A DNA stretch of 64,000 nucleotides, taken from Synechococcus sp. C9 (GTDB lineage Bacteria; Cyanobacteriota; Cyanobacteriia; Gloeomargaritales; Gloeomargaritaceae). This document shows positions 1-64,000 of the stretch, one piece after another; position 1 is the stretch's first letter, and the number at the start of each line of letters is the position of its first letter. A program made the translations under genes and the position numbers. The notes beneath the pieces were generated by a model, which saw nothing but the letters and a program-made list of their open reading frames with translations, was not told the origin of the DNA and ran no database searches. The stretch covers positions 496,001 through 560,000 of the forward strand of contig NZ_JALAAD010000001.1 of NCBI RefSeq assembly GCF_022984075.1. The letters are read 5' to 3'.

Positions 1-1338
1 CGCATTTAGAATGACAATATCACTACATTGACGGGCGGCATTATAGACAAACGTAATTAACCAGCCCTGGTCTTCCGCCTCACCCCTGGGCACAAAGACC
101 GGTTCACTCACAAAGCCCCGACTGCCCGCCAGCCACATCTGTTGCCGCCCGGTTTGGACATCCAGCGCCATGATCCCTTGCAGGGGCGCATTCGCCACCG
201 GGTCAGCCGCCACCCCCAAGTAAACCCGTTGGTACTCCCGTCCCACCCGTTGGGGATGCACCTGGGGAAATTCACAACACCGTTCCAACAACAGGGTATG
301 GGTCACCTGATGGGTGGTTAAATTCACCCGAAACCGCCGCAGTTGACCGCTCGGCAGACTGGCAAAATCAATGGTTTGGTAGTCCGTTTGTTGGTCAATA
401 GTGGGAAAATGGCTGTAACAAATCGAATCTAAAACCAATTCATTCCCTTGCTCATAGCCATTGGCGTGGTGAAACACAAAACAGGGATCCGTTAAAAATA
501 CCCGCACGGCGCCACCCCGACGGGGAATCACCAAAATCCGGGTGGGTTGTTCCCGGTCAAACTGTAAACATTGTGCCGCCCCAGTTAATCCCAAAACGTA
601 GGGAAGGGGGTTAAAATTCACCGGATTTTGAAAGAAAATATAGTAGTTCTCAGTGACAATAAAATCGTGTAAAAAGGCAAAGCCACTGATGGGGTGTTCT
701 TGCTGACGAATCAACTGCCAGCTTTGGTCAAATTCATAAAGGTTGATCTGACTGTTGGGTCCCGTTTGTACCCCAAAATTCACCAAAAAGCCCTGGGGAT
801 CAATACGAGGATGGGCGGAAAATCCTTGACCATTGGGGACAAGTCCGCCGAGATTATCTAAACCCAAAGTATCTAAAGTTTGGGGGTCAAGCCGGTAGGG
901 GGGAGCCGCTTCCCAAAGGGCTAACAATTTGCCACCCCAGTAAATCACATTCGTATTGGCGATATTTTTCAAACGCAGGTCAAAAATGTTATTGAACCAG
1001 CCCCCCGGTTTCAACGTGCCAAATACGCCCCGGTAGAGAATTTTGTCTGCCCGTTGTTCCGCCTGAAATTCCGGGGTTTGCACATAACGGTTGCGATAAA
1101 ACGCCCGCCCTTCCCGAAAACTCACCTGATTCACCATGCCGTCCCCGTCAAAGGGATGGTGGTACTTCTGCCCACCCCGATCCAAACGCCCTGGTCCATT
1201 GCGAAACAGGGTGCCGGTCAAATCCGCCGGTATCGTGCCCGTGATGTCCTCAATCCAGTAGGCAAACTCCTGGGGTTGGGTGCGGTGCCCCCCCTGCCAA
1301 TCGTCCAAACGGTAGGAAAACGAGGTGGTGGCGGTCAT
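1..1338 (-). CDS. Carotenoid oxygenase (RPE65/ACO family), 3' end beyond window
   Basis: Non-haem iron dioxygenase that cleaves carotenoids or apocarotenoids. The frame starts at an ATG read leftward from 1338 and stays open to base 1 (446 codons), so roughly the last 45 residues of a protein of about 490 are missing. Family motifs are visible: the N-terminal GTLFRNGPGR and HPFDGDGMV segments, and three of the four iron-binding histidines in their usual settings (FSAHPRIDP, AFLHDFIVTENY, FHHANGYE). The fourth should lie outside the window. Substrate cannot be told from sequence; cyanobacterial relatives such as Synechocystis Diox1/ACO act on apocarotenals. It is divergent from the PsbP-like gene, with about 100 bp between the two starts. 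Confidence 0.93.
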   Translation of the reverse strand, partial: MTATTSFSYRLDDWQGGHRTQPQEFAYWIEDITGTIPADLTGTLFRNGPGRLDRGGQKYHHPFDGDGMVNQVSFREGRAFYRNRYVQTPEFQAEQRADKILYRGVFGTLKPGGWFNNIFDLRLKNIANTNVIYWGGKLLALWEAAPPYRLDPQTLDTLGLDNLGGLVPNGQGFSAHPRIDPQGFLVNFGVQTGPNSQINLYEFDQSWQLIRQQEHPISGFAFLHDFIVTENYYIFFQNPVNFNPLPYVLGLTGAAQCLQFDREQPTRILVIPRRGGAVRVFLTDPCFVFHHANGYEQGNELVLDSICYSHFPTIDQQTDYQTIDFASLPSGQLRRFRVNLTTHQVTHTLLLERCCEFPQVHPQRVGREYQRVYLGVAADPVANAPLQGIMALDVQTGRQQMWLAGSRGFVSEPVFVPRGEAEDQGWLITFVYNAARQCSDIVILNA

Positions 1339-1443
1339 AACGGTCAACAGATGGGATGTTAAAGAATCGCAACAAATTGATTTTAGCGTGGGGGTGGGGG
1401 CATTTGATGGCAGAATTAAATGTGGGCAATTTTGAGTCATCCC

Positions 1444-1977
1444 ATGCGCTGGATTTGGTTGGGGTTAACGTTTCTGGCTCTCTGTTTGGGGGGGTGTGGT
1501 GTCGCTACGGCGGGGCTGAATCCCTACATTGACACGGTGGATGGCTACCAGTTTCTCTATCCCAATGGCTGGGTACAGGTTCAGTCCAACCAGGGAATGG
1601 ATATTTTATTCCACGACCTGATTGACCCCAGCGAAACCGTCAGTGTAGTCATTAGTCCCGTGAAATCCGGCAAAACCCTGGCGGAGTTGGGTTCGCCCCT
1701 GGAGTTGGGGGAGCGGTTGATGAATACGGCTTTGGCGCAGGCGGCGGTGGATCAAAAACCCCAATTGGTCAGTGCGGACAGCCATCGGGATGACCAGCAA
1801 TTGTATTACACTCTTGAATATATTGTTAATACGAATACCGGCACTCGTCACAATATTGCTACCATTGCCACCAGTCACGGCAAACTGTACACCCTGAATG
1901 CTTCGGTGCCCGAATCCCGCTGGGCGAAATTAGCCCCGACCCTCCAACAGGTGGTAAATTCTTTGCAGGTGTATTAA
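1444..1977 (+). CDS. PsbP-family thylakoid lipoprotein (CyanoP-like)
   Basis: Likely the cyanobacterial PsbP homologue, a lumenal lipoprotein linked to photosystem II assembly. The protein is 177 residues. It has a lipoprotein signal of hydrophobic residues ending in LGGC, so the mature N-terminus would be a lipidated Cys. The PsbP fold follows, with the typical opening DGYQFLYPNGW and a C-terminal ESRWAKLAPTLQQVVNSLQVY-type helix. An ATG at 1420 is in frame, but the start at 1444 (MRWIWLGL) gives a normal-length signal peptide and is preferred. It stands alone between the carotenoid oxygenase and a repeat-filled gap. Confidence 0.88.
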   Translation: MRWIWLGLTFLALCLGGCGVATAGLNPYIDTVDGYQFLYPNGWVQVQSNQGMDILFHDLIDPSETVSVVISPVKSGKTLAELGSPLELGERLMNTALAQAAVDQKPQLVSADSHRDDQQLYYTLEYIVNTNTGTRHNIATIATSHGKLYTLNASVPESRWAKLAPTLQQVVNSLQVY

Positions 1978-2002
1978 TATGGAAAATTACAAGTTAGAAA
2001 AG

Positions 2003-2130
2003 AGTACCTCTATTTATTGCCATCACTGGAAGATTAGTTCGCTAAAATGCCGATATTAATGGCTACGCCGCGCAAGCTATTGAGAACCAAGACGGGGGCT
2101 ACACCCCTGCGACCCATTTTTAGAAGTGCC
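2003..2130. repeat. Miniature repeat element, TIR family GGGCAYCTCTA
   Basis: A gap-filling element with a left end close to GTACCTCTATTTATTG and a right end TAGAAGTGCCC, which are inverted repeats of each other. The interior holds the reverse-oriented module TTGGTTCT...GGGGC...GCGACC found throughout the window. The same arrangement occurs at 63692-63803. No reading frame is carried. Confidence 0.65.
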
Positions 2131-2171
2131 CAAAAGAGTAAAGAGTATTAGTTTAGTAAAAAGGTGTACCG

Positions 2172-2678
2172 ATGCCCTACGATGCGCATACGACCCTATG
2201 GATGGACAGGGAGGAAGCGTTTTTTCGTTCAGCCACCTTTGAGGTGCAACAACAAGAGGGACCCCACTGTGTTTCTACGGTTTTAGCCATCTTGACCGGG
2301 CAAACCCCAGAGCGGTTTCAAGGTCGGGTCAATACCCAAAATCCGGTTTCCTGGTCGGAAGCCCTCGCCGAGTATGGCATGAAGTTAGCCTATTGCCCGA
2401 CGGATGTCCGCACCCTGAAAAACTACCTGCCGGAACTGATTGCCCTGGATGATTTGTTCACCCTCAGTTATTACACCACCCGGGACCCGGAGCGGATTTT
2501 GGCAGAACCCAACGCCAAGGGCTGGGTAACTGGTTCCCATATCGTGCTTTTGCACCGGGATCGCATCCTGGATTCCGCCAGGGGTACGGTGGAGGATGCC
2601 CGCGCTCACCCCTGCAATGACTATCACACCAAACGGATTTTTCGGGTGGTGCCCGTGAACCATCCCCGGGGGCTGTAG
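2172..2678 (+). CDS. Hypothetical protein with papain-like (C39-like) residue pattern
   Basis: A 168-residue soluble protein without signal peptide or membrane segment. I do not recognise the family with certainty. The region GPHCVSTVLAILTG (Cys near residue 33, at the start of a predicted helix) followed by GSHIVLLHRDRILDSARG (His near 122, Asp near 132) has the Cys...His...Asp order and spacing of papain-fold, C39-like enzymes. Catalysis is therefore possible but unproven. The start ATG follows a repeat element by about 40 bp. The downstream gene devB is on the same strand 65 bp away and probably has its own promoter. Confidence 0.75.
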   Translation: MPYDAHTTLWMDREEAFFRSATFEVQQQEGPHCVSTVLAILTGQTPERFQGRVNTQNPVSWSEALAEYGMKLAYCPTDVRTLKNYLPELIALDDLFTLSYYTTRDPERILAEPNAKGWVTGSHIVLLHRDRILDSARGTVEDARAHPCNDYHTKRIFRVVPVNHPRGL

Positions 2679-2743
2679 GGTTCCCCGTCCGGCAAAAACG
2701 AAAAAATTTATTAAGATTGATAAAGTCATGGATTTCCACCCCG

Positions 2744-3829
2744 ATGTTGGGCAGGTTTCAACGGGAGATTACTGCGGGCAAGGTCAAAATCCGGTGGCGG
2801 TGGGTGGCGCTTGGAGTCATTGCCCCGGGACTCTTGTTTTTAGCCGTCCGTTGGGGGTGGAATCGTTGGGCGCAGTCTCAGGCTCCCGCACCAGTTGTCC
2901 CCGTTCCTACAGCACCAGCCATGATTGCCGCCCTGGGTCGGATTCAGCCGGAGGGAGAAATCATTACTTTGTCTGCACCGAGTTCGATTGAGGGGGCACG
3001 GGTGGCAGAGCTTTTGGTCAAGGAAGGGGATCGGGTACAACCAGGGCAGGTGTTGGCAACCTTGGATACCACACGCAAACGCCAGGTGGAGGTGCAGTTA
3101 GCCCAAAATGAGGTGGCGATTGCCCAAGCCCAGTTGAATCAGGTGTTGGCGGGGGCGAAAACGGGGGACATTCAGGCACGGCAAGCCCAGGTGAACCGTT
3201 TGCAGGCGGAATTACGCATTGCCGAGACGGATTTACAGCGCAACCAACAGCTTTATCAGGAGGGGGCAATTTCGGCGTCCGCTTTGGATAATTTTCGCTT
3301 GCGGGTGGACACGGTGCGCCAGCAGTTGCAGGAAGCCCAGGCGAATCTCCGCAGTGTCCGGGAGGTGCGGGCGGTGGATGTGAACTTGGCACGGGCGCAG
3401 GTAGCCCAGGCGCAAAATCGGTTGGCGTTGGCGCAGGTGGAACTGGATTTGAGTTTGATCAAGGCACCGGTGGCGGGGCGGGTGTTGAAAATCCACGCAC
3501 GGCTGGGGGAAACCGTTGGCAATGAGGGGATTTTAGACCTGGGGCGCACGGAGCGGATGTTTGTGGTGGCGGAGGTGTACGAAACGGACATTTTAGGGGT
3601 GCAGGCGGGACAACGGGCGGTGGTCACAGGGACAGCTTTACCGGCACCCTTGCGGGGAACCGTGACCCAGGTGGGCTGGCGGGTGGCGAAAAAGGATGTC
3701 CTGAACACGGACCCGGTGGCGGATGTGGATGCCCGGGTGGTGGAGGTGAAAATTGCCCTGGATGGGGCGGACTCGGCGCAGGTGCAACGGCTGACCAATA
3801 TGGTCGTCAATGTCCAAATTCAGCGGTAG
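2744..3829 (+). CDS. devB: DevB-like membrane fusion protein of an ABC exporter
   Basis: Periplasmic adaptor of the HlyD/DevB type, linking an inner-membrane ABC exporter to a TolC-like channel. In Anabaena, DevBCA exports heterocyst glycolipids; many unicellular cyanobacteria keep paralogues of unknown cargo. The protein has an N-terminal membrane anchor (near residues 20-40), a biotinyl/lipoyl-like half (IEGARVAELLVKEGDRV), a long alanine/glutamine-rich coiled-coil hairpin around residues 110-220, and the second lipoyl half (IKAPVAGRVLKIHARLGE). An in-frame TTG lies upstream at 2717; the ATG at 2744 is used here. It is followed after 2 bp by devC, so the two are cotranscribed. Confidence 0.9.
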   Translation: MLGRFQREITAGKVKIRWRWVALGVIAPGLLFLAVRWGWNRWAQSQAPAPVVPVPTAPAMIAALGRIQPEGEIITLSAPSSIEGARVAELLVKEGDRVQPGQVLATLDTTRKRQVEVQLAQNEVAIAQAQLNQVLAGAKTGDIQARQAQVNRLQAELRIAETDLQRNQQLYQEGAISASALDNFRLRVDTVRQQLQEAQANLRSVREVRAVDVNLARAQVAQAQNRLALAQVELDLSLIKAPVAGRVLKIHARLGETVGNEGILDLGRTERMFVVAEVYETDILGVQAGQRAVVTGTALPAPLRGTVTQVGWRVAKKDVLNTDPVADVDARVVEVKIALDGADSAQVQRLTNMVVNVQIQR

Positions 3830-3831
3830 CG

Positions 3832-5070
3832 ATGGGCATTCCTCTGGCGTGGTTACAGTTATCCCGGGAGCGGATGCGTCTGTTGGTCGCCTTGGCGGGG
3901 ATCACCTTTGCGGATGTGTTGATGTTTGTGCAGTTGGGGTTTCGGGATGCCCTGTTTGAAGCCGCCGTGCTTGTCCATCGCAAATTGCGGGCGGATTTGG
4001 TGCTGATCAACCCCCAATCCCAGGCGTTTTTTGCCATGCAACGGTTTCCCCGCCGCCGCTTGTACCAGGCGTTGAGTTTACCAGAAGTGGCGAGTGTTGC
4101 CCCGTTGTATGTGGACTTAATGCCCTGGAAAAGCCCGGTGTGTCCCCCCACGCCCACAGCTACCAGTTGTACCCGTTCGATTTTGGTGATGGGGTTTGAC
4201 CCGGCGGTTTCCGTGTTGGATTTCCCGGAGGTGGAGGCTAATTTGGCGCAAATACGGCAGGCGGATGTGGTGCTGTTTGACCGGATTTCGAGGGAGGAAT
4301 TTGGCACGGAATTTATCCTGCGGGAATTTGCCAGCGGACGACCGGTACAAACAGAGGTGAATAAACGCCGGGTGACGGTGGGGGGCTTGTTTGAGTTGGG
4401 AGCATCCTTCTCCGCCGATGGGAATGTGATCACCAGTGATTTGAATTTTTTACGGATGTTTCCGGGACGGCAAGCCTCGCAAATTGATGTGGGATTAATT
4501 ACCTTGCAACCGGGGGCGGATGTGGAGCAAGTCCGGGCGAAATTACGGCAATTACTCAACACGGAACTGAAAATTCCCGGTCAATTTCTCTGCCAAGGGG
4601 CGACGGGGGCTTCGGAATTTGCCAACGATGTGTGCATCCTCACCCACGATGAATTTGTGGAATTGGAACGGCATTATTGGGCGACGGGCACTGCCATCGG
4701 GTTTATTTTTGGGCTGGGAACCGTGATGGGATTTGTGGTGGGAATTGTGGTGGTGTATCAGATTCTTTACACGGACGTATCGGATCATCTGGCGGAGTAT
4801 GCCACCCTCAAGGCGATGGGTTACACGGATGGGTATCTGTTAACGGTGGTGTTCCAGGAGGCGATGATTTTGGCGGTGTTGGGCTTTATTCCCGGCTTTT
4901 TGGTCTCTCATGGGTTGTATGCCCTCACCCAGGCGGCGACCCGTTTGCCGATTGCCATGACCCTAGGGCGAGCCACGACCGTTTTTACCATGACGGTGGT
5001 GATGTGTTTTGTGGCGGGGGCGGTATCGGTGCGGCGATTGCAGGCGGCAGACCCGGCGGATATTTTCTAA
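3832..5070 (+). CDS. devC: DevC-like ABC exporter permease (FtsX/MacB-type fold)
   Basis: Inner-membrane permease partner of DevB, 412 residues. The N-terminal transmembrane helix (LLVALAGITFADVLMFVQLGFRDAL) is followed by a large periplasmic domain and three C-terminal helices, ending in the family signature VRRLQAADPADIF. The motif EYATLKAMGYTDGYL between helices 2 and 3 is typical of DevC. Two cysteine pairs in the periplasmic loop (around SPVCPP...SCTRS and FLCQG...NDVC) look like extra disulphide-bearing inserts. The cognate ATPase gene devA, normally next, is absent: the next gene is hisF. Confidence 0.9.
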   Translation: MGIPLAWLQLSRERMRLLVALAGITFADVLMFVQLGFRDALFEAAVLVHRKLRADLVLINPQSQAFFAMQRFPRRRLYQALSLPEVASVAPLYVDLMPWKSPVCPPTPTATSCTRSILVMGFDPAVSVLDFPEVEANLAQIRQADVVLFDRISREEFGTEFILREFASGRPVQTEVNKRRVTVGGLFELGASFSADGNVITSDLNFLRMFPGRQASQIDVGLITLQPGADVEQVRAKLRQLLNTELKIPGQFLCQGATGASEFANDVCILTHDEFVELERHYWATGTAIGFIFGLGTVMGFVVGIVVVYQILYTDVSDHLAEYATLKAMGYTDGYLLTVVFQEAMILAVLGFIPGFLVSHGLYALTQAATRLPIAMTLGRATTVFTMTVVMCFVAGAVSVRRLQAADPADIF

Positions 5071-5090
5071 GCGGTGATAATAATAAGGGC

Positions 5091-5197
5091 ACCTCTATCA
5101 ATTCAAAGTTAGCGGTCGCAGGGGCACTGCTGTCGTCCTTGGTTTTGAAAAAAAATTTCTGTTCGCTCATCGCATCGGCTCGCTAGAGAATTGCTAT
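5091..5197 (+). repeat. Intergenic repeat with GGTCGCAGGGGC module
   Basis: Starts with CCTCTATCAATTCAAAGTTAG, then GGTCGCAGGGGC, a short spacer and TTGGTTTTGAAAAA, ending near GAATTGCTAT. The same left flank recurs near 17850 and 55310. It lies between devC and hisF with no coding content. Confidence 0.6.
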
Positions 5198-5279
5198 ATT
5201 TGGTCAAATAGGGAGTCAAAAAAACGCATCCCCAAATGAGCAAAACTTGGGCAAAAATCCCCATCACTTGGAGCCAATC

Positions 5280-6044
5280 ATGTTAGCCAAACGGATTATT
5301 CCTTGCCTGGATGTGCATGGGGGGCGGGTGGTCAAAGGGGTGAATTTTGTCAACCTGCGGGATGCCGGTGACCCCGTTTGCCTCGCCCAAGCCTACAACC
5401 AAGCCGGGGCGGATGAGTTGGTTTTTTTGGACATTACCGCTACCCACGAGGACCGGGGGGTACTGCTTGACATCATTGAGCGTACCGCCAGCCAGGTGTT
5501 TATCCCGCTCACGGTGGGGGGGGGCATCGGGGATTTGGACACCATCAAAGCCATTTTGCGGGCGGGGGCAGACAAGGTGAGCCTCAATTCCGCCGCCGTG
5601 CGCCACCCGGATTTGGTCAACCAGGCTAGTGAACGCTTCGGTCGTCAGTGCATCGTGGTCGCCATTGATGCCCGCCGGGTGGGGGAGCGCTGGACGGTTT
5701 GGGTGCGGGGGGGACGGCAGGACACGGGTAAAGATGCCATCGCCTGGGCGGAAGAAGTGGTAGAGCGGGGAGCCGGGGAATTGTTAGTCACCAGTATGGA
5801 TGCTGATGGTACAAAAGCAGGCTATGATCTGGATTTAATCCAGACAATTGCCCAACGGGTATCGGTGCCGGTGATCGCTTCGGGGGGAGCGGGAACCTGT
5901 GAGCATATTGGGGAGGTTTTGACCCAGGGGCAAGCCGGGGCGGCACTTTTGGCTTCCTTACTGCATTACGGGGAAGTGACCGTGAGCCAGATCAAGCAGT
6001 ATTTGACCGACCGGGGGATTCCGGTGCGCCACACCCCAGGGTAA
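5280..6044 (+). CDS. hisF: Imidazole glycerol phosphate synthase, cyclase subunit HisF
   Basis: TIM-barrel subunit of imidazole glycerol phosphate synthase. With HisH it converts PRFAR plus glutamine-derived ammonia to IGP and AICAR in histidine biosynthesis. From the ATG at 5280 the protein is 254 residues, the usual length. It begins [23 protein letters not shown], carrying the catalytic Asp in CLDV, and has the second catalytic Asp in [14 protein letters not shown]. Phosphate-binding glycine loops GGGIG and ASGGAG are present. An in-frame start 33 bp upstream would add a non-conserved extension and is rejected. No other his gene is adjacent, so it is a dispersed single-gene locus. Confidence 0.97.
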
Positions 6045-6111
6045 TGCAGATAACCCCCAAACTGGGTGATCTCTGGTACAACTATACCAGGGCTGTTTCA
6101 GGGGGTTCGCC

Positions 6112-7158
6112 ATGCCTAAAAATAAAATTTTGGTGATTGATGACAGTTTTTTGATTCGCAAATCCCTAGTGGATCAATTAGCCGGGGAACGGTTTGAGGT
6201 GTATGAAGCCAAGGATGGTCCTGCCGGTTTAGCGAAGGCAGAAGAGGTGAACCCGGATGTGATTTTGCTGGATTTTGTCATGCCGGGGATGAATGGCTAT
6301 GAGGTTTATCAAGCCCTGCGGGCAAATCCCAAGTTTGCCGATACGCCAGTCATTGTTATTTCCAGCAGTTACGATGAGGTGGTGAGCAAGTTTGGTTATC
6401 CCTTTGTCGGGTTTGATTTTTTAGCCAAACAATTCACCAAAGACCAGTTGGAGGAGCGGATCAATGCGGTATTGCCCATGATCGCTTCTTCCCCGGAACA
6501 CGTGGGCATTGCCGTCACCGGTGAAACGCCAGCCCCCAGCGAAGCCGACGGGGTCCTCAGCCACATCCAAGCCCAGTTGGCGGAAATTAGCCAGAAATTG
6601 CAGGAAAAACCGGTTTGGTTGCCGGAATTGCCCACCGGCGAGCGAAGCGACACCGCCATTCTCAACCAACTGCAAAACCTGGAAGCCCAAATCCAAGCCC
6701 TGGAACAACGCCCCCCGGCGGATACCCTGTCTGGGCATTTGCAGGAATTGAGCGTGGGACTCACCCAGTTGCACACCGCCCTGCGGTTGGAACCCCTGGT
6801 TCAAGAGCTACGCCACCTAGGGGAAAAAGTCGCCGCCTTGGAAGCCCAAGGTCAAGACAGCCGCCTTAGCCAAGACACCCTTACCCAGTTGGTGACCAGT
6901 TTGCAAGGGTTGAACGAAAATATCGTGAACCTACCCCGCACCGATGCCGTTCTGGAACGGTTGACCGCCCTGGAAGCCAAATTGGAAACCAAGACCCCAT
7001 CTCCACCCCCGAACCTACCTCTGCTCATCGGTGCCGTCGCCCTGGGAGCGTTTATCGGTGCCGCCATTGGTGCCAGCGTGGTGGGGGGACAACGCCAATC
7101 CCACCTGCCCCCGCCTAACTCAATTTCCGGTGCAATGATTTGCGAACGCTCAGGATAA
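6112..7158 (+). CDS. Response regulator receiver protein with coiled coil and C-terminal membrane anchor
   Basis: A 348-residue protein. Residues 1-125 form a CheY-like receiver: acidic pair in VIDDS, phospho-acceptor Asp in ILLDFVMPGMNG, Thr/Ser region VIVISSS and conserved Lys in FLAKQF. Residues 140-290 are a Gln/Leu-rich, probably coiled-coil region. Near residues 300-326 there is a glycine-zipper hydrophobic segment (LPLLIGAVALGAFIGAAIGASVVGG), so the protein should be tail-anchored in a membrane. No DNA-binding or enzymatic output domain is visible. The 3' end overlaps the convergent ABC permease gene by 44 bp. Confidence 0.85.
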   Translation: MPKNKILVIDDSFLIRKSLVDQLAGERFEVYEAKDGPAGLAKAEEVNPDVILLDFVMPGMNGYEVYQALRANPKFADTPVIVISSSYDEVVSKFGYPFVGFDFLAKQFTKDQLEERINAVLPMIASSPEHVGIAVTGETPAPSEADGVLSHIQAQLAEISQKLQEKPVWLPELPTGERSDTAILNQLQNLEAQIQALEQRPPADTLSGHLQELSVGLTQLHTALRLEPLVQELRHLGEKVAALEAQGQDSRLSQDTLTQLVTSLQGLNENIVNLPRTDAVLERLTALEAKLETKTPSPPPNLPLLIGAVALGAFIGAAIGASVVGGQRQSHLPPPNSISGAMICERSG

Positions 7159-7975
7159 TCAACCCGTCAAACAGGGTCAAAATCAGCAGACAGCCGCCCA
7201 GGGACAAATTCCCCCAGGGGGTCGCCATCACCGTCCCCGACCACTGCCAATCCGAGTGCAGGTACAGGTAACGAATCGGCTCGATGGCGTAGCTGAGGGG
7301 ATTAATACTGGCAATTGTTTGCAACCATTTCGGCATAAACGCCAGGGGAGCCAACGCCGTGCTGGCAAACAGGAGGGGCAAATTCACCACAAAAATCACC
7401 GCCAGCAATTCCACGTGCCCCGGCAGGGTAAAGGTCAGCCCCAAACTCAAAGCCGTCATGCCCAAGACCAACAGCATGACAATCCCCACCACCAGGAAAA
7501 ACCCGCCGACCCCAGGCAAACCGCCCCCCAGCAGATAGCTGGTCACCATCACTGCCACCGTCTGCACCAAACTCAGGAGGGTAATAAAAATCGTGGAGGC
7601 TAAAACGATGGAAAAACGGGACACCAAAGGTGCCACCAAAAAGCGATTCAAAAAGCCAAATTCCCGGTCAAACATCACCGGCAAACCCGCATTCAATGCC
7701 CCAGAAAATGCGGTGAATACAATAATTCCTGCACTCAAAAATTGGGCATAATTCACCCCGTCACTAAAAAAACCACTGGGGGCATTTTGGAATAAGGCTC
7801 CGAATAAAATCAACCACATCAAGGGCTGAATAATTCCCGCCACCAAAGTTGACGGACGGCGTTGCAGTTGAATCAGTAACCGCCGGGTCAAAGCCCAGGT
7901 TTCCTGGATGAGTTCCGCAGTGGGATGGGCGGTCGTCTCGAGTTGCCAAGGCGGGGAAGTGACAGTTGAACTCAT
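7115..7975 (-). CDS. ABC-2 type transporter permease (DrrB-like)
   Basis: Integral membrane subunit of an ABC-2 exporter, 286 residues with six predicted helices. The N-terminal cytosolic stretch ends in RRPSTLVAGIIQPLMWLILFGALFQ. The C-terminal conserved block is INPLSYAIEPIRYLYLH, typical of DrrB/NodJ-like permeases. No ATPase gene is adjacent on either side, so its partner is encoded elsewhere. Cargo is unknown; family members export lipids, polysaccharides or drugs. It converges on and overlaps the response regulator gene. Confidence 0.88.
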   Translation of the reverse strand: MSSTVTSPPWQLETTAHPTAELIQETWALTRRLLIQLQRRPSTLVAGIIQPLMWLILFGALFQNAPSGFFSDGVNYAQFLSAGIIVFTAFSGALNAGLPVMFDREFGFLNRFLVAPLVSRFSIVLASTIFITLLSLVQTVAVMVTSYLLGGGLPGVGGFFLVVGIVMLLVLGMTALSLGLTFTLPGHVELLAVIFVVNLPLLFASTALAPLAFMPKWLQTIASINPLSYAIEPIRYLYLHSDWQWSGTVMATPWGNLSLGGCLLILTLFDGLIILSVRKSLHRKLS

Positions 7976-8041
7976 AGGAATATCGGTTGGCTAAGCATTG
8001 CTAAAATTAGGCTAACGCATCCCCCCGGGATTTTTCCACCC

Positions 8042-8227
8042 ATGACCCTGGCTTTGATCACCACCACCCTCCCCTGGGATGGGCATTTGCCCCAATTAAT
8101 TCCCCAAATTCAGGCGCATTTACAGACCTACGGTACCCCCCTGCGCTGGGCGATTACAGCGGTACACGGGCGGCAGTTGAGCCTTGAAGCCGTGGTGATC
8201 CAGGATGATGCAACGCTTGATAGCTAA
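8042..8227 (+). CDS. Small hypothetical protein, 61 residues
   Basis: A short frame starting ATG ACC CTG GCT TTG, divergent from the ABC permease gene. The protein is hydrophilic to mildly amphipathic, with no Cys, signal or membrane helix. The sequence (LPQLIPQIQAHLQTYG, then RWAITAVHGRQLSLEAVVIQ) reads like a compact alpha-beta domain rather than random translation, and codon use matches neighbours. I do not recognise a family. It is followed by about 300 bp of repeat-containing non-coding DNA. Confidence 0.6.
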   Translation: MTLALITTTLPWDGHLPQLIPQIQAHLQTYGTPLRWAITAVHGRQLSLEAVVIQDDATLDS

Positions 8228-8525
8228 TTTGGGGCACGTTTTATGGAAGGTTCATCTATAGCAATCACACTTGAATTGTGAGTAAAATAACCCGTTTTTA
8301 TATATGGCAATCCTACTCGATTAACAAACAAAAAATCTCCAGAACCAGGGACGGGGGCGGTGCCTTTAGAAATGCCCATGAGATCAGCACGACCTAAAAC
8401 GTTACTAACAGTGGCTAGAGGACCTAATCTTGAGGGGTTGAGAATACTGGCAGATGCGTGTTGAACAACGAGCTAATGGGGATCTAAAACTGATCTGCCG
8501 CCGCTGACCAGGAACCTGATGCAAC
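8228..8525. repeat. Non-coding gap with degenerate miniature repeats
   Basis: A 298-bp gap without a credible gene. It contains a copy of the TAGCAATCCTA-type end (GGCAATCCTACTCGATTAAC near 8305), then the reverse-oriented module CCAGAACCAGGGACGGGGGCGG near 8338-8362 and a TAGAAATGCCC end near 8367-8378. It therefore looks like parts of two miniature-element families fused together. The remainder, 8380-8525, has no structure I can name. Confidence 0.55.
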
Positions 8526-9842
8526 TCAACTAGAACGCAAAACCACTTCCCCATTTTGTACCGCCACCAATTGGATGTCCAACGGGCCAGCGGTGTAGAT
8601 GGGACGGCGAGCCACGGATTGTACCTGCACCACCCCCTTGAGATTTTGCAACTGTTCCACAAATTGCACCAGCGCCACTTGGCTAAAGGAACCCACCTTG
8701 TTGGTCAAAGGGTCGGCGAGGATGCCACTCTGGCGGGCACGGAGATTGGAAGCCAGGAACAACCGGTCCAACTGGCTGAGAATCGCTGGTTCATCCATCG
8801 TCCCCAAGTCCAGGGGAATCTGCGCCACCACCGCCCCGGCGGGAAAAATCAGCCGATTGGGGGTCAGGTCGGTAAAAACCCCCACTTCCGGTTCCCCACT
8901 GGAATAATTGGCAGAGGCCAACACCCGCATTACATAGTCCCGACCGTTGCTGAGGGTATTGACCAGGTTATTGACTTCGGTGGTACTGATGCGAATCCGG
9001 GGGGGATTGGGAATGCTGACGTTGGTTTGACTGAGGCACACCTCCGGCGGACTCTGACTTTGCCCCAGACACCCGGCGACCCGACTGGCTTCCTGGAGGG
9101 TTTGTTCCACCGCTTGGCGCGCCAATTCCTTATCATAAATTGCCCGGATGGTGGCTGTGGCTAAAACCTGTTCCCGCCGGATCGCCACATTTCCCTGGCG
9201 CAGTTGACCGATTTCCTGCTCCAACCGCCCCCGTACCAGTTCCAATTGGGCAATGCTGGTTTGCAGTTGTTGTCCCTCTCGGCGGAGCCGTTCCGCCTGG
9301 GCACGGGCTTGGGCGACCTGGGTCTGGGCCTGTTGCAGTTGGGCTTGCAGTTGACCCCGGTCCTGTTTCAGTTCCTGAATCTGGGCTTCCAGGGTGCGGG
9401 ATTCCTGCTCGGCGGTGGCTAATTTGGCCAAAGCATTTTGGTAGTTGCGGTTGACCTGGGCAAGTTTGGCTTCAATCGCCTTCACATTCCGGTCGGCGGC
9501 CTGGAGTTGGGCTTGGGTGCGTTGGAGTTGGGTGAGGGCGGTGGTCAATTCGGTTTGGGCTTCATTTTTTTGCTTTTCCACCCGTTCCAGGTCTTCCTGG
9601 ATCTGGTGCAGGCGAAACAGGCCATCCCGCAACTGCTGGTCAGCGGCCAAAAGCACCCCCAAGGTGGTGGCGGAAATCACCCCGCCGGTGGCAATGGTGA
9701 CCAATACCGCCGTGGTGCGAGGCCGTAATTTGAATAAACTCAAGCGGGCTTTCCCCACCCGGGTGCCAATCCGATCCCCCAGGGTGGCGATCAACCCCCC
9801 CAGCACCAGAATCACCAGTATTAGGGTGTAACCGGCTACCAC
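8526..9842 (-). CDS. DUF3084 membrane coiled-coil protein
   Basis: A cyanobacterial conserved protein of unknown function, 438 residues from a GTG start. Two N-terminal helices (GYTLILVILVLGGLIATLGDRIG and VLVTIATGGVISATTLGVLLA) flank the conserved cytosolic loop GTRVGKARLSLFKLRPR. A long Gln/Ala/Glu-rich coiled coil covers about residues 80-230. The C-terminal globular DUF3084 region contains NLRARQSGILADPLTNKVGSF. It starts 3 bp after the ligA stop, so it is probably expressed from the ligA transcript. The role is not known; topology suggests an envelope-spanning structural or regulatory protein. Confidence 0.9.
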   Translation of the reverse strand: MVAGYTLILVILVLGGLIATLGDRIGTRVGKARLSLFKLRPRTTAVLVTIATGGVISATTLGVLLAADQQLRDGLFRLHQIQEDLERVEKQKNEAQTELTTALTQLQRTQAQLQAADRNVKAIEAKLAQVNRNYQNALAKLATAEQESRTLEAQIQELKQDRGQLQAQLQQAQTQVAQARAQAERLRREGQQLQTSIAQLELVRGRLEQEIGQLRQGNVAIRREQVLATATIRAIYDKELARQAVEQTLQEASRVAGCLGQSQSPPEVCLSQTNVSIPNPPRIRISTTEVNNLVNTLSNGRDYVMRVLASANYSSGEPEVGVFTDLTPNRLIFPAGAVVAQIPLDLGTMDEPAILSQLDRLFLASNLRARQSGILADPLTNKVGSFSQVALVQFVEQLQNLKGVVQVQSVARRPIYTAGPLDIQLVAVQNGEVVLRSS

Positions 9843-9845
9843 ACT

Positions 9846-12638
<2,793 letters not shown>

Positions 12639-12652
<14 letters not shown>

Positions 12653-13610
12653 GAGTCACTGGGTCTAAATTCACCGCAAAAAAAGTTCTAAAAATGGCAT
12701 CATCTAACCGATTAAATTCTACCTGTAAATGATCCAGAAATTCATGCAGACCCCCCTGGATAATTTCATCAATGGTAATATATTCCAATTCCGCACAAAG
12801 CCGTCCCAAACTCCGTTCTACCCCGGTATTCCAGTTATCTAATTCCGTGCCCGTGATCCGGTACAGGGAAATCTGCATCTGCCGTAAACAAAACAGCACC
12901 GAACGGGGAAATTCCCGATTTAAGAGCAAAAATTCCGCCACCTGACGGGGAGTAATCAAATGCCGTCCCCGCTTCCGATACATTTCATAGGCACTCGCCG
13001 ATTTCAACAACGCCATCCATTGAATTTCATCCAAAGTTGTCCCCACATCCTGTACCGAAGGCAGTAACACATAATATTTTACATCTACAATCCGGGTGGT
13101 TTTATCCGCCCGTTCCAACAGCCGCCCCATCTGCCCAAAATGCCACGCCTCATTGTGGGACATGGTGGCATCCATCACCCCCGCAAACCGATGACTGGCA
13201 AGTTTCACCTCCTGAAAAAACTGATTCAAATCCACCTCTTGACCACATTCAGCCGCCTGTTGTACTAGCAAATAAAAAGAGTTGACTTCTTGCCACATTT
13301 CTGAGGAAATAATTTCCCGTATGGAACGGGCATTTTCCCGGGCGGCATACAGGCAGGAAACGATGGAATTGGGATAATCCGTATCAAAGGTTAAAAACTG
13401 AATCACCTGCTCCTGGGTGGGCAGTCCATAACGCTCTTGAAAAAGTCCCAAATCCCCCGTCACTACCACCAAAGGTTCCCACTGCGCCATGCTTTGGTTG
13501 GGCAAATCCAGGATCAAATTTAGGTTCACATCCACAAATCGTGCCACATTTTCCGCCCGTTCAATGTAGCGGTTGAGCCAATAAATTGAATTCGCCACCC
13601 GACTTAACAT
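12639..13610 (-). CDS. Alpha-E domain protein (DUF403)
   Basis: All-helical alpha-E protein, 323 residues from the ATG at 13610 (MLSRVANSIYWLNRYIERAENVARFVDV, the diagnostic N-terminus). An in-frame upstream start would add eight non-conserved residues and run further into the ATP-grasp gene. Further family motifs include ENARSIREIISSEMWQEVN and FGQMGRLLERADKTTRIVDVKYY. Alpha-E proteins almost always pair with a circularly permuted ATP-grasp enzyme, as here. The biochemical role is unproven; comparative genomics (Iyer and Aravind) predicted peptide or amide ligation. Start and stop overlap both neighbours, implying translational coupling. Confidence 0.92.
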
Positions 13611-15049
13611 GACCTGTCCCCCGCCAACACCCAAGTATCCTTACTGCCACCCCCTTGGGAAGAATTGACCACCAGGGAACCCTTTTTCAACGCCACCCGC
13701 GTCAACCCCCCCGGATGGACATAAATCTCTTGCCCATGCAAAATGTAGGGACGCAAATCCACATGACGACCCTCAAAATGATCCCCCACAATCGTCGGCA
13801 CCCGGGAGAGGGAAAGGGTGGGTTGGGCGATAAAATTACGGGGAAATTGCTGGATTTTTTCTGAAAATTGGGCCCGTTCTTCAGGAGTTGCCGTTTTGCC
13901 CATCAACATCCCATATCCCCCCGATTCATTCGCCGATTTCACCACCAACTCTTCCAGATGATTCAATACATATTCCCGATCCGATTCCCGCCAACATAAA
14001 TAGGTGGGCACATTCCCTAAAATCGGTTCCGCATCCAAATAATAACGAATCATCTCCGGTACATAGGCATAAACCACCTTATCGTCCGCCACCCCTGTCC
14101 CCGGTGCATTGGCAAGTGCCACTTTTCCCTGCCGATAAACCTCCATAATCCCAGGAATTCCCAGCAAAGAATCCGGGTTAAATACCTGGGGATCAAGGAA
14201 TGTATCATCCACCCGGCGGTAAATCACATCCACCCGTTTCAAGCCCCGGGTTGTCCGCATTTGCACATAGCCATCTACCACTACCAAATCCCGCCCTTCC
14301 ACCAATTCCACCCCCATTTGTTGGGCGAGAAACGAATGTTCAAAATAGGCGGAATTATACACACCAGGAGTTAACACCACCACGCAGGGATGATCCAGAT
14401 AGGCAGGGGCAAGATTTAACAACGTTTCTAACAAATGCCCTGGGTAATCATCCGTCGGACAAATATCCAACATCCGAAATAACTTCGGAAAGGTATTTTT
14501 CATCACCCGGCGATTTTCTAACACATAGGACACCCCAGATGGTACCCGTAAATTATCCTCCAAAACCAACCAATTGCCCTGCTGATCCCGCACCAAATCA
14601 CTGCCGGTAATGTGGCACCAAATTCCCCCCGGCGGTGTCAACCCCTGACAGGCGGATAAATAGCCTTGGGAAGAAAGAATCACATCCTGGGGAATCACCC
14701 CATCTTTGAGGATTTTTTGGTCGTGGTAAATATCCTGCAAAAATAAATTCAAGGCTTGAATGCGTTGTTTTAAGCCCCGTTCCAGGTATGCCCATTCCTG
14801 AGCATTCACCACCCGGGGAATCACATCAAACGGCCAAATCCGTTCCTTTTGACTGGGTTCACTATAAACTTGAAACGTCACCCCCATCTGCATCAAAATC
14901 GCTTGGGCGGCCTGCTGTCGCTGTTGCAATTCCCCCGGCGGAAACTGATTAATTCGCTCCACCAACACCCGCACTTCGGGACGGGGTTCCCCCTTGCGGA
15001 TGAACCATTCATCATAAAACCCGGACGGGTCGTAGTTGCTAAAATTCAC
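13604..15049 (-). CDS. Circularly permuted ATP-grasp protein (DUF404/DUF407)
   Basis: Predicted ATP-dependent carboxylate-amine ligase of the circularly permuted type-2 ATP-grasp family, 481 residues. Start chosen at the GTG at 15049 (VNFSNYDPSGFYDEWF), preceded by GGAG; a TTG at 15082 would add eleven residues lacking conservation. Visible motifs: the N-terminal YDPSGFYDE, LVLEDNLRVPSGVSYVLENR, LTPGVYNSAYFEHSFLAQQMGV, and the ATP-grasp segment LVVKSANESGGYGMLMG. It is first in an operon with the alpha-E gene (7-bp overlap) and the amidotransferase. Confidence 0.93.
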   Translation of the reverse strand: MNFSNYDPSGFYDEWFIRKGEPRPEVRVLVERINQFPPGELQQRQQAAQAILMQMGVTFQVYSEPSQKERIWPFDVIPRVVNAQEWAYLERGLKQRIQALNLFLQDIYHDQKILKDGVIPQDVILSSQGYLSACQGLTPPGGIWCHITGSDLVRDQQGNWLVLEDNLRVPSGVSYVLENRRVMKNTFPKLFRMLDICPTDDYPGHLLETLLNLAPAYLDHPCVVVLTPGVYNSAYFEHSFLAQQMGVELVEGRDLVVVDGYVQMRTTRGLKRVDVIYRRVDDTFLDPQVFNPDSLLGIPGIMEVYRQGKVALANAPGTGVADDKVVYAYVPEMIRYYLDAEPILGNVPTYLCWRESDREYVLNHLEELVVKSANESGGYGMLMGKTATPEERAQFSEKIQQFPRNFIAQPTLSLSRVPTIVGDHFEGRHVDLRPYILHGQEIYVHPGGLTRVALKKGSLVVNSSQGGGSKDTWVLAGDRSC

Positions 15050-15303
15050 AGGGAAAACCGCTCCCAGGCGACGGATTGGCAATTATTTACGGGCTACTGA
15101 TCGTCACTTACGCCCATAACTATTTATTATATCTGAGCTATGTCCGCTGGCAAGGGCACTGTTATCGAGCCTAGTGAGCATCAGCCGTTCCAGGGGTACG
15201 GGAAATTCGGAAATTTCAGTGAAGATACGGCTTCCCAATGCCAACCAAGGTTAGATGATATAAGGTATGCTGAATAAACCTTTAGTCAAAGATACTTAAG
15301 CAA

Positions 15304-15633
15304 ATGATGATTGAACAGTTAATATCCACATGGGACATTTGGTCACGGGAAAATTGTATTGCTATTTGTAGTACTTTTGTGCCCCTGATGTTTGGCTTCA
15401 CCGGTCTCACGGTTCTGGCTTTGTGGTTCCCATCCCAACGCCGCTGGATGCCTTTGACGGCTGGTTTCGCCTGGGGTTGTGGGCTGTTGTTGTGCTTACA
15501 CGTGCTGTCCTGGTTCCACCTGGGGGTGGTGCATCCGGTGACCTTTATCCTGGCGGGGCTGAGCCTGATGTGCGGGATGGTGAATGGTGGAGCAATTTGG
15601 CTGGGGCGGACTCGCTTTGCCCTGAGTCCCTGA
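15304..15633 (+). CDS. Small membrane protein of unknown function
   Basis: A 109-residue protein with three predicted transmembrane helices (CSTFVPLMFGFTGLTVLALWF, MPLTAGFAWGCGLLLCLHVLSWF, VTFILAGLSLMCGMVNGGAIWL). It starts with two Met codons, the first at 15304. No family is recognised. It precedes the disrupted papain-family gene by 58 bp on the same strand, but a shared transcript is only a guess. Confidence 0.65.
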   Translation: MMIEQLISTWDIWSRENCIAICSTFVPLMFGFTGLTVLALWFPSQRRWMPLTAGFAWGCGLLLCLHVLSWFHLGVVHPVTFILAGLSLMCGMVNGGAIWLGRTRFALSP

Positions 15634-15691
15634 AAGCGATAAATTGCATCCAATTTGTGTTTTAATCCAAGGTATTTGAGGTACTTCGTTT

Positions 15692-16400
15692 ATGTCCCTG
15701 CGTGCGTCCGCCTACCGTTTGGGGGGTTACATTGCCGCCCCGGCACCTGCCCAAGCGAAAAAGCACCAAATTGGCACCTATCAAAACCTGCCCCCCAAGG
15801 TGGACTTGCGCCCCTGGATGACGGCGGTGGAATCCCAAGTGGGCAATAGCTGTGTGGCGAATGCGTTTGTGGGGGCTTATGAATATCTCGCCAAACAAGC
15901 CCTGGGGGAGGCGGGGGATGTGAGCCGGTTGTTTGTGTATTACAATGCCCGGTGCCAGGATGGGGATGACATCCAAGACCAGGGCACCCGCATGATTTCC
16001 GCCATTCAAGCCCTGGTGGACTACGGCGCCTGTACGGAAGCGACCTGGCCGAATGATGAAGCCTTAATTTGCGATGAACCCCACGAGGAAGCCTATGCGG
16101 AAGCGGAGCGGTTCAAAATTGTGGAAGCAGAGCAAATCGAAACCCATTTAGACCATTGGCGGCACACCCTGGCGGAGGGCTATCCCATCGCTTTTGCCTT
16201 AAACACTTTTCAATCTTTTGATGAGGCGACCCGCAATCGGGGACGGGTTCCCCTGCCCAAAGCCGCTGATCATATGCGGGAAACCCACGGTTGGCACGCC
16301 ATGTTGTGCGTCGGTTATTCGGACAAAGACCAGATGTTTATTGTCCGCAATTCCTGGGGTTCCGAGTGGGGGGATCGGGGGTATTGTTATATTCCCTATA
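15692..16400 (+). pseudogene. Papain-family (C1) peptidase, 5' part, interrupted by IS5 element
   Basis: N-terminal 236 codons of a C1A-type cysteine peptidase. Catalytic Cys is in VGNSCVANAFVGAYEYL (with PPKVDLRPWMTAVESQ before it), His in ETHGWHAMLCVGYSD and Asn in IVRNSWGSEWGDRGYCYIPY. The frame runs into an IS at 16401 and stops at 16423. Joining base 16400 to base 17418 (deleting the IS and one TATA copy) restores an uninterrupted frame of 377 residues through ...GYCYIPYKYVIHPEFNG. The papain domain is almost complete in the truncated product, but the C-terminal acidic domain is lost. Some activity of the truncated product cannot be excluded. Confidence 0.88.
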
Positions 16401-16419
16401 GAACCTGTTTGCAATCATT

Positions 16420-16677
16420 TTAAGCGATTCTACGTAGGATTAAGCGTATGGCACAAATTCTGATTTTTGTTTGACTTGTCTTGATTAAGCCTTCACAGTT
16501 TTTCCATAATACTCTGCATTGATTTATCCACGCATTGGTTCTTTCTACTATCCATCGCTTCGCAATCACCACAAATCCTTGCTTCTGTGGATTCTCTTTC
16601 TTCGATTTGGCTTTCTGTTCCGGTGTAATTTTTTTTGATATCTCAATGATTATCTTATTCCGCAAAAGTGGTTCCAT
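16420..16677 (-). pseudogene. IS5-family transposase, C-terminal part, severed by nested element
   Basis: C-terminal catalytic end of the same transposase, with the ERTNAW motif bearing the catalytic Glu. The open frame extends upstream without a Met, from about 16829, through ILCSKASLSDNHGLLEII and VTILLDNGY (second catalytic Asp). It is cut off from the N-terminal portion by the miniature element at 16830-16946. Removing 115 bp including one TA rejoins PYF to ILCSKAS in frame. As it stands this copy cannot make an intact transposase. Confidence 0.8.
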
Positions 16678-16829
16678 TTTTTCTATCTCTTCTTCTAAAT
16701 ATCTTTTTTGATAGCCGTTATCTAGTAAAATTGTTACCTCTTGAGGCAGTTCTAAAAAGAATTGTTTATGCTCTCTTATTATTTCTAATAATCCATGATT
16801 GTCGCTCAGGCTTGCTTTACTACATAAGA

Positions 16830-16946
16830 TATAGTAATTTCAAACAAGTTTGCGACATTCGCCTTTACCTGCAAACCCTTTCCTAGAAGGGGATACAGTG
16901 ATTACCAGTGCTTCAAAGTGTTGCATTTTCTTGTGAAACGACTATA
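16830..16946. mobile_element. IS630-related miniature element nested in IS5 transposase
   Basis: 117 bp including the flanking TA dinucleotides, bounded by TATAGTAATTTCA and TGAAACGACTATA. The inner ends read GTTTGCGACA and TGTTGCATTTTC, forming an imperfect inverted repeat of about 28 bp. It is closely similar to 42257-42374 and 43394-43511 and to a truncated copy at 17933. Its ends match those of the IS630 element at 42422-43382. The TA duplication is that of IS630/Tc1-mariner transposition. Confidence 0.85.
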
Positions 16947-17081
16947 AAGTAGGGATTCCCTAAAGTATCCACCAATAAATGCCGTTTGATTCCGTTAGTG
17001 CATTTATAGTGACAAAATCCTTTCGTTTCAATGCCTGCTGTATCTGTGTTCTTCACACACATAGAGTCCCCTATGAGCAAG

Positions 17082-17366
17082 CTAGGATATTCTTTTTTTT
17101 AATCTCTCTCTTTCAATTTTCTCCAATGCTACCAATACCCTTTCCCAAGTACCATTATTTTGCCATCGCCGAAACTGAGAGTACACAGTCTGCCACTTGG
17201 GGAAATCTCGAGGTAAGTCTCGCCATTGACAGCCATTTTTGAGCTGATACATGATGGCATTGACGATGGCATGCCTTGAAACTACATGCTTTTTTGTCTT
17301 ACTCTTTGGTAGATATTGGTCTAAAATCTCAAATTGTGATGCGCTTAAATTGGTTGTGTATGTCAT
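17082..17366 (-). CDS. IS5-family transposase, N-terminal part
   Basis: N-terminal DUF4096-type domain: MTYTTNLSASQFEIL, then NAIMYQLKNGCQWRDLPRDFPKWQTVYSQFRRW. The frame ends just after a run of eight A (RERLKKRIS). Skipping one A, or adding two, continues into GDSMCVKNTDTAGIETKGFC and GIKRHLLVDTLGNPYF, which contains the first catalytic Asp. This fits frameshift expression common in IS5 elements. An in-frame start at 17405 lies inside the terminal repeat; the ATG at 17366 is preferred. Confidence 0.85.
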   Translation of the reverse strand: MTYTTNLSASQFEILDQYLPKSKTKKHVVSRHAIVNAIMYQLKNGCQWRDLPRDFPKWQTVYSQFRRWQNNGTWERVLVALEKIERERLKKRIS

Positions 17367-17417
17367 TGCTCTACCTGTAATTTCTTTCTCCCAGTATAAT
17401 TGCAAACAGGTTCTATA

Positions 17418-17842
17418 AATATGTGATTCATCCCGAATTTAACGGTCATGATTCCTGGATTATCAAATCAGTGGCTGACCTGGAATTTAGCCCGGATAAT
17501 TGGGGCGATGGGGAATCATTTTTCGCTGGAGAAGATGAACTCCTCCTGTTTGATTTTTATGTCATTACGGATGAACCGGAAGAATTTATCGAAGATTTAG
17601 ATGCCCTATGTGATGAATACGCCGATGAGGATGAGGAAGATTATTACTTTGACTATGAGTACGAAGAACATGAAGAAGGGGATGGTTATCTTTTGACGAT
17701 TAGTAATTTTTCGTTGACCATTCATGAACCGGATGATTTTTTAGAAGACCTAGATGATCTATGCGAAAACTACGCCCTAGATGGGGATTACGATTACACC
17801 ATTGACGGGGAGGAGGATGAATGGGACGAAGAGGCAGAGTAA
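17418..17842 (+). pseudogene. Papain-family peptidase, 3' part (acidic C-terminal domain)
   Basis: Continuation of the split peptidase gene after the IS5 element. A Met-initiated frame from 17423 codes 139 residues. The segment has two copies of a motif of the form DEPEEFIEDLDALCDEYA / HEPDDFLEDLDDLCENYA, each followed by a strongly acidic stretch of Asp, Glu and Tyr, ending DEWDEEAE. Such an acidic tail could bind calcium or a basic partner; this is inference. Without the papain domain it probably has no function of its own, and whether it is still transcribed is unknown. Confidence 0.82.
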
Positions 17843-17849
17843 GGGTAGC

Positions 17850-18020
17850 TCTATCAATTCAAAGTTAGCGGTCGCAGGGGGGCACCCCCCGCCCTTGGTT
17901 CTGGGGAATAGGGGCATTCCCACGATGGGATTTATAGTGATTTCAAACAAGTTTGCGACATTCGCCTTTACCTACAACCCCTCTCCTAGAGGGGGATAGA
18001 GCGATTAATTGATAATTACC
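17850..18020. repeat. Repeat module followed by truncated IS630-type miniature element
   Basis: The gap 17843-18145 holds CTCTATCAATTCAAAGTTAG plus GGTCGCAGGGG...TTGGTTCTGG (17850-17908). Then comes the left two-thirds of the TATAGT-type miniature element from 17933 (TATAGTGATTTCAAACAAG); its right inverted repeat is missing. A lone TAGAAGTGCCC end occurs near 18095. No gene is seen. Confidence 0.65.
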
Positions 18021-18145
18021 AATCAAGGAATGGGATTTATGGCTGTGCCACGCTGTGCTATCAGCCCCATTGTGTAAATACAAAAATCAATAAATAGAAG
18101 TGCCCTATCCTTAATTTTTGACCCATCATTTTGGGATTGCTTAAT

Positions 18146-18799
18146 TTACTTCACAACTTTAGTGGTTGCAGATCGGATGAAACGCACCTCAATCCGACGG
18201 CGAGAGTTATCAGGGTTGCGGTCAGGAAGAGCAAAACTACCATTGGGCAAGTAAAGTTGTCCTGCAGAGTAAGCACGAAACTGTAGTCCTTTAAGTTCAG
18301 ATTTCTTTGTTTGCACTTTGTACAGTTCAATAGTAATTGCCAATGCCCGCATCAGTCCTAAATCTACATTTGAGCTTGGAACTAAGGAATCTAATTTCTT
18401 TACGGCGACTGAATTTTCTAATAATGAATCGAGGTTACCATTGGGTACCTGATTAGGTTGACCATCCGTATGACCAATGACTTCGATTGTGTCAATCTTG
18501 TATTTCCGGCGATTAGTTACAATAGTTTGAGTTAAGCTTCCCCAAATATACTGTCGCAAAGGCTGGGACAATTGAGCACTACCTATAGGAAAACGAAATG
18601 CCTTATCATCAGGAATAATGATGATGGGTGGAACATCAGAGCGCAGTTCTTCCTTCTTCTTGCTTAAAATAGTAAAAGCAAAGAATAAAAAACTCATCAG
18701 ACTTAAAATCAGAAGGCTTCCAGCCATTAAATCGCTCAGCGATATCCACACATTGAGCTCATCAGATTTTTGTACTGAGTAGCGACGAGTCTGACGCAT
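18146..18799 (-). CDS. MotB/OmpA-like (ZorB-like) peptidoglycan-binding membrane protein
   Basis: A 217-residue protein with one N-terminal helix, SLSDLMAGSLLILSLMSFLFFAFTI. Its Asp at residue 23 sits where MotB and ZorB stators carry the ion-conducting Asp (the DLM motif). After a short linker comes an OmpA-like domain: IDTIEVIGHTDGQPN, LGLMRALAITIEL, FRAYSAGQ and NPDNSRRRIEVRFI, which would bind peptidoglycan. By family knowledge, it should pair with a MotA/TolQ/ZorA-like protein, and the gene just upstream is exactly that. It is last in the four-gene operon, after a 46-bp gap. The region is AT-richer than its flanks. Confidence 0.87.
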   Translation of the reverse strand: MRQTRRYSVQKSDELNVWISLSDLMAGSLLILSLMSFLFFAFTILSKKKEELRSDVPPIIIIPDDKAFRFPIGSAQLSQPLRQYIWGSLTQTIVTNRRKYKIDTIEVIGHTDGQPNQVPNGNLDSLLENSVAVKKLDSLVPSSNVDLGLMRALAITIELYKVQTKKSELKGLQFRAYSAGQLYLPNGSFALPDRNPDNSRRRIEVRFIRSATTKVVK

Positions 18800-18845
18800 A
18801 GGAACTTAAAGGTAAGATAGCACTGGACAACAATCAATGAAAATA

Positions 18846-20705
18846 TTAACAAATTTTATCATCACTTTCATCCATTTGCTCATTAGTAAACTCCTGTACC
18901 CGAAATTGATTTACTCCTTGATTGACTACCTTAGCAATCGTTGCACTTAAATTATCAAAGTAGGCAGACAATTTGTTCTGAAACTCCAGATTTAAAGTAA
19001 TCAGTTCTTGCATCTTATTAATGCTCCTGATAATTTCTTGCTGATTCAAACTAGAAGCTTCGACAACACTTTGATTTACGCTTTCAAGTCGAGCGAGTAG
19101 TTGGTTATATGTTTCCTGGTTATCTCGGCTAAGGGTCATCAAAACCCCTAGGTTATCAATAATGCTTGTGATTTTTCCCTGATTCAAATTAGAAGCTTCA
19201 ATAATGCTGTGATCTATACTTTCAAGTCGAGCGAGTAGTTGGTTATATGTTTCCTGGTTATCTCGGCTAAGAGTCATCAAACCCCCTAGATTATCAATAA
19301 CGCTTGTGATTTTTTCCTGATTCAAATTAGAAGCTTCAACAACACTTTGATTTACGCTTTCAAGGCGGGCAAGTAGTTGGCTATATGTTTCCTGGTTATC
19401 TCGGCTAAGAGTCATCAAACCCCCTAGATTATCAATAACGCTTGTGATTTTTTCCTGATTCAAATTAGAAGCTTCAACAACACTTTGATTTACGCTTTCA
19501 AGTCGAGCAAGTAGTTGATTATATGTTTCCTGGTTATCTCGGATAAGAGTCATCAAAACCCCTAGGTTATCAATAATACTTGTGATTTTTTCCTGATTCA
19601 AATTAGAAGCTTCAACAACACTTTGATTTACGCTTTCAAGACTATTAGGTAGTTGTCCAAGAATTGCCAGAATGTGATCTAGTACATTAGTGATATTACC
19701 GAATTGCTCAGCGATCCTTTGCAAATTGATTTGTGTCTGACTAGCTTTATCTACAGCTTGAATGAGTTGTGAGAGTTGTCTTACAGACCTACTGAACTGT
19801 TCGGAAAGAACGATTTCTTGTAGAGAACTAACAGCAAGTTCAAAAGTCTGTGAGCTACGTATAAAAGTTCCGCTGACACTGTCAAATCTCATGAATATAT
19901 TATTGGCAAGTTCTACATTTGCTTGATTCATTTGTCTAAGTTGTGCCATTTCCCGCTCAAGCGGTCTTTCGATTGCATCCCTCACAGTTACCTGAAAATT
20001 ATCCAAAAAAATTCTAAAGTTATCTGAAATTGATTGAATTAGTCGTCCCGTAGGATTTTGTCTCTGACCCGCTAGTTTATCAAGGCGAAATTCTAATTCT
20101 GATAAAAGATATTGCTTTGCCAAATCGGTATTCAAGAATGAGTTCGCTAGGGTAACCAATATTCCTAATACCAAGCAGAAAAAGCTAGATACAAAAGCAA
20201 CTGCCATACCCTCTAAGGGCTGTTTAAGTCGTTCAATCAAATCTGTTACAGAAATAGTAGTCGTTGTCGAACTATCTATTTCCATAAGACCACTGGCAAC
20301 ACTACTAAGATTCATAGTAATTCCTAGAAATGTTCCTAATAGACCAATAGCAACTAGTAAGTTTGGGGTAATTCGGGTAAGATGCTCTGCTTTCTCTAGT
20401 GTTAACTTTCGGAAGAGTTTTTCACCAGTAAAGTTATACATTACTAAGGCAACTGTGTTAACATTGTCTAACTCTTCTGCCGAAAGGTTCATGATACTCT
20501 CCCGTAAACTGCGAATGAGTTTTGGGGCTTGAGCACTAAAAGAATCAACAGTCGATGCCCATCGGATAAGGTCTATCAACCTTCGATACAATAACCATCT
20601 TAAAACAAAACTAATTAAAGCAATTACTAACCCTATTCCTAGGAATATCTTCAGTAAGAATGATCTGTCAATATATTCGGTAATTAAACTTATCAGATTA
20701 TCCAT
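18846..20705 (-). CDS. MotA/ExbB/ZorA-like membrane protein with tandem-repeat coiled tail
   Basis: A 619-residue protein from the ATG at 20705, which overlaps the tubulin-like gene stop in ATGGATAA; an in-frame start 39 bp upstream is less likely. Predicted helices lie at about 15-40, 115-140 (with the ExbB/MotA/ZorA signature LLVAIGLLGTFLGI) and 167-190. The remaining 430 residues are a predicted cytoplasmic helical tail. It contains four near-identical 46-residue repeats (ESVNQSVVEASNLNQEK ... RDNQETYNQLLAR) and a degenerate fifth. ZorA of Zorya defence likewise has a stator core plus a long tail. Partner: the OmpA-like protein downstream. Confidence 0.88.
   Translation of the reverse strand: MDNLISLITEYIDRSFLLKIFLGIGLVIALISFVLRWLLYRRLIDLIRWASTVDSFSAQAPKLIRSLRESIMNLSAEELDNVNTVALVMYNFTGEKLFRKLTLEKAEHLTRITPNLLVAIGLLGTFLGITMNLSSVASGLMEIDSSTTTTISVTDLIERLKQPLEGMAVAFVSSFFCLVLGILVTLANSFLNTDLAKQYLLSELEFRLDKLAGQRQNPTGRLIQSISDNFRIFLDNFQVTVRDAIERPLEREMAQLRQMNQANVELANNIFMRFDSVSGTFIRSSQTFELAVSSLQEIVLSEQFSRSVRQLSQLIQAVDKASQTQINLQRIAEQFGNITNVLDHILAILGQLPNSLESVNQSVVEASNLNQEKITSIIDNLGVLMTLIRDNQETYNQLLARLESVNQSVVEASNLNQEKITSVIDNLGGLMTLSRDNQETYSQLLARLESVNQSVVEASNLNQEKITSVIDNLGGLMTLSRDNQETYNQLLARLESIDHSIIEASNLNQGKITSIIDNLGVLMTLSRDNQETYNQLLARLESVNQSVVEASSLNQQEIIRSINKMQELITLNLEFQNKLSAYFDNLSATIAKVVNQGVNQFRVQEFTNEQMDESDDKIC
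19078..19640 (-). repeat. Tandem 138-bp coding repeat within the MotA/ZorA-like tail
   Basis: The unit boundary ACGCTTTCAAGTCGAGC (plus strand) recurs at about 19078, 19216, 19354, 19492 and 19630, an exact 138-bp (46-codon) period. The copies are nearly identical in DNA, indicating recent expansion by slippage or unequal recombination. Whole-codon periodicity means copy number can change tail length without breaking the frame. Confidence 0.93.
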
Positions 20706-23700
20706 TATTTTCTTCCACAGGTACAGGCAAAACTGCTTGATCACCAGATAAAACTGATTGATTATGTGGTTCTACAAGGCTATCTATTTCGTCAATTAAT
20801 TCTTCAAGAATACCTCTATGAGCCCTCGATCCTAGGTTTTCAATAGTCGTACCTGCAAAGATTTTTACCAAGGAAAAGTTTATGTGCTCAGAAGGATAAG
20901 CACGCATCTCGTTAATCAGGGTTTCAATTCGAGGACGGTATTCACCATACCACTTTTGCGGATTATGCCTTAGATGATCAATTTTTTCCTCTAGCTTCCG
21001 ATTCATAAAATCCACAGGTGTTTTATATTGAGTACGTTGTTGTTGTGCTTGCCATGCCACCTCACTGAGCTTATCAATTATAAATAACCAGTCTGACCCT
21101 AAAAACATAGGTTCACTAGAGTCTCTAAGCCAGAGTACATCATCACCTCTCAATTGGAGGATTCCGAGACCTAGGCATTTACAGAATAACTCTCTAATTC
21201 TTTGAATAATTTCAGGGGCTACAGGTAAAATATCTGTAAAGAATAGGGCTGGTCTGTTGTGGTCACTACTTTGACCTGTTCTGCGGGTGTGCAACAAGAA
21301 TTCTCCTCTTTCTGCGCGATTGTTGTATGCGATTTTGATATTGTTTAGACCATTAATTATCCGTAGTGGAAAGCCAGCATACTCAGTCATAAAAATAATT
21401 TGATGTTTTTCGGAATCTGGTAAGTTAACAATCTGGGCATTCGCTTGAATTCCCATTTCTCTCAGTAAATTCTCAAACTGCTCTACATTAGGATCATTTC
21501 CAGGGGGCTGATGATAGGCAATGAACATTGTTAGCTTGTTACCTCCATCGCTAAAGTGACCGTCTGTAAGATTCAATGGGAGAAGAGGCTCCGACTGATT
21601 CCTGAGAACATCCAGATAAGCTCTTAACTGATCATTAGTTCCCTTTTTGATAAACCGCTCAATAGCTGATCCTCTAAGGGTGTCTGCAACATCTGAAATA
21701 GACTTATCAACCACTTGATTAATTGCCCTAGAAATTTCCTCAAAGTTAGAACCATAAAAGTTAGAATCATATAAGCTAGGATTAGATTTATCTCTCGCTA
21801 CGTTTTCAATTATGTGCGTAGAAATTTGACCTAACTTAACACGGTGCTCCGCCGTAGTCCTACCTAACGTATTAGTAATGACATTGTTGATATCCTCAGG
21901 ACTAATAATTGCCGTACCAATCCTCTCTTCTACATTCAATTCTTCTAGTCTTCTCCCCAATTCCTCAAATTCTAGGATAGCCCTTTGAATAGAGTCCTTA
22001 AGTTGGCTCATATCCCTAATTTTGTGACTGATAAACTCAATCAATTGCTCTACTGCCAAGTTTACTTGACGGGTTAGTTGCCACTGGTAGTTTTGTTCTG
22101 CTAAGTTCCGAACTTGACGCACTGCCACCTGAAAACTACTCTGAATTCCTCGCACTTTCCCAAAGGGCCACCAGCGGCTTTGTATAATTTGCACCTCCCT
22201 CTGCATTTGATCAATAATTTTCTCAAGCTCTTCGTCAACATTCTCAGGTCGATCAGGTTCTTTTGCAATACGAATTTGTTCCAGGTTGGTTTTCATCGCA
22301 TGGAGCCAGATTAGGGCGTTATCGACACAGAAAAATTGATGATCCGGCTGTAGAATTTTTTCCAAAAAATTGTTAATGCTTTCCTCTATACTCCTAACTA
22401 ATTCCGGAGTTTGTTCAACTATTACAGTAAGCCAAGTTCCTCGTTCAGTGGTTTTTTCTGAAAGCCGCAGGTTATTTAACAAATCCCTGAATCTTCCAAG
22501 TAACTCCATTTTCAACGTATCGCAATCTGCACTAGATTCAGCCTGGCGAATATGTTGTTGCTGTACCTCAAACCATGACCTTAGTTTACTACCGACTGTT
22601 TGCCCATCAATTTGAACTTCTTTAAGCCGGTTTTCCAATACTTGTTTTAGGTTCTCGGTTTCCCAACCAGCCTGTCTGAAATAAACTGTTTGCATTTGAG
22701 TGATTGTCGGGGCTTGAACCAACCCAGTTTTCCAAAATTGGAGAACATCAAGCTTAATTTTATTACTAGCTAGTTTACAAATTTTATCTTGAGGAAAATA
22801 AATACTAGCCAGTCCAGCAGTCATGTAACGTTGCCGGTTTGGACGTGGATGCTTATCATACTCTTCGGCAGCGTCAATAGTGCGTAAATTATCACGTGCA
22901 GAAATAGCAGCGTCAGCCAGAACATTACTTGTAACAAACATACAAATTTTTTGGGCAATAGTATTAAAGATTTTACCTTTGGCATTCGGATCAGTAGGAG
23001 GAATAACAAACTTATGGCTAGGGGTTGAGTTAGAGATTAAGTAAACATAATCATAGGGAGGTCGAGACTCACTTAGCGGCAGACTATTTGGGTACTGAGC
23101 GTCAAAATTTGTGCCTTTGCGAGTGTAGTAATCTAACTCCTTTAGAGCTGCGTAGCAATTAGCCTTAACGACATCATGATCCCCATAAAGGTCGGCACTA
23201 ATAACAAAGTAGGCATGTGTTTCAAGATCAGGGGCATTTTCTGCAAACATTTGCCGGAGTATGTATGCAATGTCCAAAAAAATGCCACTGCCCGTTCCTC
23301 CACACAAAGAACCAGCCACAAAAACTCTCAGACCAGGTCTCACTTCAATGCCACGAGCAATTAGGGATGCATGATTAGCACCAACAACCTGACCATAGGC
23401 TAAATTCAGTGCCCCCCTAATTTTTTCATAATTTTTGAAGAGTGCAAAACGACCTACTGCCCGTACTGCTCCTGCTCCGTGCTCAATAGTATTCAAATTC
23501 CTTACCAATTCGCCAGGAAACCACTCCAGAATATTCCTATCAGGATTGTTGATGTTGGGATCAGTTTGGTATCGATTGTAGTTTTCCTTAAACTCATTTA
23601 CTTCACTGGTAGATACACGAATATGTACTTCCTCAGGAGGCTTAAACGCAATAGATTGTCCACGATGGTCAGGAATTGTGGGACTGCGGTCTGTATCAAT

Positions 23701-23874
23701 TTGTACAAAACTAATAATTGGTAACTGATCAAGCGAACCAAATTCTTCAACAATAATTCTTCGCACTCGAATCAAAACTTCCCGTCCGGTTCCTCCTAGA
23801 CCCACGCATATTGTCGGTGTAATGTTCCGTGCTTTCTCTCTGTCACGCTGGCTGGAAAATTCTGTAGAAACCAT
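20698..23874 (-). CDS. Large tubulin/FtsZ-like GTPase (Tubulin_2 type)
   Basis: A 1058-residue protein with a perfect GGAGG ribosome-binding site ahead of the ATG at 23874. It opens with TPTICVGLGGTGREVLIRVRR (residues about 20-38) and carries the tubulin signature loop in VAGSLCGGTGSGIFLDIAYIL (GGTGSG at about 192-197), the GTP phosphate-binding motif of the tubulin/FtsZ superfamily. This matches the long bacterial tubulin-like family (Pfam Tubulin_2) rather than cell-division FtsZ, which is about 400 residues. The C-terminal 700 residues are mostly helical and unassigned. By family knowledge these occur with vWA and OmpA-type genes; the same neighbours are present here. Confidence 0.9.
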   Translation of the reverse strand: MVSTEFSSQRDREKARNITPTICVGLGGTGREVLIRVRRIIVEEFGSLDQLPIISFVQIDTDRSPTIPDHRGQSIAFKPPEEVHIRVSTSEVNEFKENYNRYQTDPNINNPDRNILEWFPGELVRNLNTIEHGAGAVRAVGRFALFKNYEKIRGALNLAYGQVVGANHASLIARGIEVRPGLRVFVAGSLCGGTGSGIFLDIAYILRQMFAENAPDLETHAYFVISADLYGDHDVVKANCYAALKELDYYTRKGTNFDAQYPNSLPLSESRPPYDYVYLISNSTPSHKFVIPPTDPNAKGKIFNTIAQKICMFVTSNVLADAAISARDNLRTIDAAEEYDKHPRPNRQRYMTAGLASIYFPQDKICKLASNKIKLDVLQFWKTGLVQAPTITQMQTVYFRQAGWETENLKQVLENRLKEVQIDGQTVGSKLRSWFEVQQQHIRQAESSADCDTLKMELLGRFRDLLNNLRLSEKTTERGTWLTVIVEQTPELVRSIEESINNFLEKILQPDHQFFCVDNALIWLHAMKTNLEQIRIAKEPDRPENVDEELEKIIDQMQREVQIIQSRWWPFGKVRGIQSSFQVAVRQVRNLAEQNYQWQLTRQVNLAVEQLIEFISHKIRDMSQLKDSIQRAILEFEELGRRLEELNVEERIGTAIISPEDINNVITNTLGRTTAEHRVKLGQISTHIIENVARDKSNPSLYDSNFYGSNFEEISRAINQVVDKSISDVADTLRGSAIERFIKKGTNDQLRAYLDVLRNQSEPLLPLNLTDGHFSDGGNKLTMFIAYHQPPGNDPNVEQFENLLREMGIQANAQIVNLPDSEKHQIIFMTEYAGFPLRIINGLNNIKIAYNNRAERGEFLLHTRRTGQSSDHNRPALFFTDILPVAPEIIQRIRELFCKCLGLGILQLRGDDVLWLRDSSEPMFLGSDWLFIIDKLSEVAWQAQQQRTQYKTPVDFMNRKLEEKIDHLRHNPQKWYGEYRPRIETLINEMRAYPSEHINFSLVKIFAGTTIENLGSRAHRGILEELIDEIDSLVEPHNQSVLSGDQAVLPVPVEENNG

Positions 23875-23962
23875 TAAAATTTCCTCCTTCTATAACTTAA
23901 CGCAGTGAATCGGGGGCAAACACAATAGGTGTAGAGTAGCAGTACACAATCGGTTACATCAC

Positions 23963-25027
23963 TCAAACCAATATACTAATGGTCACAGTTTTGTAATCAA
24001 GTGTTACAAACCGATTCTTCTTACTTATCCTAAGAGGATTGACTAAGTGAGTCCCATTATACCTAAGATCAGGAGTGAGTGCATAGATTTTTAGGGTCTG
24101 GTTGCAACGCTCAAGATAACCAACTGCTTGTGAACCAGGTAAATCTACATAATAGAATGTCCCTGGAACTGAACCACCTAAGCCAATTTTTTGACCATGT
24201 TTGAGAGCAAAGGTGTAGTCCTGATCATTGATTTGTAATGTTATTTTCCAGGGGATTTTTCGGCGTAACCAATGCATTAAGCTCCAAGAACTGCCACCTA
24301 GAACTGCAAGTCCCAGAAAGCTTCCTAGTAGAATTTGCCACCAAAGTTGTCCCCACAAATAGCTATTGACTAAGCAAACTTCACCACCACCTGGCTTTGG
24401 GGTACAAAACTCCTGGAGAGTGGGTTGAATGTCCACGACTGTAAGCCGGAAGTTACCGGGCTGAATGCTCCTTTGGGTCATGGGTAAGGCTTCCATCCAC
24501 TTGGTTCGCTCTATGGCTGTAGGACTGTCCTTTAGACCACAGGAACTCGTCGGAGCCTCAACCCATTGATTAGCTTCACCCTGAGGAAGGTTCAGAGGTG
24601 CATCTGTCAACCAAATCACCGACTGGGCTTTGATGGGGGATTGCGCCTGTAACCGGTTTTGATTCTGTTGGGCAAGATACCGATAGACGTAGAGTTCAGC
24701 ACATTGAATATCAGTTCCTTGCTCTGTCCCAGGGTTTTGGGGAATGGCTTGCAGGATTTGAGGGATGTCATTTACCCCTTTGTAATCGAAAGAAACTGGT
24801 TTTTGTGTTGTGGTCGCAAAAGAGATAATATGTAATGTATCGCCCTTGACAAGACTTTTCTCAACAATTTGTCTCAGGTGTAAGCGTCCTGGATCGTTCA
24901 GTCCAACACTTTCCGTTAAGTCAATAGCTAAAACTACGTCTCGTCCACCCCAACGTGCAATCCAGCCTAAAGCAGTCTGTTGTAAGGGGGAAAGGGAACG
25001 GTTCCCAGGAACAGTTAGGGCAGTCAT
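23963..25027 (-). CDS. vWA-domain membrane protein, first gene of the tubulin-like island
   Basis: A 354-residue protein from the ATG at 25027; a TTG 36 bp upstream is possible. The vWA domain covers about residues 28-200, with a MIDAS-type DLTES at 36-40, a Thr in QGTDI near 105 and Asp in IWLTDAP near 142, so metal binding looks intact. One transmembrane helix is predicted near 226-252 (QLWWQILLGSFLGLAVLGGSSW). About 100 C-terminal residues follow and probably form a small beta-rich domain. It lies 88 bp upstream of the tubulin-like gene and is likely its co-transcribed adaptor. No signal peptide is seen, so the side of the membrane is uncertain. Confidence 0.87.
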   Translation of the reverse strand: MTALTVPGNRSLSPLQQTALGWIARWGGRDVVLAIDLTESVGLNDPGRLHLRQIVEKSLVKGDTLHIISFATTTQKPVSFDYKGVNDIPQILQAIPQNPGTEQGTDIQCAELYVYRYLAQQNQNRLQAQSPIKAQSVIWLTDAPLNLPQGEANQWVEAPTSSCGLKDSPTAIERTKWMEALPMTQRSIQPGNFRLTVVDIQPTLQEFCTPKPGGGEVCLVNSYLWGQLWWQILLGSFLGLAVLGGSSWSLMHWLRRKIPWKITLQINDQDYTFALKHGQKIGLGGSVPGTFYYVDLPGSQAVGYLERCNQTLKIYALTPDLRYNGTHLVNPLRISKKNRFVTLDYKTVTISILV

Positions 25028-25063
25028 GCGATGCGTGTAAGTATTGAGTCCGACTGCCTGCAA

Positions 25064-25502
25064 TTGTAGACACTAATTCTGATGGGTGCAAAGAGTAATT
25101 GTTAAGGTAAGGGTAACGCCACTCCGTTTACTACCATAGCAGTTCTAAATGAATTTATGAATTTAGAATATCGGTCGCAGGAGCACTGCCCTTGTCCTTG
25201 GTTCTGGAAAATTTTTGTTTGTAAATCAAGTAAGATTGCTATACAGTAATCCTAAATAAGAATGGAACAGGGGTCGCAGGGGCACCGCCCCCATAAAAGA
25301 AGCACCTGCGGTGTATGGTTCTGGAAAATTTCTGTATGCCTACGGCACACAAGCTATAGCTAGGTAGGTTAAGGTTGTCGCCTTAAGATTCTGGGAAACC
25401 AATGTGGGGCTACGCCCAGCGACCCATATCATGTCAACCTTTGTATGCTTAGCTATAACGTTAATCAAGTAGGATAGCTATATAAATAAAAAAATATAAA
25501 AA
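25064..25502. repeat. Cluster of miniature repeats, no gene
   Basis: A 439-bp gap with at least three repeat modules: GGTCGCAGGAGCAC...CTTGGTTCTGG (25173-25210); GGGGTCGCAGGGGCACCG...TATGGTTCTGG (25267-25327), where about 20 bp (AAAAGAAGCACCTGCGGTG) interrupts the usual spacer; and an inverted one, ATTCTGGGAAACC...GCCCAGCGACCC (25378-25425). Ends AGTAATCCTAAATAAGAATG (25245) and AAGTAGGATAGCTAT (25467) bracket the inner two. The gap marks the right border of the AT-rich island. Confidence 0.65.
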
Positions 25503-26942
25503 TTACCTACGTCCGCTGAGCGGTTGTTGGTTATAGACCGCTTGAGCTGCCAATTTACCCAAGTAGGCACCCGTGCAGACTTTCCGTTCCTCAATGCGCC
25601 CGACGGTGGCCGCCAAGCCCGGAAATCCCGCCGCCCCGCCAATGACCGCAAAATTCTCCAGTCGTGTCAGGGAACTGCCCACCCCATAGCGAAAGGTGAC
25701 CGTAGGGGGCAAAGGATGCGGCCAACCGGGAATCCCACCCCGGGCGTCAAAGGCATAGCGAAATTCCCCAATCGCCTCCCCCGGCGGCACCCCCCCGGCC
25801 AGGATTTGCTCCACATCCAGGGGGGCCAGGACTTCCGTTATGGTGACCAAATGCCGCACATAAATTTCCAAAGGCGGGAACACCTCCACCTGCTGCGCTT
25901 CCGGGAACCGTCGGAACCAGGTTTGCAGATGGCGCAACTCCTGGAGCATGAAGGGCGTGGGCTGGCGATGGTTGCGGATTAAGTGTTCCACCTCGCGAGT
26001 GGGCAGTTGGAACAGTAAGCCATTAAAGGACAGACGCTCCGAGCCAATTGCCGCCACATTCCCCCGATCCAAAAAAACGGGCGACCCCAGGCGCAAGGGC
26101 ATCCCCCGAAACCGATGGTAGGCCGCCCCCAGCGCTGTGCTGTAGATGTCCGCATAATCCCCCTGCACCTGCATCGGCACGTGGAAATTGCGGAGCAAAA
26201 AGTCCGCATCCGCTGGGGTATTCTCCCGCCGGATTTGCTGGCGTAATTCCTGCATCAACAGGGGATTCTGTAAAATCCGTGCCTCAATGGCCGCCAACTG
26301 AGCCAAACTGAGGGGTGCCAGTTCAAACACCGGTGAGACCGCCAAGGTCACCCCCGGCAACCCCACCCCAGCAAACCCCTTTTCGTAGCGCAATCCCGCC
26401 TTTTGCGCCAGTTCCGCCTCCGGGCTGGCATCAATGACCACCGCCGCCTGGAACTGCCCCTGGGCATGGGTTAACCGCACCACCCGCTGGCCTTGCACCT
26501 GGGGCGTTAACTGGGTTTGGTGCAGTAATTCCACCCCCGCCTCCTGGAGCAAGGTGCGCATCGCCCAATCCATCGCCCCTGGGTTGGCGGCAATCCGTTC
26601 CACCTGGGAAGCCGTTAACAGCTCCTGATAAAACCCACAGGCAGGGGGATGGCCCCGCATCTGATTCCGGTCCAGGTAGGCCAACCCACCCCGGGTCCAC
26701 ACCCCGCCCACCCACGCCCATTCCGGTTGGGGGCGCACCAACAGCACCGAGCCATTGCCCTGTAGTCCCCGTCCCGCCTGGATCGCCGCCGCCACCCCCG
26801 CCGGTTCGTCCCCATAGACCAGCACATCCACCGGGGTCACGGGCAGTTCCGGATGGGAACGGGGTTGTTGTTGCCAGACCCACCCCAGCAACCCCAGACA
26901 TAACCCGAGGGTGAAAATTCTAATCCCCGCCGATGACCACAT
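25503..26942 (-). CDS. FAD-dependent oxidoreductase, membrane-anchored or exported
   Basis: A 479-residue flavoprotein. The N-terminal hydrophobic stretch IFTLGLCLGLLGWVW is a signal peptide or anchor. The dinucleotide-binding region VDVLVYGDEPAGVAAAIQAGRG follows, then WVGGVWTRGGLAYLD, resembling the FAD_oxidored (PF12831) group. The C-terminal FAD contact region resembles VIGGAAGFPGLAATVGRIEE. Substrate is unknown. Its start overlaps the 3' end of tldD by 23 bp, so the two are likely translated from one message. Confidence 0.82.
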   Translation of the reverse strand: MWSSAGIRIFTLGLCLGLLGWVWQQQPRSHPELPVTPVDVLVYGDEPAGVAAAIQAGRGLQGNGSVLLVRPQPEWAWVGGVWTRGGLAYLDRNQMRGHPPACGFYQELLTASQVERIAANPGAMDWAMRTLLQEAGVELLHQTQLTPQVQGQRVVRLTHAQGQFQAAVVIDASPEAELAQKAGLRYEKGFAGVGLPGVTLAVSPVFELAPLSLAQLAAIEARILQNPLLMQELRQQIRRENTPADADFLLRNFHVPMQVQGDYADIYSTALGAAYHRFRGMPLRLGSPVFLDRGNVAAIGSERLSFNGLLFQLPTREVEHLIRNHRQPTPFMLQELRHLQTWFRRFPEAQQVEVFPPLEIYVRHLVTITEVLAPLDVEQILAGGVPPGEAIGEFRYAFDARGGIPGWPHPLPPTVTFRYGVGSSLTRLENFAVIGGAAGFPGLAATVGRIEERKVCTGAYLGKLAAQAVYNQQPLSGRR

Positions 26943-28308
26943 CCCGAATCAGCAAACTGGGCCCGCCACACCCCACCGGCAGACCGTTTTGCCCCCCCTT
27001 GCCACAGCCGCCCGATTCATCCCAAGCCAAATCCTTGCCAATCCCCTCGATCTGCGCCAGGGTTTGGAACACATTGCCCGTCAGGGTGACATCCCGCACC
27101 GGCTCCGCCAATTCCCCCCGCCGCACCCGCCACGCCTCCCCCGCCGTAAACGTAAACATTTCCCCGTTGGTCATCCCCCCCAACCAATTGCGGGCGTAAA
27201 TCCCCTCCCCCAACCCCGCCAACAAATCCGCCAGGGAAGCCGTCCCCGGGGCAATCCAAGTATTGGTCATCCGCACCAACGGCGAGTAATGGTAATTCAA
27301 ACAGCGAGCATTGCCCGTTGGTGGTTCCCCCAATTTCCCCGCCGTCTCCCGGGAATGTAACCGCCCCGTCAGCACCCCATCCGTAATTAATTGAGTCATG
27401 CCAGCGGGCACCCCCTCGTCATCATAGGCATAACTCCCCCGATGCCCCGGCACCGCCGCCCCGTCCCAAATCTGCAACTCCGGTGGCCCAAACCGCCGCC
27501 CCAGGCTCATCACCTCCAACATATCGGGATTTTCGTAGAGCATATCCGCCTCCGACAGATGACCGAACGCCTCATGCACAAACAACCCAGTCAAAATCGG
27601 GTCAATCACCACCCGGTACACCCCGCCCGCCACCTTGGGCAAGGACAACGCCCGCACCGCCCGTTCCGCCGCCCCCCGCACCTGGGCATCCAACCCCAGC
27701 AAATCCCCATAATCCCGGCGAGAACCCGTCGTCTCCCGCCCCACTTGCACCATCCCCTCCCCCGTCGCCGTCGCACTAAACCGCATTTCCATATCCACCC
27801 AGGACTGGTCAATCCACGTCCCCTCCGAAGTCGCCAACAGCACCCGATGCGCCGCATCCCCATAGCGCACCGTCGTGGTGGTAATTTTGTCCGACACGGA
27901 ATGCAGTACCTCCTGGTAATGGGCACAGAGGGCTTTTTTCTCCGCCAGGGGCACACGTTGCGGGTCAATGCCGGTGATCTCAGTCCGGCAGGTCGCCTGC
28001 ACAGGGGCAACGGGAGCAAGCTGGGTCACCTCCGTCCCTACCGCCTTAGCCGCCGCAATGGCGTACTGCACTTGTTCCGCCAAAGTGTCCAGGGCATCAA
28101 AACTGGTAAACCCCCAGCCCCCCCGGTGACACGCCCGCACCTGCCCGCCAATCGCTACCCGTTCCCCCAGGGCTTCGATGCGCCGATTCCGCAGAACCAT
28201 ATCCGTGCTTTGAATGGTTTCCAACCGAATACTCAAAAAATCCACCTGCCCTTGGTACTGTGCCAGGGTGTCAGCGAGCAGGGAGCGATAGTCCGGTAGA
28301 TGCGTCAT
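26920..28308 (-). CDS. tldD: TldD metallopeptidase subunit
   Basis: TldD of the TldD/PmbA(TldE) zinc protease pair, 462 residues. The zinc-binding HExxxH motif is present in GLFVHEAFGHLSEADML, and the C-terminal segment GGCGKGGQNGLPVGCGGPSLLIRDVVIGG is diagnostic of the family. By established knowledge TldD acts with PmbA as a heterodimer that degrades small unfolded peptides and matures some RiPPs. pmbA is not in the window. The downstream FAD-oxidoreductase gene overlaps by 23 bp, an association I cannot explain. Confidence 0.95.
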   Translation of the reverse strand: MTHLPDYRSLLADTLAQYQGQVDFLSIRLETIQSTDMVLRNRRIEALGERVAIGGQVRACHRGGWGFTSFDALDTLAEQVQYAIAAAKAVGTEVTQLAPVAPVQATCRTEITGIDPQRVPLAEKKALCAHYQEVLHSVSDKITTTTVRYGDAAHRVLLATSEGTWIDQSWVDMEMRFSATATGEGMVQVGRETTGSRRDYGDLLGLDAQVRGAAERAVRALSLPKVAGGVYRVVIDPILTGLFVHEAFGHLSEADMLYENPDMLEVMSLGRRFGPPELQIWDGAAVPGHRGSYAYDDEGVPAGMTQLITDGVLTGRLHSRETAGKLGEPPTGNARCLNYHYSPLVRMTNTWIAPGTASLADLLAGLGEGIYARNWLGGMTNGEMFTFTAGEAWRVRRGELAEPVRDVTLTGNVFQTLAQIEGIGKDLAWDESGGCGKGGQNGLPVGCGGPSLLIRDVVIGGD

Positions 28309-28454
28309 AGATGGAACATCATTGTATTTATTAGTTTATTTATTATGAGCAAAAATGGGTCGCAGCCGCCGTTTTGGTTCTCGATAGCCTGCGTGGCGTA
28401 GCCATTAATATAGGCATTCTAGCGACATAACCTGCAATGCGTACAGATAATACA

Positions 28455-28573
28455 TAGCAATCCTAAATGGGAATGAAACAGGGGGTCGCAGGGGTACTGC
28501 CCCCGTCTTTGGTTCTGAAAAATTTTTGTATGCCTACGGCACGCAAGCTAATGCCAATCAAGTAGGATTGCTA
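28455..28573. repeat. Complete miniature element, TIR family TAGCAATCCTA
   Basis: 119 bp bounded by TAGCAATCCTA and its exact complement TAGGATTGCTA. The interior has GGGGGTCGCAGGGGTACTGCCCCCGTC, TTGGTTCTGAAAAATTTTTG and TATGCCTACGGCACGCAAGC. This is the clearest full copy of the family. A degenerate GGGTCGCAG...TTGGTTCT module sits just before it at 28358-28383. The gap 28309-28625 contains no gene. Confidence 0.75.
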
Positions 28574-28625
28574 TAGAGGTGTCCTTATTAATTATTAAAT
28601 TAACAGGGATGAATGGGAACGAAAA

Positions 28626-28958
28626 TTAAGACCGAAAGGCGATGAGAAACTGCTCCAGTCCAAAGCGCAATACGGGAGCCAAAATCGCCACAATCACCCC
28701 AGAAACGATGACATAGCGGGCAAACCCCAACGTATCTTTAGAAAGTTGGTAATAGCGTTCATCCCAGCGCTTCACTTCGGCATTGAGTTCCTGTTTCAGA
28801 CCATCCACTTCCCGTTTTAAGTCGTCCACATCCTGTTTCAAGTCATCCACGTCCCGTTTCAGACCATCCACATCCTGTTTCAATTCGCTCACATCTTGCC
28901 GCAGACCCCGCAATTCTTGTAAAACATCCGCCAGGGTTGGTTCCGAAGGACTATTCAT
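28626..28958 (-). CDS. Heptad-repeat coiled-coil membrane protein
   Basis: A 110-residue protein starting at the ATG at 28958, which overlaps the purM stop in ATGAATAG. A run of perfect heptads ([28 protein letters not shown]) forms a coiled coil over about residues 25-60. A single helix, [20 protein letters not shown], anchors the C-terminus. The repeat is also visible in DNA as a 21-bp period. Similar short coiled-coil membrane proteins are common in cyanobacteria and have no assigned role. Translational coupling to purM is likely, but a functional link is not implied. Confidence 0.8.
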
Positions 28959-29988
28959 GGGATTGACCGGTGGGCGTGACTTCTCCAATGATATAACTTT
29001 TTATCCCCAGTTCAGCCAACACCTGCTGTGCCCGTTCCACCTGCACCGGGGGCACAATCATTCCATAGCCAATTCCTAAATTAAACGTTTCCCGCATCGC
29101 CATTTCACTGACATTTCCCTGTTCAGCTAACCATTGAAAAATGCCCGGCCACTGCCAATTTCGCCATTGAATGTCAATCTGTTGATCCGCCCCTAAACAG
29201 CGGGGTAAATTTTCCGGCAATCCCCCCCCCGTAATGTGCGCCATCCCATGAATTTCTATCCCTTGCGCCCGCAGGGCATTCACCGCCGGGACATAAATGG
29301 TTGTGGGGGTTAATAAAACTTCCCCCAAAGTTTTGCCGCCCAATTCTCTAGGGGTTTGTGCCAAAAGTTGGCTCATTTGCATCGGGTCTGGTGCCAAGGT
29401 ATCTAAAATTTTGCGGACTAAACTGTAGCCGTTGCTATGCACCCCACTGCTCGCTAATCCCACCGCCACATCCCCAATCCGCACCTGGGAACCATCGAGC
29501 AATTCCCGCCGCTCCACCACCCCCACACAAAACCCCGCCAAATCATACACCCCCGCTGCGTAAAACCCTGGCATTTCCGCCGTCTCCCCCCCCAACAGGG
29601 CACAGCCGCTCTGCACACAACCCGCCGTGATGCCCTGGATAACCGTCGTTAAGGTTTCCCCATCCAGTACCCCGGTCGCCACATAGTCCAGAAAAAACAG
29701 GGGCTTGGCGTTGCTCGTTAATACATCGTTCACACACATTGCCACCAAATCAATGCCGATGGTATCGTGCCGGTTGAGGATTTGTGCCAGTTTTAATTTG
29801 GTGCCCACCCCATCGGTGCCCGCCACCAACACCGGCTCTTGGTACCCCGCAGGCAGTTGGAAATAGCCCCCAAAGCCGCCGATGTCCCCCAACACCCCCG
29901 GCGTGCGGGTCTGGGCAATCCCCGGTCGAATCCCTGCCACAAACGCCCGTGCCGCCGCCAAATTCACCCCTGCTTGTTGGTAGTCCAT
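28951..29988 (-). CDS. purM: Phosphoribosylformylglycinamidine cyclo-ligase PurM
   Basis: AIR synthetase, fifth step of purine biosynthesis: ATP-dependent cyclisation of FGAM. 345 residues, normal length, starting [17 protein letters not shown]. Conserved blocks: [77 protein letters not shown] and [12 protein letters not shown]. The 3' end overlaps the coiled-coil gene by 8 bp. No frameshift or missing motif. Confidence 0.97.
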
Positions 29989-30156
29989 CCCCTAGGCTTG
30001 TGAAAATTCGTGATAATCTGTTACAGTCTGTGGGGGTCGCAGTCATGCCAACCCTGCTTCCCACTGTGCCACACAAGTGCCCTTCCCAGGAATAACCCGT
30101 TCCACATTTTTGGGGCGTTTGGATTATGAATGTCTTGATGTTGTGAGGATTGAGTG

Positions 30157-31053
30157 ATGCGAAACACCCTGAGAATAATCGGTGTGGGAGCCGCAAATCT
30201 TATTTCTTTAGTCGTGGGGACATCGGTGTTGGTTCCCGCCCGTCCGGTGAGAGCCGAGGTGTTAAAAGTGGGGGAACGTGCCCAGGCTCCCGCTCCCCTG
30301 GTGTTGGTGCGCCCCCATCGCCTGGAAGGTCAACCGGCAGCGACCCTATTCATCCGGGATTTACCGATGCTGACGTTCCTGGGGCGAAGCTCGGGGGTGA
30401 CGACGGGGAGCAAGATGGCCAATGTCCAGGTGGAAGGCGACCCCCTGGTACCGGCGACCCAATTCGCCGCCCGGTTAAATCGTCTCACCCAACAACGGTG
30501 GGATGCCAAGGATTTACAGGTGGTGCAAACCGCCTCCCAAGAGCTGTGGTTGCAGTACAAAAATGAGCGGTTGCTCCGTTTTGACAATACGGTCACGTTT
30601 GACGGAGCCACCAATGACCCGGTGCAAAATGCCCTACAAATGACCAATCGTCTGCGGTTACGTTTGGGGAATGCACCCCCGTTAACGGCGGTCACCCCTG
30701 GGACGATGCCCCCCTCCCTGGCCCAACGGGTGGTGACGGCGGCGGTGGGTTCGGTGCGCTCGGTGTTGCAGGGGTGGGCTTCCTGGTATGGGCCGGGATT
30801 TCAAGGGCAACGAACCGCCAGCGGGGAACCGTTTAACCCCCAAGGATTGACAGCGGCCCATCGAACCTTACCCTTTGGCACCCAGGTGCGGGTCACCAAT
30901 TTACGCAATGGACAGGCGGTGGTGGTGCGGATCAACGACCGGGGACCCCACATTCCGGGGCGGGAGATTGACATTTCCACCGGTGCCGCCCAGGCGTTGG
31001 GGTTGATTCAGATGGGGACAGCCCCCGTGCGACTGGAGGTTCTGGGCCCCTGA
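30157..31053 (+). CDS. RlpA-family septal ring lytic transglycosylase
   Basis: Exported RlpA-like protein with a signal peptide ending near VRAEV. The C-terminal double-psi beta-barrel domain carries GWASWYGPGFQGQRTASGEPFNP, AAHRTLPFGTQVRVTNL and VVVRINDRGPHIPGREIDIS, including the catalytic Asp of the family. The middle 150 residues (about 40-195) resemble no domain I recognise. RlpA cleaves naked glycan strands at septa in bacteria where it has been tested. ATG 30157 is preferred over the GTG immediately before it. panC-cmk begins 1 bp after the stop, so the two are co-transcribed. Confidence 0.9.
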   Translation: MRNTLRIIGVGAANLISLVVGTSVLVPARPVRAEVLKVGERAQAPAPLVLVRPHRLEGQPAATLFIRDLPMLTFLGRSSGVTTGSKMANVQVEGDPLVPATQFAARLNRLTQQRWDAKDLQVVQTASQELWLQYKNERLLRFDNTVTFDGATNDPVQNALQMTNRLRLRLGNAPPLTAVTPGTMPPSLAQRVVTAAVGSVRSVLQGWASWYGPGFQGQRTASGEPFNPQGLTAAHRTLPFGTQVRVTNLRNGQAVVVRINDRGPHIPGREIDISTGAAQALGLIQMGTAPVRLEVLGP

Positions 31054-31054
31054 G

Positions 31055-32572
31055 GTGCGTCTGATCCGAACCTTGGCGGGGTTGCAAACCGCCCTGGCTG
31101 ATCAAAATGATCGGGGATTTGTCCCCACGATGGGGGCATTGCACGCAGGGCATGAGGCCCTGATCCGGGCGGCTCGCCAGGCCCATCGGCTGGTGGTGGT
31201 GAGCATTTTTGTCAACCCGTTGCAATTTGCCCCCCAGGAGGATTTTGCCCAGTATCCTCGCACGCTGGCGGCGGATCAGGCGCTGTGTGAAGCCTTGGGA
31301 GTGGATATTCTCTTTGCCCCCACTACCGAAGAATTGCTGGGGTCTGTTCCCCTCACCCAGGTGGTACCCCCGGCGACCCTGACCCAAACCCTCTGTGCGG
31401 TGCACCGACCGGGACATTTTACCGGGGTGGCAACCATTGTGACATTATTATTACAAATTATCCGACCGCATACCCTGTATTTGGGGCAAAAAGATGCCCA
31501 ACAGGTGGCGGTACTGCGACGGGTGATCCAGGATTTACGCTTGGGGGTGCAGGTGCGGGTGATCCCCACCGTACGGGAAGCGGATGGTTTGGCCCTCAGT
31601 TCCCGGAATCGTTACCTCAACCCCGCACAGCGGCACCGGGCAGGGGCAATTTATCGGGGCTTGCAGGGGGCGGAACGCCAGTTTCAGCAGGGGGAACGGC
31701 AGGCGGCGGTTCTAATGGCGGCGGTACGGCAGGAATTGGCTCAGGAAGCGGATATAAAAATTCAGTACATTGAACTCGTGCATCCCGACACCTTGCAACC
31801 ATTGGATGCGATTGAAACAGTAGGTCTATTGGCGGTGGCGGTGTTTTTAGGGGAGGTGCGGTTGATTGATAATGTCCTGCTCAAATGCCGCTTACCAGTG
31901 GTGGCCATTGACGGGCCAGCCGGGGCGGGAAAATCCACCGTGTCCCGGTTGGTGGCGCAACGGTTGGGGTTGACCTATTTGGATACGGGGGCGTTGTACC
32001 GGGCGGTGACCTGGGCGGTTTTGCGTTCCGGGGTGCCCCTTACGGATGCGGTGGGGGTGGCGGAAGTGGCGGCGCAGGCGCAGGTGGAATTACGCTGGCA
32101 ACCGGATTTGCGGGTATTTTTAGCCGGGGAGGATTGTACGAATATCATTCGCACTCCAGCTGTCACCCAGGCGGTGTCCCAGGTGGCGGCGCAACCGGCG
32201 GTACGGCAAATTTTGTTGGGGATACAGCGGCGGTACGGTCAGCGGGGGGGCATTGTGGTGGAGGGGCGGGACATTGGCACAACGGTTTTTCCCGATGCGG
32301 ACCTCAAGATTTTTTTAACCGCTTCGGTGCAGGAGCGGGCCCAACGGCGGTGGCGGGAACTCCAGCAACAGGGGGTCGGGGATGTGGACGTGGCGGCCAT
32401 TGCCCAGGCGATTCAGGAGCGGGATGCCCAGGACAGTCAGCGGCAGGTGTCCCCCTTGCGACAAGCGGCCGATGCGGTGGTGATTGATTCCGATGGCTTG
32501 GACGTGGCGGGGGTGGTGGAGCAAATTGTGCGGGTGTGGCATACTCGGAACCAGACAGGGGCGGGGTTATAA
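31055..32572 (+). CDS. panC/cmk: Bifunctional pantothenate synthetase / cytidylate kinase (PanC-Cmk)
   Basis: Fusion typical of cyanobacteria, 505 residues from a GTG start. Residues 1-270 are PanC, which condenses pantoate and beta-alanine with ATP: FVPTMGALHAGHEALI, VSIFVNPLQF, RPGHFTGVATIV, LGQKDAQQ and LSSRNRYL. Residues 280-500 are CMP kinase: P-loop IDGPAGAGKSTVSRLVAQ, LDTGALYRA, VEGRDIGTTVFPDADLKIFLTAS and ERDAQDSQR. The same fused order occurs in Synechocystis and its relatives. It starts 1 bp after rlpA; the downstream PIN-TRAM gene follows after 28 bp. Confidence 0.97.
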   Translation: MRLIRTLAGLQTALADQNDRGFVPTMGALHAGHEALIRAARQAHRLVVVSIFVNPLQFAPQEDFAQYPRTLAADQALCEALGVDILFAPTTEELLGSVPLTQVVPPATLTQTLCAVHRPGHFTGVATIVTLLLQIIRPHTLYLGQKDAQQVAVLRRVIQDLRLGVQVRVIPTVREADGLALSSRNRYLNPAQRHRAGAIYRGLQGAERQFQQGERQAAVLMAAVRQELAQEADIKIQYIELVHPDTLQPLDAIETVGLLAVAVFLGEVRLIDNVLLKCRLPVVAIDGPAGAGKSTVSRLVAQRLGLTYLDTGALYRAVTWAVLRSGVPLTDAVGVAEVAAQAQVELRWQPDLRVFLAGEDCTNIIRTPAVTQAVSQVAAQPAVRQILLGIQRRYGQRGGIVVEGRDIGTTVFPDADLKIFLTASVQERAQRRWRELQQQGVGDVDVAAIAQAIQERDAQDSQRQVSPLRQAADAVVIDSDGLDVAGVVEQIVRVWHTRNQTGAGL

Positions 32573-32600
32573 TAAAATTCAAGCCACAGGCCTGGGCGCA

Positions 32601-33683
32601 ATGCTGGATATTATCATTATCGGCTCGTTAATTTTGGTCGCCGGAGCCTTGGGGTTTCGGAGTGTGGAGCTTTTACCCCCGGAAACACTCATGCCGGTGA
32701 GTAACTTGGCGGGTTTACGCTGGGTCATTAGTGGCTTTGCGGCATTGATTTTGGGATTACCGGCGGGGGTGATCCTCCAGGGAGCCTACCGACGCTTGGA
32801 ACAACGCCTGCGCCAGTGGCCGATTGAGGTGATTTTGACCCGGGCGGTGGGTCTGGTGGTAGGGTTACTTTTGGCGAATTTGCTCCTGGCTCCCCTATTT
32901 ATCCTGCCCATTCCGGTGGGGTTGGAATGGCTAAAACCCTTGGCCGCTGTTGTGACTAGCCTTTCCCTGAGTTATGTGGGGGTGACGGCGGCGGATATTC
33001 ACGGGACTGCCCTACTGCGGCTGTTGAGTCCCAATACGGTACAGCCGATGCTCTTGGCGGAGGGGACCTTACGCCCGGCGGCGAGTAAATTGCTCGACAG
33101 TAGTGTGATTATTGATGGGCGCATCGAGGCGATTTTGGCAACCCAATTTTTGGAGGGACAATTAATTATTCCTCGGTTCGTGTTGGCGGAACTGCAAACC
33201 CTGGCGGATAGCAGCAATGACCAACGGCGCAGTCGGGGGCGCAAGGGGTTAGAGTTATTAAAGCGTTTGCAACAAAATTATCCCCAGCGATTGGTCATTC
33301 ACAGTGCGGATTACCCGGATTTGGATACGGTGGATGCCAAATTGGTGCGATTGGCGCAGGAACTGAATGCCATGTTACTCACCAATGATTATGGGTTAAA
33401 TCAAGTGGCTTCGGTGCAAAATGTGACGGTTCTCAATATCAATGAATTAGCACAGGCACTGCGGGCGTTGTACTTGCCGGGGGATACTTTAGACCTAAAA
33501 ATTCTCAAGGAAGGGAAGGAACCCAGTCAGGGGGTGGGTTATTTGGACGATGGCACGATGGTGGTGGTGGAGCAAGGGCGGGCATACATTGGGGATGAAT
33601 TGCCGGTGGTGGTGACGGGAGCATTGCAAACTTCGGCGGGGCGGATGATTTTTGCGCGCCCCAAGGCATCCTTGAAAACGTGA
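32601..33683 (+). CDS. PIN-TRAM membrane protein (YacL-like)
   Basis: A 360-residue protein from the ATG at 32601 (MLDIIIIGSLILVAGALGF); an upstream in-frame start would lie inside panC-cmk. Four N-terminal helices (residues 1-135) are followed by a PIN nuclease-fold domain. That domain has acidic residues in SSVIIDGRIEA, RFVLAELQTLADS, DTVDAKLVRLAQ and LLTNDYGLNQVA. A C-terminal TRAM RNA-binding domain (GVGYLDDGTMVVVEQGRAYIGDELPVVVTG) completes it. All four PIN acidic positions appear present, so RNase activity is plausible. Related to Bacillus YacL. Confidence 0.92.
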   Translation: MLDIIIIGSLILVAGALGFRSVELLPPETLMPVSNLAGLRWVISGFAALILGLPAGVILQGAYRRLEQRLRQWPIEVILTRAVGLVVGLLLANLLLAPLFILPIPVGLEWLKPLAAVVTSLSLSYVGVTAADIHGTALLRLLSPNTVQPMLLAEGTLRPAASKLLDSSVIIDGRIEAILATQFLEGQLIIPRFVLAELQTLADSSNDQRRSRGRKGLELLKRLQQNYPQRLVIHSADYPDLDTVDAKLVRLAQELNAMLLTNDYGLNQVASVQNVTVLNINELAQALRALYLPGDTLDLKILKEGKEPSQGVGYLDDGTMVVVEQGRAYIGDELPVVVTGALQTSAGRMIFARPKASLKT

Positions 33684-33922
33684 ATTTGGGGTAATTTGTA
33701 TTAACTTAAATTGTAAGTAACTTTTCATAATGAGAATCATAATTGGGCAATAAAAAATTTGAGGGCACCGCTCCACGTTGGTTCTGATTCCCACAGATCA
33801 TGGGCGATTCAGATCACCTGAGAGTACTACTCACATCAAAGCGATGGAGATCACACCGTTGGGGTCGGATTGCCGCCACAATAGGAATGCTTGTGTAGGC
33901 TGTCTTTTTTTGGAGTATAACC
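33684..33922. repeat. Short intergenic gap with repeat fragment
   Basis: Contains GAGGGCACCGCTCCACGTTGGTTCTG near 33761-33786, a degenerate half of the GGTCGCAGGGGC...TTGGTTCT module. Nothing else is recognised before the ribosome-binding region of the pentapeptide gene. Confidence 0.45.
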
Positions 33923-34339
33923 ATGAAATCCCTCAATCTGTGGGCAGCGGTGGTCATCACTGGTTTGGTTGCTCTCCCCGTGGGAGCCGAGGATGCGTCC
34001 CAGGTACGGCAATTGTTGAGTTCCAAAGCCTGTGCCAACTGTGACCTGCGGGGGGCGGACCTGCGGGGCGCAAAATTAGGTAATGCCAATCTCCAGGGGG
34101 CGGATTTGACCCGTGCCAACCTGCGGGGAGCGGACTTGACTGGGGCGGATTTGAGCGGTACGGATTTGCGGAATGCGGATTTGCGAGGGGCGAACCTGAG
34201 CTACGCCAAGTTGGATGATGCCGACCTGCGGGGCGCAAATTTGGAAGGGGCAAACCTGCGGGGAACGGATTTGGAACGGCGTCAACCTGGGGAGTTTGGT
34301 GGCAAATCTACCCTGAGGAGCATCCCTGCCCCCCGTTAA
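33923..34339 (+). CDS. Secreted pentapeptide-repeat protein
   Basis: A 138-residue protein with a signal peptide (MKSLNLWAAVVITGLVALPVGA) and a Cys pair in SKACANCDLRG, then about 16 pentapeptides of the A(D/N)LxG type (residues 40-115) that fold as a right-handed quadrilateral beta helix. The last 22 residues, LERRQPGEFGGKSTLRSIPAPR, abruptly lose the repeat. A one-base shift near 34272-34275 would continue the repeat as LNGVNLGSLVANLP and stop at 34316, so the tail looks frameshifted. The stop overlaps the next start by one base (TAATG). Confidence 0.82.
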   Translation: MKSLNLWAAVVITGLVALPVGAEDASQVRQLLSSKACANCDLRGADLRGAKLGNANLQGADLTRANLRGADLTGADLSGTDLRNADLRGANLSYAKLDDADLRGANLEGANLRGTDLERRQPGEFGGKSTLRSIPAPR

Positions 34340-34692
34340 TGGTTTGGCGATGGTTGGTTGGATTATTGATATTACTCTTGCCTGGGGGGGTGTGTGCCTT
34401 ACCGCCGCCCCTCCTCCCTGCCTCTGTGGTGGATCAAGCCCTGACCGATTTACCACGCTGGGAACGACGGGGGCAAACCCTAATCCTGACTACCACATTT
34501 CCTGATTTTGTGCAGGCGATGGCATTCGTGAATCAGTTGATAGCACCGGCGGAACGGTTGGGGCATCATCCTGAGATAACGATTATCTACAATCGAGTAA
34601 CCCTATTGTTGACCACCCATGATGCGGGTGGATTGACTCAGTTGGATTTAGATTTAGCACAGGCAATTCAGGGGTTATTGAGTGCGCCGTGA
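34339..34692 (+). CDS. Pterin-4a-carbinolamine dehydratase-like protein with signal peptide
   Basis: A 117-residue protein whose residues 30-117 match pterin-4a-carbinolamine dehydratase (PhhB/DCoH): FVQAMAFVNQLIAPAERLGHHPEITIIYNRVTLLLTTHDAGGLTQLD carries the HHP motif and the downstream GGLT motif in correct spacing. Unusually, residues 1-21 (VWRWLVGLLILLLPGGVCALPPP) form a convincing Sec signal peptide, so the enzyme would act in the periplasm or lumen. It is translationally coupled to the secreted pentapeptide protein. The cytosolic form normally recycles tetrahydrobiopterin; the exported role is unknown. Confidence 0.85.
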   Translation: MVWRWLVGLLILLLPGGVCALPPPLLPASVVDQALTDLPRWERRGQTLILTTTFPDFVQAMAFVNQLIAPAERLGHHPEITIIYNRVTLLLTTHDAGGLTQLDLDLAQAIQGLLSAP

Positions 34693-34927
34693 TCACTAAT
34701 CAATTTCCAAGTAATTAAGTCATAAATTAAAAATTAAGGACATCTCTATTTACTGCCACCACTGGAAGATTATTTCCCTATTGCACAAACGTTCAATAAA
34801 AGGAATTTTTTATAGATTTCTATAGAGCAGTTCTAGCAATTACAAAGTATTATAAATTAGCAGTCGCCGGGGCACTAACGGGTGAGATCGCTATAGTAGT
34901 CAATAGGAGCTTTAATGGATACAACCT

Positions 34928-35638
34928 ATGACTACAGCCGAGGCAAAGGCGGTAATTTATCCCGATAGCGATGGAGAACCTTTGGCAGAGACCCAAACCC
35001 ATGTGTGGGTGATCTTAAGTCTATTAAGTATGCTGAGCCGGTATTTAGGGGAACGGGCGGTGGTGTTTGCTGACCAATTTTTCTATTACATTGAGGGAAA
35101 TCCTAGGGCGAGGGTTGCCCCGGATGTGATGGTAGTCTTTGGGATAGAACCGGGAATGCGCCGCAGTTACAAACTTTGGGAAGAGGGTCAAGCACCGGGA
35201 ATGATTATGGAAGTCACCTCGGAAGGGACGAGGGAGATGGATTGGGGATTTAAGAAAAGGTTGTATGAACAAATTGGGGTCAGGGAGTATTGGTTATTTG
35301 ACCCGTTGGGGGAGTGGATTGAGGGGCAATTGCAGGGTTATCGCTTGGATGAAGATGGCGTATATCGTTCTATCAAGAATCCTGTGAGTGAAGTGTTGGG
35401 TTTGCGTTTGCAACCGGGTATGGGGCGTTTAGATTTGTATCGTTTGGATAACGGGGAAAAGTTGCTCACCCCTGATGAATTAGCGCAGGAGTTAATTCAA
35501 AAAGAACAAGTGTTGGAACAAACTCATCAACAATTAGCACAAAAAGAGCAGGAATTACTCTTAGAACGGCAACGGGCGGAACGGTTAGCGGCATATTTAC
35601 GCAGTCAAGGCATTAATCCTGATGAAATTGGAGGTTAG
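34928..35638 (+). CDS. Uma2-family (DUF820) nuclease-fold protein, divergent first copy
   Basis: A 236-residue protein of the Uma2/DUF820 family, a PD-(D/E)xK nuclease fold abundant in cyanobacteria and of unproven function. Putative catalytic residues: Asp in VAPDVMVVF, Glu in MIMEVTS and Lys in FKKRLYEQIGVREYWLFDP. A C-terminal coiled coil (QKEQVLEQTHQQLAQKEQELLLERQRAERL) ends in SQGINPDEIGG. Its N-terminal 190 residues differ clearly from the next five copies while the tail is the same, suggesting tail exchange by recombination. First of six tandem genes. Confidence 0.88.
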   Translation: MTTAEAKAVIYPDSDGEPLAETQTHVWVILSLLSMLSRYLGERAVVFADQFFYYIEGNPRARVAPDVMVVFGIEPGMRRSYKLWEEGQAPGMIMEVTSEGTREMDWGFKKRLYEQIGVREYWLFDPLGEWIEGQLQGYRLDEDGVYRSIKNPVSEVLGLRLQPGMGRLDLYRLDNGEKLLTPDELAQELIQKEQVLEQTHQQLAQKEQELLLERQRAERLAAYLRSQGINPDEIGG

Positions 35639-35642
35639 GGCG

Positions 35643-36290
35643 ATGACATTAACTCCCAGTCGCAAGCTCATTTATCCTGATAGTGATGGTCAACCGATGG
35701 CGGATAATACCCTGCAATTTCGTTGGATTGTCTTATTCAAAGAGAATTTGGAATGTCTATTTCGGGATAATTTGGATGTATTTGTGGGGGGTGATTTGCT
35801 GTGGTATCCGGTGGAAGGACATCCAGAGATACGGGTTGCCCCGGATGTCATGGTGGTGTTTCATCGTCCCAAGGGGGAGCGGGGTTCCTATCGGCAATGG
35901 GAAGAAAATGGGATAGCACCGCAAGTGGTATTTGAGATATTATCACCGGGAAACCGATTGGCAGAGATGGCAAAGAAATTGGAATTTTACGAGCAGTATG
36001 GGGTGGAAGAATACTATATTTATGACCCCCAATTGAATGAATTAAGTGGTTATCAAAGAGTAGGGAATCGGTTGAGAGTAATTGAGGAGATGAATGGGTG
36101 GGTGAGTCCCCGGTTGGGCATCCGATTTGCATTAACTGATGATGAATTGCTGGTGTATTATCCCAATGGCGAACGGTTCAAGACCACAGTGGAATTGGCG
36201 CAGGAATTAGAACGAGAACGACAGCGGGCGGAACGATTAGCAGCATATTTACGCAGTCAAGGCATTAATCCTGATGAAATTGGAGGTTAG
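35643..36290 (+). CDS. Uma2-family protein, tandem copy 2
   Basis: 215 residues, starting MTLTPSRKLIYPDSDGQPMAD; the ATG lies 4 bp after the previous stop (TAGGGCGATG). Domain residues: Asp in VAPDVMVVFHRP, Glu in VVFEILSPGNR, Lys in MAKKLEFYEQYGVEEYYIYDP. It has the shortest coiled-coil tail of copies 2-6, entering ERERQRAERLAAYLRSQGI almost directly after VELAQELE. Catalytic-type residues are intact. Confidence 0.88.
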   Translation: MTLTPSRKLIYPDSDGQPMADNTLQFRWIVLFKENLECLFRDNLDVFVGGDLLWYPVEGHPEIRVAPDVMVVFHRPKGERGSYRQWEENGIAPQVVFEILSPGNRLAEMAKKLEFYEQYGVEEYYIYDPQLNELSGYQRVGNRLRVIEEMNGWVSPRLGIRFALTDDELLVYYPNGERFKTTVELAQELERERQRAERLAAYLRSQGINPDEIGG

Positions 36291-36294
36291 GGCA

Positions 36295-36984
36295 ATGACA
36301 TTAACTCCCAGTCGCAAGCTCATTTATCCCGATAGTGATGGTCAACCGATGGCAGATAATACCCTGCAATTTCGTTGGATTGTCTTATTCAAAGAGAATT
36401 TGGAATGTCTATTTCGGGATAATTTGGATGTATTTGTGGGGGGTGATTTGCTGTGGTATCCGGTGGAAGGACATCCAGAGATACGGGTTGCCCCGGATGT
36501 CATGGTGGTGTTTAACCGTCCCAAGGGAGAGCGGGGTTCCTATCGGCAGTGGGAAGAAAATGGGATAGCACCACAAGTGGTATTTGAGATATTATCACCG
36601 GGAAATCGGTTGGCAGAGATGGCAAAGAAATTAGAATTTTATGAGCAGTATGGGGTGGAAGAATACTATATTTATGACCCCCAATTGAATGAATTAAGTG
36701 GTTATCAAAGAGTGGGGAATCGGTTGAGGGTGATTGAGGAGATGAATGGGTGGGTGAGTCCCCGTTTGGGCATCCGATTTGAATTAACTGATGATGAATT
36801 GCTGGTGTATTATCCCAATGGGGAGCGGTTCAAAACTACAGTGGAATTGGCGCAGGAATTAGAACAAACTCATCAACAATTAGCACAAAAAGAGCAGGAA
36901 TTACTCTTAGAACGGCAACGGGCGGAACGGTTAGCGGCGTATTTACGCAGTCAAGGCATTAATCCTGATGAAATTGGAGGTTAG
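36295..36984 (+). CDS. Uma2-family protein, tandem copy 3
   Basis: 229 residues. It is nearly identical to copy 2 over the first 190 residues (for example VFNRPKGERGSY instead of VFHRPKGERGSY). The coiled-coil tail contains QTHQQLAQKEQELLLERQR, like copy 1. The DNA of the N-terminal 500 bp is almost the same as copy 4, consistent with a recent duplication. Starts 4 bp after the preceding stop. Confidence 0.88.
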   Translation: MTLTPSRKLIYPDSDGQPMADNTLQFRWIVLFKENLECLFRDNLDVFVGGDLLWYPVEGHPEIRVAPDVMVVFNRPKGERGSYRQWEENGIAPQVVFEILSPGNRLAEMAKKLEFYEQYGVEEYYIYDPQLNELSGYQRVGNRLRVIEEMNGWVSPRLGIRFELTDDELLVYYPNGERFKTTVELAQELEQTHQQLAQKEQELLLERQRAERLAAYLRSQGINPDEIGG

Positions 36985-36988
36985 GGCG

Positions 36989-37720
36989 ATGACATTAACT
37001 CCCAGTCGCAAGCTCATTTATCCTGATAGTGATGGTCAACCGATGGCAGATAATACCCTGCAATTTCGTTGGATTGTCTTATTCAAAGAGAATTTGGAAT
37101 GTCTATTTCGGGATAATTTGGATGTATTTGTGGGGGGTGATTTGCTGTGGTATCCGGTGGAAGGACATCCAGAGATACGGGTTGCCCCGGATGTCATGGT
37201 GGTGTTTAACCGTCCCAAGGGAGAGCGGGGTTCCTATCGGCAGTGGGAAGAAAATGGGATAGCACCACAAGTGGTATTTGAGATATTATCACCGGGAAAT
37301 CGGTTGGCAGAGATGGCAAAGAAATTAGAATTTTATGAGCAGTATGGGGTGGAAGAATACTATATTTATGACCCCCAATTGAATGAATTAAGTGGTTATC
37401 AAAGAGTGGGGAATCGGTTGAGGGTGATTGAGGAGATGAATGGGTGGGTGAGTCCCCGTTTGGGCATCCGATTTGAATTAACCAATGATGAATTGCTGGT
37501 GTATTATCCCAATGGGGAGCAGTTCAAAACTACAGTGGAATTGGCACAGGAATTAGAACAGACTCAGCAAGAGTTGATCCAAAAAGAACAAGTACTAGAA
37601 CAAACTTATCAACAATTAGAACAAAAAGAGCAGGAATTACTCTTAGAACGACAGCGGGCGGAACGGTTAGCGGCGTATTTACGCAGTCAAGGCATTAATC
37701 CTGATGAAATTGGAGGTTAG
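36989..37720 (+). CDS. Uma2-family protein, tandem copy 4
   Basis: 243 residues, the longest copy. The extra length is all in the coiled coil (QTQQELIQKEQVLEQTYQQLEQKEQELLLERQR), an expansion of the heptad-like glutamine units. The nuclease-fold part has the same Asp/Glu/Lys set, with small changes such as ELTNDELLVYYPNGEQFKTT. Same 4-bp intergenic spacing as its neighbours. Confidence 0.88.
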   Translation: MTLTPSRKLIYPDSDGQPMADNTLQFRWIVLFKENLECLFRDNLDVFVGGDLLWYPVEGHPEIRVAPDVMVVFNRPKGERGSYRQWEENGIAPQVVFEILSPGNRLAEMAKKLEFYEQYGVEEYYIYDPQLNELSGYQRVGNRLRVIEEMNGWVSPRLGIRFELTNDELLVYYPNGEQFKTTVELAQELEQTQQELIQKEQVLEQTYQQLEQKEQELLLERQRAERLAAYLRSQGINPDEIGG

Positions 37721-37724
37721 GGCG

Positions 37725-38435
37725 ATGACATTAACTCCCAGTCGCAAGCTCATTTATCCCGATAGTGATGGTCAACCGATGGCAGATAATACCCTGCAAT
37801 TTCGTTGGATTGTCTTATTCAAAGAGAATTTGGAATGTCTATTTCGGGATAATTTGGATGTGTTTGTGGGGGGTGATTTGCTGTGGTATCCGGTGGAAGG
37901 ACATCCAGAGATACGGGTTGCCCCGGATGTAATGGTGGTGTTTCATCGTCCCAAGGGGGAGCGGGGTTCCTATCGGCAGTGGGAAGAAAATGGGATAGCA
38001 CCACAAGTCGTATTTGAGATATTATCACCGGGAAATCGGTTGGCAGAGATGGCAAAGAAATTGGAATTTTATGAGCAGTATGGGGTGGAAGAATACTATA
38101 TTTATGACCCGCAATTGAATGAATTAAGTGGTTATCAACGAGTAGGGAATCGGTTGAGAGTAATTGAGGAAATGAATGGGTGGGTGAGTCCTCGTTTGGG
38201 CATTCGATTTGCATTAACTGATGATGAATTGCTGGTGTATTATCCCAATGGGGAGCGGTTCAAATCCACAGTGGAATTGGCACAGGAATTAGAACAAACT
38301 CACCAGGAATTACTCCTAGAACGGGAACGGGCGAACCAAGAAACAGCGCGAGCAGAACAAGAACGACAACGGGCGGAACGGTTAGCGGCGTATTTACGCA
38401 GTCAAGGCATTAATCCTGATGAAATTGGAGGTTAG
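37725..38435 (+). CDS. Uma2-family protein, tandem copy 5
   Basis: 236 residues. The core matches copy 2 (VFHRPKGERGSY, RFALTDDELLVYY). The tail has a distinct sequence, ELLLERERANQETARAEQERQRAERL, before the common AAYLRSQGINPDEIGG end. The mixture of copy-specific core and tail variants suggests gene conversion among the array. Confidence 0.88.
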   Translation: MTLTPSRKLIYPDSDGQPMADNTLQFRWIVLFKENLECLFRDNLDVFVGGDLLWYPVEGHPEIRVAPDVMVVFHRPKGERGSYRQWEENGIAPQVVFEILSPGNRLAEMAKKLEFYEQYGVEEYYIYDPQLNELSGYQRVGNRLRVIEEMNGWVSPRLGIRFALTDDELLVYYPNGERFKSTVELAQELEQTHQELLLERERANQETARAEQERQRAERLAAYLRSQGINPDEIGG

Positions 38436-38439
38436 GGCG

Positions 38440-39108
38440 ATGACATTAACTCCCAGTCGCAAGCTCATTTATCCCGATAGTGATGGTCAACCGATGGCAG
38501 ATAATACCCTGCAATTTCGTTGGATTGTTTTATTCAAAGAGAATTTGGAATGTCTATTTCGGGATAATTTGGATGTGTTTGTGGGGGGTGATTTGCTGTG
38601 GTATCCGGTGGAAGGACATCCAGAGATACGGGTTGCCCCGGATGTAATGGTGGTGTTTAACCGTCCCAAGGGGGAGCGGGGTTCCTATCGGCAGTGGGAA
38701 GAAAATGGGATTGCACCGCAAGTGGTATTTGAGATATTATCACCAGGAAACCGATTGGCAGAGATGGCAAAGAAATTGGAATTTTATGAGCAGTATGGGG
38801 TGGAAGAATACTATATTTATGACCCCCAATTGAATGAATTAAGTGGTTATCAAAGAGTAGGGAATCGGTTGAGGGTGATTGAGGAAATGAATGGGTGGGT
38901 GAGTCCCCGTTTGGGCATCCGATTTGAATTAACCGATGATGAATTTCTGGTGTATTATCCCAATGGGGAACGGTTCAAAACCACAGTGGAATTGGCACAG
39001 GAATTAGAACAAACTCAGCAAGAATTACTCCTAGAACGGCAACGGGCGGAACGATTAGCGGCGTATCTACGCAGTCAGGGAATTAATCCTGATGAAATTG
39101 GAGGTTGA
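38440..39108 (+). CDS. Uma2-family protein, tandem copy 6
   Basis: 222 residues, last complete copy. The core carries VFNRPKGERGSY and RFELTDDEFLVYYP; the tail is short (QTQQELLLERQRAERL). All putative active-site residues remain. The stop here is TGA rather than TAG, followed by GAGCG and the remnant of a seventh copy. Confidence 0.88.
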   Translation: MTLTPSRKLIYPDSDGQPMADNTLQFRWIVLFKENLECLFRDNLDVFVGGDLLWYPVEGHPEIRVAPDVMVVFNRPKGERGSYRQWEENGIAPQVVFEILSPGNRLAEMAKKLEFYEQYGVEEYYIYDPQLNELSGYQRVGNRLRVIEEMNGWVSPRLGIRFELTDDEFLVYYPNGERFKTTVELAQELEQTQQELLLERQRAERLAAYLRSQGINPDEIGG

Positions 39109-39113
39109 GAGCG

Positions 39114-39161
39114 ATGACATTCACCCACAGTCGCAAGCTCATTTATCCCGATAGTATTTGA
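39114..39161 (+). pseudogene. Remnant of a seventh Uma2 copy (first 15 codons)
   Basis: An ATG with the family's N-terminus (MTFTHSRKLIYPDSI) and then TGA. The first 14 residues match MTLTPSRKLIYPDS of copies 2-6, after which homology ends abruptly and the DUF3445 gene begins. This is the breakpoint of the tandem array. Confidence 0.75.
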
Positions 39162-39172
39162 AAAGTGCCCTG

Positions 39173-40195
39173 ATGAATAATTGCGATTACTTGGTGCAGG
39201 CATTACCGGTTGACCAATTGCCGGATGCACCCCGCTATTTCCCGATGGAAAGGGGACGGTATGAGGTCAAACCAGGGTTAATTAAATTCGGCACTGATTT
39301 AGGTCAAGGAGTCTGGGATCAACGGGTATTTCACATTGATGGGAATTTCAGCCATTACTACCAAATGAAACAATTAGCTCGCCGGGAATGCCTAGAAAAA
39401 TATTATCAAACCCAGAATTTTACCCCGGAAGTTGAGCAGGTGATTGCTAAATTTATCCTTGAACATTTAGCCAAAGAATATCCCCAATATTTTCAGATCA
39501 ATGTACAATCAGATGGCTGGATATTTCATAATCAATTAACCGGCGAAATCCTATATTTTGACGCTAATTATCACTTAAAAACGACAACTGGTTTAACCCT
39601 AGAACTTCCCCCCTATCGTTCGGCTTTGGATGCCCTTGCCCATCAAGTTCAAGAGGATATAACTGTGGTCATTCAAAGGGGGGAACGGCATTGGGTGAGT
39701 GCCATTCATGCCTGTTTTCCGAACCATTGGGCAGTACAGGCGAAAATTGGTCGGGAATTTGCCCAAATCCATGCCCCTGTTGCCGGGATGACCGCCATGA
39801 ATCGCCGGGGGGGTGCCCTCGTGCAAACGATGATTACCCAGCCGCCGATGGTGCGCTTTGCCTGGGGGTTGAGTACGGATACCCGGCTGAACCATCACCC
39901 GGAATCCCCGCCCCACGTTGATCCCCAACGATGGCAGGGGCGCAATTTTCATCCCCATGACCCCCGGTTGTACCTACGGGTGGAACGGCAGGTGATTTGG
40001 GGGTTTCCAGCGGTTAATGCGGCTTTGTTCACCATTCGCACCTATTTTCAGGATGTGGCAGTGCTGAAGCAAAACCCAACCCAATCTGCCCTCCTCCAGT
40101 CGGCGATTCAATCCATGTCACCCGCATCTTTGGAATATAAAGGTCTGGCGGATCAAAAAGCAGAAATTCTGGCTTGGTTGGGCAGTCCTGGATAA
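39173..40195 (+). CDS. DUF3445 protein, related to haem-dependent oxidative N-demethylase
   Basis: A 340-residue protein of the DUF3445 family, whose characterised member is the alpha subunit of haem-dependent oxidative N-demethylase (HODM). Family blocks: FPMERGRYEVKPGLIKFG, HWVSAIHACFPNHWAVQAKIGREFAQIHAPVAG (with candidate haem-ligand His), RFAWGLSTDTRLNHHPE, YLRVERQVIWGFPAVNAALFTIRTYF. Start at ATG 39173; an in-frame start 15 bp upstream is possible. No reductase or demethylase beta/gamma subunit gene is adjacent, so whether it works alone or with other partners is open. It stands between the Uma2 array and flv1. Confidence 0.85.
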   Translation: MNNCDYLVQALPVDQLPDAPRYFPMERGRYEVKPGLIKFGTDLGQGVWDQRVFHIDGNFSHYYQMKQLARRECLEKYYQTQNFTPEVEQVIAKFILEHLAKEYPQYFQINVQSDGWIFHNQLTGEILYFDANYHLKTTTGLTLELPPYRSALDALAHQVQEDITVVIQRGERHWVSAIHACFPNHWAVQAKIGREFAQIHAPVAGMTAMNRRGGALVQTMITQPPMVRFAWGLSTDTRLNHHPESPPHVDPQRWQGRNFHPHDPRLYLRVERQVIWGFPAVNAALFTIRTYFQDVAVLKQNPTQSALLQSAIQSMSPASLEYKGLADQKAEILAWLGSPG

Positions 40196-40307
40196 AAGCA
40201 GAAATGATGCCTCCCATAAGCATAATTCATGATCATTTTGCCCCAAATTTTCTTCCAATTGAGCAATCCATGCCGCACAATAAAGAAAGTTATTCCGGCA
40301 GTCAAAA

Positions 40308-42047
40308 ATGGTTCAGCATCCCCCCCGTGACGTGCAAACCGTGCCCATCGCTACGGATACCCTGGCGTTACGTTCCCGGAGTTGGCAGAGATTGCGTTTT
40401 GAGATGGAATACGCCCTGGAGCGGGGGACGACGGCGAATAGTTATTTGATTCACGGGGAAAAAATCGCCCTGATTGACCCGCCGGGGGAGACCTTTGCGG
40501 AATTATTTTTAACGGAATTGAGCCGCCATGTGGCTTTTGACCAACTGGACTATGTGATCCTGGGGCATATTAACCCCAATCGGGTAGTGACCCTGGTGCA
40601 ACTGTGGCAAAAAGCACCCCACATTACCTTTATCTGCTCCAATCCGGGGGAGCAAACCCTGCGCTCCCTATTCGCCCAACGTGCCCCGGAATTGACCGCC
40701 CAACAGCCGCTCCAGACCCAGATTATCCGGGGGGAAGAAACCCTGGATTTGGGCTTGGGGCATCAATTGGAGTTTGTCCCCACCCCTACCCCCCGCTTTC
40801 CCACTGGTCTTGCCACCTTTGACCCCCGAACCGGCATCCTGTTTAGCGGCAAATTTTTCAGTGCCCATCGTTGTAGCGACCAGGTGTTTGACGAGGGCTG
40901 GGCGGCACTCAAAGAAGATTATCAGTATTACTTTGACTGTATCCATGCCCCCCAAGTCCGCCAGGTGGAGCAGGTTCTGGAACGGTTGGGGCGTTGGGCA
41001 AGCACCTGTTATGCGAATGGGCATGGTTCCCTGGTGCGCTACCATCTGCCGGAATTGACCCGCAGTTATTACCGCTGGTGCGAGCGGCAAAGTGGCTATG
41101 ACCTGATGGTGGCTTTGCTCTATGCTTCCGCCTACGGGAATACGGCGACCCTGGCGCAGGCGATTGGGCGGGGGTTGACCAAGGCGGGGGTGCGGGTGGA
41201 ATCCCTCAACTGTGAAACTGCCAGCCCGGAGGAAATTCGCCAGGTGATTAGCACGGCCCAGGGGGTGATCCTGGGTTCCCCAACCCTGGGGGGTCATGCG
41301 CCCACCCAAATCCAAACCGCTCTGGGAATTGTGGTGGATCATGCGCCCCGGACGGTGGTGATGGGGGTGTTTGGCTCCTACGGCTGGAGTGGGGAAGCGG
41401 TGGATTTGCTGGCAAACCGGCTGAGGGATGCGGGGTTTTCCCTGGGGTTTGAGCCGATCCGGGTGAAATTCACGCCTACGGATGCGGATTTGCAGACCTG
41501 TGAACAAACGGGCACGGATTTTGCCCAAGCCCTACGGCAAAAGCAACGCAAGCAGGTGGCTCGTCCGACGGATGCCCAAGCCGCCCGCACCGAACAGGCG
41601 ATGGGACGGGTGGTGGGACCGCTGTGTATTTTGGCCGCCCGCCGGGGGGAATTGACCAGTGCCATGCTCGCCAGTTGGGTTTCCCAGGCCACGTTCAATC
41701 CGCCGGGGATCACCGTCGCCGTTGCCAAGGACCGGGCGGTGGAATCCCTGCTCCACGTTGGTGACCGGTTTGTGTTGAATATCTTGCCTGAAGGTAGCCC
41801 CCTGCCCCGCCATTTTTTGAAACCCTTTGCCCCCGGGGAAGACCGGTTTGCTGGGGTGGCGACCCGCCTGACCGATGATGGTTGCCCGATTTTGACCGAT
41901 GCCCTGTCATACTTACATTGTCAAGTGGCACAACGGATGGAATGTGGGGATCACTGGCTGATTTATGCCACTGTTGATGAGGGGAAAGTCCTGAATGCCT
42001 CCGGGTTAACCGCCGTACATCACCGCAAATCCGGGAATCATTACTAA
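40308..42047 (+). CDS. flv1: Flavodiiron protein, Flv1-type (non-canonical diiron site)
   Basis: A 579-residue class C flavodiiron protein: metallo-beta-lactamase-like domain (1-260), flavodoxin domain (VALLYASAYGNTATLAQAIGRGL, about 265-415) and flavin reductase domain (425-575). Such proteins move electrons from NADPH or ferredoxin to O2 downstream of photosystem I. The diiron motif HxExDH is replaced by GHINPNRVV, and the later bridging position reads GKFFSAHR. This pattern is typical of Flv1/Flv4 rather than Flv3/Flv2. Flv1 forms a heterodimer with Flv3, which is not in the window. The start MVQHPPRDVQTV fits family N-termini. Confidence 0.9.
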   Translation: MVQHPPRDVQTVPIATDTLALRSRSWQRLRFEMEYALERGTTANSYLIHGEKIALIDPPGETFAELFLTELSRHVAFDQLDYVILGHINPNRVVTLVQLWQKAPHITFICSNPGEQTLRSLFAQRAPELTAQQPLQTQIIRGEETLDLGLGHQLEFVPTPTPRFPTGLATFDPRTGILFSGKFFSAHRCSDQVFDEGWAALKEDYQYYFDCIHAPQVRQVEQVLERLGRWASTCYANGHGSLVRYHLPELTRSYYRWCERQSGYDLMVALLYASAYGNTATLAQAIGRGLTKAGVRVESLNCETASPEEIRQVISTAQGVILGSPTLGGHAPTQIQTALGIVVDHAPRTVVMGVFGSYGWSGEAVDLLANRLRDAGFSLGFEPIRVKFTPTDADLQTCEQTGTDFAQALRQKQRKQVARPTDAQAARTEQAMGRVVGPLCILAARRGELTSAMLASWVSQATFNPPGITVAVAKDRAVESLLHVGDRFVLNILPEGSPLPRHFLKPFAPGEDRFAGVATRLTDDGCPILTDALSYLHCQVAQRMECGDHWLIYATVDEGKVLNASGLTAVHHRKSGNHY

Positions 42048-42054
42048 ATTATTA

Positions 42055-42150
42055 CTATGGCAATCCTACTTGATTAACCAACAAAAAATGCTGGAGAACC
42101 AAGACGGGGGCGGTGCCCCTGCGACCCATTTTTAGAAGTGCCCATAATCC
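42055..42150. repeat. Hybrid miniature-repeat copy downstream of flv1
   Basis: Reads GGCAATCCTACTTGATTAACC, then GGAGAACCAAGACGGGGGCGGTGCCCCTGCGACCC, then TTTTTAGAAGTGCCC, and a second AATCCTACTCGATTAACC. It combines the end of one family with the end of the other around the shared palindromic module. The rest of the gap 42151-42256 is featureless. Confidence 0.65.
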
Positions 42151-42256
42151 TACTCGATTAACCAACACAAAATTCTTGGCGCTCCTGGATTTAGGGTGAT
42201 AATTTTTTCTAATCAGAGAATGCGGCTAAAGTTCTCGCCCGGAAGTTGTCAAAACT

Positions 42257-42374
42257 TATAGTAATTTCAAATAAGTTTGCAACATTCGCCCTTACCTACA
42301 ACCCCTGTCTTAGAAGGGGATAAAACAATTGCAAATACCTAAAAAGTGTTGCACTTTCTTATGAAATGACTATA
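42257..42374. mobile_element. IS630-related miniature element, left of IS630
   Basis: 118 bp from TATAGTAATTTCAAATAAG to TGAAATGACTATA including TA at both ends; inner ends GTTTGCAACA and TGTTGCAC. Almost identical to 43394-43511. It lies 47 bp from the IS630 element on its other side. Confidence 0.85.
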
Positions 42375-42449
42375 TTATTAAGTAAAGATTATTAAGGGCA
42401 CTGCCCCTGGAGCATTAGCTTTATAGTCGTTTCGATTTAGAATGCAACA

Positions 42450-42941
42450 CTAACTTGTGCAATAATTACGAACGACTTCATCAATGGTGGTGCCAGGGGG
42501 AGCGTACATCCTCAATTTTTTTAATGCGCTAAAGTCATGCTCAATGTCATTGAGGTCTGGGGAATAAGTTGGCAAAAATAATACGATATGCCCCGCCGCT
42601 TCCACTAATTCTCGAATGCGTTTCTTACGATGAATCGGTGCGTTGTCCAAAATTAACACCGATAGTCTCGTCAATGCTGGTAATAAATGCACCTCTAACC
42701 ATCGCTCAAAAGTCACCGCATCTAAACTGCCGTCAAATAGCATGGGAGCAATTAAATCCTTGCTATGTTTGCGCCGACCCGCTACGAGATTCTCTCGTTT
42801 ATACCGCCGTCCCTGACGCTCTCCATAAATCTTTTTTCCCCGTTTAGCCCAACCATAAATCAGACTGACGAACCTCTCAAAGCCCGTCTCATCAATAAAT
42901 AGCAGACTTTCTATCCCATACTTCTTGATTAATTCTCTCAA
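42450..42941 (-). CDS. IS630 transposase, catalytic part
   Basis: DDE domain of the transposase: LLFIDETGFERFVSLIYGWAKRG (first Asp), VLILDNAPIHRKKRI (second Asp) and LPTYSPDLNDIEHDFSALKK (final Glu). All three catalytic residues are present. The frame is open upstream without a Met as QFRYRERN...YYRTLRELIKK-like sequence back to the A8 tract, so it is expressed by frameshift from the preceding frame rather than from its own Met. Confidence 0.88.
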   Translation of the reverse strand: MRELIKKYGIESLLFIDETGFERFVSLIYGWAKRGKKIYGERQGRRYKRENLVAGRRKHSKDLIAPMLFDGSLDAVTFERWLEVHLLPALTRLSVLILDNAPIHRKKRIRELVEAAGHIVLFLPTYSPDLNDIEHDFSALKKLRMYAPPGTTIDEVVRNYCTS

Positions 42942-42960
42942 TGTCCGGTAGTGTAATATT

Positions 42961-43296
42961 CTATCGGAATGATTTCTTTCTCGATAGCGAAACTGTTTTT
43001 TTTCTCGTGATATTTAGCCGCTTCAATTGATAATATATTGAGCTTGGCACTACCCCAAACTCTTGTGCTCTTTGCTGAAGAGTCTTATCGGGGTATTTCT
43101 CCACATCTTGATTCAGTCTGGCAATATCGATTTTCCTCTTCCTTCTCACTACTCTCGTGCGCTCCAGATTGGGTCTGTCTAGCCACCGGTACACGGTTGC
43201 TCGGTTGATGCCGAAGATTCGCGCCGCTTTCGTGATACTATTCCCGTTCTCAATGAAACTTATCACCTTTTTCCGTAAATCCAGACTGTAACACAT
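42961..43296 (-). CDS. IS630 transposase, helix-turn-helix part
   Basis: MCYSLDLRKKVISFIENGNSITKAARIFGINRATVYRWLDRP is the IS630 N-terminal helix-turn-helix. A second HTH-like block is TLQQRAQEFGVVPSSIYYQLKRLNI. The frame ends 20 codons... after an eight-A tract (T8 on plus at 42996-43003); skipping one A there continues into the catalytic part. The slip site is analogous to that in the IS5 element. Confidence 0.87.
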   Translation of the reverse strand: MCYSLDLRKKVISFIENGNSITKAARIFGINRATVYRWLDRPNLERTRVVRRKRKIDIARLNQDVEKYPDKTLQQRAQEFGVVPSSIYYQLKRLNITRKKTVSLSRKKSFR

Positions 43297-43393
43297 CCTG
43301 ATTCTTCTCCTTAATTCCTACTTCTCTTCTATCTTACACCCTCTTCTCATAAAATGTTGCATTTTTATTAAAAATGACTGTATTTAGGATTAT

Positions 43394-43511
43394 TATAGTA
43401 ATTTCAAATAAGTTTGCAACATTCGCCTTTACCTACAAACCCTGTCTTAGAAGGGGATAGAGCAATTGCAAATACCTAAAAAGTGTTGCACTTTCTTGTG
43501 AAATGACTATA
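43394..43511. mobile_element. IS630-related miniature element, right of IS630
   Basis: 118 bp, TATAGTAATTTCAAATAAG to TGAAATGACTATA, near-identical to the copy at 42257-42374 and in the same orientation. It ends about 130 bp ahead of the following gene and could influence its transcription. Confidence 0.85.
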
Positions 43512-43638
43512 TTATCTGTTGGTTAATGCTTGTCAATCGGGTGGATGTTCAAGCTATGTCCTTAAGTTTTGCTTACATTCAGAGCGTTGGTTGCCCAGAT
43601 TCGTTAGGCTGGATTTATGCCGTAATTTAGACGCACCT

Positions 43639-44049
43639 ATGGCCAGCCCGGATGCCGTCCGTCAATATCTCGCCTGTTGGTTGCAGGTGGGGAAAGGGAT
43701 TGTGGATGGTCAAACCACTTGGCGACCAGAGCGGATTAGTCAAGGGGATGACTACAGCCCGGAATTTCTCTCCCGCTGGCGGGAAATGGAACAGCGGGGA
43801 CTGCATCGCTATTATTTGGCCGGTACGGAGGTGAGTTTGGGACAATTGTGTGGGGATGATTGGGAAATTGTCGCCTGTAGCCGTTGTACCATGCCCATCC
43901 CGGTTAAAGTGCTTGGCATGATGACCAGTCCTTGTCCTTGCAGTGATTTAAGCCTGTGGCCGCATTTGGGTTTACCGTTACCGCATGGGGTGGTGGACAG
44001 TCGGGTGCGTTTGGCAGAACTCCAGGTGCGTTTGCAGGAAGAGTCCTAA
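43639..44049 (+). CDS. Conserved-looking hypothetical protein with cysteine cluster
   Basis: A 136-residue protein starting MASPDAVRQYLACWLQVGKGIV. Further in-frame codons reach 43519 but enter low-confidence sequence next to a miniature element, so the ATG at 43639 is chosen. The C-terminal half has four cysteines in CSRCTMPIPVKVLGMMTSPCPCSDLSLWPHLG, spaced as a possible metal-binding knuckle. I do not recognise the family. No signal or membrane segment. It converges with the TPR gene. Confidence 0.75.
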   Translation: MASPDAVRQYLACWLQVGKGIVDGQTTWRPERISQGDDYSPEFLSRWREMEQRGLHRYYLAGTEVSLGQLCGDDWEIVACSRCTMPIPVKVLGMMTSPCPCSDLSLWPHLGLPLPHGVVDSRVRLAELQVRLQEES

Positions 44050-44068
44050 TCGGCATAACCGACCTGCT

Positions 44069-44662
44069 TCAGCGGGGCATGGGCTGGGTGCGTTCCAGTT
44101 CCCGTTGCAGAGCCTTGTAGAGGGAAAATTGCTTGCGGGTTTGGGCGATGGCCATCCCCTGTTGGAAATCCTGAATCGCTCCAGGAATGTCCCGCATTTC
44201 CCGCTTGATCGTCCCCCGGAGTCCGTAGGCGGCGGGTTGTTGACTGTCCAAGGTGAGGGATTGGTTTAAGTCCGCCAGCGCTGGTTCCAGTTGCCGCCGC
44301 CGGAAGTGCAAGGACCCCCGCAGGGTGTAGGCTGGGGCGTAGTTCGGATTCAGTTGGATCGCTTGAGCCACATCGCTGAGAGCCGCCGTGTCGTTTTGCA
44401 GGAAACTGTAGGCCTGGGCGCGCTGGTAGTAGGCTTCAAACCGCTGGGGCTGGACTTTGATCGCCTGGGTAAAGGCGGCAATGGCGGCCGGGTAGTCCCG
44501 CAGGGTCAGGGATTCTTGCCCTAGTTCTAGGTGGTCGAAATAGGTTTGTAGGGCGGGGGTCAATTTGGGGGATTGCGCTAGGTTGGGATGGGGAGACAAG
44601 CCAAAAACCACACCGAGCAACCCGCCTAACCCAAAACTAACCCACCGAGAGCGTCGGCTCAT
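44069..44662 (-). CDS. Exported TPR-repeat protein
   Basis: A 197-residue protein from the ATG at 44662 (MSRRSRWVSFGLGGLLGVVFGLSPHPNLAQ), an N-terminal signal peptide. Four tetratricopeptide repeats follow: LRDYPAAIAAFTQAIKVQPQRFEAYYQRA, LQNDTAALSDVAQAIQLNPNYAPAY, RRRQLEPALADLNQSLTLDSQQPAAY, MRDIPGAIQDFQQGMAIAQ. Likely a periplasmic or lumenal protein-interaction scaffold; partner unknown. It diverges from sqdB. Confidence 0.88.
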   Translation of the reverse strand: MSRRSRWVSFGLGGLLGVVFGLSPHPNLAQSPKLTPALQTYFDHLELGQESLTLRDYPAAIAAFTQAIKVQPQRFEAYYQRAQAYSFLQNDTAALSDVAQAIQLNPNYAPAYTLRGSLHFRRRQLEPALADLNQSLTLDSQQPAAYGLRGTIKREMRDIPGAIQDFQQGMAIAQTRKQFSLYKALQRELERTQPMPR

Positions 44663-44784
44663 CTCACTTCTCCCTGGGGCAGGCAGGACATGAATCAACC
44701 TAATTGATTAACCCATTATTTTTTATTTTATTGTAATTCCCACCCAAACCTGGGTGAGCGCGCCCCCCAAAACTGGTACATTAA

Positions 44785-45966
<1,182 letters not shown>

Positions 45967-45979
45967 CGGCTCCCCACCC

Positions 45980-46945
45980 CTAGCCGCTGATGTAATGGCG
46001 CATATCCGCCCGGCGGCGTTTTAAGCGGGTGAGGGCTTCCCGCTCAATTTGGCGTACCCGTTCCCGGCTGATATTCATCACTTCCCCAATCCGGGACAGG
46101 GTGAGGGGGGCTTCCCCATTCAGTCCGTAACGCAGGCGGATCACCTGCCGCTGTTGGGGGGTGAGGTCATTCAGCACACTGTCAATATCCGCCATGAGGG
46201 AATTTTGGGCGGCATAATCCTCAGGACTGGGGCCCTGGTCTTCGAGTAAATCCCCCAACTCCGTGTCCAGGTTATCCCCCACCTTCACGTCCAAGGACAG
46301 GGGCTGGCGTAGCCGCTCCAGGTATTCCCGCACCTGGTTGGGGGTCAGGTCTAGGGCTTCCGCCAATTCCGGGATGCTAGCCGCCCGTCCCAATTTTTGC
46401 GCCAATTCCCGTTGGATGCGCTTAAATTTGTTCATTTTTTCGGTGATATGAATCGGCAGACGGATGGTGCGGCTTTTTTCGGCAATCGCCCGGGTGATCG
46501 CCTGGCGAATCCACCAATAGGCATAGGTGCTGAAACGATAGCCCTTGCTGGGGTCAAATTTTTCCACCCCCCGCTGCATCCCAATCGTCCCCTCTTGGAT
46601 CAGGTCAAGTAAATCCACATTGCGCTTCACATATTTTTTCGCCACCGACACCACCAAACGCAGGTTGGCCTCGATCATCTTGCGCTTGGCTCGCTCCCCC
46701 GCTTTACAGTGCTGCTCCAATTCCGCCAGGGAACACCCCACCACCTGCGCCCACTCCGCCTGGGTAATGGGACGACCCAATTCCTGCTCCCGCTGGGTAC
46801 GCTGAGCCTGCAACTGCGCCAAGGTCTGCACCTGTCGCCCCAAGGCCACCTCCTCTTCATGGCTCAACAACGGAATCCGGCCAATGTCACGCAAATACAC
46901 CCGCACCGGGTCAAGGGAAGGGTCAAGAGTCGCCATAGGAGCCAT
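45980..46945 (-). CDS. Group 2 RNA polymerase sigma-70 factor
   Basis: A 321-residue RpoD-like sigma factor without the long N-terminal region of the primary factor, hence group 2 (SigB/C/D/E class). Region 1.2 DPVRVYLRDIGRIPLLSHEEEVALGRQVQ; region 2 ANLRLVVSVAKKYVKRNVDLLDLIQEGTIGMQRGVEKFDPSKGYRFSTYAYWWIRQAITRAI; region 3 RLPIHITEKMNKFKRIQREL; region 4 RLRYGLNGEAPLTLSRIGEVMNISRERVRQIEREALTRLK. These factors redirect transcription under stress, dark or nutrient change. The exact Sig letter cannot be assigned without alignment. A second in-frame ATG lies nine bases downstream. Confidence 0.93.
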   Translation of the reverse strand: MAPMATLDPSLDPVRVYLRDIGRIPLLSHEEEVALGRQVQTLAQLQAQRTQREQELGRPITQAEWAQVVGCSLAELEQHCKAGERAKRKMIEANLRLVVSVAKKYVKRNVDLLDLIQEGTIGMQRGVEKFDPSKGYRFSTYAYWWIRQAITRAIAEKSRTIRLPIHITEKMNKFKRIQRELAQKLGRAASIPELAEALDLTPNQVREYLERLRQPLSLDVKVGDNLDTELGDLLEDQGPSPEDYAAQNSLMADIDSVLNDLTPQQRQVIRLRYGLNGEAPLTLSRIGEVMNISRERVRQIEREALTRLKRRRADMRHYISG

Positions 46946-47044
46946 GACTAAAACAATTGCAAGGTTGCTTAACTCTTTCTTAGCCTACTTTAACAACAGC
47001 AATGTTGTCAAAGTCTTGCCCAGGAAATTCTGCCCCCAATTGGG

Positions 47045-47071
47045 ATAAAAAAAAGCAGGGGGGTACCCTGC
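47045..47071 (-). terminator. Rho-independent terminator of sodB
   Basis: On the minus strand, GCAGGG...CCCTGC forms a stem (47055-47060 with 47066-47071) followed by a run of eight T (A-run 47047-47054 on plus). It lies 30 bp after the sodB stop. Confidence 0.8.
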
Positions 47072-47100
47072 CGGTGGAAGTTGAGAGCTTAAATCTGCCT

Positions 47101-47706
47101 TTAGGCGGTGGCGGCGGCGTACTGGGCGCTCACAAAATCCCAGTTAATCAGATGGTCAATAAAGTCCTGGGCGTAGTCGGGGCGGCGGTTTTGGTACACC
47201 AGGTAGTAGGCGTGTTCCCACACATCCATCGTCAGCAAGGGAATTTGGTTGAAGCAGAAGGGGTTGTCGGCGTTGAGGGTTTTGGTCACCTTGAGGGTGC
47301 CGTTGTCCAGCACCAGCCACGCCCAACCACTGCCAAATTGGGTCACCCCCGCCTGTTTGAAGGCGGTCTTGAATTGGTCAAAGCTCCCGAAGTCAGCGTT
47401 AATTTTCTCCGCCAAGGCTCCCGTGGGGGCACCCCCGCCGCCGGGTTTCATACAATTCCAGTAAAAGGTATGGTTCCACGCCTGGGCACCGTTGTTGAAA
47501 ATCCCCACTTTGCTGGGGTCGCCGTAGGTTTTTTTGATCACCTCTTCCAGGGGCAGGTCGGCGTACTCCGTATCCTTGACCAGGTTGTTGTAGTTGGTCA
47601 CGTAGGCGGCGTGGTGTTTGCCGTAGTGGTAGGTGAAAATTTCCGCCGTCAGGTACGGGGCTAGGGCATCCGGGGCGTAGGGCAATTCGGGCAATTCGTA
47701 AGACAT
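47101..47706 (-). CDS. sodB: Iron superoxide dismutase SodB
   Basis: Cytosolic superoxide dismutase, 201 residues, normal length. Metal ligands: His in FTYHYGKHHAAYV, His in GAQAWNHTFYWNCM, and Asp/His in TMDVWEHAYYLVYQNRRPDY. The Gln in GAQAWNHTFYW and the overall sequence indicate the iron rather than manganese type. No signal peptide. Followed by a clear terminator; the upstream spacer to the divergent accD (about 260 bp) probably holds both promoters. Confidence 0.97.
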   Translation of the reverse strand: MSYELPELPYAPDALAPYLTAEIFTYHYGKHHAAYVTNYNNLVKDTEYADLPLEEVIKKTYGDPSKVGIFNNGAQAWNHTFYWNCMKPGGGGAPTGALAEKINADFGSFDQFKTAFKQAGVTQFGSGWAWLVLDNGTLKVTKTLNADNPFCFNQIPLLTMDVWEHAYYLVYQNRRPDYAQDFIDHLINWDFVSAQYAAATA

Positions 47707-47969
47707 AATCCAAGATTCCTCAGATGGAATGGTTCGCCTTTACTGTAGCGCATCCCTGCCCCGGTCGTACTCGTAACGAGTGTGAATAATCCCTGCGGGG
47801 CATGACGAAGCACGACTCAGTACATAGGATAACCTGCGTGTTACAGATGGTTACGGTTAGGTAGAAATACGGGGCGGGTTGGGTCTTCACGGTGGGAATT
47901 GCCCCCTGAGCGGCGAACCATTTCCCTAACCCTGCTACACTGCAAAATGACCCTGAGAGGGCATCCCCC

Positions 47970-48878
47970 ATGAGTTTGTTTGATTGGTTCGCCAACCGTC
48001 CCAAGGCCGCCCCCTTGAGCCAGGAGCAACAACAACGGGAAATTGCCGATGGTCTCTGGACCAAGTGCCTTGCCTGTGGGGCTTTGACCTATACCAAAGA
48101 TTTACATTTGAATAACAAGGTCTGCCCGGAATGCGGCTACCATCACCCGGTCAAAAGCCATGAACGGCTCAAGCAATTGCTGGATGCGGATACCTGGCAA
48201 CCCCGGAATGAACATCTCACCGCCTGCGACCCCTTGCATTTTGTGGACCGCAAACCCTACAGCGAGCGCCTGCGGGAAATGCAACATAAAACCGGCTTAA
48301 ACGATGCGATTCAAACGGGTTTTGGCAAAATTGACACCCATCCGGTGGCCCTGGGGGTGATGGATTTTAATTTCATGGGCGGCAGTATGGGGTCGGTGGT
48401 GGGGGAAAAAATTACCCGCCTGGTGGAGGAAGCCACCCAAGCCCGTCTGCCGGTGATCCTGGTCTGCGCTTCGGGGGGGGCCCGGATGCAGGAGGGGATG
48501 CTGAGTTTGATGCAGATGGCGAAAACTGCCGCCGCTTTGGGACGACACCGCCAGGCGAATTTGCTGTACATTAGCATTCTCACCCATCCCACCACCGGGG
48601 GCGTGACCGCCAGTTTTGCCATGCTGGGGGATTTGATTCTCGCCGAACCCAAGGCATTGATTGGTTTTGCCGGTCGGCGGGTGATCGAGCAGACCCTGCG
48701 GGAAAAATTACCCGACAATTTCCAAACGGCGGAATACCTACTCCAGCATGGGTTTGTGGATATGATCGTCCCCCGCACCCAACTCAAACATACCCTCGCC
48801 CAACTCCTGCGCCTGCACACGCCCACCAGCCCCCCGGTAGGACATCGCTATGTGACCCCCGGATTCCTGTTAAGCTAA
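47970..48878 (+). CDS. accD: Acetyl-CoA carboxylase carboxyltransferase beta subunit AccD
   Basis: Beta subunit of the carboxyltransferase of acetyl-CoA carboxylase, first step of fatty acid synthesis, acting with AccA. 302 residues. N-terminal four-Cys zinc ribbon [31 protein letters not shown], then the carboxyltransferase core [61 protein letters not shown] and [14 protein letters not shown]. Divergent from sodB; psbV follows on the same strand after 37 bp. Confidence 0.97.
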
Positions 48879-48915
48879 AAGATGCTGCTGTGTGTTGGGC
48901 TTATTGAGGAGAATT

Positions 48916-49401
48916 ATGGTCAGAACGTGCCTTTGGCTTTTCCTGAGTGTCTGTCTGTGCCTGGGCTGGATCGCTCCTGCTTGGGCGGTGGAATTGGATG
49001 CGGCAACCCGTACCGTTCCCCTGAATGATAAGGGGGATGTCGCTACGTTGACCTTACAAGAAGCCCAGCGGGGCAAACGGTTATTCAACGCCAAATGCGG
49101 TACCTGCCATGCGGGGGGCATTACCAAAACCAACCCAGTGGTGGGGCTAGACCCGGAATCCTTAGCCTTGGCGACCCCCCCCCGGAACAACATTGAAGCC
49201 CTGGTGGACTACATGAAAAACCCCACCAGTTACGACGGGCTAACCTCGATTGCGGAAATTCATCCCAGCCTGTCCAGTGCCGACATTTACCCGAAAATGC
49301 GGGATTTGACGGAGGATGACCTGTATGCGATTGCGGGGCATATTTTGATCCAACCAAAAGTGCGGGGGGTACAGTGGGGCGGCGGCAAAATTCATTATTA
49401 A
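48916..49401 (+). CDS. psbV: Cytochrome c550 PsbV, extrinsic photosystem II subunit
   Basis: Lumenal cytochrome that stabilises the oxygen-evolving cluster of photosystem II. 161 residues from ATG 48916; the signal peptide ends at PAWA/VEL. Haem motif CGTCH in NAKCGTCHAGG; the sixth ligand His is in SIAEIHPSLSSADIYPKM. C-terminus GGGKIHY is conserved. ATG 48916 rather than an in-frame start 24 bp earlier gives the standard N-terminus and follows TGAGGAG. It overlaps psbV2 by 28 bp. Confidence 0.97.
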   Translation: MVRTCLWLFLSVCLCLGWIAPAWAVELDAATRTVPLNDKGDVATLTLQEAQRGKRLFNAKCGTCHAGGITKTNPVVGLDPESLALATPPRNNIEALVDYMKNPTSYDGLTSIAEIHPSLSSADIYPKMRDLTEDDLYAIAGHILIQPKVRGVQWGGGKIHY

Positions 49402-49868
49402 TCGGTGCGCTCCTGCTGGGGTGGGTGGTGTGGACGTGGTTCATGCCGCCCGCTTTCGCCGCCCGGGTTGACCCCTATGTGAGCCGCTATCTCAAGGTGA
49501 CCCAGCCGGTGGACCTCCCGGCGGATGCCCAGGGAACCATGCAATCCTTCACTGCCCTCGACCTGAGTGCGGGCAAGCAATTGTTTGAAAGCAATTGTAT
49601 TAACTGCCATGTGGGGGGAGCGACCCTGCCCAACCCCCGGGTCTCCCTGTCCTTGGCGGATTTGCGAGGCGCATCCCCACCCCGGGACAATATCCGTGCC
49701 CTGGTGCAGTTCACCCGCCTACCCAAAAATTACGATGGGACGGAGGACAGCTACACTTGTCGGGAATTGTCCCCCCAAACGGCGACGGATGAGGAATTAG
49801 CACAATTAGCCGCCTTTATTTTGCAAGCGGCACGGGTGGCTCCCGGTTGGGGTAGCAAGGATTTTTGA
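49374..49868 (+). CDS. psbV2: Cytochrome c550-like protein PsbV2
   Basis: Paralogue of PsbV, 164 residues, translated from a GTG inside the psbV 3' end (28-bp overlap), so translational coupling is expected. Signal peptide ends at PAFAA. Haem motif NCINCHVGG. The region equivalent to the PsbV sixth ligand reads EDSYTCRELSPQTATDEEL, with Cys where PsbV has His. Thermosynechococcus PsbV2 is known from its structure to have His/Cys haem ligation, so the same unusual ligation is predicted here. Its function in photosystem II is not settled. Confidence 0.92.
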   Translation: MGRRQNSLLIGALLLGWVVWTWFMPPAFAARVDPYVSRYLKVTQPVDLPADAQGTMQSFTALDLSAGKQLFESNCINCHVGGATLPNPRVSLSLADLRGASPPRDNIRALVQFTRLPKNYDGTEDSYTCRELSPQTATDEELAQLAAFILQAARVAPGWGSKDF

Positions 49869-49887
49869 GGGATTACATGAGCAATCG

Positions 49888-50211
49888 TTAGGAGGCCATG
49901 GCGACCGCCACTTTTTCTTGCAATTCCCCGGATTGGTACATTTCGATCATGATGTCTGAACCCCCGATAAATTCCCCGTTGATATAGACCTGGGGAATGG
50001 TCGGCCAATTGCTGTATTCCTTGATCCCCTGCCGGATTTCCTCGTCACTGAGCACGTCAAAGGTTTCGTAAACCGCTCCAACCGCATTGAGAATTTGCAC
50101 CACATTATTAGAAAAACCACACTGGGGCATGAGTTTTGTCCCCTTCATAAACACCATAATTTTGTTACCTTTCACCAGGGCTTCAATGCGGGCTTGGGTT
50201 TCCGGGAGCAT
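49888..50211 (-). CDS. Monothiol glutaredoxin, CGFS type
   Basis: A 107-residue Grx4/GrxD-like protein: [28 protein letters not shown] carries the CGFS active site; [29 protein letters not shown] is the glutathione-binding part. CGFS glutaredoxins hold and pass on [2Fe-2S] clusters, often with BolA. No BolA gene is adjacent. Convergent with psbV2. Confidence 0.95.
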
Positions 50212-50300
50212 AGCGTGTATCCTAATCTATGGGATTCATTGAGCTATTATACCAAGGGTTTGGTGGGGTACAATCAAAAGACAGCCGCTCGGAGGATTCC

Positions 50301-51362
50301 ATGCGTTATTCCCCCCTGTGGGAGTGCTATCAAAATCAGGCGAAACTGACCGAATTTGCCGGGTGGATGCTCCCTGCCCAATTTGCCGGATTAACGCCAG
50401 AACATCAGGCGGTGCGCCAGAGAGCGGGATTATTCGACATTTCCCACATGGGTCAAATTGAACTGCAAAGCCCCCATATTTTAGAAGATGTCAACCCTTT
50501 AGTTCCCACCGCCATTACCCAGTTAAAACCCGGTCAGGCGCAATATACGGTTTTGCTCAACACTCTGGGGGGAATTCTCGATGATCTGATCATTTACGCC
50601 CAGGGGGAAGGGCAAATCAAACTAATTGTGAATGCGGCTTGTACGGAGAAAAACCTGAAGTGGTTGCACCAACATGTACCAAGGGCGGTGCTCCAACCAA
50701 CAGCCCAGGCGTTAATAGCCGTGCAAGGCCCCCATGCCACCGGGATTTTACAAACCTTAACCCCGACCGCACTCCAGACCATTCCTCGGTTTGGGCATAC
50801 AATAATAAGTACAAAATTTGGACACATCTGGGTGGCACGCACGGGCTACACGGGGGAAGATGGCTGGGAAATTCAGGCGGAACCGACGGTAGGACAAGCC
50901 CTCTGGCGGGAATTGATTGCCCAGGGAGCCACGCCCTGCGGGTTGGTCGCCCGGGATATGTTGCGCTTGGAAGCGGGACTGCATTTATACGGGCAAGATA
51001 TGGATGAGAGCAGTACACCCCTGGAAGCGGGGTTGGGGTGGCTGGTGGACTGGGACAAGGGGGATTTTTTGGGGCGGGCGGGGTTAATCGCCCAAAAGAG
51101 TCAAGGGGTGGCGCAGAAATTGGTGGGGCTGATTGGGACGGGGCGGCGGATTTTTCGGCAGGGCTATCCGGTGCGGGCGCAGGGGCAGACGGTGGGACGC
51201 ATCACCAGTGGCACCCTATCCTTGAGTGTGGGGCGACCCATTGGTTTTGCCTATGTGGATACCCCCTGGACGGCACTGGACACCCCCTTGACCGTGCAGG
51301 TACGGGAGCAGGAATTGCCGGTTACAGTAGTAAAAAGAACGTTTTACACCCGGACGGGATGA
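50301..51362 (+). CDS. gcvT: Glycine cleavage system T protein (aminomethyltransferase)
   Basis: Transfers the aminomethyl group from lipoyl-GcvH to tetrahydrofolate in glycine cleavage and photorespiration. 353 residues from the ATG at 50301 (MRYSPLWECYQNQAKLTEFAGW), preceded by GGAGGA; an in-frame start 72 bp upstream is rejected. Motifs: LFDISHMGQIEL, VQGPHATGIL, GYTGEDGWEI, ARDMLRLEAGLHLYGQDMDESSTPLEAGLGW. gcvH follows after 4 bp. gcvP is not in the window. Confidence 0.97.
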   Translation: MRYSPLWECYQNQAKLTEFAGWMLPAQFAGLTPEHQAVRQRAGLFDISHMGQIELQSPHILEDVNPLVPTAITQLKPGQAQYTVLLNTLGGILDDLIIYAQGEGQIKLIVNAACTEKNLKWLHQHVPRAVLQPTAQALIAVQGPHATGILQTLTPTALQTIPRFGHTIISTKFGHIWVARTGYTGEDGWEIQAEPTVGQALWRELIAQGATPCGLVARDMLRLEAGLHLYGQDMDESSTPLEAGLGWLVDWDKGDFLGRAGLIAQKSQGVAQKLVGLIGTGRRIFRQGYPVRAQGQTVGRITSGTLSLSVGRPIGFAYVDTPWTALDTPLTVQVREQELPVTVVKRTFYTRTG

Positions 51363-51366
51363 ATCT

Positions 51367-51753
51367 ATGGCACTCACCTACCCTGTTGAATTACATTATA
51401 CTGCGACACATGAGTACGTTGCCCTAACTGATGACGTGGCGGTGGTGGGGATTACAGCCTTTGCGGTCGAGGAATTGGGAGATATTACCTATTTGGAATT
51501 GCCTGCGGTGGGGCAGACGGTCAGCCGGGGGGAACGCTTTGGCACGATTGAGTCGGTGAAGGCGGTTTCGGATTTGTATGCGCCGGTGTCGGGGGTGGTG
51601 ACGGCGGTACATGAGGAATTGCTGGATGCCCCGGAAAGGATTGCCAGTGACCCCTATGGCAACGGTTGGCTATTGAAAATTCGCTTGACTCACCCGGAGG
51701 AAACGGAGAAATTGCTGACGGCGGCGGATTATCAAGCCCATTTGGGTGGGTGA
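51367..51753 (+). CDS. gcvH: Glycine cleavage system H protein
   Basis: Lipoyl carrier of the glycine cleavage system, 128 residues. The lipoylated Lys is in GTIESVKAVSDLYAPVSG; other conserved parts are HYTATHEYVALTDDVAVVGITAFAVEELGDITYLELPAVG and NGWLLKIRL. Cotranscribed with gcvT (4-bp spacing). Confidence 0.97.
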   Translation: MALTYPVELHYTATHEYVALTDDVAVVGITAFAVEELGDITYLELPAVGQTVSRGERFGTIESVKAVSDLYAPVSGVVTAVHEELLDAPERIASDPYGNGWLLKIRLTHPEETEKLLTAADYQAHLGG

Positions 51754-51899
51754 TTGCCCACGCTTATACAGTCTTTTCTTTGAGAGTTTCAAGTAAATAA
51801 TGATGTCGTATGGTGATCAACGCCCAAAATCCTTTCAGGGAGAGAGGTTTGCTAAAATTATGCCTCATGCCAACATTAGTAAAGTGAAACTCTCTTTTT

Positions 51900-52252
51900 A
51901 TCAAAAAACGTGGGTCTAAAACCCCGCCTAATGCCTCCGGCACGGCTACGCCTAGGAAGGCGGCTTTTGCTATACTAAACGCAGAGGCGAGGGTAATCAA
52001 CCTCTCTAAAAACCCGATAGCCTAACGGCTAAAAAAACAACCAAGGTTTTTGGTTGGTTCAACGGTACCTTAGGGCATAAGGGAACCGCCATCGCTTCGC
52101 AACACTTTGTGAACGCAAGAGGGAACGCTATGGCTTGCGCCACCTGCGGAAGGGGAGAGTTTGACCGCTACTTTGAGCAATGAGAATTGTTTTCAGCAAG
52201 TCATCTCGTTGAACCAAGAATCCCCGCACCTTTAGGTCGGGGAGTGTCAAGA
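51900..52252. mobile_element. Probable non-autonomous IS200/IS605-type remnant
   Basis: No gene is found from 51754 to 52342. The right end AATCCCCGCACCTTTAGGT-CGGGGAGTGTCAA (52220-52250), a hairpin CCCCG.ACCT/AGGT.CGGGG, is the kind of palindromic terminus seen in cyanobacterial IS200/IS605 elements. Upstream are other hairpins (AACCAAGGTTTTTGGTTGGTT near 52040) and GTCTAAAACCCCGCC near 51912, which may be the left end. No TnpA or TnpB frame survives. Subterminal DNA may preserve a reRNA/omega-RNA-like scaffold. Confidence 0.5.
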
Positions 52253-52262
52253 AGTGCCCATT

Positions 52263-52297
52263 AAAAAATGAGCCGATACCCTGGAAAAGTTCGGCTC
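52263..52297 (-). terminator. Rho-independent terminator of the HEAT-repeat gene
   Basis: On the minus strand the arms GAGCCGA (52291-52297) and TCGGCTC (52270-52276) pair across a 14-base loop and are followed by a T-run (A6 on plus, 52263-52268). It lies 45 bp past the stop codon. Confidence 0.75.
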
Positions 52298-52342
52298 TGT
52301 GAGCATGAAATTAACGATTTGGGAGTTAAAAACCAGCCACCC

Positions 52343-53002
52343 CTAATCCGCCAACCGAGATAGGCTGTAATTCGCCGCTGTCCGCACTTGGGGATAGTAA
52401 TCCTTGGCGAGATAGTGCAGAGCCGCCCGGGTTTTGGGGCTGGGTAAATTTCCCAACGCCTCCGCCAATCGCTGGCGCACCAGCCAGTCCTCCGACTGCA
52501 CAAAAGTTAACAACCGCTCCACCGCCGCCACCGCCCCAATTTCCCCCAAAGCGGCAATCACCGCCTGCTGAATCACCGGTTCCGGGGCATCCAACGCCTG
52601 AATCAGTACATCGTAGGCACGGACATCCCCCAAATTCCCCAGGGAAACGGCGGCACTAAACCGCACCAGCCATTCCGTATCCTCGTACAGCGCATGGATC
52701 AAGGGTTCCACCGCCCGCTCATCCTGTAAATAGCCCAATGCTCCGGCGGCATCCGCCCGAATCCCATAATCCGGGTCGCCCTCCAATAAGTTCACCAGCA
52801 GGGGGAAACACTCCGGCGTAGGTTTTACCCCCAGCCCGAAGACCGCCATCGAACGGATTTGCAAACTCTCATCCCCCAGGGCTTTTTTCAACAGGGGAAA
52901 CGCCTCCGCTGGAGCCACCTCCCGCAACGCCACCAACGCCAACAACCGGTCCTTCAGTTGCGGACTCTCCAATTGCTCGGACAACTGCGCTAGGTTCACC
53001 AT
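52343..53002 (-). CDS. HEAT-repeat protein (phycobilisome lyase/NblB-like repeats)
   Basis: A 219-residue all-helical protein of about six HEAT/PBS-lyase repeats of 31 residues: LLALVALREVAPAEAFPLLKKALGDESLQIRSMAVFGLG, YGIRADAAGALGYLQDERAVEPLIHALYED, WLVRFSAAVSLGNLGDVRAYDVLIQALDA and so on. This repeat type occurs in CpcE/F-like bilin lyases and in NblB, a phycobilisome-degradation factor, but generic scaffold proteins share it. Without alignment I call only the repeat family. Divergent from ndhI. Confidence 0.85.
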   Translation of the reverse strand: MVNLAQLSEQLESPQLKDRLLALVALREVAPAEAFPLLKKALGDESLQIRSMAVFGLGVKPTPECFPLLVNLLEGDPDYGIRADAAGALGYLQDERAVEPLIHALYEDTEWLVRFSAAVSLGNLGDVRAYDVLIQALDAPEPVIQQAVIAALGEIGAVAAVERLLTFVQSEDWLVRQRLAEALGNLPSPKTRAALHYLAKDYYPQVRTAANYSLSRLAD

Positions 53003-53151
53003 AAGCGGTATGACTCCAAGAATGTAACATTTCTTAATATAAGCATATCATAACCCAAGTCAAAGAAAATTTGCTAGGGGGTATCCCTTGCCGAAACGGG
53101 CAGGGGCGTTCATCATAGGGATTAGCAATACCCCATCGAGAGAGAGCCATC

Positions 53152-53736
53152 ATGTTCAAATTTCTCACCAAAGTGGCGGAATACGGACGGGATGCGGTAC
53201 AGGCGGCACGTTACATTGGTCAGGGCTTATCGGTTACGTTTGACCACATGCACCGGCGACCGGTGACCGTGCAATATCCCTACGAGAAGTTAATCCCCTC
53301 GGAGCGGTTTCGGGGGCGGATTCACTTTGAATTTGACAAATGTATTGCCTGCGAAGTGTGTGTGCGGGTTTGCCCCATCAACCTGCCGGTGGTGGATTGG
53401 GAATACAACAAAGAATTGAAGAAAAAAGAACTCAAACACTACAGTATTGATTTTGGGGTCTGTATCTTCTGTGGAAATTGCGTGGAATATTGCCCCACCA
53501 ATTGCCTGTCCATGACCGAGGAATACGAACTTTCTACCTACGACCGGCACGAACTCAATTACGACAACCACGCCCTGGGTCGTTTGCCGGTGAATGTGAC
53601 CCAAGACCCGATGGTGCAACCGATCCGGGGTCTAGCCTACTTGCCCAAGGGGGTGATGGAAGGTCATGAGGTGCCCCCCACCGAGCGTCGGGCGGGTCTG
53701 CGTCCTGAGGAAATCCTCGAACAGATGGAACCCTAG
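53152..53736 (+). CDS. ndhI: NDH-1 complex subunit I (NdhI)
   Basis: Peripheral-arm subunit of the photosynthetic/respiratory NDH-1 complex, 194 residues. Two [4Fe-4S] ferredoxin motifs: [13 protein letters not shown] and [14 protein letters not shown]-terminal amphipathic [26 protein letters not shown] and [21 protein letters not shown] are standard. ndhA, usually immediately upstream, is missing: the HEAT-repeat gene lies there on the other strand. ndhG follows after 38 bp. Confidence 0.97.
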
Positions 53737-53774
53737 GGCGTACAATACGGGCAGATAATTTGGGAGGGAAGTCC

Positions 53775-54377
53775 GTGACCTTGGCAGATGGGGTACAAAT
53801 TGTCAGTTTTGCCGTTTTGAGTGTGATGATGTTGTCCGCCGCCCTGGGGGTGGTTTTGCTCAACAACATCGTCTATTCGGCCTTCCTGTTGGGTGGGGTA
53901 TTTATCAGCCTCTCCGGGTTGTATGTTTTGCTGAATGCGGATTTTGTGGCCGCCGCTCAGATTTTGATCTATGTGGGAGCGGTGAATGTCCTGATTTTGT
54001 TTGCCATCATGTTGGTCAATAAACGGGAGGTGTTTGTCCCCCTGCCCCGCACTGGTTTGCGGAATTTGTTGACCACTTTTGTTTGTTTTGGCCTGCTGGC
54101 ACTCCTGGGAACCATGATCCTGACGACCCCTTGGGCGGTAAACTTGGGTGCCCACCCGGCCAGTTCCATCGTCCGGATCGGCCAGCATTTTTTCAGCGGG
54201 TTCTTGTTGCCCTTTGAATTGGCTTCGGTGCTGTTGCTGATGGCGTTGATTGGGGCGGTGGTGATTGCCCGCCGGGAATTGGTGCCCGAACCGGAATTTC
54301 CCCAGGGGCCATCCTTGAGCCTGCCTGAACGTCCCCGCCCCGAAGTGCCCACCCTGGCCGGTCGCAATGAGGAATAG
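53775..54377 (+). CDS. ndhG: NDH-1 complex subunit J/6 (NdhG)
   Basis: Membrane-arm subunit, 200 residues, five predicted helices: IVSFAVLSVMMLSAALGVVLLNNIVYSAFLLGGVFISLSGLYVLLNADFVAAAQILIYVGAVNVLILFAIMLVNKRE is the conserved first half. Start chosen at GTG 53775, 8 bp after GGGAGG; a TTG at 53760 lies upstream of that site. ndhE, the usual next gene, does not follow; a minus-strand gene converges instead. Confidence 0.95.
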   Translation: MTLADGVQIVSFAVLSVMMLSAALGVVLLNNIVYSAFLLGGVFISLSGLYVLLNADFVAAAQILIYVGAVNVLILFAIMLVNKREVFVPLPRTGLRNLLTTFVCFGLLALLGTMILTTPWAVNLGAHPASSIVRIGQHFFSGFLLPFELASVLLLMALIGAVVIARRELVPEPEFPQGPSLSLPERPRPEVPTLAGRNEE

Positions 54378-54380
54378 GGA

Positions 54381-55184
54381 CTAACGCCGCAACAGCCGGT
54401 ATTCCACCATCGTCCAGGTTTCCCCCTGGGGTTCCCCGTAGGTCACGGGTTGATCCTCCCCCGGCACCGCCAAGGTCAGGCCATCCAAATTCACCTGCCA
54501 AAGTGAAGGTCGCTCCAGACCGAGGATGCGGGTTTCAAATAAAATGCTGGTCGGAGTTTCCCGGCTCCAGCCTAACAATAGGGAATGGGTATGGGCCACC
54601 GCCTGGGGGGTCACCGCCCGCACCCCCGTGCCATCACTCTGCCAGACCAAGGCACTGTCGGAAATTTCCGAAGACCCAAACCAGCCCGCCACCTGCCGCA
54701 CCAGTAATTGACGGCTATCCGCCGACCAGGACACGGGCACCAGCACCCAAATTTGCCCCGGTTGGATGACCCGGGGTTGTCCCAAGGGGCGCAGGACGAT
54801 GGGTAAAACTCCCCCCGGGCGACGAATGTGCAACGTACTGCTCACCTGAGTGCGGGTATAATCCCGATGCGCCAAAATCTGCACCCGACTGAAGACGCTG
54901 TACCGCCCATCGGGAGAAATCAGGGTAGGGCTTTGGGTGGTGCCCCGCACCGTCCGCCGGGTGCGTTGCGCTTGGGTTTGCAGACCCCATACCCACCGCC
55001 AAGGCATGGGATAGGCACTGGCCAACGGGTCTTCCGGTACCCAGGCTGGGACTGGCAAGGCAGGCTGACGGGGAGCCGCCACCGCAGGTAAAATAAAGTT
55101 TGCCAAAGCTGTTGCGGCTAGCGCAGTAGCAACTAGCCCACTGATGTACGCCAACCGGACTCGGTTAGCCCTTGCACCCTTCAT
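54381..55184 (-). CDS. Exported protein with WD/TolB-like beta-propeller features
   Basis: A 267-residue protein with an N-terminal signal or anchor (ISGLVATALAATALANFILPAVAAP). The mature part contains repeated Ser/Asp-turn motifs characteristic of TolB/WD40-like blades: SPTLISPDGRYSVFSRVQIL, VPVSWSADSRQLLVRQVAGW and HSLLLGWSRETPTSILFETRI. It ends TWTMVEYRLLRR. Function unknown. It converges with ndhG with a 3-bp gap; a shared operon with any neighbour is excluded. Confidence 0.8.
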   Translation of the reverse strand: MKGARANRVRLAYISGLVATALAATALANFILPAVAAPRQPALPVPAWVPEDPLASAYPMPWRWVWGLQTQAQRTRRTVRGTTQSPTLISPDGRYSVFSRVQILAHRDYTRTQVSSTLHIRRPGGVLPIVLRPLGQPRVIQPGQIWVLVPVSWSADSRQLLVRQVAGWFGSSEISDSALVWQSDGTGVRAVTPQAVAHTHSLLLGWSRETPTSILFETRILGLERPSLWQVNLDGLTLAVPGEDQPVTYGEPQGETWTMVEYRLLRR

Positions 55185-55675
55185 GGTGATTGCACAACTA
55201 ATTACTTTTTAATATAACAGATGCCCAAGGAGTAGCCATGCCAATTTAATATATGGCAATATCATTTGCATTGTGAGAAAAAAATATTTAGATTAGGGTA
55301 CCTCTATAAATTATAAATTCAAAGTTAGCGGTCCCAGGGGGGCATCCCCGCCCTTAGCGCTGGGTAATATGGGTATGCCAACGATGAGATTTTGGATTGG
55401 TTCAAATAACTAGAGGTTCCCATCATCCAATAAATCCTCTTCCTCATCTGCCAGGAGCAGGGTTTTGCCAAGCTAGGCATTTCCCCCGTGGTTAAGTAAA
55501 AAAAATAAACAAATAAGTAAAAATACTTAACTATCCGGATCAAGGGGCGGATTTAGTCCCCCGTATAGGCAGTAACCTGATGAGAAACATCGGAACTTCC
55601 GGGGTTGGGGGGTTTCCTTTCTAGGGGTTAATGCTATAGTAAAGATCAAAAATGGTGTGAGGTTGCAGAACTCCT
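55185..55675. repeat. Intergenic region with a degenerate miniature repeat
   Basis: 491 bp without a gene. At 55295-55370 it holds GGTACCTCTATAAATT, CAAAGTTAGCGGTCCCAGGGGGGCATCCCCGCCC and a GCGCTGGGT end, a degraded copy of the module next to devC. Around 55500 an A-rich stretch (AAAAAAAATAAACAAATAAG) adds nothing I can identify. The promoter of the following four-gene operon must lie within the last 200 bp. Confidence 0.5.
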
Positions 55676-56572
55676 ATGATGCGAACCAAATCTTGCCTGA
55701 CTTGGACGGGGTTGGTGGCGCTGGTACTTGGGGGATGTACCGTGACCGTTGACCAAACCGCTAGCAATGCACCCACGCCCTCACCAAAACCGCCTATAAC
55801 CAATAAAACATCCATGCCGGGAACTGCCACCCCCTCCCCCGCACCGGTGGCGACTCCTTTGGCGACCCTACCTGTGACCCAGGATGGGTTGATCCCTTCG
55901 GAAGACCCGAACCAACGGCGGGATCAGCTAATGCCGGGTCGGAATGACCCCTTTGCGCCCCCAGGTACGACGGGCACCCGTCCAGGGGAAGTGGTGGAGA
56001 TTCCGCCGCCGCCGTTTGATATTGCCCCACCGCCGGGGCCGTTACCCCAGGTGCAAAATGCGCCCTTGCCTCCCTATGACCCCAGTGCGTCTTCCCTAGC
56101 GGATTTTCCGGGCCGGGGGGCTGACGTGGCGAATATGATCATGGTGCACGGGGTGGTGCAGGTGGGCAGTGAAGTGCAAGCAATCATCAAAACCCCCAAT
56201 GAGGCCTCGGCTCGCTATGTGCGTGCCGGTCAGCGGTTGGAAGGGGGGTTGGTGCTGGTGAAACGCATCGAAAGCCGGGGGTTGCAACCGGTGGTGGTGT
56301 TTGAACAGGATGGCACCCAAGTGGCACGGGCGGTGGGTCAGGAGCCGGATTTCCCGGTGAATCCCTACACCATTGGGGCACGGGTACCGACGTTGCAAAG
56401 TCAAAGTCCCCCAGCCACTTCCGGGGTGACAGCGGCTCCGCTACCGATGCAACCGACCCAACCTGGGGCAACCCCACCACAACAGCCGGGGGCGCGGCAG
56501 AGTCAGATACCGTCCGTGCCGTCCCCAGCCACCCCTGCCGTGGTGGTTCCCCCTGCTCCTCCCGTCCGTTAA
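55676..56572 (+). CDS. Proline-rich lipoprotein with PilP/GspC-like C-terminal motif
   Basis: A 298-residue lipoprotein: signal ending in LVLGGC (lipobox). A proline/threonine-rich linker covers about residues 30-140. A compact domain near 160-225 (NMIMVHGVVQVGSEVQAIIKTPNEASARYVRAGQRLEGGLVLVKRIESRGLQPVVVFEQDG) has the beta-strand pattern of PilP/GspC homology regions. A second Pro/Gln-rich tail follows. Function unknown; possible link to pilus or envelope assembly is inference. First gene of a four-gene envelope operon. Confidence 0.82.
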   Translation: MMRTKSCLTWTGLVALVLGGCTVTVDQTASNAPTPSPKPPITNKTSMPGTATPSPAPVATPLATLPVTQDGLIPSEDPNQRRDQLMPGRNDPFAPPGTTGTRPGEVVEIPPPPFDIAPPPGPLPQVQNAPLPPYDPSASSLADFPGRGADVANMIMVHGVVQVGSEVQAIIKTPNEASARYVRAGQRLEGGLVLVKRIESRGLQPVVVFEQDGTQVARAVGQEPDFPVNPYTIGARVPTLQSQSPPATSGVTAAPLPMQPTQPGATPPQQPGARQSQIPSVPSPATPAVVVPPAPPVR

Positions 56573-56593
56573 CTGTAGCCAAGGGAGTTTCCT

Positions 56594-57604
56594 ATGCGAT
56601 CCATACCATTGACCTTGGGGTTGCTGTTGAGCTTGGCGGTGCCTGCTTTGGCGCAACGGCTGACCCCCAATAATGTGCAAGACGTTCATGCATTTGTCTC
56701 CGAAAATATCTGCCCTTTCCCCCGTAACCAAATTGACCTGCGTTCGGTGCGGGAATTGACCGGGCGGGAGGATTTAACCCTGACCGATATTCAACTCATC
56801 TGCGGGCGGGCGACTGGTCAGCGGGTGGCGGTGGCGCAGACGGCGGGGGGGCGGGCCCCTTTGCCCAACTTTGAACTGATTGAGCGGGCCCGGCGGGCCA
56901 CGGTGGCGGTGATTTTGTCCGTGTACGACAGCATTGGTCAGCCCCAACCTTCCCCGGGGAATATCCCCAGCAATCCCACGTTCACCACCTTTTCCCGCCA
57001 ACGGCTCTACGATGTGCGCCAAGCGACGGGGTTTCATCTGGGGAATGGCCTGATTGTCACCAACCTGACCTCCCTGGGGGGGATTCCCACGGCGATTGAC
57101 AGTGTTGGGAGGGAGGTTCGGGTTTTGGGGAGCAATGCCAACAATATGCGTCTGCGGGTGGAGTTGGGGGATGGGTCGGTGCGGCAGGCTCGGGTGGTGT
57201 ATTTTGACCCGACCACGGATACGGCACTGTTGGCGGTGAAAGGGGATACCCGGCAATTGGCGGCTCTGCCGGTGGCAACCGGATTGCCCAGCATTGGCCA
57301 GCGGGTGTTGACCATGAGCTATCCGATTGGGGTGTTGCCGGTGACGGCGACGGAGGGGATGGTGATGGGGATTCGTCCCTATGGTCGGCTAACCCTTTTG
57401 CAAATTAATGCGGCCACCAGTGACGGTTCCCAGGGCGCGCCGGTGTTGGATGAACGGGGTGCCGTGGTGGGGGTGGTGGCAGGGAAAAATCCCACCTTCT
57501 TCCAGTTGGCGGGTTCCATCTTGGGAGCGGAAAATGTGGGGTTTGCGGTGCCGATTGGCACGGTTTTGCAACGGTTGAATTTGGCAACCCGGGGAGGACA
57601 CTGA
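56594..57604 (+). CDS. Trypsin-like serine protease homologue, catalytically degenerate
   Basis: A 336-residue exported protein (signal MRSIPLTLGLLLSLAVPALAQ). Residues 95-330 have the HtrA/trypsin fold: TGFHLGNGLIVTNLTSLGGIP, DPTTDTALLAV and ATSDGSQGAPVLDERGAVVGVVAG. Compared with the next gene product, the catalytic His is Thr (TNLT versus TNLH) and the catalytic Ser is Gln (GSQGAP versus GNSGGP); only the Asp remains. It is probably a pseudoenzyme that binds or regulates substrates. Residues 25-75 include a two-Cys domain. 1 bp separates it from the next gene. Confidence 0.87.
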   Translation: MRSIPLTLGLLLSLAVPALAQRLTPNNVQDVHAFVSENICPFPRNQIDLRSVRELTGREDLTLTDIQLICGRATGQRVAVAQTAGGRAPLPNFELIERARRATVAVILSVYDSIGQPQPSPGNIPSNPTFTTFSRQRLYDVRQATGFHLGNGLIVTNLTSLGGIPTAIDSVGREVRVLGSNANNMRLRVELGDGSVRQARVVYFDPTTDTALLAVKGDTRQLAALPVATGLPSIGQRVLTMSYPIGVLPVTATEGMVMGIRPYGRLTLLQINAATSDGSQGAPVLDERGAVVGVVAGKNPTFFQLAGSILGAENVGFAVPIGTVLQRLNLATRGGH

Positions 57605-57605
57605 C

Positions 57606-58814
57606 ATGGCGTTGAATGGACAGTTGCGGCGGTGGTATTGGCTGGCGGCTCCGGTGGGGGCAACGGCAATTTTGGCTGGGGTGGTGGTTTACGGCGGGCG
57701 GGGGGTGCATTCCCATAGCCAGTTGCCTGAACCTGCCCCGGCAGTGGCTCCGGAATCCGCTTCGGAACCGGTGGTGGCGGCACCCTCCAGGGATTGGCGG
57801 GCAGAGGCGCAGTTGGAGGCGGAAAGTGCGGCGGCGTTTGCCCAGACGGCGACCACCCCTGCGGATTACCAGGTGGTGCAGAGGAAATGGCGTAAGGCAC
57901 TGGCGTTGTTGGACAAGGCACCCCAGGATGAGCGGACGGCCCAACTGCGGCGTTATTACCAAAATCAGTTGCAGGATGAGGGTGCCCCCAGTGAGGATGC
58001 AGAGGAACCGGTGGGCGGACGGCGGGTGGCTGGGGCGAATTTATTGCCGGGTACCCGGGGGATTTTCGCCCGGGAGATTGTCATCCGGGGAACGCCGGTG
58101 CCCAGCCAGACCCTCACCCCAGCCCAGATCGTCAACCGTTATCTCCCGGCGGCGGTGCGGGTGGAGCCGACCCGGAGTGTGGTGGGCAGTGGGTTTCACA
58201 TCGGCGAGGGGTATATCATTACCAATCTGCACGTGGCGGAGGAAGCCCGGGGGTTTTACCGGCGGATTTTTGATGACCGTCCCATTCCTTTGACCGTGCG
58301 GCTCTATGACCGGACCCGGCGACCGGTGCGGGTGTTGCGGATCATGGAGGGGGGGTTAGCGGCGATGGCGGTGTTCAACATTCCCCACGAGCCGTTCGAC
58401 ATTGCTCTGATGCAAGTTCAAGGGGATGTGAGCGATTTGGGGGTGGTGCCCCTGTGCGGCAAGATGCGGACGGGGGATGAGGTGATTGCGATGGGGACGC
58501 CCTTTGGTCAGCAAAACACCATTACCAAGGGAATCATCAGCGTGATTCATTCCTTTGAGGCGGGGCACATCATCCAGACCGATACCCAAATTTTGGGCGG
58601 CAATTCGGGCGGGCCCCTGCTCAACAATCGGGGGGCGGTGGTGGCGGTGAACAGTGCCGGGATTTTTGGAGCCTCGGTGCAGGGGTTGAAATTCTCGGTA
58701 CCGATTGTGCAAGCCCTGGAGCGGATGCGGGTGCGGGTTCTGAATACGGACAATCCGGGCTGTGGGGGCACTGGCACCGTGAGTCGGACGGTGTATGCGC
58801 CGGGGCAGAAGTAA
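57606..58814 (+). CDS. Trypsin-like (HtrA-type) serine protease, intact
   Basis: A 402-residue protein. N-terminal anchor YWLAAPVGATAILAGVVVYGG; a charged helical linker (residues 60-125); then a protease domain with His in EGYIITNLHVAEEA, Asp in HEPFDIALMQV and Ser in TDTQILGGNSGGPLLNNRGAVVAVNSA. No PDZ domain is visible at the C-terminus, unlike DegP/HhoA, so it is a shorter form. Its start is 1 bp after the degenerate paralogue, suggesting they form a heteromer. Its end overlaps the substrate-binding protein gene by 20 bp. Confidence 0.87.
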   Translation: MALNGQLRRWYWLAAPVGATAILAGVVVYGGRGVHSHSQLPEPAPAVAPESASEPVVAAPSRDWRAEAQLEAESAAAFAQTATTPADYQVVQRKWRKALALLDKAPQDERTAQLRRYYQNQLQDEGAPSEDAEEPVGGRRVAGANLLPGTRGIFAREIVIRGTPVPSQTLTPAQIVNRYLPAAVRVEPTRSVVGSGFHIGEGYIITNLHVAEEARGFYRRIFDDRPIPLTVRLYDRTRRPVRVLRIMEGGLAAMAVFNIPHEPFDIALMQVQGDVSDLGVVPLCGKMRTGDEVIAMGTPFGQQNTITKGIISVIHSFEAGHIIQTDTQILGGNSGGPLLNNRGAVVAVNSAGIFGASVQGLKFSVPIVQALERMRVRVLNTDNPGCGGTGTVSRTVYAPGQK

Positions 58815-60408
58815 CGGCATTGGCGGTGGCATTGGGTGGGTACTTCTCCTGGGGTTAGCAGGATGTGGCCAACCGGAACCGCCGCCTTTTACCCAAGTCC
58901 GGGACCCCAACCAAATCATCATCGGCACCACGGCGAAGGTCACGACCCTTGACCCGGCGGATGCCTACACGGTGTTTGCCGGGAATGTTTTGCTCGCCCT
59001 GGGCGACCGGCTCTATACCTACAAACCGGGCACTACGGAACTGCAACCCCAACTGGCGACGGCTCTGCCCCAGGTGAGTGCGGATGGATTGACCTATCGG
59101 ATTCCAGTGCGGCAGGGGGTGATTTTTCAGGATGGGGAGCCGTTTAATGCGGAGGCCATGCGGTTTTCTCTGCAACGGTTTATGGAGAATGGGGGGCGAC
59201 CGTCTTTCCTATTAAAAAATCTGGTGGCGGACATCCGGGCTACCGGCACCTATGAATTAACCATCCGCCTGCAAAAACCCTTTGCCCCGTTTCCCCAACT
59301 GCTGGCGTTTTCCGGTTTGTGTGCTGTGTCCCCCAAGGCTTATCGGATTGGGCCAGGGCAATTTCAACCCCGGACGTTTGTGGGTACGGGACCCTATCAA
59401 TTGGTCAATTTTGGCAGTGATTCCCTGAAATTGAAGCGATTTCCCAAGTATTGGGGCGCACCCCCCGCCAGTGCCCAATTGGATATTCAGTTTTTGACCA
59501 GCAGTGCCAATCTGTACAATGCCCTGCAAACTGGGGCGGTGGATGTGGCCTACCCATTTCTGGAACCCCAGCAAATCAAGCAACTGCAAGCCCAGTCGGA
59601 CATCCAGGTGGTCAGCAGTGCCGGAACGGGGATCAATTACCTCACCCTGAACCGCACCCAACCACCCTTGGACAAAAAGGAAGTACGGCAGGCCCTGGCC
59701 CTGGTCATGCCCCGGCAGTTGCTCCAGGAACGGGTGTTTCAAAATTTGGTGGAACCGGCCTTTAGCATGGTGCCCAGCGGTTTACCCGGTTATCAGCCGG
59801 TGTTTCGGGTCGCTGGGGAGCCGCCGCCCGTCCGCCGGGCCCAGGAATTGCTCACCCAAGCGGGGGTCAGCCCCACCCAACCGGCACGCCTTGACCTCTG
59901 GTATCGCAGTAATATCCCCAGCCACATCCAGGTGGTCACGACCATCAAAGCCACCATCGAGCGGGAGGTGCCGGTGCAATTGACCCTCCAGCCCGTGGAT
60001 TCTACCACCGCTTATCAAAACTTAGAAAAGGGCATTTATCCCCTGTTTTTGTTGGATTGGTATCCCGATTTTTTGGATGCGGACAATTATTTAGAACCCT
60101 TTATGAGTTGTCAAAAAGGCACGGTGGCCGAGGGTTGCTTAGCAGGTTCCAGCCGCACCTTTGGGTCATTTTATTACAACCCCAAAGCCAATGAATTAAT
60201 CGCCCAGAGCCGCCGCACCACCAATACTGCCCAGCGGTTGGTTTTATTGGGGGAATTGCAAAAACTCATGGCCGCCGATGTGCCCTACATTCCCCTTTGG
60301 CAAGACCGGCAATTTGTGTTTGCCCGCCGGGATGTGCAGGGGGTCAGACTGGAACCCACCCAAACCTTTCCCTTTTGGCTGTTGAAAAAAACTAGCCCTA
60401 GTCCCTGA
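58795..60408 (+). CDS. Extracellular solute-binding lipoprotein, family 5 (peptide-type)
   Basis: A 537-residue lipoprotein (signal VLLLGLAGC). Family SBP_bac_5 core: DPADAYTVFAGNVLLALGDRLYTY, LAQALPQVSADGLTYRIPVRQGVIFQDGEPFNAEAMRFSL-like segment, FVGTGPYQLVNFGSD, AYPFLEPQQIKQL, and C-terminal PYIPLWQDRQFVFARRDVQGVR. Such proteins deliver oligopeptides, nickel or glutathione to an ABC importer. No permease or ATPase genes follow, so it works with components encoded elsewhere. Coupling to the protease genes points to peptides as ligand. Confidence 0.92.
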   Translation: MRRGRSNGIGGGIGWVLLLGLAGCGQPEPPPFTQVRDPNQIIIGTTAKVTTLDPADAYTVFAGNVLLALGDRLYTYKPGTTELQPQLATALPQVSADGLTYRIPVRQGVIFQDGEPFNAEAMRFSLQRFMENGGRPSFLLKNLVADIRATGTYELTIRLQKPFAPFPQLLAFSGLCAVSPKAYRIGPGQFQPRTFVGTGPYQLVNFGSDSLKLKRFPKYWGAPPASAQLDIQFLTSSANLYNALQTGAVDVAYPFLEPQQIKQLQAQSDIQVVSSAGTGINYLTLNRTQPPLDKKEVRQALALVMPRQLLQERVFQNLVEPAFSMVPSGLPGYQPVFRVAGEPPPVRRAQELLTQAGVSPTQPARLDLWYRSNIPSHIQVVTTIKATIEREVPVQLTLQPVDSTTAYQNLEKGIYPLFLLDWYPDFLDADNYLEPFMSCQKGTVAEGCLAGSSRTFGSFYYNPKANELIAQSRRTTNTAQRLVLLGELQKLMAADVPYIPLWQDRQFVFARRDVQGVRLEPTQTFPFWLLKKTSPSP

Positions 60409-60735
60409 TGAAACATCATCGCAAAGTTGCTTTAATAACGAACCAACATTCCGCAGAACCAAGTCCGGGGTGATAGAACCGCTATAGAATTTTTCCCTGG
60501 CTCAGGTAAGCGAATTCCATCAAGCAAAATTAAATAGGTTCCATAAAATCGCGATGTGCCAAATTTTTTTAGAAGCCTTCTGGAGCAATCCCAGCACCCA
60601 ACCCTGCATATTTTGATTATGTAAAATTATCATGCAAAGTTAAACCTGACAGCTCAATCCAAAAGTTTTGCTCCCAGCCAGTTTGTCCGCTAGCATATTT
60701 AATCAGAGAACCGTTAATTTAGTAACAATGAGGCT
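60409..60735. other. Intergenic region, no gene seen
   Basis: 327 bp between the binding-protein gene and the PatA-like gene. Only a faint piece of the repeat module is recognisable (CGCAGAACCAAGTCCGGGG near 60455). I see no ORF with coding character and no confident promoter or terminator. Confidence 0.5.
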
Positions 60736-60753
60736 TTGGCTAGGGGTAAAACC

Positions 60754-61743
60754 GTGACTCAAGATGTGAGCCAAGAATTGGTAGGGTTGCAACAGCGGCA
60801 GATCACTGGCACCCTGGTCGTGCAAGGGCAGGGGCAACAGTGGTGGCTGTACCTGTTTATGGGGCGACTGTTGTATGCCACCGGGGGCGCGCATCGGGTA
60901 CGGCGCTGGTATCGGGTCACAAAAGCCCATTGTCCCCAGTTTCAGCCGGATTGGAATGCCCTGGGGAACGCCACCCCCTGGGAATACCACAGTTTGGTCT
61001 ATGGCACGGCTAACGGACGGTTGACCCCTTCCCAGGCCAAGGCGGTGATTTTGGCGAGTGTGCTGGAGGTTTTGTTTGCCCTGGTGGGACGGGCGAATTT
61101 AACTCTAACCCTCCAGGCGGGGCAGGGGCTGGGCACCCAAATTGCCCTTTTGCAGGTGGAGCGGGTTTTGCAGGAAGTGGCGCAACTCCAACAGCAGTGG
61201 CACGCCACCGGTATGGATCAATTCCCAAACCCCATCCCTGGGTTATCCCCGGATTTTGCCCCCGTATTGAAACAGGCGGATAAAATTTCGGAACAACCGG
61301 GGGGAGTGCCTTGGGTCGCCCTCTGTAATGGGCAAAACACCCTCTGGGACATCATGAGTCAAACCCGGAAATCCTTGCAGGCGACGGTGCAACCCCTGGT
61401 CGGTTGGGCACAACAGGGCTGGCTGGAATGGCAGACTCTACCCGATCTGGCCTCGCCCGTGGCAGAAACTGGGCCTGTCCCCCCGCCGACCCCTCCCTTC
61501 CCCCATAGCCAAACCCATCAACCCCTGGTGGCCTGTTTGGATGACAGCCCGGTGATGTTAAAAATCCTGGAAACTAGCCTCGTCCGGGCTGGGTATCGGG
61601 TGATGACCGTGGCGCAACCCATGATCCAGATGGGACAGCTTTTGGAAGCCAAACCGGATGTGATTCTCATGGATTGGGTGATGCCGGACGTGAATGGCTA
61701 CGAACTCTGTGGGCTGTTGCGGAAAACCTCCGTGTTCAAAGAC
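60754..61743 (+). pseudogene. PatA-like regulator, 5' part (DUF4388 and receiver), cut by IS4 element
   Basis: Start at GTG 60754; a TTG at 60736 is an alternative. Residues 1-100 resemble the PatA N-terminal (DUF4388) domain: ITGTLVVQGQGQQWWLYLFMGRLLYATGGAHRVRRWYRV. A receiver domain starts at QPLVACLDDSPVMLKILETSLVRAGYRV, with phospho-Asp in DVILMDWVMPDVNGYELCGLLRK. The frame breaks at 61743 inside the receiver. The remaining receiver part and pentapeptide repeats lie after the IS (62840 onward). Joining 61743 to 62840 gives one open frame of about 600 residues. Confidence 0.9.
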
Positions 61744-62830
61744 CAGTAGTGTTGAATGTTAACGAAAGGGTGGAAAAGGGAGACTAAAAATGGTATTTTA
61801 GATTGGTAGAAACCACGAGTAACAGTATTTTTATGAGACGACAAATTCAGGGACTTATCAAGCCCTTGCTGAACCTTCTTCCCAAAAACGACTATCCAGT
61901 CTTGGATACTCGCTTGTTTGTACTCATATGGATGCACTTCATTTTAGATGCAAGAGTCGCCACCATGCGGGGCTTATTCTTCCTCTTGAATCATCTCAAT
62001 TTTAAAGTTGACATATCAACGTTTTCTAAGGCGTGTAAACATCGTAGCACCGAGCCGTTTCAAGTGATCCTAAGAGAACTGCAAAAACGGCTTAAACATC
62101 ATCAAGGTGAATTTAAGCACTTATTCCCATTAGATTCTACCATTATCACCCTGACCAGCAAATTATTCTGGCACTACAAGCAGGTAAAATTGACGCTTGG
62201 CCTGGATATAAATGAGGGCAATATCGGTGACGAATCAATTATATTTGGAAAGACTAATGACCATAAAATTGGGCATCTTGTGATTGGGACGATACCTGAG
62301 AATGCCGTTGGTATCATGGATAGGGGTTTTGCTTCCTGGAAATTAATGGACGAAATGTGTAAACGAAATACATTGTTTATTGTGCGGATTAGAAATAATA
62401 TGAAGTTGCAACCTGACAATCCGGATATTCGGGTAATTCAATTTTTTAATGAAGAGGAAAACACAGAATATAGGCTAGCGACTAACGTGACTTCGATGAC
62501 GGATGAAGAGATTTGTTCAGCCTATCGTTTGCGCTGGCGAATTGAGTTGCTTTGGAAGGCACTAAAGATGCACTTGAAATTGGATAGAATCATTACCAAG
62601 AATGAGAATGGTGTGCGGCTACAGATTTATGCCGTATTGATTGGTTATCTAATTTTAAGATTGCTGGAGATAGGTCACAATAAGACCTATGAATTGATTG
62701 ACAAGTTGCGATATTTACAAATAGAAATAGGCCGACACTGTAGCTTCATGGAACTCGTAGGGGTAGAGCCGCTCGTAGGATAACCCTGACCCCTTATGTT
62801 AAGTTTTATTACGGACATTCAACACTACTG
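61744..62830 (+). mobile_element. IS4-family insertion sequence, 1087 bp, in PatA-like gene
   Basis: Perfect 16-bp terminal inverted repeats CAGTAGTGTTGAATGT / ACATTCAACACTACTG, flanked by a perfect 9-bp direct repeat TTCAAAGAC (61735-61743 and 62831-62839). One transposase gene, intact. The undamaged ends, duplication and transposase show that it is recent and probably still active. Confidence 0.95.
61833..62783 (+). CDS. IS4-family transposase
   Basis: A 316-residue DDE transposase. Catalytic segments: HLFPLDSTIITLTSKLFWHY (first Asp), GIMDRGFASWKLMDEM (second Asp) and the IS4 YREK signature in YRLRWRIELLWKALKMHLKLD (Tyr, Arg, Glu, Lys). All three acidic residues are present. ATG 61833 is preferred to an alternative start at 61803. 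Confidence 0.93.
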   Translation: MRRQIQGLIKPLLNLLPKNDYPVLDTRLFVLIWMHFILDARVATMRGLFFLLNHLNFKVDISTFSKACKHRSTEPFQVILRELQKRLKHHQGEFKHLFPLDSTIITLTSKLFWHYKQVKLTLGLDINEGNIGDESIIFGKTNDHKIGHLVIGTIPENAVGIMDRGFASWKLMDEMCKRNTLFIVRIRNNMKLQPDNPDIRVIQFFNEEENTEYRLATNVTSMTDEEICSAYRLRWRIELLWKALKMHLKLDRIITKNENGVRLQIYAVLIGYLILRLLEIGHNKTYELIDKLRYLQIEIGRHCSFMELVGVEPLVG

Positions 62831-62839
62831 TTCAAAGAC

Positions 62840-63652
62840 ACCCCGATCTTTTTGGTCACCGCCCATGAAAGCATTATCAACCGCACCCGAGCTCGGTTGG
62901 CGGGGGTCACGGAAATGCTCAAAAAACCGGTGCGTCCCGACGAACTGTTGAGGCTGGTCAACCGCTATGCCCCTTTGCGGCAGGATGTCCCCCCCGTCAG
63001 CCTTCCCATCCCCGAAGCCGAACCACCCAGCCCCGAACCGGTCTCCGAACCCGAACCGGTCACGGATCACCTGGCCGACCCGGTGTCCCAGGCCAACCAA
63101 CTCCTGCAACGCTATGCCGCCGGGGAACGGGACTTTACGGGCATCAGTCTGATTGGTTGCAATCTCCAGGGCGCAAATTTAGAAGGCATTAATCTAAGCC
63201 GAGCCGACCTCATGCTGGCGGATTTGAGCGGTTGTTTGCTCATCGGTGCCAAACTTACAGGTGCCAATCTGATCGGGGCGGAGATGGTCAAAACCAACCT
63301 GCGGGAAGCCAGTCTCGGCGGTGCCAATTTGATCGGCGCCAACCTCAGCCAAGCCAACCTGAATGGCAGTCAGTTGGTCGGAGTCAACCTCAGTTCCGCC
63401 ACCTTATATCAAGCCCGTTTGCGGGGAGCCGACCTGAGCGAAGCCTTGGCCGCCGGTGCCAACCTCACCAGTGCCGACCTGCAATCAGCTATCCTCTACG
63501 CCACCAATCTGCACGGAGCGGTATTGAATCAGGCCAATTTCGAGCAGGCCAACCTCACGGGGGCCAATCTCTGGCAAGCCAGGATGGAGCAGACCCATCT
63601 GGAAGGAGCGAATTTAACTGGTGCTGTTTTACCCCAGATCACCGGCGATTAA
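62840..63652 (+). pseudogene. PatA-like regulator, 3' part (receiver end and pentapeptide repeats)
   Basis: Begins with the rest of the receiver domain (TPIFLVTAHESIINRTRARLAGVTEMLKKPVRPDELLRLVNRY), including the conserved Lys in LKKPV. A Pro/Glu-rich linker follows, then about 28 pentapeptides of the A(N/D)LxxA type to the C-terminus (INLSRADLMLADLSGC ... ANLTGAVLPQITGD). The intact protein was thus DUF4388-receiver-pentapeptide, an unusual output domain for a PatA-type regulator. A 266-residue product from ATG 62852 could still be made but lacks the phospho-acceptor. Confidence 0.88.
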
Positions 63653-63691
63653 ACGCTAGAAAATGAACCCTGTACTGCCTATTTCATTCAT

Positions 63692-63803
63692 GGGCATCTC
63701 TAAAAATAGGTCGCAGGGGCGTAGCCCCCGTCTGTGGTTCTCAATATAATATGGGTATCTCAGCGAAATAATCTGCCAGTGGTGACAATAAATAGAGGTG
63801 CCC
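63692..63803. repeat. Complete miniature element, TIR family GGGCAYCTCTA
   Basis: 112 bp from GGGCATCTCTA to TAGAGGTGCCC. Interior: GGTCGCAGGGGCGTAGCCCCCGTC, GTGGTTCTCAATATAATATG, CTCAGCGAAATAATCTGCC and AGTGGTGACAATAAATAG. The same organisation, inverted, occurs at 2003-2130. Confidence 0.75.
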
Positions 63804-63827
63804 TCATATCTATCTGATTTATCTGAC

Positions 63828-64000
63828 ATAGCAATCCTAAATAACAATGGAATAGGGGTCGCAGGGCACCGCCCCGTTCTGGTTCTGCAAAATTTCTGCT
63901 TGTTAATTTTGTTAATTAATCATTAGGACTACCATAGCAGTTAAAAAAAAAATAGGGTCGCAGGGCACCGCCCCGTTCTGGTTCTGCATCGGAGTCACGA
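63828..64000. repeat. Two further repeat modules at the window end
   Basis: First copy: TAGCAATCCTAAATAAC at about 63830, then GGGGTCGCAGGGCACCGCCCC and GTTCTGGTTCTGCAAAATTTCTG. Second copy: GGGTCGCAGGGCACCGCCCC and GTTCTGGTTCTGCATCGG (63956-63990). The palindromic cores are identical, showing local duplication. The window ends in non-coding sequence. Confidence 0.65.

Follow-up and report, generated by a model that had tools for sequence, protein, structure and literature searches.

A tandem array of Uma2-family genes in Synechococcus sp. C9 with C-terminal tails that differ in length by steps of seven residues

The stretch of DNA analyzed here, referred to as the window, comprises 64,000 nucleotides (C1:496001-560000) of the 2.96-Mb genome of Synechococcus sp. 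C9. Between positions 34928 and 39108 it harbors six genes of the nuclease-fold Uma2 family (PF05685), arranged head to tail, with open reading frames (ORFs) of 648-732 bp and a spacing of 4 bp (GGCG or GGCA) internally and 5 bp ahead of a stub (Table 1). All six copies match the PF05685 profile above the curated cutoff (67-69 bits vs 27); the ORFs and profile matches bear out what had been proposed from the sequence alone, i.e., a tandem array of six copies and a remnant seventh. The array is flanked by a Pterin_4a gene upstream and a HODM-like gene downstream. A search of NCBIfam matched nothing meaningful, Rfam gave no match within the window, and when the array was scanned for promoters and terminators, matches were not above those in shuffled sequence.

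Table 1. Positions of the array genes and of example features within the window.
Feature	Position	Strand	Remarks
Uma2 copy 1	34928..35638	+	Divergent core; 3 extra heptads; PF05685 8.2e-19
Example junction	35628..35645	+	Ile-Gly-Gly codons (GGAGGT) as ribosome-binding site, 7 nt before next ATG
Uma2 copy 2	35643..36290	+	Shortest tail, 0 extra heptads; PF05685 1.1e-18
Uma2 copy 3	36295..36984	+	2 extra heptads; PF05685 4.6e-19
Uma2 copy 4	36989..37720	+	4 extra heptads; PF05685 1.3e-18; AlphaFold2 model
Example tail and cap (copy 4)	37530..37717	+	QELEQ TQQELIQ KEQVLEQ TYQQLEQ KEQELLL ERQRAER, then LAAYLRSQGINPDEIGG
Uma2 copy 5	37725..38435	+	3 extra heptads; PF05685 1.9e-18
Uma2 copy 6	38440..39108	+	1 extra heptad; PF05685 8.2e-19
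Stub of seventh copy, 15 codons	39114..39161	+	MTFTHSRKLIYPDSI followed by stop; GGAGGT ahead of start
HODM_asu-like gene (PF11927)	39173..40195	+	Downstream of stub; likely start ATG 39173

In the whole genome, 54 Uma2 genes score above the cutoff, several of them in tandem. A second array, composed of members of another Uma2 subfamily, is found at C1:937750-940342 together with one copy at 1250889; its cores are near-identical and its tails differ by 0, 7, 14 and 28 residues. A plasmid origin of the array was rejected as no plasmid match was found, as was a phage origin, because viral contigs contained no relative. In Thermosynechococcus TA-1, uma2 is expanded and rpn is found in tandem arrays (PMC9403480). 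The likeness lies in the expansion of nuclease-superfamily genes, in that case in a thermophilic cyanobacterium, but the passages of that report on these genes give no analysis of tail lengths or heptads.

A homologous array of 10 copies is found in Gloeomargaritales cyanobacterium VI4D9 (OV696605.1, a single 3.16-Mb contig of 3,162,419 bp), which belongs to the same genus as the present genome as grouped in the comparison set. Copy number varies among species, being 6 here, 10 in VI4D9, and 3 and 2 in two further relatives, denoted G004 and G001, respectively. The positional counterpart of copy 1 is the first gene of the array in VI4D9, and likewise in G004. In G001, VI4D9 and G004 the array adjoins a convergent pilin-like gene; the VI4D9 array is thus found at a different place from the array described here, and the pilA locus of the present genome holds no Uma2 gene. 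The N-terminus of the HODM-like protein, MNNCDYLVQALPVDQLPDAPRYF, matches that in VI4D9, and the HODM gene in VI4D9 and G004 aligns only from position 39185 or 39200 onward; its upstream neighbor in these two relatives, which ends with VTETGSEVLSAAVPK or a similar sequence, is not a Uma2 gene. Because both the HODM gene and the Uma2 array have other neighbors in the relatives, the array or its surroundings appear to have been moved. Accordingly, the 15-codon stub, which the sequence-only reading took as the end of the array, is indeed present, but the most plausible explanation is that a rearrangement breakpoint truncated a seventh copy at codon 15, rather than that the array simply ends here.

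The internal genes of the array end with GAA ATT GGA GGT TAG, followed by GGCG (once GGCA) and then by the ATG of the next gene. The Gly-Gly codons at the gene end read GGAGGT and would thus also serve as a strong ribosome-binding site. This embedded Shine-Dalgarno sequence is identically arranged at all five internal junctions. Given that the final codons of each gene also provide the ribosome-binding site of its successor, translation of the copies is probably coupled. The sequence GGAGGATGAGGGTGATG, found at some of the VI4D9 junctions, has an equivalent effect, and the last copies of the VI4D9 and G004 arrays are devoid of the junction motif and end with GIDPQQIP. A ribosome-binding-like sequence within the end of the preceding gene, with overlapping stop and start codons, is also found in an unrelated cyanobacterial array and in a gene pair from Chloroflexaceae, while in Arthrospira such a sequence is located in a 42-bp gap.

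A single-chain AlphaFold2 model of copy 4 (mean pLDDT 92.9) resembles the known Uma2 (DUF820, COG4636) structures 9y1l, 6okh, 1wdj and 3ot2, with Z scores of 15.8, 14.8, 13.3 and 13.1, respectively. The core fold and the active-site pattern are common to these proteins and those of the array. Residues of the PD-(D/E)XK type are conserved; among 78 proteins D68 and E98 are invariant and K112 is nearly invariant, and, by analogy with the family, these three residues constitute a putative catalytic triad; the array proteins are putative nucleases. The structurally characterized members are proteins of about 150-190 residues, and their match to the model stops near its residue 172, i.e., before the tail. 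Neither the heptad-stepped tail nor the cap (see below) is part of the Uma2 family model, whereas both are found in the array proteins. A type II toxin-antitoxin arrangement is not apparent as there is no adjacent antitoxin gene, the neighbors being Pterin_4a and HODM-like genes, and the array is not interrupted by other genes. The profiled genes, i.e., the nearest flanking ones, include no methyltransferase that would point to restriction-modification. The best match in PADLOC is the candidate family PDC-S03 (1e-13 to 1.8e-15), which covers part of the core and may merely reflect Uma2 homology.

At the DNA level, copies 2-6 display core identities of 94.4-98.5%, which confirms the earlier description of these cores as nearly identical. 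A similar range is observed within VI4D9 (94-98%), while between the two species the cores are 88-91% identical, close to the value for the flanking genes (90-92%). The mean dS is 0.146 within the array and 0.468 between species, and there are 22 fixed differences and 6 common polymorphic sites between the cores of this array and those of VI4D9. The dN/dS ratio of 0.044 within the array indicates strong purifying selection. With values of dS up to 0.19 the copies are not brand new, and the proposal that the array is actively expanding was not borne out.

The tails display a different pattern. They are mosaics drawn from a small set of heptad words, as had been anticipated, and the tail types are common to both species; copy 2 resembles VI4D9 copy 2, copy 6 resembles VI4D9 copy 5, and copy 4 resembles VI4D9 copy 6. 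Copy 1, correctly recognized from the outset as a divergent core with a common tail, displays an overall protein identity to copy 3 of 52%, but at the DNA level the last 120 nucleotides are 99% identical, compared to about 40% upstream. Because tail types cross species and copies 1 and 3 carry the same tail on unlike cores, we conclude that the tails move while the cores are homogenized. Within cores, a clear recombination signal was obtained for VI4D9 (0/2000 permutations were as strong), but not for the five cores in the window (P=0.16). Of the earlier reading, the exchange of tails between unlike cores and the concerted evolution of cores are supported.

When tail length is measured from the end of the core profile to the cap motif and taken modulo seven, 61 of 63 distinct tails in a first set fall in a single class. 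In an independent set, which included cyanobacteria, Chloroflexota, a planctomycete and others, all 76 tails are in register, with 0 to 9 extra heptads. Further arrays bring the total to 162 distinct tails from several phyla, of which 160 are in the same register, even though the core tree requires at least 111 changes in tail length. The two tails out of register belong to similar genes in two relatives and probably trace back to one event. The length of the core varies by 1-2 residues, i.e., in-frame indels that are not heptads do arise elsewhere in the protein. The adherence to the heptad rule suggests that tail length is a tuned, phase-locked property. Tandem Uma2 cassettes are already known, having been described in cyanobacteria as cassettes of paralogues (PMC2701414), but the heptad rule appears to be new; literature searches returned no paper whose title or abstract deals with heptads or tail length in Uma2 proteins. 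The exact multiples of seven were also absent from the sequence-only reading.

The AlphaFold2 model of the copy 4 monomer shows the tail as one helix, residues 182-233, which is broken at the sequence GINP of the cap. This cap, L-A-x-x-L-R-x-x-G-[I/V]-[D/N]-P, is conserved. The possibility that it is common to other families in this genome was rejected, as 11 of 12 matches fall in Uma2 genes and the remaining one, at C1:2016077, is weak. Hydrophobic residues are found at one position per heptad, in 84% of cases overall and 100% in this genus. In the middle heptads this single position is occupied by Ala or Leu, and a second hydrophobic position is present only at the core-side and cap ends; the canonical a + d pattern was not found along the whole tail. 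Among 160 proteins, a core-side Leu/Ile/Val (large hydrophobic in a fraction of ~0.89) and the cap leucines (0.99-1.00) occupy fixed register positions.

Within arrays, the tails differ also from each other. No two of copies 2-6 have the same number of extra heptads (0, 2, 4, 3 and 1, respectively). The same is true in VI4D9 for the eight core copies that are intact (0, 6, 7, 1, 4, 5, 9 and 8); the sole repeated length in its core array, 4, is found in a copy disrupted by a short insertion. Among ~104 pairs from eleven arrays whose cores are near-identical, 4 have the same length, compared to 10-17 expected, with P from below 1e-5 to 0.009 depending on which of four null models is used in a test that was designed after the pattern had been seen. 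Part of this scarcity could stem from assemblies in which identical copies have been collapsed.

We lean toward an interpretation in which the tail forms a parallel coiled-coil dimer where the phase is under selection and the length is free. The locus would then be an operon-like array in which a constant core is combined with a varied C-terminal helix that emerges from the core at a leucine that is conserved, continues as an unbroken run and ends in the conserved cap. Because lengths change by seven residues (21 bp) at a time, the core-side and cap leucines would remain on the same face. New lengths may arise by exchange between the 21-bp repeats in the tails of neighboring copies, while the cores would be homogenized by conversion or by repeated re-amplification. 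Strict multiples of seven would be expected of a supercoiled helix pair that has to hold core and cap in a fixed phase, but neither of a flexible linker nor of a helix on its own. The earlier suggestion that heptad tails may specify multimerization thus gains indirect support from the register (160/162), the predicted continuous helix and the end leucines in one register, although the model is that of a single chain. At the same time, as the middle heptads have a single hydrophobic position, the coiled coil would be weak and a single charged helix is possible.

Related behavior is found in other systems. Linkers of sensor histidine kinases, studied in YF1, tolerate length changes in steps of seven because a coiled coil must hold phase between two domains (PMC6798134). 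There, signals are transmitted between domains of one receptor, whereas in the Uma2 array the phase lock would link a nuclease-fold core to a short cap and each copy has its own length. The chicken BG genes, also a multigene family, encode a tail of heptad repeats with 21-nt units that is presumed to be a dimeric coiled coil, and changes in its length have been attributed to unequal crossing-over (PMC5043582); the likeness is an analogy only as these are vertebrate membrane receptors in which the repeats are exons.

The multiples of seven could instead be the signature of a neutral tract, i.e., a 21-bp repeat resized by slippage or unequal exchange, where the seven-residue step would be no more than the repeat unit and a high mutation rate would account for the distinct lengths within an array. 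Heptad words and 14-residue pairs visibly recur along the tails, a search for tandem repeats reveals a 21-bp period in copies 3-5, and the many length changes on the tree also fit. The rule could in part be mutational because exchange between 21-bp repeats yields only multiples of seven. However, the register is maintained in short, repeat-free tails (0 extra heptads) and in dissimilar tails across phyla; the length of the core drifts while the tail register does not; and pairs of the same length are rarer than chance, even though recent duplicates should match in length. We therefore consider this explanation rather unlikely.

Another alternative, which we find doubtful, is that the array is a stock of stress- or toxin-type paralogous or selfish genes in which the tails have no specific role. 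Makarova et al. 2009 proposed that Uma2 (COG4636) is a likely solo toxin, found mostly in cassettes of paralogues (PMC2701414), and the large number of Uma2 genes in this genome agrees with such a scenario. It leaves the heptad rule unexplained, however, and the array contains no mobility genes and its copies are under strong purifying selection. Still less probable is a rigid spacer, i.e., one stable helix that holds core and cap at a defined distance such that a dimer is unnecessary. The heptads are rich in E, R and Q with one small hydrophobic residue each, and the monomer model consists of one helix, but each residue of a lone helix adds a turn of ~100 degrees, which leaves it ~20 degrees further out of phase after every heptad; strict sevens over 0-9 heptads would be unexpected for such a helix, while they are predicted by a supercoil. 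Finally, near-identical tandem repeats are prone to mis-assembly, but a collapsed or expanded repeat is highly improbable here given the synonymous differences among copies (mean dS 0.146) and the homologous 10-copy array with common tail types in an independent single-chromosome genome (VI4D9).

If the tail is a coiled-coil dimer, the differences in length could have a functional meaning of their own. An unlikely extension is a length code, in which the same core is combined with a gene-specific number of heptads such that equal lengths would self-pair or each length would reach a different distance. If so, a single operon would provide several insulated versions of one enzyme, with selection keeping lengths distinct within the array and conversion keeping the cores identical. 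Uma2 genes are heavily duplicated in cyanobacteria, as illustrated by the 54 copies in this 2.96-Mb genome, and the rule of fixed phase and free length offers a handle on the role of the tail. It also makes the reason for maintaining arrays of near-identical copies approachable, in the form of a specific question: do tails of different lengths pair only with themselves?

The ten copies of the tandem Uma2 array in Arthrospira sp. PCC 9108 encode core proteins that are 99-100% identical, and their tails are found in seven lengths, always spaced by whole heptads. A second Uma2 subfamily in the Synechococcus sp. C9 genome also displays near-identical cores, across three tandem copies and one distant copy, with tail differences of 0, 7, 14 and 28 residues, i.e., exact heptads. 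The 21/42-bp repeats in the window are possibly another heptad-coding stretch.

Coordinates of Uma2 arrays, repeats and putative mobile elements
Feature	Location	Strand	Details
Uma2 tandem array	Arthrospira sp. PCC 9108 (stretch L209) 1738500-1747700		10 copies
Second Uma2 subfamily, tandem	Synechococcus sp. C9 C1:937750-940342		3 copies; whole set in stretches L038, L039, L016
Second Uma2 subfamily, distant	Synechococcus sp. C9 C1:1250889-1251548		single copy
Tandem array	window 19033-19640		138-bp unit, 4.4 copies, 92% matches
21/42-bp repeats	window 28789-28907
Dispersed repeat	window 28454-28574		~120 bp; 12-bp inverted ends ATAGCAATCCTA / TAGGATTGCTAT
Pieces resembling dispersed repeat	window near 8303-8364, 25166-25292, 42056-42127, 63821-63907
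Transposase-like gene	window 42450-43296	minus	split into two frames
VI4D9 copy 7 insertion and upstream occurrence	VI4D9 stretch L081, reverse-complement ~9640-9770 and ~4600-4730

A Shine-Dalgarno-like AGGAG precedes Uma2 copy 1 of the main array (window 34905-34928). The copy's conserved start codon, at 34928, fits it less well than does an out-of-frame ATG at 34915; copy 1 may be preceded by a short leader ORF that overlaps its start.

The transposase-like gene looks like one of the IS630 type and is flanked on either side by tagtaatttcaaataagtttgcaac (~42260 and ~43395). The dispersed repeat, in turn, has the appearance of a small mobile element family, and pieces resembling it also adjoin the homologous Uma2 array of the relative VI4D9. 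Copy 7 of the latter array is disrupted by a short insertion and, because the inserted sequence is found again just upstream of the array, these data suggest that a small mobile element is active at the VI4D9 Uma2 locus.
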